Positions 1 through 53,168 of a stretch of 53,168 bases of DNA are shown piece by piece (within the stretch, counting starts at the first letter, position 1; every line of letters begins with the position of its first letter). The notes beneath the pieces were generated by a model that made no database searches, was not told the DNA's origin, and saw only the letters and a program-made list of their open reading frames with translations. Made by a program: the position numbers and the translations under genes. This DNA comes from Eubacterium sp. (lineage in GTDB: Bacteria; Bacillota; Clostridia; Peptostreptococcales; Anaerovoracaceae): positions 1 to 53,168 of the forward strand of contig JAFWJS010000005.1 of assembly GCA_017511535.1 (NCBI GenBank). The letters are read 5' to 3'.

Positions 1-131
1 CCGCAGACGATGATAAGCATCGCAGCACCGCAGAAAAGTGATACGACATGACGCTCAAACTTCTCCGATAATATAGCTGCAAACATAAGAATGAAAATTC
101 CTATCGCAGTTATCTGAGCAATTATTGTCAT
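1..131 (-). CDS. ArsB/NhaD-type permease, N-terminal fragment
   Basis: Only the first 43 codons lie inside the window; the gene runs off the left edge. The visible protein begins MTIIAQITAIGIFILMFAAI, a hydrophobic first helix followed by SEKFERHVVSLFCGAAMLII. This resembles the amino end of the ArsB/NhaD (SLC13-like) permeases, where a first helix is followed by a conserved Ser-Glu-Lys and a second helix. An AAGGGGG ribosome site precedes the ATG. The substrate (arsenite, sodium/proton or organic anion) cannot be told from this much sequence. Confidence 0.55.
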   Translation of the reverse strand, partial: MTIIAQITAIGIFILMFAAILSEKFERHVVSLFCGAAMLIIVC

Positions 132-190
132 AATAGTCCCCCTTTATTCACAAGGCATTATTTTCTCACAAACCCGCACCGCTGTCAAGG

Positions 191-353
191 TGGGGACGGT
201 TCTGCCCGTCGCACCACTGCGCCGGGCAGTGACAGAGATGTTCCAATAGAAAGCCCCGGGAAGCGTTGATTCCAACGCTTCCCGGGGTTTTATGAACATC
301 TGTCATCTCTGTCCCCGGGTATCGCACACGTGCGTTACCCAGAACCGTCCCCG
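191..353. repeat. REP-like composite palindromic element
   Basis: The ends carry the inverted 12-mer GGGGACGGTTCT (192-203) and AGAACCGTCCCC (341-352). Each arm holds its own hairpin (TGCCCG..CGGGCA near 202-228, GGGTA..TACCC near 318-340). In the centre is a perfect 14-bp stem (254-267 with 274-287) followed by T-runs on both strands. The centre probably terminates ilvE transcription. The GGGGACGGTTCT end is, from memory, a motif common in bacterial REP-type repeats associated with RAYT transposases; no transposase is present here. Small frames inside it are taken as chance. Confidence 0.7.
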
Positions 354-363
354 CCGTCCCGGC

Positions 364-1383
364 TTACTTTATCTCGTGGATCCAGCCTTCCGGCGCTTCG
401 ATCGTACCGTACTGTATGCCGGTAAGTGTTTCGTAAAGTTTCGCTGTCACAGGTCCGACGCCTCCGTCGCCGAAGACTATCTTCTCTCCGTGGTCGTCTA
501 TCCAGCCTACAGGTGAGATCACTGCTGCTGTTCCGCAGAGGCCGCATTCTGCAAAGTCAGGTACTTCCGCGAATTCCACAGGTCTTTCCTCAACTTCGAT
601 GCCGAGCATGTTCTCTGCAACATATACTATTGAACGCCTTGTTATTGAAGGCAGTATGGAGTTCGACTTAGGAACGACAAGCTTTCCTTCTTTTGTGACG
701 AACAGTATATTGGATCCGCCTGTCTCTTCTACATACTTTCTTTCTGCTGCGTCGAGATACATGTTTTCAGCAAATCCGTTCTTATGTGCCTCAACTGTCT
801 GGTAGAGACTCATAGCGTAATTCAGACCCGCTTTGATATATCCTGTTCCATGAGGCGCCGCTCTGTCATAGTCGCACACCGTGATCGCTACCGGCGTAGC
901 GCCGCCCTTAAAGTAAGGTCCGACAGGCGTAGTGAATACTCTGAACTGGAATTCTGAAGCCGGCTGTACTCCGATGACCGGAGCCGTTCCTACCATAAAC
1001 GGCCTGATGTATAATGATGCTCCTGAGCCATATGGAGGCACCCAGTCTGCATTTGCCTTTACTGTCATATCCACCGCTTCAACGAATCTGTCTTCAGGGA
1101 ATGGAGGCATTACCATTCTCTTCGCAGAATCAGCCATCCTCGAAGCATTGAGGTCAGGCCTGAATGTGACGATCTTTCCGTCGACAGTCGTATATGCCTT
1201 CATTCCCTCGAATATTTCCTGACAGTACTGCATGATATTGGCGCTCTCACTGACTGTTATCGTCGGGTCTTCGATCAGTCCGCCTTCGTCCCATTCTCCG
1301 TCTTTATAGTTTGATACATATCTCTTATCAGTTACTCTGTACTGAAAGCCTATGTTTGCCCAGTCAAGATCTTTCTTGCTCAT
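364..1383 (-). CDS. ilvE: Branched-chain amino acid aminotransferase
   Basis: A fold-type IV PLP enzyme transferring amino groups between Val/Leu/Ile and 2-oxoglutarate in the cytoplasm. The 339-residue length and sequence fit the eukaryote-like BCAT II branch. The PLP lysine is in GTGYIKAGLNYA (about K184), followed by the conserved YVEETGGSNILFV block. A GTG lies three codons upstream, but AAGGAG sits 8 nt before the ATG at 1383, so that start is chosen. The gene is single, with its own promoter upstream and the palindromic element just past its stop. No other ilv or leu gene is near. Confidence 0.93.
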   Translation of the reverse strand: MSKKDLDWANIGFQYRVTDKRYVSNYKDGEWDEGGLIEDPTITVSESANIMQYCQEIFEGMKAYTTVDGKIVTFRPDLNASRMADSAKRMVMPPFPEDRFVEAVDMTVKANADWVPPYGSGASLYIRPFMVGTAPVIGVQPASEFQFRVFTTPVGPYFKGGATPVAITVCDYDRAAPHGTGYIKAGLNYAMSLYQTVEAHKNGFAENMYLDAAERKYVEETGGSNILFVTKEGKLVVPKSNSILPSITRRSIVYVAENMLGIEVEERPVEFAEVPDFAECGLCGTAAVISPVGWIDDHGEKIVFGDGGVGPVTAKLYETLTGIQYGTIEAPEGWIHEIK

Positions 1384-1435
1384 TGACTTCACTCCTTTTC
1401 GTGATCAGAACCATATTTATTCATATTCAGTTGTT

Positions 1436-1464
1436 ATTATACACCACGTCATCCCTTTTGTGAA
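1436..1464 (-). promoter_or_regulatory. Predicted sigma-A promoter of ilvE
   Basis: On the minus strand TTCACA is followed by a 17-nt spacer and TATAAT, about 50 nt upstream of the ilvE start. No T-box or other leader structure fits in so short a leader. Confidence 0.6.
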
Positions 1465-1585
1465 TAACATCAGGTCATCATTCTAAACAAATCCTTACAT
1501 TATTATAAGGGTTTTTATGTTTTAATAAGCTATTATATATAGTAAAATACATTTATCAGTTATTGATAGGTTTTAGGAGGATATC

Positions 1586-2854
1586 ATGGACAAACTGACT
1601 GGATTAGTAAAGAAATATAATGACACAAGTCTGATACTGCGTATTTTTATCGGACTCGTCATAGGTGCGGTACTGGGCGTCGCAGTTCCGAAGCTCACAT
1701 GGATCGGCCTGTTCGGACAGGTATTCGTCGGATGCCTTAAAGCGATCGCTCCGATCCTTGTATTCGTTCTTATCGCAAGCGCGCTCTGTCAGGGCAGCAG
1801 CAAGCTTGACAAGAGATTCGGACTGGTACTCTGGCTCTATATGATAAGTACATTCCTCGCGGCGCTCGTATCAACTTTCGCCAGCTTCATCTTCAAGCTG
1901 AAGATCACCTTCCCTGAAGACGTAGAGGTGACCGAGACACCGCCTTCAGGACTCGGTGAAGTACTGCAGAACCTGCTTCTGAATGTAGTCAAGAACCCTG
2001 TAGAGTCGCTTGCGACAGCAAATTACATAGGGATACTGTTCTGGGCCGCGTTCCTCGGCATAGCCTTCAAGCTCCTTGCTTCAGAACACACATGCCAGAT
2101 GCTGAAGGATCTTGCTGACGCGGTGTCTCAGATCGTACGCTGGATCATCAACCTTGCCCCGTTCGGCATCATGGGTCTCGTTTTCTCGAGCGTATCTACA
2201 AGCGGCCTCAGCATCTTCACAGAATATGGGAAGCTGATCCTCCTTCTTGTAGGATGCATGTTCTTCGTAGCGCTCGTCATCGACCCGATACTTGCCGCGA
2301 TCACACTTAAGAGAAATCCGTATCCACTCGTATGGAGATGCCTTAAGCACAGCGGTATCACTGCATTCTTCACAAGAAGCTCTGCAGCCAATATCCCGAT
2401 CAATATGAATCTCTGTAAGAAGCTCGGTCTTGACCCCGACATGTATTCAGTATCGATCCCGCTTGGCGCTACGATCAACATGGACGGCGCCGCAGTCACT
2501 ATCACAGTAATGACTCTTGCTACAGCTAATACGATGGGAGTAAATGTGGATCTTCCGACAGCTATCATACTGAGCTTCATTGCCGCCCTTGGCGCGTGCG
2601 GAGCATCTGGAGTCGCAGGAGGGTCTTTGCTCCTCATCCCTATGGCATGTGCTCTCTTCGGCATCCCTAATGATGTCGCCATGATGACGGTCGGCGTCGG
2701 CTATATCATCGGGGTTGTACAGGACAGCGTGGAGACCGCGCTCAATTCATCAGGAGACGTAATGTTCGCTGCAACAGCTGAATATCACACATGGCAGAAG
2801 GAAGGAAAATCACTTCCTAAGTTCCTCGGCGGTGAAACAGAAACAGAAGTATAG
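1586..2854 (+). CDS. sstT: Sodium/serine-threonine symporter (SstT)
   Basis: A dicarboxylate/amino acid:cation symporter (DAACS, glutamate-transporter fold) in the cytoplasmic membrane. At 422 residues with eight or more hydrophobic segments it has the usual length. Hairpin motif TRSSAANIPINM and the helix motif SIPLGATINMDGAAVTITV match the Na+-coupled Ser/Thr subgroup rather than the glutamate carriers. GGAGG is 6 nt before the ATG. The alanine symporter gene follows after only 11 nt, so the two form a small amino acid uptake operon ending at the terminator at 4328. Confidence 0.9.
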   Translation: MDKLTGLVKKYNDTSLILRIFIGLVIGAVLGVAVPKLTWIGLFGQVFVGCLKAIAPILVFVLIASALCQGSSKLDKRFGLVLWLYMISTFLAALVSTFASFIFKLKITFPEDVEVTETPPSGLGEVLQNLLLNVVKNPVESLATANYIGILFWAAFLGIAFKLLASEHTCQMLKDLADAVSQIVRWIINLAPFGIMGLVFSSVSTSGLSIFTEYGKLILLLVGCMFFVALVIDPILAAITLKRNPYPLVWRCLKHSGITAFFTRSSAANIPINMNLCKKLGLDPDMYSVSIPLGATINMDGAAVTITVMTLATANTMGVNVDLPTAIILSFIAALGACGASGVAGGSLLLIPMACALFGIPNDVAMMTVGVGYIIGVVQDSVETALNSSGDVMFAATAEYHTWQKEGKSLPKFLGGETETEV

Positions 2855-2865
2855 AGGTAATAAAA

Positions 2866-4305
2866 ATGAGTTTTTCAGATCTGATAAGTACGATCGACAA
2901 TTTCATCTGGGGCTGGCCTCTGATAATTCTTCTCTTCGGTACACATCTGTTCATGACGGTCCGTACAGGATTCATACAGAAGGATATCTTCAAAGCAATA
3001 AGGCTTTCGCTCACCAGAGACCCTGACGCGGAGGGTGACGTATCTCAGTTCGGCGCGCTTACGACCGCCCTTTCCTCTACTATCGGTACAGGAAACATCA
3101 TAGGCGTAGGTACCGCCATCGCGCTCGGCGGGCCAGGAGCAGTCCTCTGGATGTGGCTCACTGGGATCTTCGGTATAGCGACTAAATATGCAGAGACACT
3201 CATCGCGGTCAAATACCGTGTGAAAAGTGAGAACGGCTCCATGATCGGCGGCGCGATGTATGCGCTTGACAGAGGTCTTCATGCCAAATGGGCCGGCATC
3301 CTGTTTGCTGTGCTCGCGTCTGTCTGCGCGTTTGGTATCGGAAGCATGGTGCAGGCAAACGCAGTCGTATCCAACCTTACGACAAACATAAAGCTCCCGA
3401 CCAGCTCCTTCATGTTCTTCGGGCATGAAATAACCGTGACGCAGCTTGCCATTGGCCTGATACTGAGCTTCATCGTAGGCCTCGTGATAATAGGCGGGAT
3501 CAGATCCATAACAAACGTATCAGAAAAGCTCGTGCCGTTCATGGCTGTTTTCTATTTTATCGGATGCCTGATAATACTGGTCATGAACAGAGACGTTCTC
3601 GGTGAAGCAGTAAAGACGATAGTCACTGCCGCATTCAGCGAAAGAGCCGTTGGCGGAGGCTTCATAGGAAGCACTGTGGCTCTGGCATGCCGCTACGGCT
3701 TTGCAAGAGGTCTTTTCTCAAATGAATCCGGTATGGGTTCCGCACCTCTCGTAGCATCGGCAGCCCAGACGAAGAACCCGAAGAGGCAGGCGCTTGTCTC
3801 CATGACTGGAACATTCTGGGATACAGTGGTGATATGTCTTATGACCGGCCTCGTACTTGTATCCTGCATAATAAAATATCCTTCGATCGACGGCCTCTCC
3901 GGAAACGGCGGCGAACTCACGAGCATGGCGTTCTCGATGATCCCTGTGATCGGCCTTCCGATCCTGGTGCTCGGCCTTATCACGTTCGCCTTCTCCACTA
4001 TTCTCGGATGGTACTACTACGGCGAGCGTGCTGCCGTATATCTCTTTGGCGAGAAGATCATCGGCATCTACAAAGTTTTATGGGTATCGACCGTATTCCT
4101 TGGCTCAGTCGTAGAGCTGAACCTCGTATGGAACATAGCAGACCTCCTGAACGGTCTCATGGCAGTTCCTAACATATTCGCGGTACTCTTACTGAGCAAA
4201 GTCATCGCTGACGAAACAAAGAAATACTCAGGCAGCCATATTGAAGACACTGACGAAACAGACCTTCCGGTACTTACGAACTCAAAGAAAGGAGTCATCG
4301 GCTAG
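2866..4305 (+). CDS. Sodium:alanine (AGCS) symporter
   Basis: A member of the alanine or glycine:cation symporter family (AlsT/DagA/AgcS). The signature region TTALSSTIGTGNIIGVGTAI sits near residue 65, and GLFSNESGMGSAPLVASAA near 285 is also typical. Length (479 aa) and about ten hydrophobic segments fit the family. GAGGT precedes the ATG. It is co-transcribed with sstT. Alanine, glycine or glutamine uptake with Na+ is expected; the exact substrate is not decided by sequence. Confidence 0.9.
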   Translation: MSFSDLISTIDNFIWGWPLIILLFGTHLFMTVRTGFIQKDIFKAIRLSLTRDPDAEGDVSQFGALTTALSSTIGTGNIIGVGTAIALGGPGAVLWMWLTGIFGIATKYAETLIAVKYRVKSENGSMIGGAMYALDRGLHAKWAGILFAVLASVCAFGIGSMVQANAVVSNLTTNIKLPTSSFMFFGHEITVTQLAIGLILSFIVGLVIIGGIRSITNVSEKLVPFMAVFYFIGCLIILVMNRDVLGEAVKTIVTAAFSERAVGGGFIGSTVALACRYGFARGLFSNESGMGSAPLVASAAQTKNPKRQALVSMTGTFWDTVVICLMTGLVLVSCIIKYPSIDGLSGNGGELTSMAFSMIPVIGLPILVLGLITFAFSTILGWYYYGERAAVYLFGEKIIGIYKVLWVSTVFLGSVVELNLVWNIADLLNGLMAVPNIFAVLLLSKVIADETKKYSGSHIEDTDETDLPVLTNSKKGVIG

Positions 4306-4327
4306 TCCGGAATGAACTGCATAATAA

Positions 4328-4357
4328 AGACCCTGAAGGCATCAGCCTTCAGGGTCT
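4328..4357. terminator. Intrinsic terminator between convergent operons
   Basis: Perfect 13-bp stem (AGACCCTGAAGGC with GCCTTCAGGGTCT), 4-nt loop, then CTTTTT on the plus strand. It ends the sstT-symporter unit and, with a weaker TTATT tail, the hydrogenase operon from the other side. Confidence 0.85.
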
Positions 4358-4380
4358 CTTTTTAATGTCATATGATCAGA

Positions 4381-6141
4381 TCACTGTTTATCTTCCAGTG
4401 AATCAGGGTCGAAGTTCATCTCCATATCCCAGTCTTTCACTTCAGTATGGAGATATTTATGCGACAGCTCTGAAAGCGGTGCTCCGAGGAACTTGTCGTA
4501 CAGCTCCTGGACTGTCGGATTCTCATGTGAGAATCTTATATCGTTCAGGTTGTCCAGCGAATAAAGGATCCCGGCACGTTCTCCGGCTTTCTCTTCACCG
4601 TCTCTGAACGGCTGTCCGCCTCCGCCTACGCATCCTCCCGGACAAGCCATGACTTCAACGAAATCATACGACTTCTCGCCGCTTCTCAGCGCATCGATCA
4701 GCTTCCTTACATTTCCCAGCCTTGAGATGATTGCTATCTTGAGTTCCTGCCCTGCCAGATTGAAAGTACATTCTCTCCAGCCTTCTTCACCTCTTACCTC
4801 GCTGAACGCATCAGGCTCAGGATTATTACCTGTTACCAGGAAGTATGCGCTCCTGAGCGCTGCTTCCATAACGCCTCCTGTAGATCCGAAGATGACGCCT
4901 GCTCCTGAGCCTTTACCGAATACTTCGTCGAACGGCTCATCTGTAAGCTCATCTGCTTCGATACCGTATGATCTTATGATCCTGTCGATCTCTCTCGTGG
5001 TAAGCACCAGATCCACATCGTCGCCATGTCCGGAATCCTGTACCTGATCAACTGCCCTTTCATACTTCTTGCATGTACAAGGCATTACAGATACAGAATA
5101 AATCTTATCCGGATCTATACCCAGACGCTGTGCCATATATGTCTTCGCCATCGTACCGAACATCTGCTGCGGCGACTTGGCTGTCGACAGGTTAGGAAGA
5201 AACTCAGGCGCCTGTGTCTTGGCATATCTCACCCAGCCCGGGCAGCATGATGTGAACATAGGCCAGCTGTAATCTTCCTTATGCTGCAGTCTGTTCAGGA
5301 ACTCAGAGCCCTCTTCCATGATCGTAAGATCTGCGGAAAGAGTAGTATCGAACACATAATCCACGCCGATCTTCTTGAAAGCGCAGACCAGCTTGCCGAG
5401 TGTAGCGTCCTTCACGCTGAGACCTATCTGCTCGCCCCAGGCAGTTCTTACAGCAGGAGCGATCTGCAGCAGAACGATCTTCTCAGGATCTTCCAGAGCA
5501 TTCTGGAAACGTCTCCTGTCGTCGCATTCACGAAGTGCTCCTACCGGACAGTGTGTCACGCACTGGCCGCAGAGAGCGCAATTGGAAAGGTCGATACGCT
5601 TGTTGTCCCTTACGCCGATCGTGGTCCTCGCACCTGTTCCGAGTATCGTCCAGATCCCGAGCCCCTGCATGTTCTCACAGATCTGCACACACCTCATGCA
5701 TTTGATACACTTGGAGTCGTCTCTGATGATCGGAAGGTCACGGTGCCAGTTCATCTTTCTGGCTACGTTATGATACTCCGGTATCAGAAGTCCAAGATCG
5801 TTGGCAAGTGACTGCAGTGTGCAGTTTCCTGACTTCAGGCAGTGAGGACAGTTGGCATTATGATCTGATAGTATCAGCTCTACGTTGATCTTTCTGGCCT
5901 TTCTTGCCCTCTCACTGTTGGTGTTTATCACCATTCCCTCAGCGCATTCTGTATTGCAGGCCGTCGCGAGCTTTTCAAATCCTTCGATCTCGACCACGCA
6001 GACTCTGCATGCTCCGATGTCGTTTACATCTTTAAGGAAACAAAGATGAGGGATCTTGACGCCGATCTGATCGGCAGCTTCCATTATGGTAGTACCCTCA
6101 GGCACAGATACTTTCTGTCCGTCGATAGTAACGTTTACCAT
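4381..6141 (-). CDS. hydA: [FeFe] hydrogenase, group A catalytic subunit
   Basis: Cytoplasmic iron hydrogenase of 586 residues exchanging electrons with H2. Domains in order: N-terminal 2Fe-2S ferredoxin fold (Cys34, 45, 48, 62), His-Cys3 cluster motif (His94, Cys98, 101, 107), two 4Fe-4S sites (Cys145/148/151/155 and 188/191/194/198), then the H-cluster domain with L1 TSCCPGW (297-303), L2 MPCTCKK (353-359) and L3 MACPGGCVGGG (499-509). All H-cluster cysteines are present. The frame stays open 22 codons upstream, but GGAGGG precedes the ATG at 6141, which overlaps the upstream stop by 7 nt. Translational coupling to the flavoprotein implies one complex. Confidence 0.94.
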   Translation of the reverse strand: MVNVTIDGQKVSVPEGTTIMEAADQIGVKIPHLCFLKDVNDIGACRVCVVEIEGFEKLATACNTECAEGMVINTNSERARKARKINVELILSDHNANCPHCLKSGNCTLQSLANDLGLLIPEYHNVARKMNWHRDLPIIRDDSKCIKCMRCVQICENMQGLGIWTILGTGARTTIGVRDNKRIDLSNCALCGQCVTHCPVGALRECDDRRRFQNALEDPEKIVLLQIAPAVRTAWGEQIGLSVKDATLGKLVCAFKKIGVDYVFDTTLSADLTIMEEGSEFLNRLQHKEDYSWPMFTSCCPGWVRYAKTQAPEFLPNLSTAKSPQQMFGTMAKTYMAQRLGIDPDKIYSVSVMPCTCKKYERAVDQVQDSGHGDDVDLVLTTREIDRIIRSYGIEADELTDEPFDEVFGKGSGAGVIFGSTGGVMEAALRSAYFLVTGNNPEPDAFSEVRGEEGWRECTFNLAGQELKIAIISRLGNVRKLIDALRSGEKSYDFVEVMACPGGCVGGGGQPFRDGEEKAGERAGILYSLDNLNDIRFSHENPTVQELYDKFLGAPLSELSHKYLHTEVKDWDMEMNFDPDSLEDKQ

Positions 6142-7988
6142 TTCTCTTCCCTCCCTCCTCTGAACTTGCCGTAGCCGTGATAATCGCAGCGGAGGCATCT
6201 GCTGCACTCCTGCATAGCTTCTTCAAGGCTCATCGGCTCTTCTATCGCATCAAAGTCATTACCTCTGATCCTGGCGAATCTTTCCTTGAGCTCAACTCTT
6301 CCGCAAGGAATATCATCTTTATGATCCGGCAGAGGTATGTCGATATCAACTGACATCTCATGGTGATATCCGAGATACTCATCGATATTCGCGGCAGCGA
6401 CTTTACCGGCAGCGACAGCTTTGATCACTGTCGCAGGACCTGTAACACAGTCGCCTCCGGCATATGTTCCTTCCATATTACTGATCTTATCGGTGTTCTC
6501 AGCTTCTATATTGCCGTGGAATACAGGCACTCCGTAATTCTCGAAGAAATCTGTGTCTGTCGCCTGTCCGATAGCTGATATGATGATCTGGCACGGGATC
6601 TTTTCCTCTGGGCTGTTCGCAGGGATAGGACGAGGCCTTCCTGACTTGTCAGCCTGACCTGCTATCTGCGGCTTGACCCAGAGAGCAGTTACGTTTCCGC
6701 TTCTGTCAGTATCGATCCTGGAAGGTGCCTTCAGCTGTACGAGCTCACACCCTTCTGCTATCGCTCCCGCAACTTCATCAGGAAGAGCTGTCATGTCGAT
6801 ACGTCTTCTTCTGTATACGATGTTGACCTCGGAAGCTCCGAGACGCCTTGCTGTTCTCGCGACGTCCATAGCGACGTTTCCGCCTCCGATAACGACTACT
6901 GCCTTGTCCTTGAAGTCAGGCATATCGTCGTCTCCGATCCCTCTCAGCATCTTGACTGCAGGGATCACGCCCTTTGCGAACTCTCCTTCTATCCTCAGGC
7001 TCTTGGCGTTATGAGAACCGATGGCGATATATATAGCGTCAAAGTTCTTCTTGATATCTTCCATCACGTCTTCTGAATTGATGTCTGTGTCGAGCTTCAC
7101 TTCCACACCTGCCGACAGGATGGCTTTGATATCCCAGTCGAGTCTCTCACGTGGAAGCCTGTAGCTTGGGATCCCATATCTCAGCATACCGCCGAGCTGT
7201 GCTCTCTTCTCGAACACTGTAGGCTTATGCCCCATCAAAGCCAGATAATACGCTGCGGTAAGTCCTGACGGACCGCCGCCGATCACCGCGATCTTCTTTC
7301 CTGTATCATCCATCTTTTCAGGAACAGGAACTTCCTGGCTGCAGTTGTCGACCGCAAAGCGCTTCATGCCTCTGATGTTGACAGGCGCATCGACAAGCGT
7401 CCTTCTGCACCTCATCTCACACGGATGCTCGCAGATAAGAGCACATACAGTCGGGAAAGGATTGTCCTTCCTGATCAGCCTGACAGCATCATCATATCTC
7501 TGATGCTTGACCAGCGCGATATATCCAGGTATGTCTACATTCGCAGGGCAGGACCTTACACATGGTACCGGCTGAGCAGATTCTCTGATCGACGGATCGC
7601 ATGTATTGTGCCTGATATGATACTCGTAGTCATCTCTGTAGCCTTCCAGCCCTCTCAGCACCATCTTTGCCGCTTCTGATCCGATAGCACAGTCCGCTGT
7701 ATCCGCTATTGCTTTAGCTGTTTCTTCCAGGACTTTAAGGTCGTGCATATCACACTTGGTGTCGCTGTCCAGTATATTGTCGATCATATCCTCAAGCTGC
7801 CTGAGTCCTACTCTGCATGGGACACATTTCCCACAGCATTGTGAATGGCAGAGCCTGAGAAATGAATTGGCAAGATCTACCGGACACTGTCCTACAGGAC
7901 TTGCGACTATTCTTCTTTCAAGGTCTTTATACAGTTCTGAGATGGTTTTCTGCACCTCGTCCTGAGACCTTATGAAAAGTCTGTCCAA
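6135..7988 (-). CDS. NuoF-tail/GltD-like NAD(P) flavoprotein partner of HydA
   Basis: About 617 residues. The N-terminal part has the NuoF 4Fe-4S motif CCGKCVPCR with a fourth Cys near 100. A GltD-type Fe-S region follows (PCVRSCPANVDIPGY, CALICEHPCEMRCRR). Next are an FAD site (AVIGGGPSGLTAAYY), a second dinucleotide site (VVVIGGGNVAMDVARTARRLG) and a C-terminal CSRCLRCD motif. This is the pattern of glutamate-synthase-small-subunit-like partners of group A hydrogenases, suggesting electron flow between NAD(P)H, Fe-S centres and HydA. AAAGGAG lies 8 nt before a TTG at 7988, preferred here over an ATG at 8015 with a weaker site. Its stop overlaps the hydA start. Confidence 0.85.
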   Translation of the reverse strand: MDRLFIRSQDEVQKTISELYKDLERRIVASPVGQCPVDLANSFLRLCHSQCCGKCVPCRVGLRQLEDMIDNILDSDTKCDMHDLKVLEETAKAIADTADCAIGSEAAKMVLRGLEGYRDDYEYHIRHNTCDPSIRESAQPVPCVRSCPANVDIPGYIALVKHQRYDDAVRLIRKDNPFPTVCALICEHPCEMRCRRTLVDAPVNIRGMKRFAVDNCSQEVPVPEKMDDTGKKIAVIGGGPSGLTAAYYLALMGHKPTVFEKRAQLGGMLRYGIPSYRLPRERLDWDIKAILSAGVEVKLDTDINSEDVMEDIKKNFDAIYIAIGSHNAKSLRIEGEFAKGVIPAVKMLRGIGDDDMPDFKDKAVVVIGGGNVAMDVARTARRLGASEVNIVYRRRRIDMTALPDEVAGAIAEGCELVQLKAPSRIDTDRSGNVTALWVKPQIAGQADKSGRPRPIPANSPEEKIPCQIIISAIGQATDTDFFENYGVPVFHGNIEAENTDKISNMEGTYAGGDCVTGPATVIKAVAAGKVAAANIDEYLGYHHEMSVDIDIPLPDHKDDIPCGRVELKERFARIRGNDFDAIEEPMSLEEAMQECSRCLRCDYHGYGKFRGGREEKW

Positions 7989-8056
7989 AACAAATTCTCC
8001 TTTCGATTTGATCATTCTTTACCTTATAGGGTCGCTGATGACCCATTATTAACTAC

Positions 8057-8084
8057 ATAATACAATGAATAAATATTTTGTCAA
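8057..8084 (-). promoter_or_regulatory. Predicted promoter of the hydrogenase operon
   Basis: Minus-strand TTGACA, 16-nt spacer, TATTAT. A small GGGTC/GACCC hairpin follows in the leader. No convincing Rex-type palindrome was seen. Confidence 0.6.
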
Positions 8085-8197
8085 CGATTTAACACTTTTT
8101 TGATATATAATTGACAAAATATGAGTACAACCTGCTGTTCGTGGTATATAATAGCTACATAGCAAATAAATATGTTTAAAAATGGAGGGGTAAAACA

Positions 8198-9235
8198 ATG
8201 AAACAGAAAAAACTGATCGCGCTGCTTATCTGTGCGCTTATGACTGTCGCGGCTCTGACGGGGTGCGGAGGCAAAAAAGAACCTGAAAAAGAGCCTGAAA
8301 ATCTGACTCTTTCAGATACAGTCAACATAGCCTGTATGAACGGACCGACGGGTATGGCCATGGCGCCTCTGATGGATACGGAAAACTACAATATTAAAGT
8401 TTATCAGTCGCCTGCAGATGCTCTTCCTGAGATCATCAAAGGAGACATCGACATTGCCTGTGTTCCGTCAAACATGGCGGCGGTGCTCTATAACAAGACC
8501 GGAGGCAATATCATCTGCCTGTCTCCTATGGTCATGGGAGTACTCCACATCCTGGGCAATAACACCGAGATCTCTGCAGTTGAAGAACTCAAGGGCAAAA
8601 CGATAATATCTTCCGGTCAGGGCGGAACGCCCGAGTATGCTCTTAAGGTCGTGCTAGGCGCTCACGGACTGGAAATGGGAAAAGATGTTAAAGTTGAATG
8701 GCTTGCTTCACATGCTGACGTGAACACAAAGCTCTTGAAAGATGAAGGAACTGTTGCTATGGTCCCTGAGCCGTTCGTCTCAACTGCTCTCACCAAAGGC
8801 GGTGATAAGATCAAAGATATTTTCGACATGAACACTCTGTGGTCTGAAGCCACATCTCAGGACTTCCCTATGGGAGTACTGATCACAAGAACAGACTTCA
8901 TGGCAGGCAGACTGGATGATCTTAAAGTCGTGCTTAAAGATCTCGATCAGGCGATAGATTATGTGAATTCCGGATCTGACGATGCAGTCCAGACTATCGT
9001 TGATAAAGGGTTCCTGGCTGATGCAGAGATAACAAAAAAAGCGATCCCTAACTGCGGCCTCTGCCTCTATGCAAGCGACATAGAAGGCTCTACATTTGAA
9101 GAAGGCGCTGAGATCATGAAGACATTCAACGAGACTATGTTCAAGGCAGATCCGAAGGCCGTCGGCGGCGCGCTCCCCGGTGACGACATGTACCTGCTTG
9201 GATTACCTGAGGTAAACAACACCAAAGACAAATAA
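8198..9235 (+). CDS. ABC transporter substrate-binding lipoprotein, NMT1/SsuA-like
   Basis: A secreted, lipid-anchored solute receptor of 345 residues. A lysine-led signal peptide ends in the lipobox ALTG-Cys22. The mature part has the periplasmic binding fold of the NMT1/SsuA type: SPADALPEIIKGDIDIACVPS, then LKGKTIISSGQGGTPEYAL near 130 and AMVPEPFVSTAL. GGAGGGG precedes the ATG. A fused ABC permease-ATPase of the matching class lies next door on the opposite strand, convergent, and is the likely partner. Ligands of this class include sulfonates, thiamine precursors and nitrate; sequence alone does not choose. Confidence 0.85.
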   Translation: MKQKKLIALLICALMTVAALTGCGGKKEPEKEPENLTLSDTVNIACMNGPTGMAMAPLMDTENYNIKVYQSPADALPEIIKGDIDIACVPSNMAAVLYNKTGGNIICLSPMVMGVLHILGNNTEISAVEELKGKTIISSGQGGTPEYALKVVLGAHGLEMGKDVKVEWLASHADVNTKLLKDEGTVAMVPEPFVSTALTKGGDKIKDIFDMNTLWSEATSQDFPMGVLITRTDFMAGRLDDLKVVLKDLDQAIDYVNSGSDDAVQTIVDKGFLADAEITKKAIPNCGLCLYASDIEGSTFEEGAEIMKTFNETMFKADPKAVGGALPGDDMYLLGLPEVNNTKDK

Positions 9236-9267
9236 ACGCTCCGTCATATATGATCACGTGATCAAAA

Positions 9268-9308
9268 AGCCGCTGCCAAGGTACATATCCGGTACCACGG
9301 CAGCGGCT
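9268..9308 (-). terminator. Terminator of the macrodomain-sirtuin-ABC operon
   Basis: Stem AGCCGCTGCC/GGCAGCGGCT with an inner GGTAC/GTACC extension; TTTTTG follows on the minus strand. The plus-strand tail is poor, so it mainly serves the minus-strand operon. Confidence 0.75.
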
Positions 9309-9330
9309 CTTCATATTCAACCAGTCTTCA

Positions 9331-10794
9331 TCACATTCTTATAAATGTATCTGCGAGATCTTCCGCCAGCTTCTCATCATGAGTGATCATTATCACTATC
9401 CTCTCTTCTCCTCTGCTGTTATGTCTTATATATTCATCCAGTCTGGCAGTCAGCCTTTTCTTGAGGCCGGCGTCAATACCTCTCATCGGTTCATCCAGTA
9501 TAAGGAGCCTGCTTCCGCCAAGAAGCGCTCTTCCGAACGCGACCCTGTGCGCCATACCTCCGGAAAGTTCACCCGGCTTTCTGTCCAGCACATCTGATAT
9601 CTCCATCCTGGAAGCCATTTCAGTAATGGCGTCATATGCTTCTGCCTTGCCGCATGGTCCTGTCCGCTGACCTATGAAGGCAAGCATCATATTTTCCTCC
9701 GCAGTCAGCCATGGAAGAAGCCTGTCTTCCTGAAACAGCACGTCCGGCATCATGTAAGGCTCGATCCTGACAGTCCCTTCATCCGGCTTCTCCAGTCCCA
9801 TTATGAGCCTTGCCACAGTCGTTTTCCCCTCTCCTGACGGCCCAAGTAAAGCAACCACTCCGTGCATCAGTTCCATATCAAGGCCGCTGAATACTGTCTT
9901 CTTTACTCCGTCATCAGAAACATAGCTCTTCGTAACGCCGTCAAGCGTAACTATTACCGGAAGCGAAGGATCATCCTTGTCACACTTCTTTTCACTGTGT
10001 ACGGATATGGCTCTGGCCAGCTCATTCCTCACCCGCTTACCGGTATCACGGTAATCGAGATCGGCAAGATATGACGTCAGCTTCTCTGCCGTAAGGCTTA
10101 AGACCAGCAAAACTATTATGTATGCAAACAGATCAGGCGTTTCCAGATAATATTTGGAATTCAGCATCTGATATCCTATGGAGTGCCCCGGTATGGAAAG
10201 CACCTCAGAAGCCACGACTACCTTCCAGCTCATTCCCATTATCAGGGTGACTGACGACCTGATCTCAGGCTGGAGCTCAGGCCTTTCGATGATGCTCCAT
10301 CTCTGCTTTCCTGTAAGTCTTAATACCTCGGCGAGTTCCTCCAGCTCCCTGTCCCTTCCCATGATGCCGCTTAGCATATTGGTGTACGCTATCGGGAAAC
10401 ACATGAGGATACATACGACAACTGCCACCCAGTCTGCCTTCACCACTAGTATTATGTAAATGATAACAGCCATCACCGGAACACTTTTGAAAAAGCTGAC
10501 AGGAATATCCAGAAAGGTGCGGAAGGCTTTGTTCCTGCTTGCTGCAGCCGCGCACAGAGACCCCGCCGTGAAAGAAATAAACGCTCCGGCCAGGACCCTG
10601 AAAACTGTCGACAGCACATCAAGCCAGAACCCGCCTGTACATACCAGCCCCGCGAGCGCCCTGACTGTGCTGACAGGCCCCGGAAGGATCAGGTCGCTAC
10701 CTGCGGCAAGAGAAGCCGCAGCCCAGATCGCAAACCACAGAAGGCCCATGATCAGACTCTCTTTTATTGAATTTCGGTCGCTTTTTTTATTCAT
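9331..10794 (-). CDS. Fused ABC importer: permease plus ATPase
   Basis: 487 residues joining two subunits normally encoded separately. Residues 1-250 form an SsuC/TauC-like membrane domain with about six helices and a degenerate EAA loop near 150-172. Residues 280-487 form an SsuB-like ATPase: Walker A GPSGEGKT (318-325), Q-loop FQEDRLLPWL, signature LSGGM (410-414), Walker B LLILDEP (430-436), H-loop His472. All ATP-site residues are present. The start ATG overlaps the sirtuin stop by 8 nt (ATGAATAA), so it is translationally coupled to it. The substrate receptor is probably the lipoprotein at 8198. The substrate is unknown. Confidence 0.85.
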   Translation of the reverse strand: MNKKSDRNSIKESLIMGLLWFAIWAAASLAAGSDLILPGPVSTVRALAGLVCTGGFWLDVLSTVFRVLAGAFISFTAGSLCAAAASRNKAFRTFLDIPVSFFKSVPVMAVIIYIILVVKADWVAVVVCILMCFPIAYTNMLSGIMGRDRELEELAEVLRLTGKQRWSIIERPELQPEIRSSVTLIMGMSWKVVVASEVLSIPGHSIGYQMLNSKYYLETPDLFAYIIVLLVLSLTAEKLTSYLADLDYRDTGKRVRNELARAISVHSEKKCDKDDPSLPVIVTLDGVTKSYVSDDGVKKTVFSGLDMELMHGVVALLGPSGEGKTTVARLIMGLEKPDEGTVRIEPYMMPDVLFQEDRLLPWLTAEENMMLAFIGQRTGPCGKAEAYDAITEMASRMEISDVLDRKPGELSGGMAHRVAFGRALLGGSRLLILDEPMRGIDAGLKKRLTARLDEYIRHNSRGEERIVIMITHDEKLAEDLADTFIRM

Positions 10795-11701
10795 ACAGTA
10801 CTTCCAGTACTTCTCCTATATCGCCTTTGATCATTATCGAGCGGTCTCTTATCTGCTCCGGACAGAATGCGTTGTCATGATTTATGCATGCGTATACCGC
10901 GTCAGGGTCCGCATTCGTCATACGCCAGAACGGGTATTTGATGATAACAGGCGTGTTGTTGCCTACTCCAAGCTCCAGATACAGGACATGTCCGGCGCTG
11001 TGCCTGACGATAAAGTCATTATACCTCTCTGCCGCTCTCTGCCAGCCCTCATCTTCAACAAAATCCTCATCCGCTCTCAGGTTGAGCCTCATACTTCCGC
11101 CGGTGTCAGGACATACAGGAAACATCTCATGCGGCACCCTCATGCTGATCCTGCCGCCTTCCGGGACAGTAAGGTCACCGTCGTCAGATATCACGAAGCC
11201 CTGTACTGCTACAGCTTCTCTTACCCATTCTTCATTGTCGTATGTCTTCTTTATCTCAGGATCCGTGCTCTGAAAAAGTCCGTAATCTCCCTGAGTATAG
11301 AAAAGCCTTTCTTTATCTATGCCTGCCTTCTGGAAACAGTGATCGACGTTTGTGGTTATGACGAAATAGTCTTTATCCCTGACGAGATCCAGCACTTTTC
11401 TGTAAAGCGGCTTTGGCGGATCCATGTATCTGTTCACATATATATTCCGGCTCCAGAACGCCCACATGACTTCAGGCGGGAGCCCCATCACATCAAATCC
11501 GCCGGAATACATATCGTGTATATCATATTCTTCTTCAAAGTCAAAGAAATACTTCCTGAACCGCTCTCCTGAATAAGTGAATCCCGCAGAAGTCGAAAGG
11601 CCGGCGCCCGCGCCTATGACTACCGCATCCGCGGTCTCAAGTTCTCTTCTCAGCTTGCCCAGAGCCTCTTCCTGATCACTTCTCTGATAATATATGTTCA
11701 T
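10787..11701 (-). CDS. Class M sirtuin (SirTM), protein ADP-ribosyltransferase-like
   Basis: 304 residues with Sir2 fold motifs: GAGAGLSTSAGF near 30-41 and TTNVDHCFQKAG near 116-127. The catalytic His of deacetylating sirtuins is replaced by Gln in YTQGDYG. With the chosen start the key residues fall at Asn118 and Gln137, the positions reported for the characterised SirTM. SirTM enzymes ADP-ribosylate a lipoylated GcvH-like protein in staphylococci and streptococci. The start at 11701 has GGGAG just upstream; a longer frame from 11731 lacks a site. The reading frame overlaps the macrodomain gene upstream and the ABC gene downstream. No GcvH-L or LplA2 gene is within this window. Confidence 0.88.
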   Translation of the reverse strand: MNIYYQRSDQEEALGKLRRELETADAVVIGAGAGLSTSAGFTYSGERFRKYFFDFEEEYDIHDMYSGGFDVMGLPPEVMWAFWSRNIYVNRYMDPPKPLYRKVLDLVRDKDYFVITTNVDHCFQKAGIDKERLFYTQGDYGLFQSTDPEIKKTYDNEEWVREAVAVQGFVISDDGDLTVPEGGRISMRVPHEMFPVCPDTGGSMRLNLRADEDFVEDEGWQRAAERYNDFIVRHSAGHVLYLELGVGNNTPVIIKYPFWRMTNADPDAVYACINHDNAFCPEQIRDRSIMIKGDIGEVLEVLYE

Positions 11702-12515
11702 ACAGCTCCCTGTTCCTGTCACTGAAAACATTGAATATGACTTTATCTACCGCGCCTTCATGGCTGCTCAGCCACTCAGACACAGTGCCGACTGCTATCC
11801 TGCAGGCTCTTTCCTGAGGAAATCCGAAAACTCCGGTAGAAACAGCGCAGAACGCTACTGTTTTTATTGAATTCTCCATGCATAAGTCAAGTATACGTGA
11901 ATAGCACAGCGAAAGCTCATCGTCCTGCTCCGGCGTCACTTTTCCGTTTACGACCGGCCCTACGATATGTATCACGTGATCTGCAGGAAGGTCATATGCG
12001 CCAGTCAGCATAGGGACCGCCGTAGGCTGTTCATAATCCTGTCCGTATTTCTCCCGCAGCTCTTCCATCTTTTCGGCGCATTCCGCACGAAGCTGGACTC
12101 CCGCAAAAGAATGGATGCAGTTATCTATACAGGTATGCATCGGTATGAAACATCCAAGCATCTGTGAATTAGCCGCGTTTACTATCGCGCCGCATCTGAC
12201 AGCAGTGATGTCGCCCTGCCATAAAGCCATATGCTCTGCACCCGGCAGACGGCATCCAAGCGCCTCATACGCTGTCTCTATATCATCTGCATCAGTGATA
12301 CCCTTCTCCTCGGCCCGCTCTTTCAGATATTCATCCTGTATACGAAGCACATCCTCGGACAAAGGAGCCGGCATCCTTATATTCATCAGAGATCTGAGCA
12401 TGCGTTTACGCGACTCTCTGTCCGGAGGCACGTCTGTACCCCTGTACCTGTCCGAATCGTCTATGAATGCCTCTACCAGGGTCTTCAATCTTTCTTCTTG
12501 TTCTTTCTTACTCAT
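11676..12515 (-). CDS. Zinc-type macrodomain ADP-ribosyl hydrolase
   Basis: 279 residues: an N-terminal helical extension of about 85 residues, then a macrodomain with ALWQGDITAVRCGAIVNAANS (ADP-ribose site), the Cys/His-rich loop GCFIPMHTCIDNCIHSFAG characteristic of zinc macrodomains paired with SirTM, and STGVFGFPQERA. Family members remove ADP-ribose added by the neighbouring sirtuin. The ATG at 12515 is used; a GTG three codons upstream is possible, and no strong ribosome site is visible for either. It is the first gene of the three-gene operon. A terminator for pckA sits just upstream. Confidence 0.88.
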   Translation of the reverse strand: MSKKEQEERLKTLVEAFIDDSDRYRGTDVPPDRESRKRMLRSLMNIRMPAPLSEDVLRIQDEYLKERAEEKGITDADDIETAYEALGCRLPGAEHMALWQGDITAVRCGAIVNAANSQMLGCFIPMHTCIDNCIHSFAGVQLRAECAEKMEELREKYGQDYEQPTAVPMLTGAYDLPADHVIHIVGPVVNGKVTPEQDDELSLCYSRILDLCMENSIKTVAFCAVSTGVFGFPQERACRIAVGTVSEWLSSHEGAVDKVIFNVFSDRNRELYEHILSEK

Positions 12516-12545
12516 TTCTGTCACAGATCATCCGATCAACGAATA

Positions 12546-12579
12546 AGACTATCCGAAGAGGCCGCTCCCCGGATAGTCT
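12546..12579 (-). terminator. Terminator after pckA
   Basis: 10-bp stem AGACTATCCG/CGGATAGTCT downstream of the pckA stop. The T-run is short (TTATT), so termination may be partial and could leave read-through into the macrodomain gene. Confidence 0.6.
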
Positions 12580-12600
12580 TGAAAATCTCATATAAGCTGT

Positions 12601-14190
12601 TTACAGCGGCTTAGGTCCTGCAGCTGTGATCTCTTCAGGCATGTGTGCATACTTCTTCTGGAAGTTCTCTACGAACATCTCCGCAAGCTTCTGCGCCTGC
12701 TCGTCGTACGCGTCCTTATCAGCCCATGTCTGCTTCGGGTCAAGTATCTCTGAAGGGACATCAGGACATGACAGAGGAATCTCAACATTGTACCTGTCGT
12801 CATGCTTGTATTCCACATCCTTGAGTGACCCGTTAAGAGCAGCTGTTACCATGGCTCTCGTGTATGAGAGCTTCATGCGGCTTCCTACTCCGTAAGGGCC
12901 GCCTGACCATCCGGTGTTGACCAGATATACCTGAGTACCATATTTGTCAAGTCTCTCGCCAAGCATCTCTGCGTATACAGAAGGATCACAAGGCATGAAC
13001 GGCTCTCCGAACAGTGTTGAGAATGTAGGCACCGGCTCTGTGATACCTCTCTCAGTTCCAGCTACCTTTGCTGTGAATCCTGTTACGAACTGATACATCG
13101 CGGCGTTCCTTGAAAGTCTGCTGATAGGAGGAAGCACTCCAAACGCATCTGCGGTCAGGAATATTACCACTTTAGGTATCCCGCCGTATCCCGGGATCTT
13201 CGCGTTAGAGATAAAGTTGATAGGATATCCTACTCTCGTGTTCTCTGTGAGAGATCCGTCTGTATAATCAGGCTTTCTGGTATCCGGATCGATGATGAGG
13301 TTCTCGGAAACAGCTCCGAATTTGATAGCATGGAAGATCTCAGGCTCTCTCTCCTCTTCAAGGTCGATGCACTTGGCATAGCATCCGCCTTCAAAGTTGA
13401 ATACGCCGTCCTGTGACCAGCCGTGCTCATCGTCTCCGATAAGCGCTCTGTTCGGATCTGCGGAAAGTGTAGTCTTACCTGTTCCGGAAAGTCCGAAGAA
13501 CACCGCTGTGTCTCCTGTCTCAGGATCCATGTTGGCCGAGCAGTGCATCGGAAGAACATTCTCTTCCACAGGCATTACGTAGTTCATTACAGAGAATACC
13601 GACTTCTTGATCTCGCCTGCGTACTGTGAACCGGCGATGATCACCATCTTCTTCTCATAATCGATCATGATAGCTGCCTCGGAATTGATGCCGAGCGCTT
13701 CAGGATCCGGTACCTTGTATCCAGGCGCCGCGATGAGTGTGAAGTCAGGATCCCCGAAGTTCTCGAGCTCCTCGGCTGTAGGTCTGATCAGAAGATCATT
13801 GATGAACAGAGCCTGTGATGCCAGCTCACACACGATCCTGAATTTTCTTGTGTATTTCGGGTCCGCTCCTGCGAATCCGTCAAAGATGAAAACTTCCTTG
13901 CCGCAGAGATATTCTTCGATATTCTTTTTGATCTCATTGAACACCTTGCGCTTTGTCGGCATGTTTACACTGCCCCATGCGATCTTGTCATGTACAGCCT
14001 TGGAATCGACAATGAATTTATCCTTAGGAGAACGCCCTGTGTACTTTCCTGTCAGTACGTTGAGAGCTCCTGTGTCTGTCAGCTGTCCTTCTCCTCTTTC
14101 AAGAGCCTTCTCCACAAGGATCGACGGGGTAAGGTTTCTGTAACAGGCTGAAGGTTTGATGCCAAGCTTGCTCAGTCCATAAGTTTTCAT
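12601..14190 (-). CDS. pckA: ATP-dependent phosphoenolpyruvate carboxykinase
   Basis: 529 residues interconverting oxaloacetate plus ATP with PEP, CO2 and ADP. It has the kinase-1a loop GLSGTGKTTLSADPNR, the metal-binding segment GDDEHGW, and the N-terminal TGRSPKDKF substrate site. In anaerobes it often runs toward oxaloacetate formation (known of the family). AAGGAGG lies 7-8 nt before the ATG and directly follows the stop of the racemase-like gene 13 nt upstream, so the two are co-transcribed. Confidence 0.95.
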   Translation of the reverse strand: MKTYGLSKLGIKPSACYRNLTPSILVEKALERGEGQLTDTGALNVLTGKYTGRSPKDKFIVDSKAVHDKIAWGSVNMPTKRKVFNEIKKNIEEYLCGKEVFIFDGFAGADPKYTRKFRIVCELASQALFINDLLIRPTAEELENFGDPDFTLIAAPGYKVPDPEALGINSEAAIMIDYEKKMVIIAGSQYAGEIKKSVFSVMNYVMPVEENVLPMHCSANMDPETGDTAVFFGLSGTGKTTLSADPNRALIGDDEHGWSQDGVFNFEGGCYAKCIDLEEEREPEIFHAIKFGAVSENLIIDPDTRKPDYTDGSLTENTRVGYPINFISNAKIPGYGGIPKVVIFLTADAFGVLPPISRLSRNAAMYQFVTGFTAKVAGTERGITEPVPTFSTLFGEPFMPCDPSVYAEMLGERLDKYGTQVYLVNTGWSGGPYGVGSRMKLSYTRAMVTAALNGSLKDVEYKHDDRYNVEIPLSCPDVPSEILDPKQTWADKDAYDEQAQKLAEMFVENFQKKYAHMPEEITAAGPKPL

Positions 14191-14203
14191 ATATAGTTCC
14201 TCC

Positions 14204-14896
14204 TTATTCGATTATCAAATCTGCCAGTTTATCGATCTGTGTTCTCATCATATCGATCGTTGGAACAACAAATTCCTTCTCGCCGAATATCAGTGAGAAC
14301 TCTGTAGCTCCGAGAAGTATGGCCTCGATGTCATTCTTCTCATCTATCCGGGCGACCACATCCTGAATGAACTTTTTGCTTTCAGGCTTCACTATGCCCT
14401 GTTCCAGCTCGTATCTGATGATACGGTCGATCTCCAGTTTGTCTTCTTCATCAGGAGTGACGATCTCGATGCTTCTCGCTCCGAACGCCCACTGCATGAA
14501 TGTGCCGTCCATCGTCGGAAGAGTACCGATCAGTCCGACTTTACGGTACCCGTCGGCGGCAGCAGCATCGCAGGCTGTATCTACCATGCTGATCATGGTC
14601 TTATTAGTATGGGCTTCCACTTCCGGGAACACGATATGCGGCGTGACGCCGGCCATTGCGATTATGTCGCATCCCGCGCGGTCCAGATTCCTCATGCCGT
14701 CTGTGAGGTAGTCGGCTACAGGAGCATACCTCCCGTGCTCACAGAGATCAAGTACTTCGAAGATGCTCATGCTCTCGATAGTGATATCAGGCATACACTC
14801 GTCTCCAAGCTTTTCTTTGATCCTGTCCGTAACTCCTCTGTAGAACGCGATCGTGCTTTCCTGCCCGAATCCGCCCATAAGTCCAAGTTTCTTCAT
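14204..14896 (-). CDS. Asp/Glu racemase-family protein lacking catalytic cysteines
   Basis: 230 residues with the racemase superfamily outline: KKLGLMGGFGQESTIAFY at the start, CDIIAMAGVTPHIVFPE mid-protein and EAILLGATEFSLIFG near 200. In active aspartate or glutamate racemases the two latter blocks read CNTAH and GCTE; here both cysteines are replaced (Gly and Ala), checked against the nucleotides. YgeA-like enzymes have Thr for one Cys but keep the other. So this is probably not a two-base racemase. AAGGTGATTATT precedes the ATG at 14896; 21 in-frame upstream codons are ignored. Co-transcribed with pckA. Confidence 0.75.
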   Translation of the reverse strand: MKKLGLMGGFGQESTIAFYRGVTDRIKEKLGDECMPDITIESMSIFEVLDLCEHGRYAPVADYLTDGMRNLDRAGCDIIAMAGVTPHIVFPEVEAHTNKTMISMVDTACDAAAADGYRKVGLIGTLPTMDGTFMQWAFGARSIEIVTPDEEDKLEIDRIIRYELEQGIVKPESKKFIQDVVARIDEKNDIEAILLGATEFSLIFGEKEFVVPTIDMMRTQIDKLADLIIE

Positions 14897-14985
14897 AATA
14901 ATCACCTTCTGCTCAATGGTTATCAGTTTATACTCAAGTATTATAACATAAAAACACACAGGCTTTCTACATTATAACTGTTTTA

Positions 14986-15303
14986 TCACAAGACCATCTC
15001 TATTATCCTCTCACATATGAATACCGCGGTGCAGGCGGTAAGCGCTACTGTGATAAGGCTCTTCTCCCTGTACGCCATCAGAAGCCCGACGCCAAGGCCC
15101 ACTGCGCCCGAAAGCGAATATGACGTCGATGAAAGTATCGCGGGGAATATCATGGCCGCAAGACAGGCGTACGGGACATAGTAGAGGAACGAAAGGAAGA
15201 ATTCATTCGTTATCTCTTTCCTCATCAAAGTGAGAGGCACCACCCTTACCAGATACGTGACAAGCGCCATAACGATGACATACGGCCAGTAATCATGAAA
15301 CAT
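14986..15303 (-). CDS. azlD: AzlD-type branched-chain amino acid exporter subunit
   Basis: 105 residues with four hydrophobic segments, starting YWPYVIVMALVTYLVRVVPLTL, the usual AzlD amino end and length. AzlD works with AzlC in efflux of branched-chain amino acids or analogues such as 4-azaleucine. It overlaps the end of azlC by 11 nt. Confidence 0.85.
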   Translation of the reverse strand: MFHDYWPYVIVMALVTYLVRVVPLTLMRKEITNEFFLSFLYYVPYACLAAMIFPAILSSTSYSLSGAVGLGVGLLMAYREKSLITVALTACTAVFICERIIEMVL

Positions 15304-16033
15304 CTTCTGACGCCTCCTTTCCCGTGTGCGGGAAGAAGTATGCCGCGAAACATGCTACTGTTACCGTCACGATTATTATCACGAATCCATCAGATATTCT
15401 GTTAAGAACAGGCGCGTACCTGAACAGCGCGGAAAGCGCCATTGCGGCGCAGACTGCTCCAAGGACCGCCCTGTTGTGCTTTGCCGGCGGGATTATGATC
15501 GCGAGGAACATGCCGTAGATCGCAACCCCGAGCGCACTCGTGATGAAGCTCGGGAGAATACTCCCTGATATGGCGCCCGCCAGCGTGCCTCCCGTCCATC
15601 CGGGTATCGACAGAGCCATCGCTCCATAATTGAAATACGGACTCACTTTTCCGGGCTGAGACGCAGTGACGCCGAATATCTCATCTGTTACGCCGAAAGC
15701 AACTATGAATCTGTGCCACAGGTGGTATCTCCTGTCCAGCTTCTGCGACACCGTGAATGACATGAGGCTGTATCTCAGGTTTATTATGAACTGTGTCACA
15801 GCCATCTCTACCAGAGTACCGCCGCCGACCATGACGTCGAGTCCGGCGAACTGGCCTGCTGAAGTCAAATTAAGAAGCGATATCATGGTGGCCTCGAAAA
15901 CGGAAAGCCCCGCTCTTACAGCAGCCATACCGAACGTGAATGATACCGCAAAATAACCAAGCGCGATCGGTACGCCGCACTTGAGTCCCTCTCTGAATCC
16001 TGCAGGTTTATTATTGTTCTCGCTCTGACCCAC
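15293..16033 (-). CDS. azlC: AzlC-type branched-chain amino acid exporter
   Basis: 246 residues, with the family block GFREGLKCGVPIALGYFAVSFTFG at the start and LTSAGQFAGLDVM near 55. About five to six membrane helices. It begins with a GTG that shares one base with the TAG stop of the upstream nuclease gene. That overlap, and the 11-nt overlap with azlD, show one polycistron running glpP, nuclease, azlC, azlD. Confidence 0.88.
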   Translation of the reverse strand: MGQSENNNKPAGFREGLKCGVPIALGYFAVSFTFGMAAVRAGLSVFEATMISLLNLTSAGQFAGLDVMVGGGTLVEMAVTQFIINLRYSLMSFTVSQKLDRRYHLWHRFIVAFGVTDEIFGVTASQPGKVSPYFNYGAMALSIPGWTGGTLAGAISGSILPSFITSALGVAIYGMFLAIIIPPAKHNRAVLGAVCAAMALSALFRYAPVLNRISDGFVIIIVTVTVACFAAYFFPHTGKEASEDVS

Positions 16034-17697
16034 TATTCGCCTTTCTTTTCCAGCACTATGCTCGCAAGATCCATAGTGGATTTGTTAAGCTCCTGCACGA
16101 TATTATTTATCTTATTAAGCTTGTCTTCCGACATATCTTTTGTGAGTGCCGCTTCAGTATTGAAAATGATATTTTCAAGCTCCTTATGTATCTCCGAGAT
16201 CTGGCTCCGCACTTTCTGTATCTCGTCGTCGCTTGCCGCGGCTGCTGAAGCTTCTTCAGCGTTAAGCATCTTCAGATCTTCTTCTCCCTGCCTCAGCTCA
16301 TACTCTGAGTTGCCCATTACCGCGACAGGTTCATAGCCCAGCTTCTGCCTGATCAGGCTGGCAAAGGCAAGCTTGGCATCTTCTTCTCCGTGCACCAGGA
16401 ATACCTGAGCAGGCTTCTTCTCAAATCCTGACAGCCAGCTGAAAAGGCCGTTCTGATCCGCGTGCCCTGAGAATCCTTCCAGATTATATATCTCAGCGGC
16501 GACGTGTATCTCTTCACCAAACAGTGTCACGCTTTCCCTGCCGTCGAGCAAAGCCCTTCCAAGTGTTCCAACAGCCTGATATCCGACAAACACGATACTT
16601 GATTTCGGATCCCAGAGATGATGCTTGAGGTGATGTCTTATCCTTCCTGCCTCACACATCCCGCTGGCTGAGATGATCACCTTCGGGACACTGTCCATAT
16701 TAAGCGACTTGGAATCTTCTGTGCTTCTGGTAAAGTGAAGATTCTTGAAATCCAGAGGATCGTCGCCTGATACGATATAGTTCCTGGCTTCTTCATCGAA
16801 TACCTGCGCGTTCCTTCTGAACACTTCGGTCGCTGTAGTCGCCATCGGACTGTCTATGTATACGTTTACTTTATCCAGTTTATCGTCAAACTCAGTATGT
16901 TCGTCGTAGAACTTGTTCAATTCATACAGAAGCTCCTGTGTACGGCCTACCGCAAACGACGGTATGACCACGCAGCCCCCTCTCGCTGTGGTCTTCACTA
17001 TGATATCGATGAGCTTCCGCACATCCATCGCATTATCCGGATGCAGTCTGTTCCCGTAAGTCGTCTCCATTATGACCGCATCTGCTTTTTTGATGATAGT
17101 CGGATCGCGGAGTATCGGCCTGTTCATCATCCCAAGATCTCCGGAGAAGACGATCTTGGTCTCTTTACCGTTCTCCTTCACCCACAGCTCAGTAACTGCC
17201 GACCCGAGTATATGGCCTGCGTCGTTGAAAACGAACCTGATATCGTCGTTGAGTTCTATCAGCTGGTCATACTCTACCGGTACTACCTGCCTGAGAGCTT
17301 TGTCAGCGTCTTCGACAGTGTAGAGCGGCTCTATGACCGGACCGCCTGCCCGCCTGCTGCGCTTTGTATCCCACTCCGCGTCTTTTTCATGTATGTAGGC
17401 ACTGTCCTCCAGCATGACTTTAAGAAGGTCCGCTGTGGCCGACGTACAGTATATGGGGCCTTCATATCCACGCTTTACGAGCAGCGGTATCCTGCCGCAG
17501 TGATCTATATGAGCATGTGACAGGATCATACATTCGACTTCTTTCGGGTCAAAAGGAAATTCATCCCTGTTCATCGCTTCCTGAGCCTTGCCGCCCTGAA
17601 ACTGACCACAGTCAAGAAGTACATTGTGGCTATCTGTCTTTATCAGGTGGCACGATCCTGTTACTCCTGTAGTCGCGCCGCAAAACTGTATCTTCAT
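16033..17697 (-). CDS. Metallo-beta-lactamase/beta-CASP RNA-processing nuclease
   Basis: 554 residues. The N-terminal metallo-beta-lactamase domain has SHAHIDHCGRIPLL (zinc motif). A beta-CASP domain follows with VIPSFAVGRTQELLYELN, ISASGMCEAGRIRHHL and the RNA-specificity motif GFSGHADQNGL. This is the CPSF-73/TTHA0252-like group rather than RNase J. About 90 extra C-terminal residues are helical and charged and may mediate oligomerisation. Expected to act as a zinc-dependent endo- or 5'-exoribonuclease. It starts 30 nt after the glpP stop and overlaps azlC. Confidence 0.85.
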   Translation of the reverse strand: MKIQFCGATTGVTGSCHLIKTDSHNVLLDCGQFQGGKAQEAMNRDEFPFDPKEVECMILSHAHIDHCGRIPLLVKRGYEGPIYCTSATADLLKVMLEDSAYIHEKDAEWDTKRSRRAGGPVIEPLYTVEDADKALRQVVPVEYDQLIELNDDIRFVFNDAGHILGSAVTELWVKENGKETKIVFSGDLGMMNRPILRDPTIIKKADAVIMETTYGNRLHPDNAMDVRKLIDIIVKTTARGGCVVIPSFAVGRTQELLYELNKFYDEHTEFDDKLDKVNVYIDSPMATTATEVFRRNAQVFDEEARNYIVSGDDPLDFKNLHFTRSTEDSKSLNMDSVPKVIISASGMCEAGRIRHHLKHHLWDPKSSIVFVGYQAVGTLGRALLDGRESVTLFGEEIHVAAEIYNLEGFSGHADQNGLFSWLSGFEKKPAQVFLVHGEEDAKLAFASLIRQKLGYEPVAVMGNSEYELRQGEEDLKMLNAEEASAAAASDDEIQKVRSQISEIHKELENIIFNTEAALTKDMSEDKLNKINNIVQELNKSTMDLASIVLEKKGE

Positions 17698-17727
17698 TTC
17701 TTGTTCCTCGCTATCTGCTATGCATTG

Positions 17728-18288
17728 CTACAGCTTCAGATCCCACAGATCTGATTCTCCCGTAGATACACAGTCGGCGCCCGCCGCAAGCGCGTCGCGG
17801 ACTTCCTGCTCTGTTTCTACCAGACCGCCTGCTATCACAGGCATATCGACAAGTGAAGAGAACTCTCTGATCTTCTTGGTGACTATAGCCGGCATTATCT
17901 CGACTATGTCCGGTTCAGACAGCTTCATCGACTCTATCGATGTGCTTACCGAGTGCGAATCGATCATAAAAAAACGCTGCAGTGATATCAGGTCATATTC
18001 TCTGGTCAGCTTGACGATGTTGGTACGCGTAGTGCAGATACCATCCACGTCCTGACTTGCCAGAAATTCGATCCCGTACCTGTCTTTGCCGATACCCTCG
18101 GCAAAGTCGATGTGTACCATTGCCTTCTTCCCGGCTTCATGTATCTGCCTGATACAGTCTCCTACTGTCATTATGTTCGAGTGAAGCAGGAAAACCATGT
18201 CCACATCTGACTTCAGAGCCTTGCTGAAATCTTTTTCGGTCCTTATCGCTGCGGCGATTGGATTTTTGATGAAATCTACCTTTGCCAT
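17728..18288 (-). CDS. glpP: GlpP-family glycerol-3-phosphate antiterminator
   Basis: 186 residues forming a small TIM-barrel-like protein: VFLLHSNIMTVGDCI, MVHIDFAEGIGKD, FMIDSHSVST and MPVIAGGLVETEQEV. In Bacillus GlpP binds glycerol-3-phosphate and the glpD leader RNA to prevent termination. AGGAGG lies 8 nt before the ATG at 18288; an ATG two codons earlier is too close to it. No glycerol gene is nearby; the downstream genes are the nuclease and azlCD, so its target must be elsewhere or its role differs. Confidence 0.85.
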   Translation of the reverse strand: MAKVDFIKNPIAAAIRTEKDFSKALKSDVDMVFLLHSNIMTVGDCIRQIHEAGKKAMVHIDFAEGIGKDRYGIEFLASQDVDGICTTRTNIVKLTREYDLISLQRFFMIDSHSVSTSIESMKLSEPDIVEIMPAIVTKKIREFSSLVDMPVIAGGLVETEQEVRDALAAGADCVSTGESDLWDLKL

Positions 18289-18384
18289 CTCCATTTCCTC
18301 CTGTGGTAAATCATCATGATATATTCACTTTTTTATATCCGGCCGTGTATGTGATCACACACGGGAAACGATCTGTTCCAAAGA

Positions 18385-19257
18385 TCACGCGCGCTTCTTG
18401 TTCTGAGGGCCGTGATAATCCGATCCTTTTGTTATCTTAAGCCCTGTCCTGTGCGCTATGTCGACGAGCCTCTCGGAATCCTGCTCAGACGCTGACGGAT
18501 GATAACACTCAAGTCCGTAGAGGCCCCACTCTTTCAGCTGTGTCAGGAGCCTTATCAGATCATCAAAGAATTCATCCGATCCCTTTTCGCCGATGCCTTT
18601 GATCTTCATAGGGTGCGCGAGTACAGGGACTCCGTCAGCGCCCCGGATAAGGTCCATCGCGTCCTTCGTCGGATATGGCATCTGCTTGAGCCTCTGCACG
18701 GCCTTTGCCGCCAGGAATTTCTCAGATCTGAAAGCTTCAGTCACATTCCGGACATAGCCGCGGTTAACGAACACCCATGCGAAATCAGGCTTTGCGACAT
18801 AATCCTGCCCCGGATTCCTGATGAGGTCATCATACTTGATATCGTATCCTTTTTCCTGGAAGTACCAGAGGAGCTTCTGGTTTCTCCTGTCACGGAAGTC
18901 CTTGATCTCCTGCATCTGATCGTTCAGCGCTTTGTTATCCGGATCGATATTATATCCCAGAATATGAAGCTCTATCTCTCCTTCGCCCATACTGCTGTCA
19001 CCCGCGCCCGGTATGATTCCTGCGGTATTGAAAACTGTTCCGATCTCGATCCCGGGAATGACTGTGACGCCGGATGCTTTCCCGGCCGCAAGTGCCTCTT
19101 TTACGCCTTTGGCGCCATCGTGGTCAGTCACCGCGACTACATCGTACCCTTCATTCTTTCTGAGCTCCACAAGCTCAGCCGGTGTGAACACACCATCCGA
19201 AAAAGTCGAATGCATGTGAAGGTCTATTTTCTTTCCAATATTGATATCGATATCCAT
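18385..19257 (-). CDS. PHP-domain phosphoesterase
   Basis: 290 residues. Metal-binding PHP motifs are complete: DLHMHSTFSDG near the start, VAVTDHDGAKG, the Glu in PGIEIG, VLAHPMK and the final KGSDYHG. The order matches YciV/RNase AM-like phosphatases acting on 3',5'-nucleotides or RNA 5' ends. There is an insert after GIEIG (residues about 76-95). The ATG at 19257 follows GGTGA by 6 nt; in-frame GTGs upstream are less likely. It may be co-transcribed with glpP, 96 nt downstream. Confidence 0.83.
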   Translation of the reverse strand: MDIDINIGKKIDLHMHSTFSDGVFTPAELVELRKNEGYDVVAVTDHDGAKGVKEALAAGKASGVTVIPGIEIGTVFNTAGIIPGAGDSSMGEGEIELHILGYNIDPDNKALNDQMQEIKDFRDRRNQKLLWYFQEKGYDIKYDDLIRNPGQDYVAKPDFAWVFVNRGYVRNVTEAFRSEKFLAAKAVQRLKQMPYPTKDAMDLIRGADGVPVLAHPMKIKGIGEKGSDEFFDDLIRLLTQLKEWGLYGLECYHPSASEQDSERLVDIAHRTGLKITKGSDYHGPQNKKRA

Positions 19258-19513
19258 GATTGTCACCACTCTGTCCGGATATTATAAAATACTATTCTTT
19301 TTCATAATGATTTTACCACACATACCGGGCCGATACCACTTCTTATTCATTCGCAATGCAACTGTACTGCAGTCTGCATGGCCGTGACAGATAAAAAATG
19401 CCGTGTACTCTTTTCTTTTTCGTGCTATACTGTTTATGTATCGGCAGGTTATGCATGCTTTCTGCCGGTATGTAAACTATCACATGTGTACACAGAATGG
19501 AAGGTAATTACTA

Positions 19514-20512
19514 ATGTTTGATGAACTGAAAGAAAAGCTGAAAAAAGATCCTAAGACGATCGTTTTCACTGAAGGCCCGGACCCTCGTATTCTGGACGCT
19601 GCAAGCAAGCTGTCAGGTGAAGGCATCCTGTCCGTTATCCTTATCGGCAAGGAAGCTGAAGTCAAGGCTGCCGCAGCAGAAGGCGGATACGACATCTCTG
19701 CCTGCAGGATCATCGACCCTGAGAACTACGCCAATTTCGGCAACATGGTAACGACCATGTATGAGCTCAGGAAAGGCAAGATGTCCGAAGACGAAGTTCG
19801 CCAGACTCTTAAGAAAGGCAACTACTTCGGAACTATGCTCGTAAAGATGGGAACAGCTGACTGCCTGCTCGGAGGAGCTACATACTCAACAGCCGACACA
19901 GTCAGACCTGCTCTGCAGCTTGTAAAGACCAAGAAGACTGCTCATCTGGTAAGCTCATGCTTCATCCTCGTAAGGAAAGATGAGAAGATCGCCATGGGTG
20001 ACTGCGCCATCAACATCGACTACAAGGACAAGGTCGACAAGAACGGTAACGTTACTCTTACCGCTGCTCAGCAGCTCGCAGAAGTTGCGATCGAGACAGC
20101 CAAGACAGCTGAAGTATTCGGCATCGACCCGAAGGTAGCTGTACTGAGCTTCTCAACAAAGGGATCCGGCAAGGGCGGCACAGTCAAGCTGTCACAGGAT
20201 GCTACTGTTGAGGCACAGAAGATGGCTCCTGAGCTTGCGATCGATGGAGAGCTCCAGTTCGACGCTGCAGTATCACCTGTAGTTGCTGAGACAAAGTGCA
20301 AGGGATCCAAGGTTGCCGGTCAGGCTAACACATTCATCTTCCCATGCATCGAGGCAGGAAACATCGGCTACAAGATCGCTCAGAGACTTGGCGGATATGA
20401 AGCATACGGTCCTATCCTTCAGGGCCTGAACGCTCCTATCAACGACCTCTCAAGAGGCTGCAACGCTGACGAAGTCTACAAGATGGCTCTCATCACAGCA
20501 GCACTGAGCTAG
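19514..20512 (+). CDS. pta: Phosphate acetyltransferase
   Basis: 332 residues interconverting acetyl-CoA and acetyl phosphate. Family motifs: VFTEGPDPRILDAASKL at the start, GTMLVKMGTADCLLGGATYST mid-protein, and GSKVAGQANTFIFPCIEAGNIGYKIAQRLG near the end. The usual short (single-domain) form. GGAAGG precedes the ATG. The leader contains a CGGCAG/CTGCCG hairpin (19442-19467) and a TATACT near 19426 as a possible -10. Acetate kinase, often adjacent, is not here; a terminator follows directly. Confidence 0.93.
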   Translation: MFDELKEKLKKDPKTIVFTEGPDPRILDAASKLSGEGILSVILIGKEAEVKAAAAEGGYDISACRIIDPENYANFGNMVTTMYELRKGKMSEDEVRQTLKKGNYFGTMLVKMGTADCLLGGATYSTADTVRPALQLVKTKKTAHLVSSCFILVRKDEKIAMGDCAINIDYKDKVDKNGNVTLTAAQQLAEVAIETAKTAEVFGIDPKVAVLSFSTKGSGKGGTVKLSQDATVEAQKMAPELAIDGELQFDAAVSPVVAETKCKGSKVAGQANTFIFPCIEAGNIGYKIAQRLGGYEAYGPILQGLNAPINDLSRGCNADEVYKMALITAALS

Positions 20513-20542
20513 GATCTGATCACGATTCAGAAAGTGTACAGA

Positions 20543-20571
20543 AAAACCGCGGTCTTCATGACCGCGGTTTT
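20543..20571. terminator. Bidirectional intrinsic terminator, pta and hpt
   Basis: 12-bp palindrome AAAACCGCGGTC/GACCGCGGTTTT with a 5-nt loop, flanked by A and T runs on both strands, between the convergent pta and hpt genes. Confidence 0.85.
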
Positions 20572-20589
20572 GATTTTCATTATTCCGCC

Positions 20590-21165
20590 TTACAGCTTAT
20601 CCACATCCTCAGGCTCCAGATAGCTGACATATGGAAGATTCCTGAACTTCTCGTCGTAGTCCAGGCCGTATCCGATGACGAACAGATCCTCCACCTGGAA
20701 TCCGGTATAATCGACTCTGGCACCGTTTTCAGTACGTCTGCTCGGCTTATCCAGCATACTGCAGATCTTGACGCTGGACGGACCTCTCTCTGCCAGATAT
20801 TTCTGCATGAACGCAAGCGTGGTACCTGTATCCACTATATCCTCGACTATCAGAACATCTTTCTTATACAGATCCATCTCTACGTCTTTCTTGACCTTTA
20901 CAACGCCTGAGCTGGTCGTACTTGAACCGTAGCTGCTCGCTGCGATAAAGTCTAACTTCACGTCCAGATCGATATGCTTTACGAGCTCTGACATCCAAAG
21001 CACAGCTCCCTTGATCATTCCAAGGACGATCAGCTGTTTCCCCGCATAATCTTCTGTTATCTGCCTGCCCAGCTCCGTTGCCCTTTCAATGATCTGCTCT
21101 TCTGTAAAAAGGACTTTTCCTACAGTCATTCCTTTTACTTTGATATCATCTTTACTTACCGCCAT
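20590..21165 (-). CDS. hpt: Hypoxanthine phosphoribosyltransferase
   Basis: 191 residues. The PRPP-binding motif VLIVEDIVDTGTTL is clear, with the flexible-loop SSYGSST upstream and a C-terminal FVIGYGLDYDEKFRNLPYV typical of Hpt. Purine salvage to IMP or GMP. GAGGTG lies 7 nt before the ATG at 21165; the frame extends 22 codons further but without a site. The start overlaps the engB stop by 14 nt. Last gene of the tig-to-hpt operon. Confidence 0.92.
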   Translation of the reverse strand: MAVSKDDIKVKGMTVGKVLFTEEQIIERATELGRQITEDYAGKQLIVLGMIKGAVLWMSELVKHIDLDVKLDFIAASSYGSSTTSSGVVKVKKDVEMDLYKKDVLIVEDIVDTGTTLAFMQKYLAERGPSSVKICSMLDKPSRRTENGARVDYTGFQVEDLFVIGYGLDYDEKFRNLPYVSYLEPEDVDKL

Positions 21166-21787
21166 TTTCCGCACCTCTGTTTCCAAGCACAATATTCTCC
21201 ATGACTTCAAGCACCCTGTCGGCTCCTTCACGCTTGAGTGCTGATACAGGTATTATAATATCTTCATCTTTAAGGTCAAGTGTTTTGCGTATCACCGCAA
21301 GACTTTTCCCCAGCTGCGAACGCTTGAGCTTGTCTGCCTTAGTTGCCACGACGACCCCGGACATGCCGTAATGTCTCAGATACTCGTACATCTGTATGTC
21401 CTGCGAAGTAGGCTCGTGCCTGCAGTCTACAAGCTGTACCACTACCTTCAGCCCTTCCCTTGATGTGAGGAAAGTCTCCATCATCCTGCCCCAGTCGTCT
21501 GTAACTGACCTGGACACTTTCGCGTATCCATACCCGGGAAGGTCCACTATACGGAAATCAACGTCGCCTTCGTCTGTCTTTCCCGTCACATCGAAGAAAT
21601 TGATCGTTCTGGTCTTCCCCGGCGAGCCGCTCACGCGGGCCAGACTCTTCCTTCCGGTCAGATAATTGAGAAGCGACGATTTCCCGACGTTGGACCGCCC
21701 GGCAAACGCTATCTCAGTCTTACCGCCGTCCGGATACTGCGACGGCTTCACCGCGAGCGCGCATATATCTGCTTTCTTGATGATCAT
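21152..21787 (-). CDS. engB: Ribosome-biogenesis GTPase EngB/YsxC
   Basis: 211 residues, TRAFAC GTPase. G1 GRSNVGKSSLLN, G2 region SPGKTRTINFF, G3 DLPGYGYA, G4 ATKADK and G5-like SALKREG are all visible. It acts in 50S subunit assembly. The ATG overlaps the lon stop (ATGA), the classic lon-ysxC arrangement of Firmicutes. Confidence 0.94.
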   Translation of the reverse strand: MIIKKADICALAVKPSQYPDGGKTEIAFAGRSNVGKSSLLNYLTGRKSLARVSGSPGKTRTINFFDVTGKTDEGDVDFRIVDLPGYGYAKVSRSVTDDWGRMMETFLTSREGLKVVVQLVDCRHEPTSQDIQMYEYLRHYGMSGVVVATKADKLKRSQLGKSLAVIRKTLDLKDEDIIIPVSALKREGADRVLEVMENIVLGNRGAENGGK

Positions 21788-24180
21788 ACCAGTGCCTCTT
21801 CAAGTGCCTGATCAACATTGTCAAGAAGAACAAATTCCAGATCGCGTCTTACGGATGCAGGCAGTTCTTCTATATCTTTCTCATTATCACGCGGGAGCAG
21901 TATCTTCTTTATTCCTGCTCTGTGCGCAGCCAGCACTTTCTCTCGTATGCCGCCCACCGGAAGGACGTCGCCTCTCAGCGTTATCTCGCCTGTCATGGCT
22001 ATCTCACGCCTTACCGCGCGTCCTGACAATGCGGATATCACTGCCGTGCACATAGTAACGCCGGCAGATGGGCCATCTTTAGGAACCGCTCCTTCAGGTA
22101 TATGGATGTGAAGGTCCTTCTCCTTGTAGAAGTCCGGATCGATCCCGTATTTATCTGCGACGGACCTGATATAGCTTATGCCTGTTCTCGCAGATTCCTG
22201 CATGACGTCGCCCAGCTTACCTGTCAGCTCTATCTTACCGGACCCCGGAAGGACTGCTGTCTCTATCTGCAGAGTCACTCCGCCTACGGCTGTCCATGCA
22301 AGTCCGGTAGTGACTCCGATCTTGTTTTCACCTTCGACAGTATCATAGTGGAACCTGTGTTTTCCCAGATACTTCATGAGACTCTTCGGCGTGATGGTAT
22401 AACATTTATCGGTCCCGTTCGTGACCACCTGTCTCGCGACTTTCCTGCAGATACTTCCTATCTCACGCTCCAGATTCCTGACTCCTGACTCTCTGGTATA
22501 GAAGTTTATCAGATCGTGGAGCGACTTCTCTGTGAACCTGATATTCTTCCCTTTCAGTCCGTTCTCTTTGATCTGCTTCGGTATCAGGTACTGTTCTGCT
22601 ATTTTGATCTTATCCTGCTCGATGTATCCCTCCACCTCTATGAGCTCCATTCTGTCAAGAAGCGGCTCAGGGATGGTCTCCGCACTGTTGGCGGTGGTAA
22701 GGAACATGACTTTTGACAGATCGAACGGCACCTCGAGAAAACTGTCTGTGAAAGTCGCGTTCTGCTCCGGGTCGAGCACTTCAAGCAGCGCTGATGCCGG
22801 ATCTCCTCTGAAGTCATGTCCGAGCTTGTCGATCTCATCGAACAGGAAGAGAGGATTGTTCTTCCCTGCCGTTCTTATACCGCTGATCACACGTCCGGGT
22901 ATCGCGCCTATGTAAGTGCGCCTGTGTCCTCTTATCTCAGCCTCATCCATTATTCCGCCGAGGGACATGCGCACGAATTCGCGCCCTGTCGCTCTGGCTA
23001 TAGACCTTGCTATGGATGTCTTTCCTACTCCCGGAGGTCCCACAAGGCAGAGGATAGGTCCTCTTATGGCTTTTGAAAGATGAGTTACCGCCAGATATTC
23101 AAGCACTCTTTCCTTTACATCCTTCAGCCCATAGTGATCCTCGTTCAGTATCTTCTCGGCCTTGACGAGGTCGTTGTTCACCTTGGACGACTTGTGCCAC
23201 GGAAGATCGAGTATCGTCTCTACATAATTCCTTATGACTCCGCTCTCTGCCGAAGACGGCTGCATCCTGGAGAATTTATTGATCTCTTTTCTGACTTTCT
23301 CGTCTGTCTTCTTGTCAAGCTTTAGTTTATCCAGCTTCTCGAGCATCTCCTGTGTCTCTTCTGTCGGATCATCGTCATATCCAAGCTCGCTCTGGATCGC
23401 TCTTACCTTCTCCCGGAGATAAAAGTCACGCTGAGATTTGTTCATGCTGTCTTTCACCTTGTCTGAAAGGTTCTTCTCGACGACAGCTATCTCGTTCTCC
23501 TCCGCTATGATGCTGTTCAGCACCTTGATCCGCTCAGTGAACAGAAGCGACTCAAGCACTTTCTGCTTCTTGGGGACCGGCACGATCAGCTCGTTCGCGA
23601 TCCTGTCTGCCATAACTTCCGGTCTTTCGGAGCGGAGAGTCTTATCTACTATTTCATCTGTTATCTGCTGTGTGAGCGCCGCGTATTCGGTGAAAGCCTC
23701 CTGAAGCACCCTTATTTGTGCCTTATCCTCGATCGACAGCTCGTCCTGTATGACGTGCTCTTCGATACGTGAAATGGCGACAGAAAGGAAATTATCCTCT
23801 GAAATGCATTCATCGACCACTGCCCTGGTGATACCCTCAACGAGCACTCTTACTACGTCTCCCTGGAGTCTCAGCATCTGCTTGACTCTGATAACTGTAC
23901 CGATCTGATAAAGGTCGTCTACCGTAGGGATCATTACCTTTTCGTCTTTCTGTGAGGACACGAATATGAGCTTGTCCGTAGCCATAGCGTGCTCGAGAGC
24001 ACGTACTGACATCTCTCTCCCTATATCAAAATGCACAACTGTGTTAGGGAATACCGACAATCCTCTCAGAGGGATGCATGGCAGTATCTCTTTGATGCCG
24101 AGCTGCTTGTCTTCCATGCTCTCTGTCTCCATCTGCGGGATCTCATCCCTGTTGGTTATGAATCTTTCCTGTTTCTCCAT
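21784..24180 (-). CDS. lon: ATP-dependent protease Lon
   Basis: 798 residues, LonA type: N-terminal substrate-binding LAN domain (IPLRGLSVFPNTVVHFDI), AAA+ module with Walker A GPPGVGKTSIA and Walker B LFLFDEIDKLG, and the C-terminal Ser-Lys protease with KDGPSAGVT and a downstream Lys. AGGAG precedes the ATG. It follows clpX after 73 nt containing a possible weak terminator, so it may be partly uncoupled from clpPX. No heat-shock (CIRCE) operator seen upstream. Confidence 0.96.
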   Translation of the reverse strand: MEKQERFITNRDEIPQMETESMEDKQLGIKEILPCIPLRGLSVFPNTVVHFDIGREMSVRALEHAMATDKLIFVSSQKDEKVMIPTVDDLYQIGTVIRVKQMLRLQGDVVRVLVEGITRAVVDECISEDNFLSVAISRIEEHVIQDELSIEDKAQIRVLQEAFTEYAALTQQITDEIVDKTLRSERPEVMADRIANELIVPVPKKQKVLESLLFTERIKVLNSIIAEENEIAVVEKNLSDKVKDSMNKSQRDFYLREKVRAIQSELGYDDDPTEETQEMLEKLDKLKLDKKTDEKVRKEINKFSRMQPSSAESGVIRNYVETILDLPWHKSSKVNNDLVKAEKILNEDHYGLKDVKERVLEYLAVTHLSKAIRGPILCLVGPPGVGKTSIARSIARATGREFVRMSLGGIMDEAEIRGHRRTYIGAIPGRVISGIRTAGKNNPLFLFDEIDKLGHDFRGDPASALLEVLDPEQNATFTDSFLEVPFDLSKVMFLTTANSAETIPEPLLDRMELIEVEGYIEQDKIKIAEQYLIPKQIKENGLKGKNIRFTEKSLHDLINFYTRESGVRNLEREIGSICRKVARQVVTNGTDKCYTITPKSLMKYLGKHRFHYDTVEGENKIGVTTGLAWTAVGGVTLQIETAVLPGSGKIELTGKLGDVMQESARTGISYIRSVADKYGIDPDFYKEKDLHIHIPEGAVPKDGPSAGVTMCTAVISALSGRAVRREIAMTGEITLRGDVLPVGGIREKVLAAHRAGIKKILLPRDNEKDIEELPASVRRDLEFVLLDNVDQALEEALV

Positions 24181-24225
24181 CTTTACTCCTGATATATATA
24201 ACTGCTGTGAACAGCTTATTTATTA

Positions 24226-24250
24226 AAGGCGGACCCTGCAGGCCCGCCTC
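24226..24250 (-). terminator. Possible attenuating terminator between clpX and lon
   Basis: GC-rich imperfect hairpin AGGCGG..CCGCCT with only TTTAAT after it on the minus strand. It would reduce, not block, transcription into lon. Confidence 0.4.
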
Positions 24251-24253
24251 GCG

Positions 24254-25570
24254 CTATGAGGCGTCCGCCTCGCTGCTATCTTCTTCTCCGGCTTCCTTAA
24301 GCCTGTTTTTCTTCTCATCTATTACTAGTTTCGGCTCTGTCTCATTTGCCACCGTGTCGGCAGTAATGACACATTTCACGATATCCTCTCTCGATGGTAT
24401 GTCGAACATGATATTGGTCATCGTCTTCTCGAATATCGTTCTCAGGCCTCTTGCTCCTGTCTTCCTTACTATCGCCTTCTTCGCGATCTCTCTTATCGCG
24501 CCTTCATCGATCTCAAGGTCGACTCCGTCAAGCTCGAACAGCTTTTTGTACTGCTTTACGAGAGCGTTCTTCGGCTCTGTCATTATGCTGACGAGAGCGT
24601 CCTCCGTAAGGGCAGAGAGTGAAACTATGACCGGCAGTCTTCCTATGAGCTCAGGTATGATGCCGTACTTCATCAGATCCTCTGACTCAACTCTCTGTAG
24701 AACATTGTCCTCGTCAAAGTTCTTATGTGACACGCTTGAGTTGAATCCGATGACCTTCTCGCCTATCCTTCTCTTGATGATAGTTTCCAGTCCGTCGAAA
24801 GCTCCTCCGCATATGAACAGTATGTTGGTCGTATCGATCTGTATGAACTCCTGACGCGGGTGCTTACGTCCTCCCTGAGGCGGAACGTTTGCAACAGTCC
24901 CTTCCAGTATCTTCAGAAGAGCCTGCTGCACGCCTTCACCGCTCACGTCCCTGGTAATAGAAGGATTCTCGCTTTTCCTGGAGATCTTGTCGATCTCATC
25001 CACGTAGATTATGCCCTTCTGTGCTTTCTCGACGTCGTAGTCAGCAGCCTGTAACAGCCTGAGAAGGATATTCTCGACATCCTCTCCGACGTATCCCGCT
25101 TCTGTAAGAGCTGTGGCGTCGGCTATCGCGAACGGAACGTCGAGTATCCTTGCAAGCGTCTGGGCAAGCAGAGTCTTTCCTGACCCTGTAGGACCGATCA
25201 TGACGATATTGCTCTTCTGGAGCTCTACGTCGTTTTTATCCGCTTCAAGGTTGTTTATTCTCTTGTAATGATTGTATACCGCTACAGAAAGCGCCTTCTT
25301 CGCCTCATCCTGTCCGATCACATAATCACACAGCGTGTCATATATCTGCTTAGGCTTAGGCAGTTCTTCTGTGTCGAATCTGTCTGCATCATCAAAGGCG
25401 TCCGGACTGTCCTGCAGGAGCTCATCTTTAATGATATCGCTGCACATCCTGACGCACTCGTCACAGATGTATACGTCCGGCCCTGCAATGAGCCTTCTTA
25501 CCTGGCTCTGTGGCTTTCCGCAGAATGAGCATCTGAACTCACCGGTACCTTCTCCAAATGTATCTGACAT
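24254..25570 (-). CDS. clpX: ClpX unfoldase, ATPase subunit of ClpXP
   Basis: 438 residues. N-terminal zinc-binding domain [16 protein letters not shown] (residues 14-39), Walker A GPTGSGKT, Walker [11 protein letters not shown], pore loop in [10 protein letters not shown] and sensor block [15 protein letters not shown] ([12 protein letters not shown]). It unfolds substrates for ClpP. Its ATG shares a base with the clpP TAA stop (TAATG). Confidence 0.96.
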
Positions 25571-26163
25571 TAATCTTCTTCCTCTCTGGACCTTATGACT
25601 TTATCAATGAGCCCGTATTCTCTGGCTTCGTCCGCAGTCATGAAGTTATCTCTGTCTGTATCTCTGACGATAGTCTCAAGATCCTGCCCTGTATTGGCCG
25701 CAAGTATCCTGTTCAGCTTTTCCTTGGTCTTCAGGATATTATCGGCATGTATCTGTATGTCTGAAGCCTGCCCCTGGAATCCTCCGAGCGGCTGATGGAT
25801 CATTATCTCGGCGTTAGGCAGCGCATATCTCTTCCCTTTTGCTCCCGATGAAAGCAGGAAAGCGCCCATACTCGCGCCCAGACCTATGCATATCGTAGAC
25901 ACGTCTGGCTTGATGTAGTTGACAGTGTCATAGATCGCAAGACCTGCGGATACCGATCCGCCGGGGCTGTTGATGTACAGACTGATATCCTTGTCAGGAT
26001 CGTCAGCCTCCAGAAACAGAAGCTCAGCTGTGACAACACTTGCCACATTGTCGTCTATCTCGTCCGACAGCATGATCACTCTGTCCTTCAGAAGACGTGA
26101 ATAGATATCATACGACCTTTCTCCGGCCCCTGTCTGTTCGATAACATATGGAACACTCAGCAT
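25570..26163 (-). CDS. clpP: ClpP protease subunit
   Basis: 197 residues. Catalytic triad visible: Ser98 in [11 protein letters not shown], His123 in MIHQPLGG, Asp172 in DRDNF. Forms the tetradecameric chamber served by ClpX, encoded immediately downstream. The gene lies 53 nt after tig. Confidence 0.96.
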
Positions 26164-26216
26164 AATCCCTTCTCCTTACAGACTTCTTCTACTTTCAGAT
26201 AGTATTTCACGGACAA

Positions 26217-27656
26217 TTATCTTGTGCCTGCTCCCTTGCCGCCTCTTCTCTTCGGAGAAGATTCCTCAGGTGCTTCTTCCTGTGCAGGAGCTTCTTCCTC
26301 TGCAGGTGCCTCTTCCTCTGCAGGGGCTTCTTCAGGCTCTTCTTTCTTCTCTTCTTCAGCAGGAGGCTCAACGAACTTCACCTTTGCGTTGTCATATACG
26401 AGCTCCATGGCTTTCTTCAGCCTGATGTCGCTCTTGACCATTCCCATATTGCTTTCGCCGATATTTTCCTTTACCTTTTCGACGTCAAGCTTGTACTGGT
26501 CTGCGAGACGCTGAAGCTCTGCCTGAAGATCGTCTTCTGAGACCTCGATGTCTTCAGCCTCAGCGATCGACTTCAGTATTATTCTCTTTGCTACCTTTTC
26601 ATGAGCGTCTTCCTTCATTTCTGAACGGAGAGCATCCATATCCTTTCCAAGGTACTTGAGGTACATGTCGATGCTCATTCCCTGATACTTGAGCTGCTGG
26701 TCGAGCTCGTTCACGCCTGCTGTGATCTCTTCCTCAACCATTACGTCAGGGATATCGAATTCGTTCTCTTTATACAGCCTGTCGACCAGAGCGTTCTGTG
26801 CGTCATTCTTATGCTGGTCGTCCTTTGCCTTCTGCAGATCCTCTTTCGTATGGGCCTTGAGCTCGTCGAGTGTGTCGTATTCGCTTACATCTCCTGCGAA
26901 ATCATCATTGACTTCCGGAAGCTGTTCCTCTCTTACTTCATGCAGCTTGCAGTGGAACACGGCGTCCTTTCCGGCAAGCTTCTCAGCGCCGTAATCATCA
27001 GGGAACGTAACATTGACGTCGAATTCGTCTTCTGCCTTGTGGCCCTGTACCTGATCTTCAAATCCAGGAATGAACATGCCTGAGCCAAGCTTGAGCTCCT
27101 GCTTCTCAGCAGTGCCGCCCTCAAACTGCTCTTCGCCGATGAATCCAGCATAGTCGAAGTTTACTGTATCTCCTTCTTTTGCTTCTCTCTCGACCACGAC
27201 ACTTCTGGCGTTTCTTTTTCTGAGTGACTCGATCTCTTTATCCACTTCTTCATCAGTGACTTCTTCCTTCACCTGATCGATATCGAGACCCTTATAGTTC
27301 TTTACCTCTACTACAGGAGAAAGCGCAACTGTGATGTCCATGATGAGCGGCTTATGCTGGGCCAGCTCGCCAAAGTCAACTTTAGGATTGTCTATAACGT
27401 CCAGATCATTGTCTTTCAGCGCCTGTGCGTAGTTTACTCCGAAAAGCTCATTGATAGCGTCTTCGAAGAACAGTCCCTCTCCATAGTGCTTCTCGATTAT
27501 GCTTCTCGGCGCCTTGCCTTTTCTGAATCCCGGTATCTGGAAATCCTTGCGGTTCTTTCTGTATACTTTATCTGTCGCGGCGTCGAATTCTTCTGCCGTG
27601 AATTCCATCTTAAGCTTAGCTTCGTTGTTTTCCTTAGAAATCAGTGTTGTTTTCAT
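26217..27656 (-). CDS. tig: Trigger factor chaperone
   Basis: 479 residues: ribosome-binding domain with the GFRKGKAPRSIIEK signature near 42-55, FKBP-type PPIase domain (EGDTVNFDYAGFIGEEQFEGG), and a helical C-terminal chaperone domain. After the usual end there is an unusual acidic tail of about 45 residues rich in Glu, Pro and Ala repeats, ending in a basic KRRGGKGAGTR. AGGAAGG precedes the ATG at 27656; 16 upstream codons are ignored. The leader holds a CCCGTA/TACGGG hairpin. First gene of the clp-lon operon. Confidence 0.94.
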   Translation of the reverse strand: MKTTLISKENNEAKLKMEFTAEEFDAATDKVYRKNRKDFQIPGFRKGKAPRSIIEKHYGEGLFFEDAINELFGVNYAQALKDNDLDVIDNPKVDFGELAQHKPLIMDITVALSPVVEVKNYKGLDIDQVKEEVTDEEVDKEIESLRKRNARSVVVEREAKEGDTVNFDYAGFIGEEQFEGGTAEKQELKLGSGMFIPGFEDQVQGHKAEDEFDVNVTFPDDYGAEKLAGKDAVFHCKLHEVREEQLPEVNDDFAGDVSEYDTLDELKAHTKEDLQKAKDDQHKNDAQNALVDRLYKENEFDIPDVMVEEEITAGVNELDQQLKYQGMSIDMYLKYLGKDMDALRSEMKEDAHEKVAKRIILKSIAEAEDIEVSEDDLQAELQRLADQYKLDVEKVKENIGESNMGMVKSDIRLKKAMELVYDNAKVKFVEPPAEEEKKEEPEEAPAEEEAPAEEEAPAQEEAPEESSPKRRGGKGAGTR

Positions 27657-27764
27657 CTTTTTTCCTTCCTCCTGAATAGATCTGTCCTGCCCGTAAGAGT
27701 ACACTAAAACTATCTACGGGCGCAGATAGATATATTATACCCGCTTACATGGTCAAAGTAAACA

Positions 27765-27810
27765 AAAATGACACATCTAACTGTGTTTTTCAGCACAAAT
27801 GTGTCATTTT
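27765..27810 (-). terminator. Terminator of the CYTH gene
   Basis: 12-bp stem AAAATGACACAT/ATGTGTCATTTT around an inner TGTG/CACA helix, then TTTTTG on the minus strand, about 30 nt past the CYTH stop and upstream of the tig promoter region. Confidence 0.75.
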
Positions 27811-27840
27811 TCACGTGTTATTGTCAAAAAATGCCCTTGA

Positions 27841-28461
27841 TCACTTCAAAAGATCGTATCCTCTGGCAAATTTGCTTCTGTCTTCAGGTGTGAGACCATA
27901 TTCGGCAGCGATTTTCTGCCCATATTCTCGCAGCTCTTCGACATCTCCTGAGTACAGCTCTATCTCCAGCTCCATTATCGGTAAAGTCCTGCCACCCGCT
28001 GTGATATGGCCGTCATCGCACGACAGTACGCTTATCGCTTTTCCGGTATCTACTCTTACCTGCCTTCTCTCAAAGGTCATCTCCAGCACCGGCGCCAGAC
28101 TGCCCTTCCCTGCGATCCTGACCAGCTCATCATATGCGTCGCTCTCTTTGAATATCGTAACGTCAGGGTGCTTTATCATTTCTTCGTCACTGAGCCTTAC
28201 GTTGATCTCTCTTCTCTTATGCATGCCCTGTATGGAATTCCCTTTGTCTTTCATCGTCGCGACATAGTATCCGCCCTCTTTACGCACTCTGAGAGCAATT
28301 CCTTCTGCGGTCAGCTTCCTGTCCGGCGTATCATAGTATATGGCCTGCATATCTATAGTCTCAAAGCTTCCTTCGTCTTCATATTCCTTAACAAGACTGC
28401 CTGAGAATATCTCGTCTGCCTGCGCTCTGTCCTTCAAAAGATATTTAAGTTCTATTTCCAT
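27841..28461 (-). CDS. CYTH-domain triphosphate tunnel protein
   Basis: 206 residues. It opens with the metal-binding EIELKYLL (ExExK) motif at residues 2-9, followed by YYDTPDRKLTAEGIALRVRKEGG and MELEIELYSGD, all CYTH hallmarks. Such proteins hydrolyse inorganic triphosphate, thiamine triphosphate or act as class IV adenylate cyclases; the substrate cannot be assigned. AAGGTGATCTC precedes the ATG. Single gene, divergent from the serpin. Confidence 0.85.
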   Translation of the reverse strand: MEIELKYLLKDRAQADEIFSGSLVKEYEDEGSFETIDMQAIYYDTPDRKLTAEGIALRVRKEGGYYVATMKDKGNSIQGMHKRREINVRLSDEEMIKHPDVTIFKESDAYDELVRIAGKGSLAPVLEMTFERRQVRVDTGKAISVLSCDDGHITAGGRTLPIMELEIELYSGDVEELREYGQKIAAEYGLTPEDRSKFARGYDLLK

Positions 28462-28583
28462 GAGATCACCTTCAGTATAGATATAATTTATATATATTGT
28501 CTCATAATCACCGGATTTTTACAAGTCCACTGCTTTTTTCATAAAGATCTGCAACACTCTGACCGCTTCTTCACACTGTATCT

Positions 28584-28612
28584 TTGACAGATATATTGAA
28601 AGACAATATACT
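28584..28612 (+). promoter_or_regulatory. Predicted strong promoter of the serpin gene
   Basis: TTGACA, 17-nt spacer, TATACT; the transcript would start about 14 nt before the ribosome site GGGAGG, leaving a very short leader. Confidence 0.7.
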
Positions 28613-28632
28613 TTACTCGGGAGGCGATCATC

Positions 28633-30198
28633 ATGAAGACGAAGACCGGAAATCTGTTACGTATTGCTGCATTATTGGTCGCGGTCATATCGGCTGCGGC
28701 TTTTATGACCGTGCCGCAGGCTTTTGCGAAAAGCAGTATGAAGCTCTCGGCTAAGAAGATCACTTTGACGGCCGGAAAGAGCAGGACTTTGAAACTCTCC
28801 GGCACATCGAAAAAAGCAAAATGGTCTGTACTGGGGAAAAAGCTCGTCACAGTCAAAGCCAAAGGAACGAAAAGACACAAAGCTGTCGTCAAAGCCGGAA
28901 AAAAGACCGGTAAATGCTATGTGAAAGTAAAAGCCGGCGGGAAGACGATACGGTGCAGAGTGACCGTAAAAGCCGCTCCGAAAAAAGATGGATTCAGGGA
29001 AAAGCCTTTAAGCGGCAGCTCTGAAGACCTGACAGCGTCAATACAGCGCGGCTCTGTTACGGGAAAAGAAACAGACGATCTGTTCAAAAGCGCAGTGACA
29101 GGAACAGCGCTGAAAATGCTGAAGTATCTTTCCACCAGTGAAACAGACAGTACCAGGAACGTACTGATATCTCCTGACTCTATCCTTACCGCTATGGCAA
29201 TGGCGGAAAACGGCGCATCGGGCAACACTCTATCTGAGATGGAGAAAGCGTTTGGGAATGTTCCTGTTGAGGATCTGAACAGGTATCTGTATAGCCTGAA
29301 CAACCGCCTTACATCATCAAAATCCGTAAAATATCACATCGCTGATTCTGTATGGTTCAGGAAGAACGAGATCATGGTCAAAGATGAGTTCCTGAAGAAG
29401 AACGCAGACTATTTCAGGGCGCAGATCTTCGCGGCGCCGTTCTCTGCTGAGACGCTGACTGATATCAACAAATGGGTGTACAACAATACACGAGGCATGA
29501 TCCCTTCGATCCTGAACAGGCTGACAGATGATAACGTGCTCATACTGCTGAACGCTATCGCTTTCGAAGGCAGGTGGATGGATGAGTACTCAGACCATCA
29601 GGTGTCAAGCAAGCCGTTCTATAACGAAGACGGTTCAGTGCAGAAAAACGTGAACATGCTGAGCGGCAGGGAAAGCACGTATGTAAATATCGGAGGTGCA
29701 GACGGGTTCGTCAAGCATTACGCGGGCGGCGAGATAGCGTTCATGGGCCTTCAGACTCCCGAAGGAATGACTGTCGATCAATTCATCCAGAGCCTGGATG
29801 CAGACGACTTCATCCAGGGATACAGAGATAAGACAGACAAATATGACGTCATCACGAAGATGCCGGAATTCAAATATGATTACGATACGTCACTCGTCGA
29901 CACGCTGAAAGATCTCGGCATAAAGGACGCGTTCAGCGATGACTTCGCCGACTTCTCCGGAATCACTCCTCCGGACCAGCCTGTAGTGATAAGCGACGTG
30001 ATCCACAAGACACATATAGAGCTCGACAGATGTGGTACCAAGGCAGCGGCTGTTACCGCAGTTATAGTAGACAAGGCATCCTCAATGCCTGTGGAAAAAG
30101 AAAAGAAGAATGTTTCTCTGGATCACCCGTTCGTATATGCGATAATAGACACAGAGTCAGGGATCCCTCTCTTCATCGGAACGGTAAAGACAGTATAG
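28633..30198 (+). CDS. Secreted serpin with N-terminal Ig-like domain
   Basis: 521 residues. A Sec signal peptide (cleavage near Ala-Phe-Ala, residue 32) is followed by a lysine-rich bacterial Ig-like domain (about 35-115), then a full serpin fold: NVLISPDSILTAMAMAENGA, ADSVWFRKNEI, LILLNAIAFEGRW. The reactive-centre hinge GTKAAAVTAV begins at residue 468, with small residues at P12-P10 and Thr at P8 as in inhibitory serpins. Counting from it, P1 falls near the Lys-Ala-Ser-Ser segment, followed by LDHPFVYAI. It probably inhibits a serine protease outside the cell, as the gut siropins and the bifidobacterial serpin do. It has its own strong promoter and terminator. Confidence 0.92.
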   Translation: MKTKTGNLLRIAALLVAVISAAAFMTVPQAFAKSSMKLSAKKITLTAGKSRTLKLSGTSKKAKWSVLGKKLVTVKAKGTKRHKAVVKAGKKTGKCYVKVKAGGKTIRCRVTVKAAPKKDGFREKPLSGSSEDLTASIQRGSVTGKETDDLFKSAVTGTALKMLKYLSTSETDSTRNVLISPDSILTAMAMAENGASGNTLSEMEKAFGNVPVEDLNRYLYSLNNRLTSSKSVKYHIADSVWFRKNEIMVKDEFLKKNADYFRAQIFAAPFSAETLTDINKWVYNNTRGMIPSILNRLTDDNVLILLNAIAFEGRWMDEYSDHQVSSKPFYNEDGSVQKNVNMLSGRESTYVNIGGADGFVKHYAGGEIAFMGLQTPEGMTVDQFIQSLDADDFIQGYRDKTDKYDVITKMPEFKYDYDTSLVDTLKDLGIKDAFSDDFADFSGITPPDQPVVISDVIHKTHIELDRCGTKAAAVTAVIVDKASSMPVEKEKKNVSLDHPFVYAIIDTESGIPLFIGTVKTV

Positions 30199-30220
30199 AT
30201 GATATGACATAAGATATAAA

Positions 30221-30248
30221 AAGACCTGCAGGATCACCTGCAGGTCTT
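30221..30248. terminator. Bidirectional terminator, serpin and tRNA-Pro
   Basis: 12-bp palindrome AAGACCTGCAGG/CCTGCAGGTCTT, 4-nt loop; TTTCTT on the plus strand and TTTTTAT on the minus strand. It ends both the serpin message and the tRNA-Pro transcript. Confidence 0.85.
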
Positions 30249-30253
30249 TCTTC

Positions 30254-30329
<76 letters not shown>

Positions 30330-30340
30330 ACGGCCTTTCT

Positions 30341-30369
30341 ATAATAACATAATGAAGGCGGTCATTCAA
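30341..30369 (-). promoter_or_regulatory. Predicted promoter of tRNA-Pro
   Basis: TTGAAT, 17-nt spacer, TATTAT on the minus strand, ending 11 nt before the tRNA. Confidence 0.6.
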
Positions 30370-30379
30370 ATACTATTTT

Positions 30380-31843
30380 CTATTCTTCAGCGTTTTTTAT
30401 TCTTTCGGCAAGCGATCTTGCGAGCTCGAGTCCTCTCCCTTCATCCTCGTATCCCGCGAAACACACACACTTCCCGGCTATAGGCTTCATTACCTTCATG
30501 AGTATCTTCCCGTCGTTTATGACAGAATATGCAGAAGCCTCATCATTCCTGACGGCACCAGAGGCTCTCAGAAATTCTCTTTCTGCTTCAAGTGATTTCA
30601 TAGATGTGTCGTCACTGATATCAAGAGCCGCGTCATGAGCCTTTCCGTCAGTTCTGCATTCCACCGCGGTGATGCCCTGTCCTGCCATCGGAAGCGATTT
30701 GTCCGTCTGTATGAACTCAAACGAAAGCTCGCCGTCCATGATAAGCATCAGCTTCTTGACTTCACATGAGTCAAATATGAGAGCGTCATATTTTCTGTCT
30801 TTAAGCTTCTTTATGCGTTCCTGTACCGTGCCTTCTATACCTGTTACCTCTCCAAGACTCAGAAAACGCTCTATCTGTGCTTTTCTTACTTCTTCTGATG
30901 TCCCGATCACATTGATGTCATTCTTATCCGTCCCCATTCTGGTAACAAGAATGTCCCTTGCGTCCTCTCTTGGGAGACATGCCGCGACCGTGATACCTTC
31001 AGGAAGCACAGGAGGGATATCAACAGCTCTTCTCACTACCAGATCGACTTCACCTGAAGTCAGAGCCGCTTCTGCCTCTCCGTATCTTAATTTCACCTTC
31101 TCACATTCATATCCTCTTCCGGAAAGCATGGTTATCACATTGTCTGTAAGTATCTGGTCGAGCCTGTTGTCTCGCGCGCCCAGCCTGATCACTCTGCTTT
31201 CATTTTCCGGCTCTTCCTGAGCATGCTCTGCCTCGTCTGCAGCTTCCTCTGTATTTTCGAAAACAGTACTCATGCCAGGTATATCTGCAAGTCTCTCTCT
31301 TGGAGCATCGTTTCTTTCTTGTCCGCCAATGGTTTCTCCGTCTGTTCCTGCAGCGCCATCTCTGCCGTTTCTTGTGAGAAGCGCCGCCAGTTCCTCTTCT
31401 TTCTCCGGCAGCTTCGCTTTAAGCGTGTTCTTGATACTGCTCTCGAGGTCGTCGTCTTTACCATCTGTAGAGATGGCAATGGAGAACTTATCACCTTTGA
31501 TGATGGCCGGGAAAATGAATCCGCCCCTGTGCGGGTCGTCAGCCACGGTGCAGATAGCCCCGAATCTCGCGGCGTCATGCGCGACCTGCTTATTGACAGC
31601 CGGATTATCGGTCGCTGCCACGATGATCTCATATCCCTTGGTCTCGCCCGGCCTGTAGACACGGCGTTCAATATGTACTGACTTCCCCTGCTTTACGACA
31701 TCGGCTGATATGACAGGAGCGACGACGGTCACATCCGCGCCAAAATCCGCAAGGTCTCTGATCTTGCCGGCAGCGGATCTGCCGGCGCCGACCACCAGCG
31801 CCTTGTGACCTTTAACTTCTATCATGAATGGAAAATATGCCAT
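30380..31843 (-). CDS. Siroheme dehydrogenase (CysG-N/Met8-like) fused to degenerate HemC
   Basis: 487 residues. Residues 1-155 match precorrin-2 dehydrogenase/ferrochelatase: NAD site LVVGAGRSAAGK and VADDPHRGGFIFPAIIKGD with the catalytic Asp. A low-complexity acidic linker (156-215) leads to a hydroxymethylbilane-synthase-like domain (217-487) recognisable by LGARDNRL, PREDARDILVTR, the GTSEEVRKAQ block and LPMAGQGITAVECR. Against E. coli HemC, the dipyrromethane-anchoring Cys is Ala430, Arg131 is Val319 and Arg149 is Glu337. The TRGD-to-loop segment is shortened; Asp84 (Asp275), Arg132 and Arg155 remain. The HemC half is therefore unlikely to make hydroxymethylbilane. AAGGAG precedes the ATG. 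No other tetrapyrrole gene is near. Confidence 0.8.
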   Translation of the reverse strand: MAYFPFMIEVKGHKALVVGAGRSAAGKIRDLADFGADVTVVAPVISADVVKQGKSVHIERRVYRPGETKGYEIIVAATDNPAVNKQVAHDAARFGAICTVADDPHRGGFIFPAIIKGDKFSIAISTDGKDDDLESSIKNTLKAKLPEKEEELAALLTRNGRDGAAGTDGETIGGQERNDAPRERLADIPGMSTVFENTEEAADEAEHAQEEPENESRVIRLGARDNRLDQILTDNVITMLSGRGYECEKVKLRYGEAEAALTSGEVDLVVRRAVDIPPVLPEGITVAACLPREDARDILVTRMGTDKNDINVIGTSEEVRKAQIERFLSLGEVTGIEGTVQERIKKLKDRKYDALIFDSCEVKKLMLIMDGELSFEFIQTDKSLPMAGQGITAVECRTDGKAHDAALDISDDTSMKSLEAEREFLRASGAVRNDEASAYSVINDGKILMKVMKPIAGKCVCFAGYEDEGRGLELARSLAERIKNAEE

Positions 31844-31936
31844 TTAGTTTCTCCTTTAGCTGCTCCGTTAACAGTTCTATTCTCTCATATGCTCCGCCAT
31901 TAATCAAGGGCAGCAGGTTCCGCAGCCTGAATCAAG

Positions 31937-32698
31937 TCATATCTCGGTCTCGAACTTCCCTATGAAGGCGAGATATCTCATTCTGCCGTCGATGACTTTC
32001 CTGCGGTAAGACGTGAACCACAGCTCCCCACGGTGCGTGAAGCATCCTTCCAGCTCGCCTCTCAGCATGACCTTTCTGTCGCTTATGACATTTCCATCAA
32101 GATCAAAGGAAACAAGATAATTTTTATCTTCTGACTGCAGGACCGAATATGTCCTGTAGATCACCCCGTCTTTTATCTCGATGCACTGACTGGTTTTGTG
32201 ACCTCCGTCCGCATGGAAATATCTGACGCCGCGGAAAGAGCTGTCTGTCTCAAGCATGCCTGAAGTGAACATGTTCCGGATGATGTATCCCCTGCCTTTT
32301 TTAGCGATACCGTTAAAGAAAACTGCTCTAACTGTTCTGACAGGTATGTCGCTCTTTCTCCTCAGTGTGGCGGTATCGACAGTATGGATTACTTTTCTTC
32401 CAAGGCTGTGCGTTATATACAGAGTGCCGTTCCGGTACGTCATGTCATTAGCGTGACCGATCTTAAGGATATGTGATATACCGATGATCTTCATCGTTTC
32501 AGGATCCAGCTTTACGATCCTCACCGCGCGCTTGTGCCTGGATGATCTCTTACGCTCAAAAGCCATATAGATATATTTACCGTCTGAACACGCGCCCTGA
32601 GTAACCACAAACATATTCAGACGCTTTCCTGCCTGCTTCCTGACGTCAAGCCTTGCGCCGTCTTTCCTTATGTATGACACTTTCACGGTATCTGCCAT
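31937..32698 (-). CDS. Hypothetical protein, beta-propeller-like
   Basis: Not recognised as a named family. 253 residues, very basic, no signal peptide or membrane segment. Repeated blocks alternate short strands and turns: ACSDGKYIYMAFERK, NDMTYRNGTLYITHSLGRKV, YLVSFDLDGNVISDRKVML, FTHRGELWFTSYRRKV, resembling blades of a six- or seven-bladed propeller. AGGTAGGTG lies 6 nt before the ATG at 32698. It precedes the siroheme fusion gene by 93 nt on the same strand and may share its transcript; the upstream tRNA-Leu has its own terminator. Confidence 0.6.
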   Translation of the reverse strand: MADTVKVSYIRKDGARLDVRKQAGKRLNMFVVTQGACSDGKYIYMAFERKRSSRHKRAVRIVKLDPETMKIIGISHILKIGHANDMTYRNGTLYITHSLGRKVIHTVDTATLRRKSDIPVRTVRAVFFNGIAKKGRGYIIRNMFTSGMLETDSSFRGVRYFHADGGHKTSQCIEIKDGVIYRTYSVLQSEDKNYLVSFDLDGNVISDRKVMLRGELEGCFTHRGELWFTSYRRKVIDGRMRYLAFIGKFETEI

Positions 32699-32768
32699 AA
32701 GATGCACCTACCTTTCTGTCATGATTATACATTCTGGACGCGGTCGTGTCGAGCCGCCGCAATATAGA

Positions 32769-32796
32769 AAAACAGAGACCAGAAGGCCTCTGTTTT
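32769..32796 (-). terminator. Terminator of tRNA-Leu(CAG)
   Basis: Stem AAAACAGAG/CTCTGTTTT immediately after the tRNA, with TTTTTCTA on the minus strand. Confidence 0.75.
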
Positions 32797-32799
32797 CTA

Positions 32800-32882
32800 T
32801 GGTGCGGTTAAAGGGATTCGAACCCCCATGGTTTCCCACACGGACCTGAACCGTGCGCGTCTGCCAATTCCGCCATAACCGC
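32800..32882 (-). tRNA. tRNA-Leu (anticodon CAG)
   Basis: Class II tRNA: acceptor GCGGTTA/TAACCGC, encoded CCA, anticodon loop TTCAGGT on a CACGG/CCGTG stem, long variable arm (TGGGAAACCA), T loop TTCGAAT. Single-gene transcription unit. Confidence 0.95.
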
Positions 32883-32916
32883 ATATTGCTGCGCACTTCA
32901 TCGGCACGCAACTAAT

Positions 32917-32944
32917 ATTATACACGAATCACCAGCGATTTCAA
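32917..32944 (-). promoter_or_regulatory. Predicted promoter of tRNA-Leu(CAG)
   Basis: TTGAAA, 16-nt spacer, TATAAT on the minus strand, in the short gap after the FAD oxidoreductase stop. Confidence 0.65.
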
Positions 32945-32953
32945 GAATTTTTT

Positions 32954-34384
32954 CTATTTACTGTATTTATCCGCAAGGATCCTGGCGACATACACTCCTG
33001 ACGCTGAAGCCTGTGACAGTGAATGTGTCACGCCGGAACCGTCGCCGATGGCGTACATATTCGGCACTACAGTCATAAGATCATTGTCCACACATACCTT
33101 GGAATTGTAGAACTTCACCTCTACGCCGTACAGAAGCGTATCCTCGTTTGCCACTCCCGGCGCGATCTTGTCGAGAGCATATATCATCTCTATGATATCA
33201 TCGAGCTGCCTCTTAGGTATTACCAGACTGAGGTCGCCTGCAGTAGCATTCAGAGTCGGACGAGTGAAGCACTTCAGCATCCTGCGTTCGCTTGTTCTCC
33301 TTCCCTGCTCCAGATCTCCGAATCTCTGCATCAGCACTCCGCCCCCCAGCATGTTGGAAAGGCTTGCTATCGAAGCACCGTATTCGTTGCTGTCCTTGAA
33401 CGGTTCTGTGAACGTATTGGAGACAAGAAGCGCGAAGTTGGTATTTTCCGTAAGCTTTTCTTTGCTCGCGTAGCTGTGCCCGTTTACGGTAACGATCCCG
33501 CCTGTATTCTCTGAAACGACTTCACCGTGCGGGTTCATGCAGAATGTACGCACCAGGTCGCCGTACTTCTTTGTCTGATATACGATCTTGCTTTCATACA
33601 CTTTATCGGTTATGCTCTCCAGGACTTCTGCAGGAAGCTCCACCCTGACTCCGATATCGACGCGGTTACGCTGCTGCTCGATCCCGAATTTATCGCAGAT
33701 CTCGCTTATCCACTGTGACCCTGATCTTCCCGTCGCAAGGACCAGATCCGAACAGGTATAGACTCCGTCGTCAGACATGATCTCTTCTGCGCCTTTGTCC
33801 ACGATCTTCCCGTTCGGTACGGTCTTCAGAGTGAATGTGCCGTCTTTATTCTTGTCGACATCAGTAACTTCAGTTCTGAACAGTATATCGACTCTTTCCT
33901 TTATGAAGTTGTATATATTACCGAGGATCTTCAGGTTCCTGTCAGTACCGAGATGACGTACCTTGGCCTGCAGCAGATGAAGGTCGTTCTGAAGGCACTT
34001 CGTCTTAAGGTCAGAATCAGCCGTTGAATAAAGCTTTGCCTGAGCGCCGCCCATATCACAGATGACGCTGTCGACATACTCCATGAGCTCCATCGCTTTC
34101 TCCTGCCCGATATACTTATGCAGGTCGCCTCCAAACTCTGTAGTAATGTTGTACTTCCCGTCTGAAAGGCCGCCGGCTCCTCCATATCCGTTCATTATGT
34201 GACATGGTCTGCATTTGATGCAGTGGTCAGTCTTGCCGCATGAGATAGGACAGAGTCTTTCCTCCAGCGACGCGCCCTTATCTATGAACAGCACGCTTGC
34301 CGAATTGCTTCTTTTTGTCAGTTCATAGGCAATGAAAACTCCGCCTGCGCCTGAACCGGCCACAATTATATCATAGTGTTTCAT
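32954..34384 (-). CDS. FAD-dependent oxidoreductase, COG2509 type
   Basis: 476 residues. N-terminal FAD site DIIVAGSGAGGVFIAYEL, then a Cys-rich segment CPISCGKTDHCIKCRPC (residues about 51-67) and the hallmark GYGGAGGLSDGKYN, plus a C-terminal IGDGSGVTHSLSQASASGVYVA block that closes the FAD site. Predicted flavoprotein dehydrogenase of uncertain substrate; several relatives are annotated only as uncharacterised FAD dehydrogenases. GGAGG lies 5 nt before the second of two tandem ATGs, chosen as start. A terminator separates it from the DUF1292 gene upstream. Confidence 0.85.
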   Translation of the reverse strand: MKHYDIIVAGSGAGGVFIAYELTKRSNSASVLFIDKGASLEERLCPISCGKTDHCIKCRPCHIMNGYGGAGGLSDGKYNITTEFGGDLHKYIGQEKAMELMEYVDSVICDMGGAQAKLYSTADSDLKTKCLQNDLHLLQAKVRHLGTDRNLKILGNIYNFIKERVDILFRTEVTDVDKNKDGTFTLKTVPNGKIVDKGAEEIMSDDGVYTCSDLVLATGRSGSQWISEICDKFGIEQQRNRVDIGVRVELPAEVLESITDKVYESKIVYQTKKYGDLVRTFCMNPHGEVVSENTGGIVTVNGHSYASKEKLTENTNFALLVSNTFTEPFKDSNEYGASIASLSNMLGGGVLMQRFGDLEQGRRTSERRMLKCFTRPTLNATAGDLSLVIPKRQLDDIIEMIYALDKIAPGVANEDTLLYGVEVKFYNSKVCVDNDLMTVVPNMYAIGDGSGVTHSLSQASASGVYVARILADKYSK

Positions 34385-34434
34385 CATAACCTCCACTGCC
34401 AGGGTCGGAAACGTCCCTGCCCCGGCCATAAAAA

Positions 34435-34458
34435 TGCACCCCGAATGCCCGGGGTGCA
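34435..34458 (-). terminator. Terminator after the DUF1292 gene
   Basis: 9-bp stem TGCACCCCG/CGGGGTGCA, 6-nt loop, followed by TTTTTATGG on the minus strand. It closes the serC-dacF-uvrC-DUF1292 run. Confidence 0.85.
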
Positions 34459-34499
34459 CAAGCTTTCACAGGCTATTCTGCGAATTCAGTCAGAAGCTG

Positions 34500-34817
34500 T
34501 TATTTGTCCTCGTCCTCATCATCCTCATTCATGATGGACTCGAATTCAGCCGCGACTTTACCGAACAGCTCATCATCCTCGATATCCTCGAGCTCGAATG
34601 AACCGTCGTCGTATTCCTGATATCCGTAGATGTATACGTCGTCCGAACCATCGTCAGGGATAAGAGCGATATAGTCCTTGTCCTCATAATCGAAGATCCC
34701 GAGCACTTCACAGTCTACCTTGGTGTCATCCTCAAATTCCAGAGTTATGATCTCAGGCTCGTCGTCATCCTCTTCTTCAGTTACTTCAACTTCTTCTCTT
34801 CCTTTATCTTCAGCCAT
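34500..34817 (-). CDS. DUF1292 acidic protein
   Basis: 105 residues, highly acidic at both ends, with the DUF1292 core ITLEFEDDTKVDCEVLGIFDYEDKDYIALIP and DVYIYGYQEYDDG. Related to the YrzB family common in Firmicutes; function unknown. GGAGG is 9 nt before the ATG. It lies 74 nt downstream of uvrC on the same strand. Confidence 0.85.
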   Translation of the reverse strand: MAEDKGREEVEVTEEEDDDEPEIITLEFEDDTKVDCEVLGIFDYEDKDYIALIPDDGSDDVYIYGYQEYDDGSFELEDIEDDELFGKVAAEFESIMNEDDEDEDK

Positions 34818-34891
34818 TTTCTGTGTCCTCCGTCTTTTTCCGCTTATCCGCCTGGGATCATCTGGATCCCGACAAATTCAATATATCATCA

Positions 34892-36778
34892 TTATATGCT
34901 TTTATCAAGTTTTTCATGCATTTTCACTATGTCCACCGGTTCTCTGGCAAAAAACCCGTGCACTTTCTCCGCGGCGTCTGAAGTCATGCTCGGCACTTTC
35001 ATAAGTTCATCCACGGATGCCTCCCTGATCCTGTCTATGGTCTTGAAATAGTACAGAAGCTCGTTTCGTCTTTTCTCACCTATACCCTCGATATTATCGA
35101 GCACAGAATGTGTGGAATTGTTTCTGTGCAGAGTATGATGATAATCTATCGCGAACCTGTGGACTTCTTCCTGCACCGTCCCCAGATAGCTGAACAGGAT
35201 CTGTCTGTCCCTGAGGTCCAGCTCGCGTCCGTTGTCAAATACCAGCGCTCTGGTCCTGTGCTTATCATCCTTTGCCATACCGAATACAGGTACAGACACT
35301 TTCATGGCGTCAAGCACCTTCTTGGCAGCATGCACCTGCCCCAGACCTCCGTCCATGAGTATCGCGTCCGGGAAGCGGATGTAGCCCGGTTCTTTATCCA
35401 CAGCTCTCTTATATCTTCTGTACAGGACTTCCTGCAGGCTTGCGTAGTCATCCGGTCCCTCCACCGTTCTGATCTTGTATCTCCGGTAGTCTTTCTTCAC
35501 TTTGGCAAGCCCCTCGAAGACGACCATCGCTCCGACAGAGTCGACACCGTTCGTATTGGATATATCATACGACTCGACTCTTACAGGCTTCCCATAAGAA
35601 GTGATCCCCGCAGCTTCAAACACATTCGACATCTCGTCGTAAACGGCCTGTTCACGCTCTCTTCTGGTCTCAGCTCTTTCTTCTATGGACTTCTTCATCT
35701 CAAGGATATCGTGCCTCGTAAGGTCGAGTAAAGCCCTTTTCTGCCCTTTCTGAGGAACGGTTATCTTCACCTTATGTCTGTCTTTTCCCAGGAACTGCTC
35801 AAGAAGCTCTCTGTCAGCCGGCTCAGTCTCCACTATGATCTCGTGAGGAACGTCAGCCCACTGGCTGTAATACTGCTTTATGAACTCAGCGATGATGTCT
35901 TCGCCGCGGTCTGAGCTGTCTGCCTGGATCGGGAAGGTCTCTCTTCCCGACAGCTTTCCGTCTCTGACAGGGAACAGCACGACGAAGCTGTCGCTCTCAT
36001 TCTTCACGAGCAGCACTATGTCAAGGTCACTGTCGTTGATCATCGTGACGCGCTGCGTCGCTTCCAGTGCCTTGAGTGAGGAAATATGATCACGATATAC
36101 AGCGGCGTCCTCGAATCTCAGTTCTTCAGAAGCCGTCTTCATCTTATCTGTCAGTCTCTTTATGAGCGTATGGCTTTTCCCTGATAGAAATTCCAGTATC
36201 TCGTCAACTGACTGTCTGTATTCTTCCTTATCTACTTTGCCTGTGCATATCCCCTGACATTCACGTATATGATAATTCAGGCATGGTCTGAATCCCGCAG
36301 GGAAAGATGTCGCCCCGCAGCGCTTCAGCGAATATATCTGAGCCAGAAGAGCCACAGTATCGTTGACCGCGCCGACGTCGCTGTACGGTCCGAAATATCT
36401 GTTGCCGTCCTTCTTTATCGTCCTTGTCTTCACTACTCTAGGATAGTCTTCTGAAGTAGTCACTACGATGTACGGATACGTCTTGTCATCCCTGAGAAGG
36501 ACATTATACTTCGGCTGATACTTCTTTATGAGATTGCACTCCAGTATCAGAGCTTCCATCTCTGTGGAACAGTTGATATATTCGAACTCAGAAATATTCT
36601 TAGCGAGCGCCTTTACTTTTGGGTTTGTGTTCTGATAAGAGGACTGGAAATACTGCCTGACCCTGTTCCTCAGAGATATGGCTTTACCCACATAGATGAC
36701 CTGGCCAAGTTTGTCCTTATGTATATAAACTCCCGGGGTATCCGGGAGTTTTTTCAGGTTTTCCTGTATATCGAACAT
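34892..36778 (-). CDS. uvrC: UvrABC excinuclease subunit C
   Basis: 628 residues. GIY-YIG nuclease domain (PDTPGVYIHKDKLGQVIYVGKA), UVR domain near 200-235 (LIKRLTDKMKTASEELRFEDAAVYRD), RNase H-like 5' nuclease with SYDISNTNGVDSVGAMVVFE and DGGLGQVHAA, and C-terminal helix-hairpin-helix. Nucleotide excision repair. It has no clear ribosome site and starts 2 nt after the dacF stop, implying translational coupling. Confidence 0.96.
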   Translation of the reverse strand: MFDIQENLKKLPDTPGVYIHKDKLGQVIYVGKAISLRNRVRQYFQSSYQNTNPKVKALAKNISEFEYINCSTEMEALILECNLIKKYQPKYNVLLRDDKTYPYIVVTTSEDYPRVVKTRTIKKDGNRYFGPYSDVGAVNDTVALLAQIYSLKRCGATSFPAGFRPCLNYHIRECQGICTGKVDKEEYRQSVDEILEFLSGKSHTLIKRLTDKMKTASEELRFEDAAVYRDHISSLKALEATQRVTMINDSDLDIVLLVKNESDSFVVLFPVRDGKLSGRETFPIQADSSDRGEDIIAEFIKQYYSQWADVPHEIIVETEPADRELLEQFLGKDRHKVKITVPQKGQKRALLDLTRHDILEMKKSIEERAETRREREQAVYDEMSNVFEAAGITSYGKPVRVESYDISNTNGVDSVGAMVVFEGLAKVKKDYRRYKIRTVEGPDDYASLQEVLYRRYKRAVDKEPGYIRFPDAILMDGGLGQVHAAKKVLDAMKVSVPVFGMAKDDKHRTRALVFDNGRELDLRDRQILFSYLGTVQEEVHRFAIDYHHTLHRNNSTHSVLDNIEGIGEKRRNELLYYFKTIDRIREASVDELMKVPSMTSDAAEKVHGFFAREPVDIVKMHEKLDKSI

Positions 36779-36780
36779 TG

Positions 36781-38094
36781 TTATACGTCCCAGCCGCGCT
36801 TCCTGCGGTCTTCTTCGTCCTCCATCTCTTTACGGGCTATCTCCATGGCTTTACGCTTCCTTGCGATCCTCCGTTTTACCTTTATGACCATCCTTACTAT
36901 CAGGAGAATGACGATCAAAGTCAGGATCACCGCGGCAGCTATACCGAGTATGAGCGCGAGCCTGTTGGATATGCCGAGATATGATGTTGGCCATCCAACT
37001 TCAACATCTTCCTTCACTATGAGAGGCACTGAGTTAACGAGCTCGTTGCCCACCTTGATCTTGTACGTGCCGACTACATCTCCGCTTTTCAGAGGAGCCT
37101 TGATCTCATCATTTATCGCCATCTCTGTAGATATAAGAGACTTGCTTCCTTCTGAAGGTATATATGCGTACCCGTCGCGCTCAGTGAACACATCCACCTT
37201 GGTCTCGGCGCCCCGCCTTACGCGGACCGATCCAACGTTCTCACCGCCCTTTACGGCAAGTACACCTTCTATCTTGTCATCGCTGTATTTAATGAGAGCT
37301 TTGACGTCGCTCGTCCGTCCTTCCTCCGTGTCGCCGAGCACTACGATATAGAGATTGAGCCCGTTGACATCACACCCCAGCGCTGTCGTGGCTTCAGTGT
37401 CCCAGAAGCCGTTCTTGCCTGCGTAAACAGAATCGTCGATGCTGAACACTCCTGATCTGAGCGCCCTGACACCGCTCATGTTCGTAGGCTTCATCATGTA
37501 CTTCTCTGTGCCTGCGATCTCTCTTATCGTTTCATTATCCATCACGACTTTGGTTATCATCATCATATCTTCAGCCGTGGTGTAATTATTATTGCTTTTC
37601 AGGCCCGCGGGGTCGTTGAAGTGAGTATTGGTGCAGCCTATGTTCTTCGCGACCCTGTTCATCTGCCTGACGAACTTGTCTTTACTACCTGACACTGACT
37701 CAGCGAGAGCGAACGCCGCGTCATTTCCTGACTGTACAAGCGCCCCATAAAGAAGCTGCTCAACTGTGACCTGCTCCCCTTTCTTCAGTCCTACGCATGA
37801 GCCGCTTTGTGAAGCGGCGGCTCCGGATACTTCAACGGTCCTGTCGAGCGGTGAATTCATAACGGTAACGAGAGCTGTCATGAGCTTGGTCACACTGTAC
37901 GGCTGGAGCTTCATATCTTCATTCTTGGTGAAGACAACTTCTCCTGTATTCTCACAGTAGACCACCGCAGCCTTAGCCGTAAGAGTCGGCTCGATCGCGG
38001 CATATGAAGAGCATGGCAGCATCATCTGAAGCACCAGAATGACAGCTGCCATACAGCAGATTATTTTAACGAAATCAGATCTCAGTTTCTTCAA
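36781..38094 (-). CDS. dacF: D-alanyl-D-alanine carboxypeptidase with KNG motif
   Basis: 437 residues of the DacF/PBP5-like type. An N-terminal signal segment, then the SxxK motif SVTK near 65, SxN as SGN (residue about 118), and in place of KTG the sequence AGKNGFWDT near 220. The Thr-to-Asn change was checked in the DNA. A C-terminal domain of about 110 residues is followed by one membrane helix and a highly charged cytoplasmic tail (about 45 residues), instead of the usual amphipathic anchor. Start is TTG at 38094 with GGAG 7 nt before. It sits between serC and uvrC. Confidence 0.87.
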   Translation of the reverse strand: MKKLRSDFVKIICCMAAVILVLQMMLPCSSYAAIEPTLTAKAAVVYCENTGEVVFTKNEDMKLQPYSVTKLMTALVTVMNSPLDRTVEVSGAAASQSGSCVGLKKGEQVTVEQLLYGALVQSGNDAAFALAESVSGSKDKFVRQMNRVAKNIGCTNTHFNDPAGLKSNNNYTTAEDMMMITKVVMDNETIREIAGTEKYMMKPTNMSGVRALRSGVFSIDDSVYAGKNGFWDTEATTALGCDVNGLNLYIVVLGDTEEGRTSDVKALIKYSDDKIEGVLAVKGGENVGSVRVRRGAETKVDVFTERDGYAYIPSEGSKSLISTEMAINDEIKAPLKSGDVVGTYKIKVGNELVNSVPLIVKEDVEVGWPTSYLGISNRLALILGIAAAVILTLIVILLIVRMVIKVKRRIARKRKAMEIARKEMEDEEDRRKRGWDV

Positions 38095-38107
38095 GTCAGC
38101 ACTCCTG

Positions 38108-39196
38108 TTATCTGTTTTCCTGCTCGAACTTCTTCATGAAATCGATGAGCTTATCCACACCCTCTTCAGGCATTGCGTTATATATGCTGGCACGCATACC
38201 GCCGATGCTTCTGTGACCGTTCAGATTGATCATGCCCTCTTCCTTTGCCTCAGCGACGAACTTCTTGTCAAGAGCCTCGTCGCCTGTTACGAAGACACAG
38301 TTCATGATGGATCTGTCCTCAGGCCTTACCGGAGCGGTATACAGCTCTGAAGAATCGATATAGCTGTAAAGCTTCTCTGCTTTCCTGACATCCTTCTCAT
38401 GCATGGCCTCGATACCGTCCTCAGCTTTCAGATACCTGAATACTTCTCCTGCGACATAGATAGTGAAGCATGGAGGCGTATTGTACATGGAGTCATTGTC
38501 AGCATGTGTCTTGTAGTCAAGATATACAGGACAGTCTTCCGGCGCATAGCCAAGAAGATCGTCTCTTATTATCACGACAGAGCACCCTGCCGGCGCAACG
38601 TTCTTCTGTACTCCGAAATAGATCACGCCGAATCTGCTGACATCGATCTTCTCGCTGAGTATGCATGATGACATGTCAGCTACCAGAGGGATGTCGCCTG
38701 TATCAGGTATATATGAGTAGTGGCTTCCGTAGATAGTATTATTGAAGCAGATATGGACATAATCCGCGTCACTTCTGAAATCTTCACGCGTAAGTTTCGG
38801 TATATATGTGAAAGTATCATCTTCAGACGAAGCTGCTATCCTGATGTCGCCGAACTTCTTTGCCTCTTTGGCCGCTTTCTTGGCCCAGCTTCCCGTGACT
38901 ACATAGTCGGCCTTATGTGAATTCCTCATGAGGTTGAGCGGGATCATTGAAAACTGAGTCGTCGCTCCGCCCTGTATGAAAAGCACTTTATAGTTTTCAG
39001 GTATGTCAAGAAGGTCTCGCAGATCAGCCTCGGCTGCCTCTATTATAGCCATATATTCTTTGGATCTGTGACTCATCTCCATTACCGATTCACCGGTCCC
39101 TCTGTAGTTCAGGAGATCGTCTCTTACCTGCTCTAGCACCTTCTCCGGAAGCATCGAAGGTCCGGCCGAAAAATTGTATACTCTGTCGTAATTCAT
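38108..39196 (-). CDS. serC: Phosphoserine aminotransferase
   Basis: 362 residues, class V aminotransferase making 3-phosphoserine from 3-phosphohydroxypyruvate. Start block YNFSAGPSMLPEKVLEQ, PLP lysine in FGVQKNVAPAG, and GHRSIGGMRASIYNAMP at the C-terminus. It leads the serC-dacF-uvrC transcript. The usual clostridial partner serA is not adjacent; only a gutted SerA-like gene lies 2.4 kb away on the other strand. Confidence 0.95.
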   Translation of the reverse strand: MNYDRVYNFSAGPSMLPEKVLEQVRDDLLNYRGTGESVMEMSHRSKEYMAIIEAAEADLRDLLDIPENYKVLFIQGGATTQFSMIPLNLMRNSHKADYVVTGSWAKKAAKEAKKFGDIRIAASSEDDTFTYIPKLTREDFRSDADYVHICFNNTIYGSHYSYIPDTGDIPLVADMSSCILSEKIDVSRFGVIYFGVQKNVAPAGCSVVIIRDDLLGYAPEDCPVYLDYKTHADNDSMYNTPPCFTIYVAGEVFRYLKAEDGIEAMHEKDVRKAEKLYSYIDSSELYTAPVRPEDRSIMNCVFVTGDEALDKKFVAEAKEEGMINLNGHRSIGGMRASIYNAMPEEGVDKLIDFMKKFEQENR

Positions 39197-39260
39197 AGAT
39201 TTTCCTCTTGCTCTTTCTCTACATTACAAACTGTTATTTTGCTTATACTTCAACAGAATG

Positions 39261-39289
39261 ATTATACCACCGTGACGTTGTCAAGTAAA
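39261..39289 (-). promoter_or_regulatory. Predicted promoter of serC
   Basis: Minus-strand TTTACT, 17-nt spacer, TATAAT with the extended TGG in front. It lies between serC and the end of the hydrolase gene. Confidence 0.6.
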
Positions 39290-39299
39290 CTGCAGCAGA

Positions 39300-40211
39300 T
39301 CATCCGGCAAGAAATTCAACGAGCTCGTCCATTATCCTGTCCTTCAGATCTGACTTTTTCCATCCCATCTCATATCCATGCCCGTCGTCTGTCGTCACCT
39401 TTACCGTTCTGTGATTCTTATACGCCTCTGCACACCGGATCGAGGTGTCCGGATACACTACTTTATCGCGTGTGTTATAGAACAGGAGCACCGGCTTGTC
39501 CCCGAACTTCCATCCAAATTCACATGGGTCGTAGGTCTCCACATCCTCGAACCACTCAGGCACGATCTTCACGCCGAGCTTAACCGCAAAGCCGTCTTTC
39601 CCGGACGCCTGCTTTTTCATCTTCTCATATTGCTCATCTCCGCCGAGATATCTGCGGAAAGCTACCTTATCTCCTGCCGGCGCAACGAGCGCGAGCTTCC
39701 TGTAGTCATATCCGCCCGAAGACTCATTCGCCATCTGCATCATCAGCCTGCCGCCGTAGCTTCTCCCGTACAGAGAGACGTTATCGGGATCCCCGCCGTA
39801 TTCAGACGTCACTTTATCCAGCACCTTTACGGCATCCGCGTTCATCTGTGACAGTGTATAGATGTCCGTTCTTTCTGCTGATCTGTCAGGCTCAGCATAT
39901 GGATCAAAATCTATCCGCACAGCCATGACGCCGCGTGACGCAAGTCTTTTGCCCAGCTCCACGGCGCCTCCGCTGTGAAGGCTGCCGGCAAAACCGTGCG
40001 CCATGAGGACGACAGGATACGGCCCCTCACCCGCAGGTACCGACAACTCGACCAAATCATATGAGCCTCTGTCATTGTCAATGAAAAAAGAGACTTCTTT
40101 CTGACCGCCGTCTTTTTTCAGGCTGCAGGAAACGAGTATTGCCATAATCATGACAAGCGTGCCGAAAAGTATCAGCACGCCTGTTTTTCTTGTTTCAATT
40201 TCAGTATTCAT
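39300..40211 (-). CDS. Alpha/beta hydrolase lipoprotein
   Basis: 303 residues. A membrane segment (residues 11-28) ends in a possible lipobox LVS-Cys29, so it is likely anchored outside the membrane. Hydrolase core: MAHGFAG oxyanion region, nucleophile elbow GRSYGG, Asp in NTRDKVVYPD and His in DDGHGYE. Esterase or acyl hydrolase of unknown substrate. It starts 29 nt after the acyltransferase gene and probably shares its transcript, which suggests surface acyl-group turnover. Confidence 0.8.
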   Translation of the reverse strand: MNTEIETRKTGVLILFGTLVMIMAILVSCSLKKDGGQKEVSFFIDNDRGSYDLVELSVPAGEGPYPVVLMAHGFAGSLHSGGAVELGKRLASRGVMAVRIDFDPYAEPDRSAERTDIYTLSQMNADAVKVLDKVTSEYGGDPDNVSLYGRSYGGRLMMQMANESSGGYDYRKLALVAPAGDKVAFRRYLGGDEQYEKMKKQASGKDGFAVKLGVKIVPEWFEDVETYDPCEFGWKFGDKPVLLFYNTRDKVVYPDTSIRCAEAYKNHRTVKVTTDDGHGYEMGWKKSDLKDRIMDELVEFLAG

Positions 40212-40240
40212 TTTGATGTCTCTGCAAGCTTACCGTAAAA

Positions 40241-41464
40241 TCAGTCCTCGCCTTCATACGCCGGCCCTTTCAGCCACCTTGTGATACGCGGGAGCGCCTT
40301 TGTTCCGCCGATCAGGAAGTTATACAGATCAATCCAGAACGGTGTCACAAGTGAGACGCCTGTGATTATCGCGCTTGCATAGCATAAGATATATGTCATG
40401 TATATATTTGACGGTGCGAGTCCATAGCACCCTGAGAGGATACCTGAGCTGAACAGCGCGGTGAACCCTGCGATAGATGCGATCACAGAAACCGCGTATG
40501 CGGCTTTGTTCGGCCATTTCCGGAATATCAGGCTCAGTATGCCGAACCATGCGACCACGAGACTCCCGATGAATCCCATGTACAGGCCGTAGAATTTTAT
40601 CACATAGCGGAGAGTCAGATGGAACATGTAAACAGGCATCGTATTGGCGCCGACATATGCGAGGAAACCTTTCTTCGACGGGAGCACATTCACCATGAAT
40701 ATGATCCACAGGCATGAGATCACCATAATGACCGCACGCATGAGAATGTCCTGCCACCATGTGATCCTGAAGCTGTGATATGACTCTCTGAGAAGATACC
40801 AGCCTACATTCGGGCCGTAATAGCAGCACAGGATCGAGAATCCCACGAGGAACACTCCGAGCAACGCCAGCCATACCTTATGGTCTTTCAGTTTCCTGAA
40901 CCAGGCCAGACGCTCAGCTGAGCAGTAGTAGCCGATCAGGAACGACGCGAAATATGACATCGTACGGCCTAAAGCAAGGTAGTCGCCCCACTCTTCCACC
41001 TGTCCCGCGAGAAGTCCGAGAACTATCGCAACAGGAAGCAGCCAGCGGAACTTCACCATGTCTTTCAGGAAGAACCTGTAGAAGAACAGCGCAAAAAGGA
41101 ACCACAGCGCAAACGGAGGCGACAGGAACGAAAGATGTGAATTGCCGAAAAACGGTATCCTTATCAGGAAATAAATAAACGTGAATACCAGATAAGGCCA
41201 CATGAACGTCGAGAAAGCTGTCTCTCTCGCTCTGTCAGGCTTCTTTGAAAAATATCCTGACAGGAACATGAACGCCTGCATCACGAATACGTTGATCGTG
41301 ATATAGACGAAGCCGAACAGCGTCTCTTTCGGGAATCCTCCTCCCATGTACAACGATGAATACAGATTACCTGTCATTTTCGTAAAATGCGAAACAGGTA
41401 TCGACAGCATCAGGAGGCCTCTGAATATGTCGAACATATAGTCTCTCTCTTTAGCTGCAGCCAT
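40241..41464 (-). CDS. Acyltransferase 3 family membrane protein
   Basis: 407 residues with about ten membrane helices. The N-terminal RDYMFDIFRGLLMLSIPVSHF contains the Arg-Gly and His positions of the family, which transfer acyl groups to surface sugars or other extracytoplasmic acceptors. GGAGTAGGAA precedes the ATG. The gene leads a two-gene unit with the lipoprotein hydrolase. Confidence 0.82.
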   Translation of the reverse strand: MAAAKERDYMFDIFRGLLMLSIPVSHFTKMTGNLYSSLYMGGGFPKETLFGFVYITINVFVMQAFMFLSGYFSKKPDRARETAFSTFMWPYLVFTFIYFLIRIPFFGNSHLSFLSPPFALWFLFALFFYRFFLKDMVKFRWLLPVAIVLGLLAGQVEEWGDYLALGRTMSYFASFLIGYYCSAERLAWFRKLKDHKVWLALLGVFLVGFSILCCYYGPNVGWYLLRESYHSFRITWWQDILMRAVIMVISCLWIIFMVNVLPSKKGFLAYVGANTMPVYMFHLTLRYVIKFYGLYMGFIGSLVVAWFGILSLIFRKWPNKAAYAVSVIASIAGFTALFSSGILSGCYGLAPSNIYMTYILCYASAIITGVSLVTPFWIDLYNFLIGGTKALPRITRWLKGPAYEGED

Positions 41465-41566
41465 TTCCTACTCCAATCAGACTCTTAGTAAAGTGACTTT
41501 TCATGTATTATATCAAATCAGTGTAGTGATATCAAATGTTTCACGCTTTCACCTCCCGGTTTCTGA

Positions 41567-41575
41567 TGGTATAAT
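41567..41575 (+). promoter_or_regulatory. Extended -10 promoter of the SerA-derived gene
   Basis: TGGTATAAT, an extended -10 with a poor -35, about 42 nt before the start codon. Confidence 0.5.
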
Positions 41576-41616
41576 GTGATACGCAAAGAAAAAATATAAG
41601 AAGAGAGAGACATAGT

Positions 41617-42171
41617 ATGTACAACGTTTACGTTTCAGGCGCAGATGCGCCTGATATCACATCTGCTTTAGGTGAAAGATATATAATAACTGACGACCTG
41701 AGCCAGGCAAACATCATACTGTCGTATGACGGAAAGATCTCAGATGAAATGTTTGCGAGCAGACTGGTCTTCACAGTTGTCGACCTTTCTGACAGCGGAC
41801 TTGACGATGAAGCTGTTTCATGCTGCTCTGAGCATGGGGCTGTTATTTTCAGGTCTGAAGACGGTATAGATCCAGCTTCCGTATCAGTACGTGACTTCAT
41901 TGAAAACGGCAACATTCTTTCATCTGTAAACTTCCCCGACGTGACTCTCGGACCGTTCGGAGATGACATAAGCAGGATCATCGTACTTACTGAAGGGATA
42001 GACGCGCCGATCCTTCTTGGCGCGATGATGGAGAGCAGCATGGATCTGAGAGCTATAGCAGGAGGGCTGAAAGGCGGCTTCGGCGCCGCTCTCATCGCGG
42101 GGCGCGAACCTGTAACACGTGTGCCGCATATCGACGGAGTCATCAAAGTAAGAGTACTCCAGGATATATGA
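41617..42171 (+). CDS. SerA-derived protein lacking the NAD-binding domain
   Basis: 184 residues. Residues 1-85 follow the substrate-binding half of clostridial 3-phosphoglycerate dehydrogenase (MYNVYVSG, ITDDLSQANIIL, the region normally reading AxARAGAGVNN now TVVDLSDSGLDD, then CSEHGAVIF). Residues 90-108 (VRDFIENGNILSSVNFPDV) match the SerA linker, and 118-182 match its ACT domain, ending IDGVIKVRVL. About 200 residues between, including the Rossmann fold and the catalytic Arg, Glu and His, are absent without a frameshift. It cannot be a dehydrogenase. A promoter, a purine-rich leader and a perfect terminator surround it. Could be a serine-sensing ACT protein or a decaying gene. Confidence 0.75.
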   Translation: MYNVYVSGADAPDITSALGERYIITDDLSQANIILSYDGKISDEMFASRLVFTVVDLSDSGLDDEAVSCCSEHGAVIFRSEDGIDPASVSVRDFIENGNILSSVNFPDVTLGPFGDDISRIIVLTEGIDAPILLGAMMESSMDLRAIAGGLKGGFGAALIAGREPVTRVPHIDGVIKVRVLQDI

Positions 42172-42201
42172 TCCGGCTGCGCCCATAGTAACTGAACGAG
42201 A

Positions 42202-42234
42202 AAGGGGCTGCTGCACTTTGTGCAGCAGCCCCTT
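42202..42234. terminator. Strong bidirectional terminator
   Basis: 15-bp stem AAGGGGCTGCTGCAC/GTGCAGCAGCCCCTT with a 3-nt loop and seven T on the plus strand, between the SerA-like gene and the convergent NlpC/P60 gene. Confidence 0.9.
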
Positions 42235-42254
42235 TTTTTATCTTTTCCGGCGTT

Positions 42255-43322
42255 CTACGCGAACAGTCTCTGGATCGTGACTATCGGCTTGCGGTTATAT
42301 CCTATCGTTTTAACGGTGATGCCGTTAGCTTCGTTCATTGCGTGAACTATCTGATTATTGCCGATATATATACCTATATGGCCGTGGTAGCAGATAAGAT
42401 CACCGGCGCGCGCGTCCTTCAGAGAAGCTATCTTGATACCGTAGTTCCTCTGTGCGTGAGCGTCGTGCGGAAGGCTGATCCCGAAGTGCTTATATACGGC
42501 AAGTACGAATCCGGAGCAGTCAGCTCCGTGAGTCAGGCTTTCTCCTCCCCAAACATATGGGTTGCCGACAAAATGAAGTCCATACTCGGCTACTTTCCTG
42601 CCCATTTCGGCGCCGGAAAGATCCCCGATGAAAGTCTTGCCGTTGCCGCTCTTTCTGACACGGAAGGCCTTTCCTGCCGATCCTTCGCTTCCCTTCGGAT
42701 CTTCCTTGTCGTCTACTCTTGTACCGAGAAGCATGATACGGTCGCGCGGTTCCTTTGTCACCTGCGATTCGATCTCTTCTGAAGACACTTCTTCTCCATT
42801 TACCATAACTAACTTCTGGGTAACCAGCTCCTCGCCTGCTTCACCCATTGTCTGGAGCTTTGTCGCGTCCTCGATCAGCTCATCTGACTTCTTTTCAACG
42901 GTGTCAAAGCTTACTTTCCGGGTACCTGTGATGGTCTGCGTAGTCGTTATCGTCACGTCAGGATCGGATCCTTCAGCGTTCGCGATGATCCTTCCTGCAG
43001 CATTCTCAGCCGACGATACTTTCGGGGCAGACATAAGGCTGTACTGATTCTGCTCTACAGAGATCGATGGCTGAGATTCAACAACTACATCTGTAGATCC
43101 GTCCTTATCATAATGATGTTCTGCCTGCCTGATCGCTTCACCTGCGGCCTCTTCACTTCTTACTACAGCCAGCACTTCGTCGCCCGCCTTGACTTCCCAG
43201 AAGGCGATCTGCGCGTATGTACTTGAAGACAGCTCCGCAAACAAAAGTAAAGATGCAATCGCAAGTACGAATACACCTTCACTCAGATATTTCTCTAACT
43301 TGATTTTCTTCAGAATATTCAC
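42255..43322 (-). CDS. NlpC/P60 cell-wall endopeptidase with G5 domain
   Basis: 355 residues. An N-terminal signal or anchor helix (about 14-38), then a region resembling the YabE/LysM-like preamble, a G5 domain (TITTTQTITGTRKV to MLLGTR, about 125-205), and a C-terminal NlpC/P60 cysteine peptidase: NPYVWGGES, catalytic Cys in GADCSGFV, His in HGHIGIYIG. Cleaves peptidoglycan stem peptides outside the cell. Start is GTG at 43322 with AAGGAG 6 nt before. Own promoter; shared terminator downstream. Confidence 0.9.
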   Translation of the reverse strand: MNILKKIKLEKYLSEGVFVLAIASLLLFAELSSSTYAQIAFWEVKAGDEVLAVVRSEEAAGEAIRQAEHHYDKDGSTDVVVESQPSISVEQNQYSLMSAPKVSSAENAAGRIIANAEGSDPDVTITTTQTITGTRKVSFDTVEKKSDELIEDATKLQTMGEAGEELVTQKLVMVNGEEVSSEEIESQVTKEPRDRIMLLGTRVDDKEDPKGSEGSAGKAFRVRKSGNGKTFIGDLSGAEMGRKVAEYGLHFVGNPYVWGGESLTHGADCSGFVLAVYKHFGISLPHDAHAQRNYGIKIASLKDARAGDLICYHGHIGIYIGNNQIVHAMNEANGITVKTIGYNRKPIVTIQRLFA

Positions 43323-43360
43323 AGAACACTCCTTAATATTTCTTCAGAATTAACAATACT

Positions 43361-43389
43361 ATATTAAGGCATGTCTGCGTTTAAGTCAA
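43361..43389 (-). promoter_or_regulatory. Predicted promoter of the NlpC/P60 gene
   Basis: TTGACT, 17-nt spacer, TAATAT on the minus strand, about 40 nt before the start codon. Confidence 0.65.
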
Positions 43390-43426
43390 TGTTATCCTGG
43401 ATTTTTCACAGAGACTTCACATTCGG

Positions 43427-44383
43427 TTATGGAAGAAGCGGTCCTGAAGCGAAATCATATCCGCCTGCATTCTCCTGCTCCGGTTCTTCTTTTTTCTCCG
43501 GTACCATCAGCTCTATCGCATTATATATATTCTCTATGATTATATGCTCCTCACCTTCCTGATACTCTCCGTCGAGAGTCCATGGCATCGTTGACGGCGC
43601 TTCTATTTCGATCTTTCCGCTGCTGAAGAATGATATCTGGTCACATTCATTGTACGACTGTGTTGTCAGGGCGAAGATTATTGAGTTCAGATCGATGATA
43701 TTCTGAGGCGACCTTATCAGCATCACTTCAAAAAGGCCGTCGTTCATATCGACGTCATCTGTCTTGAGGTTTATGATACCGCCCATCGATGTGGAATTAC
43801 AGACTGCTCCGAATATATAATCACCTTCAAGTTCGGTATCGCCTGTTTTCACCTTCAGATGAAGCGGCTTGATATTCATGACATCCTTGATACCGCTCAG
43901 GATATATGCAGCTCCACCGATAGCATTCTTCAGATCCTGAGGCACTTCATATGAAGTGCTCGTGAAGGCGCCGAATGAAGCTACGTAAGAGAAATGCCTG
44001 CCGTTGAAGCTTCCGACATCATAGTGCTTTTTCACGCCGGACACTACGCTCTCCGCCGCGCCGAGGACTGTTTTGCTCAATCCTACGCTGGAAGCGAAAT
44101 CATTTGTCGTACCGGCCGGAATATAGCCTATCGGGACAGAGTGACCTGATTCCATGACACCTGAAACGACCTCATTGAACGTACCGTCGCCGCCTATAGC
44201 CACGACGATGTCATTCTCAGAAGCTCTCTCAGCCGCAAGCCTCGTTCCGTCGCCTGCGCTCTGAGTCATGGCAATATTCACGTCATATCCTGACGCGCAG
44301 AAAAGATCCAGTATGCCGGCAAGATATCTGTTAGCCTGTTTCATTCCCGCGTAAGGATTCATTATGACCAGCATTTTCTTCAT
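43427..44383 (-). CDS. Diacylglycerol/lipid kinase (DgkB/YegS family)
   Basis: 318 residues. Catalytic domain with MNPYAGMKQ, the glycine-rich AIGGDGTFNEVVSG and PIGYIPAGTTNDFA, all typical of DAGK_cat; a C-terminal beta-sandwich domain follows. Phosphorylates diacylglycerol or a related lipid. GGGAGG precedes the ATG, 4 nt after the YihY-family stop. Last gene of the rdgB-yihY-dgk operon. Confidence 0.9.
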   Translation of the reverse strand: MKKMLVIMNPYAGMKQANRYLAGILDLFCASGYDVNIAMTQSAGDGTRLAAERASENDIVVAIGGDGTFNEVVSGVMESGHSVPIGYIPAGTTNDFASSVGLSKTVLGAAESVVSGVKKHYDVGSFNGRHFSYVASFGAFTSTSYEVPQDLKNAIGGAAYILSGIKDVMNIKPLHLKVKTGDTELEGDYIFGAVCNSTSMGGIINLKTDDVDMNDGLFEVMLIRSPQNIIDLNSIIFALTTQSYNECDQISFFSSGKIEIEAPSTMPWTLDGEYQEGEEHIIIENIYNAIELMVPEKKEEPEQENAGGYDFASGPLLP

Positions 44384-44387
44384 GTCT

Positions 44388-45260
44388 CTACCTCCCTACA
44401 TCCCTGTTATCTATATCTTTCGTATCCATCCATACTTTATTGAAAAGCATCCCCAGTATCATCACCCATGAAAGCAGATAGAACCAGAACATCAGCCCCA
44501 CTACTGACGCGAGAGACCCGTAGAGTGCATTCAGATGAGCGCTGGACGTACTTGAATAGAATGAATAGATCACCGTTACTATCAACATGCCCACAGCGGC
44601 GAAGATGCTGCCTGGGACCACGTCCTTAGGCGTCATCTTCTTTATCTTCAGCTTGTAGTTCGGAAGCATCCAGTAATTATGCATCACCAGAAGATAATAC
44701 AGTATCCCGGTCACCGGCCATCTCGCGTACGTCCACAGCCCGCTTATATATGTCCCTTCAAGTATGTTCCCGAAAAGGAGTCCTATTATTACAGGGCCGT
44801 TGACGAGTATGACACCGACGAAGGCGAACGTCAGCACTGTAAGAGACATATTTCTGAGGGACCTTGCTCTTTCCATCAGAAAATCACCTGTCGTACGTCC
44901 GTTTGAGTACAGATAATTGGATATCCTCATCATAGCGAACTGTACTCGTGATGACGCCCATACCGCCGTGATTATGAGCATGATATTGCTTCCTGTGTTC
45001 AGACGCGAAGAAAGGAGCCTCCTTAAGAGCCTTCCGATCGCAGGGTCTGCCATCCTCTGGATCAGATAGTCCGCATCCAGGATACTTGCGTGAAACAGCG
45101 ACATGAGCTGTGACACCAGGATGACAGTAGGCACGAATGACATTATTATGTAGAATGCTATCTGTGCCGCGAATCCCTGATAATACGGGTCCCAGAACTG
45201 TCTGAAGCCGAGAACGAGCATGCTCTTTATTCTCTTTGAGTGCCTTGACTGCTCCTGCAT
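44388..45260 (-). CDS. YihY/BrkB-family inner membrane protein
   Basis: 290 residues with about six membrane helices; the family start YYQGFAAQIAFYIIMSFVPTVILVSQL and the LYGSLASVVGLMFWFYL motif near the C-terminus are clear. Function of the family is unsettled, despite old annotations as RNase BN. It starts 2 nt after the rdgB stop, between rdgB and the lipid kinase. Confidence 0.88.
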   Translation of the reverse strand: MQEQSRHSKRIKSMLVLGFRQFWDPYYQGFAAQIAFYIIMSFVPTVILVSQLMSLFHASILDADYLIQRMADPAIGRLLRRLLSSRLNTGSNIMLIITAVWASSRVQFAMMRISNYLYSNGRTTGDFLMERARSLRNMSLTVLTFAFVGVILVNGPVIIGLLFGNILEGTYISGLWTYARWPVTGILYYLLVMHNYWMLPNYKLKIKKMTPKDVVPGSIFAAVGMLIVTVIYSFYSSTSSAHLNALYGSLASVVGLMFWFYLLSWVMILGMLFNKVWMDTKDIDNRDVGR

Positions 45261-45262
45261 CC

Positions 45263-45904
45263 TTATCTCCCGGTATCTTCTTCATTCGCAGACTGCTCGG
45301 TGTTGTCCGTTCTCTTGCTCAGCAGCTCTCCAAGTTTTGCGAGAGCTCTCGCTCTGTGACTTACAGTATTCTTCTCTTCCATTTCTATCTCAGCAAAAGT
45401 CTTGCCAAGCTCGTCTGAAAGGAACAGCGGGTCATATCCGAATCCGCCGGTCCCTCTTCTTTCCGTAAGTATATGTCCCGGACACTCTCCCTGCGCCGAA
45501 TAGATCTCACCATCCGGATACACAAGAGTCACGCAGGATACGAACCTCGCGGTCCTCTTTTCCTCAGGAACATCCTTCATGAGATCCAGGAGCTTGTCAT
45601 TATTTCTCTCATCATTGCAGTCTTCGCCCGCGAATCTGGCAGAATACACTCCGGGCGCTCCGTTAAGGAAATCAACGACAAGACCAGAATCGTCAGCAAT
45701 AGCAGGCTTACCTGTTATCCTCATTATCGTGAACGCCTTCTTGTAAGAATTGTCGGCAAATGTCTTACCGTCCTCTATCACGTCAAACATGAGAGGTACC
45801 CCGGCCTCGTCTCTTGTGATCACATCAAAGCCGAAATCCTTTGTTATTTTTGCTATTTCTTTTGCCTTATTAGGATTGTGCGAAGCACATACTATTGTTT
45901 CCAT
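45263..45904 (-). CDS. rdgB: XTP/dITP diphosphatase
   Basis: 213 residues. Ham1/RdgB motifs: CASHNPNKAKEI at the start, ADDSGLVVDFLNGAPGVYSARFAG, the GTGGFGYDPLF block and SHRARALAKL. Removes non-canonical purine nucleotides. AGGAGG is 5 nt before the ATG at 45904; 20 upstream codons are ignored. A short charged tail follows the family core. Confidence 0.94.
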   Translation of the reverse strand: METIVCASHNPNKAKEIAKITKDFGFDVITRDEAGVPLMFDVIEDGKTFADNSYKKAFTIMRITGKPAIADDSGLVVDFLNGAPGVYSARFAGEDCNDERNNDKLLDLMKDVPEEKRTARFVSCVTLVYPDGEIYSAQGECPGHILTERRGTGGFGYDPLFLSDELGKTFAEIEMEEKNTVSHRARALAKLGELLSKRTDNTEQSANEEDTGR

Positions 45905-46007
45905 TGATCCTCCTGCTATTTTATTAATAAACACACATACATATTTTACCACTAAATACTTCAATATGGTACAATATGTTCATGTTGCAGACCGTATGGA
46001 GGAGCAG

Positions 46008-46952
46008 ATGGCGACAGTATTCATAAAAGTAATGACAATATTCGCAATGATAGGCGCAGGCTTCGCTGCGAACAAGGCAGGTGTGCTTCCCGGAAGGTCG
46101 TCCAGGTATATCTCTGCCCTGCTTGTCTATGTGACCACGCCCTGCCTGGTTCTGTCGACTATAGCGTCTCAGGATCTGACCGGAGAAATGATACGCATGT
46201 CTCTGGAAGTCGTGATCGGGACTGTCATCTTTTTCTGTGCGGCGTCTCTCATATCATATCTGATAGTTAAGGCAATAAAATATGAGCCCGGATCTGACCG
46301 CGGCGCTCTTTGCGCACTTATGACATCATGCAACACAGGATTCATGGGCTTTCCTGTAACCAAGGCTATCTTCGGCGACAGGATATTCTTCCTGTTTATA
46401 ATCCAGAACATCCTGCTGAATATATACCTTTATTCAGGAGCGATCATCCAGATAAATCAGGGCAGCGGAGAGAAAGTATCGCTGAAGAAAACAGCATCAG
46501 CTCTGCTCAATCCATGCATGGCTGCTGCTCTCGCGGGCGTCATACTTATGACGACGGGTACCGGCCTGCCTTACCCTGTGATGGACTTTCTCACAACTAT
46601 GGGTAACTCCACTATCCCTGTTTCAATGGTCGTAGTAGGCATACAGCTCGGCACATCAGATCTGAAAGAGGTCGTAGGCAACCTGAAGCTGATGTTCTGC
46701 TGCTTCTGCAATGTGATTCTCATGCCTCTTCTTACTCTCGCTGCGGTATGGCTGCTTCCTCTCGCGGACGCAAGCAAGCTGACACTTGTATTTGCCGCCG
46801 CTTTTCCGAGCGCCGTACTCATCGTAGCGATATCAGAAACGCAAAATAAAAACTCCCTGCTGTTATCGCAGGGAGTCGCAATGACTACGCTTATGTCGAT
46901 GCTCACGCTGCCGGTATGGGCTGTCATACTTATGCAGCTGTTCACATACTGA
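46008..46952 (+). CDS. AEC family (auxin efflux carrier-like) transporter
   Basis: 314 residues with about ten hydrophobic segments; FAMIGAGFAANKAGVLP at the start and CNTGFMGFPVTKAIFG near 110 are AEC signatures. Exports or imports small organic acids; substrate unknown. GGAGG lies 5 nt before the ATG at 46008, so a frame reaching back into rdgB is rejected. The last 35 codons contain, on the other strand, the terminator of the convergent operon. The stop is 5 nt from that of the opposing gene. Confidence 0.87.
   Translation: MATVFIKVMTIFAMIGAGFAANKAGVLPGRSSRYISALLVYVTTPCLVLSTIASQDLTGEMIRMSLEVVIGTVIFFCAASLISYLIVKAIKYEPGSDRGALCALMTSCNTGFMGFPVTKAIFGDRIFFLFIIQNILLNIYLYSGAIIQINQGSGEKVSLKKTASALLNPCMAAALAGVILMTTGTGLPYPVMDFLTTMGNSTIPVSMVVVGIQLGTSDLKEVVGNLKLMFCCFCNVILMPLLTLAAVWLLPLADASKLTLVFAAAFPSAVLIVAISETQNKNSLLLSQGVAMTTLMSMLTLPVWAVILMQLFTY
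46852..46876 (-). terminator. Minus-strand terminator inside the AEC coding sequence
   Basis: Perfect 9-bp stem ACTCCCTGC/GCAGGGAGT with a 7-nt loop, followed on the minus strand by TTTTATTTTG. It lies about 80-105 nt past the stop of the secreted-protein gene at 46958 and within codons for the AEC C-terminus, so the two transcripts overlap. Confidence 0.75.
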
Positions 46953-46957
46953 CTTGG

Positions 46958-48121
46958 TTATTTAACTGTTACCGTGACAGTCTTTGATACTGTCCTGGCT
47001 TTGTAGCCGCGGTTTTCTGCAGCTTTGACTTTTACACTAACCTTATATGTGCCCTTCTTGAGGCCCTTCTTTACGGTAAGGTTTCCCGTCTCCTTTGCGA
47101 CCGTGATCTTCTTATTCCCGGATGCCTTGGAATATGTAACAGTACTCTTTGCTCCGCTGACTGTAATAACCTTCTTTCTTGCGATTTTTTGTGTCTTTTC
47201 CCTGAGCTGCTTATACTTTATAGTATATGATTTTGTCTTGACACTTAATGTATTTGCAGCCTTCTTTACTGTACTATTGAGTTCTCCACTCTTTTCATCA
47301 AGACTGATTGAAGAATTTTTTCTGGCTGCTTCAAAGTAATCTGTAAAATTATTATCCTTGTTGAATTCAGCCCATCCTTCAGTGAAAACCATGTCACCCA
47401 CAAATGCTACTTTTATCGGCTTTTCACCTTTAAGTGCTTCCGGAATTATGATCCTTGCAGCTTTATTCATCAGTAGAACATCACAGTTATACTTTTCTCC
47501 GCTGTCCTTGTTGTCCGTGACATTATCCGAGAATTTGTAATCTCCCTTAAGTATGAGTGAGCCTGCTCCGTCAACAACTACAGCGGCACCCATTGTATTC
47601 TCATCATCATCTGCTACGTTGTTTCCGCTGATCTCACAGCCGTTCATGATGAAAGAGCCCTTAGTGTGGACAGGAGTCTCTCCTATGCCTCGGCAGTTGT
47701 TGCAGAGCCTGACGCCGCTGTTTACCGTAAGCTTTGCACCTTCCTGGACTGCGAAAACATAGTCCGAGAAATAATCAAAAGATGAAACAGCTTCTTTACT
47801 GTTTATTACATTCAACTCTCCTACAACATCGAAATAGTTATAATCCTCGTCGATACCGTAAATGGAATGTCCATTCATATCCAGCGTTGCCTTTGCGCTT
47901 TCGCGTATTCTGATCACATGAAGCAATGGCATCGCTTCAATGTCCTTTGTAAGAACAACATCGAACTCCCCGACAGCATTCCCGCCATCATCAAGCGCTT
48001 CAAAGAGTGTGTACCAGTCCGAAGCCTCTTTCGTTTCTGCTGACGCAGTTGCTGTCCCTGCTGCCATGACTGTCAAGAGTACTATCATGAGAACTATGAT
48101 TCCGGCAATTCTTTTTTTCAT
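46958..48121 (-). CDS. Secreted beta-helix-like protein with C-terminal Ig-like module
   Basis: 387 residues. Signal peptide ending near ATASA (about residue 28). Residues 40-260 show right-handed beta-helix (pectate-lyase-like) character: ATLDMNGHSIYG, GSFIMNGCEISGNNVAD, AGSLILKGDYKFSDN. The last 100 residues form a basic, lysine- and threonine-rich module seen in clostridial surface proteins (ITVSGAKSTVTYSKASGNKKITVAKETG). No active-site residues are identified. It follows Mrp by 24 nt; AGGGAGG precedes the ATG. Confidence 0.7.
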   Translation of the reverse strand: MKKRIAGIIVLMIVLLTVMAAGTATASAETKEASDWYTLFEALDDGGNAVGEFDVVLTKDIEAMPLLHVIRIRESAKATLDMNGHSIYGIDEDYNYFDVVGELNVINSKEAVSSFDYFSDYVFAVQEGAKLTVNSGVRLCNNCRGIGETPVHTKGSFIMNGCEISGNNVADDDENTMGAAVVVDGAGSLILKGDYKFSDNVTDNKDSGEKYNCDVLLMNKAARIIIPEALKGEKPIKVAFVGDMVFTEGWAEFNKDNNFTDYFEAARKNSSISLDEKSGELNSTVKKAANTLSVKTKSYTIKYKQLREKTQKIARKKVITVSGAKSTVTYSKASGNKKITVAKETGNLTVKKGLKKGTYKVSVKVKAAENRGYKARTVSKTVTVTVK

Positions 48122-48145
48122 GACTCTTCCTCCCTGTCAATCACA

Positions 48146-48979
48146 TCAGTCAAGTCTGCTTACGAATTCTTCAATCGGCGGAACACATATTCCGTCGTAG
48201 CTGTCAGCTTCACCGTTATCACAGGCCTTTGCAAGTTCAGGGTCGATAGGAAGCTTCGCGATGTTTTTGATCCCGTACTGAGCTGCGATCTCTTCGACTC
48301 TGCTCTCTCCGAAGATAGCGTGCTCGCTCCCGCAGTCAGGACACTTGAAGTATGACATGTTCTCGATGATGCCGAGTACAGGCACATTCATGATGTCCGC
48401 CATGTTGAGTGACTTCTCGACTATCATCTCGACAAGTTCCTGCGGCGACGTCACGATCACGATACCGTCTATAGGGAGAAGCTGATATGCGCTCAGCATC
48501 ACGTCTCCTGTTCCAGGAGGCATATCCATGTACATCACGTCATTTTTGCCCCAGTATACGTCTGTCCAGAACTGCTGAAGTGTTCCGCCGAGGATAGGCC
48601 CTCTCCAGACTACCGGATCTGTCTCATTCTCAAGAAGCAGGTTGATCGACATGACCTTGATACCGTTCCTGTTCGCAACAGGATATACCACGTCTTCTAT
48701 TCCGGTCGCCTTCTCCGTGATCCCGAGAGCCTTCGGTATGGATGGTCCGGTGATGTCCGCATCCATGACAGCGACCTTCTCTCCTCTTCTCGCGCTTGCG
48801 GCAGCCATGAGCGATGTGATGGATGACTTTCCAACTCCGCCCTTACCGCTGACTATGGCTATTACCTTTTTTATATCTGTTCCTTCATTCTGTTCTAGCT
48901 TCTGGATAGGCTGCTGCCCGCCCTCACGCTCTTCACATGCGAGCCCGCATGAGCTGCAATCATGATCACAATCTGGCAT
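48146..48979 (-). CDS. Mrp/NBP35-type Fe-S cluster carrier ATPase
   Basis: 277 residues. An N-terminal Cys-rich leader (CDHDCSSCGLACEE), Walker A with the deviant SGKGGVGKSS near 41-50, DADITGPSIPKALG, and the C-terminal CPDCG pair for a bridging cluster. P-loop NTPase that transfers 4Fe-4S clusters. AGGAGG precedes the ATG. It sits between a lipoprotein gene and a secreted-protein gene, 16 and 24 nt away, so all three share a transcript. Confidence 0.92.
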   Translation of the reverse strand: MPDCDHDCSSCGLACEEREGGQQPIQKLEQNEGTDIKKVIAIVSGKGGVGKSSITSLMAAASARRGEKVAVMDADITGPSIPKALGITEKATGIEDVVYPVANRNGIKVMSINLLLENETDPVVWRGPILGGTLQQFWTDVYWGKNDVMYMDMPPGTGDVMLSAYQLLPIDGIVIVTSPQELVEMIVEKSLNMADIMNVPVLGIIENMSYFKCPDCGSEHAIFGESRVEEIAAQYGIKNIAKLPIDPELAKACDNGEADSYDGICVPPIEEFVSRLD

Positions 48980-48995
48980 TATCTGTTCCTCCTGA

Positions 48996-49562
48996 TTATT
49001 GTTCGTCTTCTATTACAACGTTGTCAAGGTCGCCTGTCTTAACGAAATGACAATCTTTACCGGCGTCTTCCTTATCGTCCTGCCAGTGCAGACCCTCTTC
49101 ATAATACAAAAGGGCCCCTGTGCCGTCCTTATACAACACTTTTTCTTTCTCTCCCTCGCTCTCGCTGAAGGAATCGATGACTTTTCTTCCCTTCTTGTAG
49201 CTCAGCATTCCGCCGGCATAATCAAAGTCTCCTTCAAAAGTCCAGACAGTTGTTTCCGACGCGCTGTCTCCCCATGAGATCTCTACCTGATAGTGGTCCT
49301 CACCTTCCGGTGTGATCGTCATCGACGCGCGCTGGCTCGTTTCGTCCTGATACTCTCCCGCAAGCTCAAAGTCTTCCGGAGGCACTACTGCCTTCAGAAC
49401 ATCTTGTACAGGATCCTTCGTTTCTTTCTGCTCTTCCTGCTTCTGTTCTGTTTTCTCTTCTGTTTTATCGCCCAGACCGATATTCAGCCTGCATGCTGAA
49501 AGGCCTACGGTCATTGCAGTTATGGTCATTACTGCGATCAAAACTACTATAGTCTTCTTCAT
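48996..49562 (-). CDS. Hypothetical lipoprotein
   Basis: 188 residues. Signal peptide with lipobox GLSA-Cys24, a Glu/Lys/Gln-rich spacer (about 35-50), then a globular part with MTITPEGEDHYQVEISWGDSAS, VWTFEGDFDYAGGMLSYKKG and a C-terminal acidic end. No family recognised; the shape recalls small beta-barrel lipoproteins. Leads the lipoprotein-Mrp-secreted protein run; GGGGG lies 9 nt before the ATG. Confidence 0.7.
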   Translation of the reverse strand: MKKTIVVLIAVMTITAMTVGLSACRLNIGLGDKTEEKTEQKQEEQKETKDPVQDVLKAVVPPEDFELAGEYQDETSQRASMTITPEGEDHYQVEISWGDSASETTVWTFEGDFDYAGGMLSYKKGRKVIDSFSESEGEKEKVLYKDGTGALLYYEEGLHWQDDKEDAGKDCHFVKTGDLDNVVIEDEQ

Positions 49563-49721
49563 CCTGATACCCCCTTTTACTCCCTGGTGTCCGTATTTTA
49601 CAATATGGTACCTAATGATTCTATCACACTGGTGCGGTCCTTACAACTTTCTGTTAAAGTGCCAAAATAGCTCCCTGGCCGAAACCCGAGAGCCTTTTTG
49701 AAATCATCAGTTCCTTTCATA

Positions 49722-50180
49722 TCAGTCACGTCTGTATAATTCCGGGGCAGGCGCACCGGAACAGGCTGCCAGGTCAGACATGAACTCTATAAAATCATCC
49801 TTATCAAAATCTTCCTTAGAACTGGCAATGATAAACTCAGTACCATTCAGCTTTGTGAACCATCCTGTCTCATGGAAGCCGTTCCTCAGATAGAATCTGC
49901 GTCTTCTCTCTCTCTGTTCCGCATTGTCGCTTTCTTCAAAAGTACTCTCATAAGAAAACAAGAATGGTATGTCGTCATAATACTTCAGAATAGCCTGAAA
50001 CGCCTTCCCGCCTATACCGGTTGAACGCAGTTTCGAATCGGTCGCGTAATAGACTCCGTATACACTTTTTTCACCTCGGATGCCAAAGTAAAACCCAACG
50101 AAGGAATCCGGATTTTCATCGAGATAAACCCCCAGAAGATCACTCGGTATCTGATCTAAGAGCGATATAACAGCCTCCAT
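49722..50180 (-). CDS. GNAT acetyltransferase, apparently N-terminally shortened
   Basis: 152 residues. The acetyl-CoA loop RSTGIGGKAF and the motif B stretch RRRRFYLRNGFHETGWF identify a GNAT. The family members it resembles carry about 30 more residues before ISLLDQIP, with the first strand and helix. Here an in-frame TGA lies directly before the ATG and no ribosome site is visible. It may be a remnant, or translated weakly. Confidence 0.55.
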   Translation of the reverse strand: MEAVISLLDQIPSDLLGVYLDENPDSFVGFYFGIRGEKSVYGVYYATDSKLRSTGIGGKAFQAILKYYDDIPFLFSYESTFEESDNAEQRERRRRFYLRNGFHETGWFTKLNGTEFIIASSKEDFDKDDFIEFMSDLAACSGAPAPELYRRD

Positions 50181-50271
50181 TCATTTTTCAATTAACTGAT
50201 ACTATTTTCCGGCATATAGCATAGTTTGTCAATTGCATCTTCTTATCGGCTTTGCTGAAGCTTGTATTGTC

Positions 50272-50326
50272 TAGGATTTCCTCGCTTCACGGCGATGCCT
50301 TTTCAGGTTCGAGTCCTCTGATCCTA
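50272..50326 (+). other. tRNA-like relic
   Basis: A 7-bp acceptor-like stem (TAGGATT 50272-50278 with GATCCTA 50320-50326) encloses a TCGC/GCGA hairpin and a T-arm-like segment with the invariant-looking loop TTCGAGT (50308-50314) on a stem with only three pairs. D arm and anticodon arm are missing and there is no CCA. It lies next to the tRNA cluster but on the opposite strand. Probably a decayed tRNA; chance is possible. Confidence 0.35.
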
Positions 50327-50338
50327 TTCGCAGCACTG

Positions 50339-50372
50339 AAAAAGCAGTCTGCCAAAAGGCAAACTGCTTTTT
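50339..50372. terminator. Terminator of the tRNA cluster
   Basis: Stem AAAAAGCAGT/ACTGCTTTTT extended by TGCC/GGCA, loop AAAA; T-runs on both strands, immediately after tRNA-fMet. Confidence 0.85.
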
Positions 50373-50374
50373 CA

Positions 50375-50450
50375 TGGTTGCGGGAGAAGGACTCGAACCT
50401 ACGACCTCCGGGTTATGAGCCCGGCAAGCTACCAACTGCTCCACCCCGCG
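50375..50450 (-). tRNA. Initiator tRNA-fMet (anticodon CAT)
   Basis: Complete cloverleaf with encoded CCA. Two initiator marks are visible: the unpaired C1-A72 at the acceptor end (CGCGGGG with TCCCGCA) and three G-C pairs at the base of the anticodon stem (GGGCTCATAACCC). Third gene in the Asn-Leu-fMet transcript. Confidence 0.95.
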
Positions 50451-50473
50451 ATGTTATGCGCTTGATTCTCCTA

Positions 50474-50561
50474 TGGTGCCGGCGACCGGGGTCGAACCGG
50501 TACGGTCGCAATGACCATAGGATTTTAAGTCCTACGTGTCTGCCAATTCCACCACGCCGGC
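50474..50561 (-). tRNA. tRNA-Leu (anticodon TAA)
   Basis: Class II tRNA: acceptor GCCGGCG/CGCCGGC, encoded CCA, anticodon loop CTTAAAA, long variable arm, T loop TTCGACC. Second gene of the cluster. Confidence 0.95.
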
Positions 50562-50567
50562 AAAAAT

Positions 50568-50642
50568 TGGCGCCCCGAGTAGGGCTCGAACCTACAACCT
50601 ACCGGTTAACAGCCGGTTGCTCTACCATTGAGCTATCGAGGC
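50568..50642 (-). tRNA. tRNA-Asn (anticodon GTT)
   Basis: Acceptor GCCTCGA/TCGGGGC (one T-G pair), discriminator G, encoded CCA, anticodon loop CTGTTAA, T loop TTCGAGC. First gene of the cluster, six nt before tRNA-Leu. Confidence 0.95.
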
Positions 50643-50674
50643 ACTTAAGACCGCCTTATTCAAGCGACTATGAC

Positions 50675-50703
50675 ATTATATAACAAGGTCGGCTGGGTGT
50701 CAA
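50675..50703 (-). promoter_or_regulatory. Consensus promoter of the tRNA cluster
   Basis: Perfect TTGACA, 17-nt spacer, perfect TATAAT on the minus strand, about 33 nt before tRNA-Asn. It sits just after the terminator of the RNA gene upstream. Confidence 0.85.
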
Positions 50704-50714
50704 GGACTTCTGAG

Positions 50715-51123
50715 AAATAAAAACCGGGGCCCTTTCTGACCCCGGTATTTTACTCCGTTATTTTAAGACATATTCTGATCTATAATGGTATCCTCACAAC
50801 GGTGAGGTTCTACGAACTATTTAATTAAGACTACCATTTCCGCTAACTTGTACGGGCTGATCTCCAGACTTACCCGGAAACATTTCTGACAGCTGATACA
50901 TTCTGCTAACGAATTCTGAGGACTCATTTCCTCTATGCCATCTGGTCATGGTGTGATGTGATGATCAGCTATCCTGCCTCCGAGTTCTGAGACCATGCCC
51001 GGATATGTCTCCCGGACTTCTGTAAACATCCATTGGTCTCATCTCCCTTCGTTCTGATTCCGGCATTTCCACCGGTCTGAAATCTTACGACTGTTTGATC
51101 TATTTCATATCATCTCTGATTTC
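50715..51123 (-). ncRNA. Unidentified structured RNA of about 400 nt
   Basis: The 580-nt gap between tRNA-Asn and the TPR gene holds no credible coding frame but is a complete transcription unit: near-consensus promoter, many hairpins and an intrinsic terminator. Stems include 50784-50790 with 50832-50838 (7 bp) enclosing 50792-50797 with 50802-50807, 50837-50842 with 50875-50880, 50918-50922 with 50929-50933, 50989-50995 with 51034-51040 (7 bp), and 51060-51063 with 51072-51075. The pentamer CAGAA occurs eight times. It lacks the diagnostic sequences of RNase P, tmRNA and SRP RNA. Coordinates run from the predicted start to the end of the T-run. Confidence 0.65.
50723..50746 (-). terminator. 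Terminator of the structured RNA
   Basis: Stem ACCGGGG/CCCCGGT with a 10-nt loop and TTTTATTT on the minus strand; it ends the RNA just upstream of the tRNA-cluster promoter. Confidence 0.8.
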
Positions 51124-51129
51124 ATCTTT

Positions 51130-51157
51130 ATTATACAGCAGCAGATCCTAAAGTCAA
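51130..51157 (-). promoter_or_regulatory. Promoter of the structured RNA
   Basis: TTGACT, 16-nt spacer, TATAAT on the minus strand. No ribosome site and start codon of quality follows within 60 nt. Confidence 0.75.
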
Positions 51158-51216
51158 GCATTTTATCAAAATATTCTGACAATTCATTCGGCAATAGTTT
51201 TTTCATATAACAAAAA

Positions 51217-51236
51217 GATGGTCACTGAAGACCATC
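51217..51236 (-). terminator. Terminator overlapping the TPR stop codon
   Basis: Stem GATGGTC/GACCATC with a 6-nt loop and TTTTTG on the minus strand. The 5' arm is made of the last codons of the TPR gene and its TGA stop lies at the edge of the loop. Confidence 0.75.
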
Positions 51237-52256
51237 CTTAGCTGTTTCCTCTGCGTTTTCCTTTTCCCGCTCCTGCCTGTCAAGCTCGCGGTTCTGCTCT
51301 ACCAGCTGTATCTTATCGCGGTATTTCTTCGCTTTGACTCCGTCGCCCGCATCCTCATAGAGCTCAGCAAGCTCGTTCATCGCGTCAGTATTGGAAGGAG
51401 AATATCTCAGGCATGTGAGAAGATGTTTCTCCGCCTCGGCCGGGTTCCCGCCTTCCTTATACGCTATCCCGAGATAATACCACATCGGCCAGTAAGTGTT
51501 GAATTTCTCATCTCTTGTATATGGTTCCAGCACCATTACTCCCCTGTCGTATCTTCCGGCAGTTATATCATTAATGCCGCTTTCTATCCTGCATGGGTCT
51601 GCAAGCTTGTCCAGCACCTCCGCTATCTCTGCCCTGAGCTCTCCTTCCTTCGATATCCTCATGAATTCGTCAAAAGTAAGCTTGGCCTTTGTATAAAGCC
51701 CCAGGTTCAGATATCCGTATCCCAGGAAATAATATCCCTGATCAAAGTCCGGATGCAGTATGGTAAGCCTTTCGAACATCCGGAGCGACTCAGCCTTGAA
51801 CGTACCTACGTAGTCCTCGCCGTCACCGTTCTCATATGCGTCCTTGCAGGCTCTCGCGTAAAGGAATAAAGCATCCTGTGAATCCGGAGCGATCTGGAGC
51901 GCGGCTCTGAACCATATGCACGCCGTCTCCGGATCCTTATCCTGCGCTGCCTTGACCCCTTCATTCAGAAGCGGCTTTTCAAAATCATGCGGGAAGCACT
52001 TCGCTATATATGCCAGATAGTTGTCTCTGTATTTGAAGTTTCTGTCACATCCTATGACGTAAGCCATATTGCTCGCGATCATCAGTGTGGAAGTGGCGCC
52101 GCCTGTTATCTCTGTTGTTTTGAACGGTATAGGAACACCTTTCAGTATATCTGTCATCTCTGCCTTCTTCAGATATTCCTCAGAAAGCTCATCGAACAGC
52201 AGGCTGTCCAGATGGTGCACGAGATATTCACCGACTTTATCGTTCTTCTGTTCCAT
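51222..52256 (-). CDS. Tetratricopeptide-repeat protein
   Basis: 344 residues, no signal peptide. Helical repeats with TPR spacing: ACIWFRAALQIAPDSQDALFLYARA near 110-135, DQGYYFLGYGYLNLGLYTKAKLTFDEFM, YWPMWYYLGIAYKEGGNPAEAEKHLL and NTDAMNELAELYEDAGDGVKAKKYRD. A likely cytoplasmic scaffold; partner unknown. AAGGAG lies 5 nt before the ATG, 12 nt after the radical SAM stop, so the two are co-transcribed. Confidence 0.82.
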   Translation of the reverse strand: MEQKNDKVGEYLVHHLDSLLFDELSEEYLKKAEMTDILKGVPIPFKTTEITGGATSTLMIASNMAYVIGCDRNFKYRDNYLAYIAKCFPHDFEKPLLNEGVKAAQDKDPETACIWFRAALQIAPDSQDALFLYARACKDAYENGDGEDYVGTFKAESLRMFERLTILHPDFDQGYYFLGYGYLNLGLYTKAKLTFDEFMRISKEGELRAEIAEVLDKLADPCRIESGINDITAGRYDRGVMVLEPYTRDEKFNTYWPMWYYLGIAYKEGGNPAEAEKHLLTCLRYSPSNTDAMNELAELYEDAGDGVKAKKYRDKIQLVEQNRELDRQEREKENAEETAKDGLQ

Positions 52257-52268
52257 TTCTTCTCCTTA

Positions 52269-53141
52269 TCAGAGCGCTCTGAAGCGCTCGTCCTTAAGCA
52301 TGCCGCTGTCTTCCATCGCGTTCCTCAGCTGCGCCAGCATGCGCTCTCTGTCTTCAGGGAGGCTGCCCTTAAGAGAAAGATAATTGCTTGCGTGGTTGCT
52401 CCTGAACACACACGGCTTTCCGGGCTCCGCGTTCTCAAGCATAAGATAGGTCTCCGCTACGACTTCCTCCGGTGAAAGAAGCTGGAACTCTCCCTCCCTT
52501 ATCTGTCTCGCTATCTCTGTTCTTGGATCCAGCATCAGAGTAAGAAGAGCCACATATGAAGCCCCCATTTCAGATATCATCGTACCCGTATTCACCGCGT
52601 GTTCACGCCAGCCCGCCTTTCCCGCAAGCCCTGAAATGAAAGTCACTGATGTCTGTATCCCCGATGCCTCCAGCATCTTCACAGCGGTGATGATCTCTTC
52701 TCTCGTAGAGCCCTTCCTAATAGCCTGCAGCACTTTCGGATCGCCTGACTCTGCTCCGAGATATACCATCTTCAGGCCATGCTCGGCGAGCATGCTCAAT
52801 TCTTCGCCTGACTTGGCGAGCACGTCTATAGTATTGCCGTATACGTTTACCCGCCTGCATTCAGGAAAAAGCTCATATACCTTATCAAGTATCCTTACAA
52901 GTCTGTCCGCCGAAAGACATAAAGCGTCGCCGTCACACAGGAAAACTCGCTCCACATACGGATATGTGGCGCGGGCTTCTTCAAGGTCTTCAAACACTTC
53001 AGCTTCGCTTCTCACCCTGAACTGCTTGTCTATATACATGCTGCAGAATGTGCATGAATTATGCGAACACCCTATCGTGACCTGCACGAGGAGGCTGTAG
53101 GCCTCGCTCGGCGGTCTGTATATCATTCCTTCGTATCTCAT
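52269..53141 (-). CDS. Radical SAM protein, CxxxxCxxC type
   Basis: 290 residues. The cluster motif GCSHNSCTFCSMY (residues about 24-36) has four residues between the first two cysteines, typical of a subfamily often annotated only as radical SAM. Elp3/MiaB-like barrel motifs follow: VFLCDGDALCLS, YLGAESGDPKVLQAIRKGST, TFISGLAG. No auxiliary cluster or B12 domain is apparent. Its ATG overlaps the TAA of a gene running in from the right edge. Substrate unknown. Confidence 0.83.
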   Translation of the reverse strand: MRYEGMIYRPPSEAYSLLVQVTIGCSHNSCTFCSMYIDKQFRVRSEAEVFEDLEEARATYPYVERVFLCDGDALCLSADRLVRILDKVYELFPECRRVNVYGNTIDVLAKSGEELSMLAEHGLKMVYLGAESGDPKVLQAIRKGSTREEIITAVKMLEASGIQTSVTFISGLAGKAGWREHAVNTGTMISEMGASYVALLTLMLDPRTEIARQIREGEFQLLSPEEVVAETYLMLENAEPGKPCVFRSNHASNYLSLKGSLPEDRERMLAQLRNAMEDSGMLKDERFRAL

Positions 53142-53168
53142 TACATCCTGTCCGGAGCCTTGATGCCG
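53141..53168 (-). CDS. C-terminal end of an upstream gene
   Basis: The last eight codons read GIKAPDRM followed by TAA, which shares one base with the radical SAM ATG. Too short to identify; the overlap suggests a real gene translationally coupled to the radical SAM gene. Confidence 0.35.

Follow-up and report, generated by a model that had tools for sequence, protein, structure and literature searches.

The window analysed here is a 53,168-nt stretch of DNA from a Eubacterium sp., and its minus-strand interval 50719-51157 lies between a gene for a TPR protein (51222-52256, assigned with Pfam) and a cluster of three tRNA genes, for Asn, Leu, and Met (50375-50642). Read on the minus strand, the interval starts with the promoter TTGACT-16-TATAAT (51157-51130), which has 11 of 12 matches to the consensus, and ends with an intrinsic terminator (50719-50746), the terminator-like stem of which has nine pairs (50746-50723). 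The terminator is followed by a separate promoter of the tRNA cluster (50703-50675, 12 of 12 matches), and within the window there is no gene that is led by the RNA. A preliminary description of the locus had listed this promoter, the terminator, and the insulation from a tRNA cluster with a promoter of its own, and the analysis confirmed it, with promoter and terminator at the places given. A count over the 1.2-kb region gave three promoter-like and five terminator-like sites, versus 1.5 ± 1.2 and 1.1 ± 0.9 in shuffled sequences, so that, by count, the promoter match alone could still be due to chance. The interval is predicted to encode a free-standing RNA, about 400 nt long, whose conserved ORF has 22 codons.

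The fold of the interval (−128.4 kcal/mol) was better than those of all 100 dinucleotide shuffles (−100.3 kcal/mol, z = −5.4), which bears out the strong folding that had been claimed for the minus strand. When most of the terminator hairpin was left out, the z value was −2.7 and none of 60 shuffles was as good. Two stems of 7 bp had also been described; both are real, yet they are parts of longer pairings, i.e. GAGACCA/TGGTCTC is part of the helix P0 over the ribosome-binding site, and AGCTGAT/ATCAGCT is part of the helix P1 (see below). Only 17 of the 27 copies of the RNA treated below have folding z values below −2, and the values of the other ten are above −2. Of the 42 TCAGAA hexamers that the entire window has on its minus strand, eight fall within positions 50700-51190; each of the other 26 RNA copies contains 0-2. 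Many GGA motifs are also found in the sequence, which prompted the thought of a CsrA sponge.

A comparison with Rfam had been suggested for this locus. At the gathering score, the Rfam 15 families yielded five tRNAs in the window and nothing else. Within the interval, a scan with E values up to 10 gave eight matches, all of them below the gathering score (best E 0.18), and a scan of 17 relative loci with E values up to 1 gave tRNAs and two sub-threshold hits, nothing more. RNase P, which had been considered from the sequence, had no Rfam match, and a tmRNA was found in the window neither by ARAGORN nor with Rfam. The raiA RNA (RF03072) and 6S RNA (RF00013) were rejected as identities of the interval: the raiA of this genome scores above the cut-off on another contig (G000:C31:12861-13026), and its 6S RNA does so at G000:C13:8659-8836. 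The two RNAs are present in 16 and 17, respectively, of 17 genomes of the same genus. The kinship to ROOL, raiA, or OLE that had been considered possible thus found no match in the interval, nor did the covariance models of GOLLD and other Rfam 15 families match it. Like raiA/ModT, ROOL, OLE, and GOLLD, the predicted RNA is structured and stands alone; unlike these, it carries a ribosome-binding site and a conserved ORF. According to an excerpt of PMC12286853, tRNA islands are frequent neighbours of ROOL and GOLLD. On the basis of the scans, the predicted RNA belongs to a family that is missing from Rfam.

The homologue and covariation checks that had also been proposed were performed as homologue searches, pair counts, and permutations in place of R-scape; they yielded 27 copies and covarying helices. 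Searching 149 related genomes with the plain DNA sequence led to the nearest relative, G009, with a shorter copy at the same place and with the same neighbours, to G001, with a match of 29 nt (97% identity) at a different genomic place, and to a further weak match, G111, where no such RNA is present. The conserved piece of DNA consists of codons, with a start that is preceded by a ribosome-binding site and 22-24 codons that include Pro-Gly-Asp-Ile. A sequence-only model of the ORF part (R1) matched 13 of the 17 genomes of the same genus with E values of 5e-6 or better. The remaining four genomes, two of which are in one or two contigs, have no match, showing that the RNA is dispensable. After the models R1 and R2, the total among 349 genomes of the family was 27 loci: 33 genomes matched, of which 27 were taken as genuine, four (G062, G057, G059, and G278) were rejected because they resemble other sequence, and two (G175 and G326) were left out of the count.

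All 27 copies belong to the Anaerovoracaceae (order Peptostreptococcales) and are distributed over four genera, with 13 copies in the genus of the window and six, four, and four in three others; one copy (G013) is in Aminicella lysinilytica DSM 28287. By a simple promoter rule, a promoter-like site in sense orientation is present upstream in 19 of the 27 copies. Of five matches outside the family (G097, G118, G438, G446, and G503), three were inspected (G118, G446, and G503), and none of these is real. A first search with a peptide profile (E up to 10) matched 78 of 197 genomes, mostly by chance, and was discarded. The sole match in a search of viral contigs lies inside a long ORF, without such an RNA. 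The literature search found no paper on Aminicella lysinilytica, and neither GPGDI nor Anaerovoracaceae occurred among the literature matches listed, none of which proves absence from print.

The best-conserved part of the RNA is the short ORF (50965-51033, minus strand), which encodes MDVYRSPGDISGHGLRTRRQDS in 22 codons before the stop. The sequence contains the Shine-Dalgarno core GGGAG (51043-51047) 9 nt before the ATG. The preliminary description had missed this ORF and its ribosome-binding site and had taken the RNA as noncoding. That part did not hold, whereas its proposal of a new structured RNA that has a promoter and a terminator of its own is supported by 27 copies in four genera, covarying helices, and no Rfam match. 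All 27 copies have an ATG or TTG start, a ribosome-binding site, and 20-30 codons; in the other copies, a purine run of the GGAG or AGGA type was seen by eye about 8-11 nt before the start. A core, [GS][PS]GD, begins at residue 6-9. In the window, it is encoded by AGT CCG GGA GAC (Ser-Pro-Gly-Asp, 51007-51018), as delimited by the codon conservation in the 27 copies. The first and second positions of the core codons are identical in 24-27 of the 27 copies, while the third positions vary with two to three letters each (A16/T9/C2, A16/G8/C3, A19/C5/T3, and C25/T2; related copies are unweighted in both counts), a mark of translation. Across the genera, only the core is conserved as protein and the tail behind it is not kept; within the genus of the window, Ile, Gly, and His/Arg behind the core are mostly kept as well. 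A slippery heptamer was not seen by eye at the core codons, and no known arrest motif matched.

The codons behind the core contain a strand with two predicted alternative partners. In the following, D denotes the first base of the Asp codon. This switch strand extends from about D+9 to D+30 inside the ORF (50979-51000, minus strand); D+9 is the edge of the strand that was searched, and the 5′ edge is good to a few nt. The first partner is the ribosome-binding site together with the spacer (51034-51047), which pairs with 50982-50995 to form P0. The duplex in the window has −16.1 kcal/mol, and one of 300 shuffles is as good. The second partner (50854-50878) is located about 120 nt downstream and forms PX, with 21 pairs and −30.0 kcal/mol in the window, which none of 300 shuffles reaches; in the family, its position is roughly +150 to +190 relative to the start codon, and it forms 15-22 pairs. 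P0 and PX use the same letters and are therefore mutually exclusive.

To quantify the specificity of both pairings, own partners were compared with partners from other copies in permutation tests on 22 representatives of the 27 copies, five near-identical copies having been dropped beforehand. The cognate P0 duplexes had a mean of −15.3 kcal/mol versus −11.4 kcal/mol (sd 0.54) after permutation, a difference not reached in any of 10,000 permutations. The means for PX were −24.5 kcal/mol (cognate) and −16.8 kcal/mol (permuted; same 22 copies), with 0 of 5,000 permutations and z = −10.2. Four control pairs of strands showed no signal (z 0.15 to 0.82), and a fifth, the ORF core against the 3′ domain, showed a weak one (z = −2.1). 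The comparisons indicate that the predicted helices P0 and PX both co-vary with the switch strand. When the copies were taken singly, no more than 7 of 300 shuffles equalled PX in 25 of the 27, the exceptions being G009 (62) and G401 (26), and P0 was equalled by at most 24 of 300 shuffles in 26 copies, the exception being G015 (48).

A scan with 10-nt pieces located the signals more narrowly. No signal was found over the core codons. For PX, it was absent up to D+2 to D+11 and present from about D+10 to D+35 (0 of 2,000 permutations at D+10, D+18, D+22, and D+26), with a dip at D+14 to D+23 (39 of 2,000). For P0, it was strongest from D+14 to D+27 (0 of 2,000 at D+14 and D+18). When the edge was left free, the predicted PX duplex extended into the core codons via internal loops in 26 of the 27 copies, and this extension has no own-partner signal in the 10-nt scan. 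This places the onset of the PX own-partner signal around D+10, some 7 nt past the Asp codon. In 19 of the 27 copies, the first base of the P0 partner lies between D+13 and D+18. Five copies have two extra codons before the core; in four of them this base lies at D+13 to D+15, and in G015 at D+33, suggesting that what matters is the distance from the core.

The reading frame of these letters is not constant. The GGC at the base of PX is found at D+10 in 14 of the 27 copies (13 of the own genus and G209) and at D+11 in ten; it is at D+13 in G395 and absent from G242 and G157, and G401 has an extra GGC at D+8. The same RNA letters are therefore read in different frames, and the start of the P0 partner is likewise spread over all three frames (14, 8, and 5 of 27). 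Judged from these positions, the 3′ half of the predicted ORF is kept as RNA rather than as protein.

Folding of successively longer prefixes of the window RNA gave P0 (11 pairs) between +58 and +154, mixed folds between +162 and +178, and, from +186 onwards, PX (21 pairs). In the fold of the full-length RNA, two of the five Shine-Dalgarno letters are unpaired and three are paired elsewhere; in this model, the site is thus freed incompletely.

In many copies, the ORF is directly followed by a three-way junction of P1 and two hairpins, which lies inside PX. In the window, the junction domain (50888-50973, minus strand) was read from the sequence and the folds, with ten P1 pairs between 50964-50973 and 50888-50897 and hairpins at 50938-50951 and 50918-50933. 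Because MAFFT misaligned the junction in several copies, the covariance model R3 was trained on only six copies from one other genus (alignment A8). Default filters gave matches at the same place in six further loci. With the filters off, there were eight such loci, so that 14 of the 27 copies are covered including the training rows; of the 18 matches that this second search gave at E values up to 3, four were at other places. Neither the window copy nor G009 was matched by R3. In alignment A9, which has 11 distinct rows including the six training rows, 95.1% of the junction cells are paired and 10 of 16 pairs have changed on both sides. None of 500 shuffles reached its covariation score, and sliding the partners destroyed the score. 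RNAalifold gave no consensus structure for alignment A4.

The 3′ domain contains a hairpin that was read from the sequences, CCTCAC-CGTT-GTGAGG (50792-50807, minus strand), which is compensatory to CCCTAT-CGTT-GTAGGG in the nearest relative, G009. The motif ATTATAGATCAGAATATGTC (50767-50786), recognised by eye, is likely the counterpart of the TATATAGAT motif of the relatives. Two motifs that precede the terminator, GTTATYG and TATATAGAT, were seen by eye to recur across several genera, and no partner strand was found for either of them. Pairing of TATCGTAAT with ATTACGATA was seen by eye in the copies of the own genus and does not extend to the other genera.

We propose that the window encodes a stand-alone RNA, the fold of which is likely set by ribosomes on its own mini-ORF via the mutually exclusive helices P0 and PX, and put the probability of this reading at about one half. 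According to the prefix folds, P0 would form first while the RNA is being made and would hide the ribosome-binding site. Once the 3′ strand of PX emerges, the switch strand would move to PX and the ribosome-binding site would be freed. A ribosome could then start, and because the PX signal begins near D+10, it would meet the helix about when Gly-Pro-Gly-Asp is decoded. The spacing alone suggests that it may pause there, at the base of PX about 7 nt beyond the Asp codon. Passing or stalled ribosomes would open or hold PX, and the junction and the 3′ domain would switch between two forms. As the RNA leads no gene in the window, the putative 3′ domain would most likely act in trans. We infer transcription, translation, pausing, and the target. 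A tentative extension, to which we give distinctly less credence, is that the RNA represents a new class of stand-alone RNAs that read the state of translation: a ribosome paused on Gly-Pro-Gly-Asp would hold a switch with three partners (the ribosome-binding site, the ORF strand, and the downstream strand), and the 3′ domain would report this in trans, with no gene in cis.

Alternatively, the RNA could be the messenger of a small protein, with a peptide of 20-30 residues as the product and P0 and PX serving only to hold back translation until the whole RNA has been made, as in messengers of type I toxins. The closest mechanism that we found in print is that of aapA3 of Helicobacter pylori, the toxin messenger of which forms metastable hairpins that sequester the Shine-Dalgarno sequence, one of them within the ORF, and that have been proposed to act during transcription (excerpt of PMC6733600). 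The short ORF and the hairpin that would hide the ribosome-binding site, here deduced from sequence and folding, are shared with the excerpted account of aapA3 and other type I toxin messengers; P0 likewise reaches into the ORF, and the prefix folds of the window give the same order of events. The small size of the peptide and the retention of the residues behind the core in the own genus would also agree with a protein product. In contrast to the aapA3 type, as far as the excerpt describes it, the competing helix encloses a junction domain. Across the genera, moreover, the peptide behind the core is unconserved and the RNA is kept in different frames. The mean hydropathies of the 27 peptides range from −1.27 to 0.25, unlike those of a membrane-type toxin or of the hydrophobic peptides of type I systems. 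An antisense promoter, as expected for type I toxin messengers, was not seen in the window interval and was found in 7 of the 27 copies at scattered places, both by a simple-rule scan that is weak evidence. The tail, being hydrophilic and unconserved, disfavours a toxin, and the absence of an antisense promoter from the window may do so too; we regard a small-protein messenger as rather unlikely.

A dual-function small RNA, with a 3′ domain that base-pairs with messengers and an ORF with a largely independent product, as in SgrS/SgrT and SR1/SR1P, is unlikely in our assessment. It would account for the stand-alone unit with promoter and terminator, the short ORF near the 5′ end, and the recurrence by eye of the two 3′ motifs before the terminator. 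The predicted RNA shares with SgrS, SR1, and VcdRP, as these are described in excerpts, that it stands alone and also encodes a small peptide. In contrast to those descriptions, the coding strand would itself be the element of the switch. ORF and structure are not independent, because one strand serves as coding sequence, as anti-ribosome-binding site, and as PX strand.

In leader-peptide attenuators of the erm, trp, and tna type, a ribosome on a short ORF decides between alternative helices. The short ORF described here is similarly placed, and a leader in cis that controls a neighbouring gene by conditional read-through of the terminator was therefore weighed against the gene neighbourhoods. 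Genes of four types, i.e. for a ferredoxin-like protein, 5-formyl-THF cyclo-ligase (5-FCL), an AEC permease, and an Mrp-type ATPase, were searched in flanks of about 1.5 kb, shorter at contig ends. At least one of them is present at 20 of the 27 loci, and at 18 loci they occur only upstream and on the opposite strand. In the window, the Mrp gene and the AEC permease gene lie a few kb from the RNA. Divergence of the RNA from a small ferredoxin-like gene that adjoins 5-FCL, AEC permease, or Mrp ATPase genes is recurrent, e.g. at L054, L055, L060, L067, L068, L070, L088, and L119; G005 has a ferredoxin gene, beside which no such ORF was found. Only G006 has any of the four gene types downstream in the same direction, as an attenuator would require, with a ferredoxin-like gene that follows the RNA. 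At several loci, the nearest large ORF downstream likewise has the opposite direction, and in the window the RNA ends at a terminator that is followed by the 12/12 tRNA promoter. The ferredoxin, 5-FCL, AEC, and Mrp genes are neighbours of the RNA outside its transcription unit. An attenuator differs further in that the ribosome-binding site that is switched here is that of the ORF itself, and this reading is very improbable.

Chance or decay, with an untranslated ORF and a structure without a role, would suit the ten copies with folding z values above −2 and is hardly credible in view of the codon-periodic conservation, the two covarying helices, and the covarying junction in four genera.

In known cases, a short ORF that sets the fold of an RNA is part of a gene leader or of a toxin messenger. 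The RNA described here would place this logic in a free-standing RNA, in which it has been kept in four genera of the Anaerovoracaceae. It is also an example of how the call of a "noncoding RNA" can rest on an overlooked ORF of 22 codons. The near-invariant core of four residues sits just ahead of the helix that a ribosome would meet, which opens a direct test of whether an RNA can become a sensor of translation through its fold in concert with a nascent peptide.
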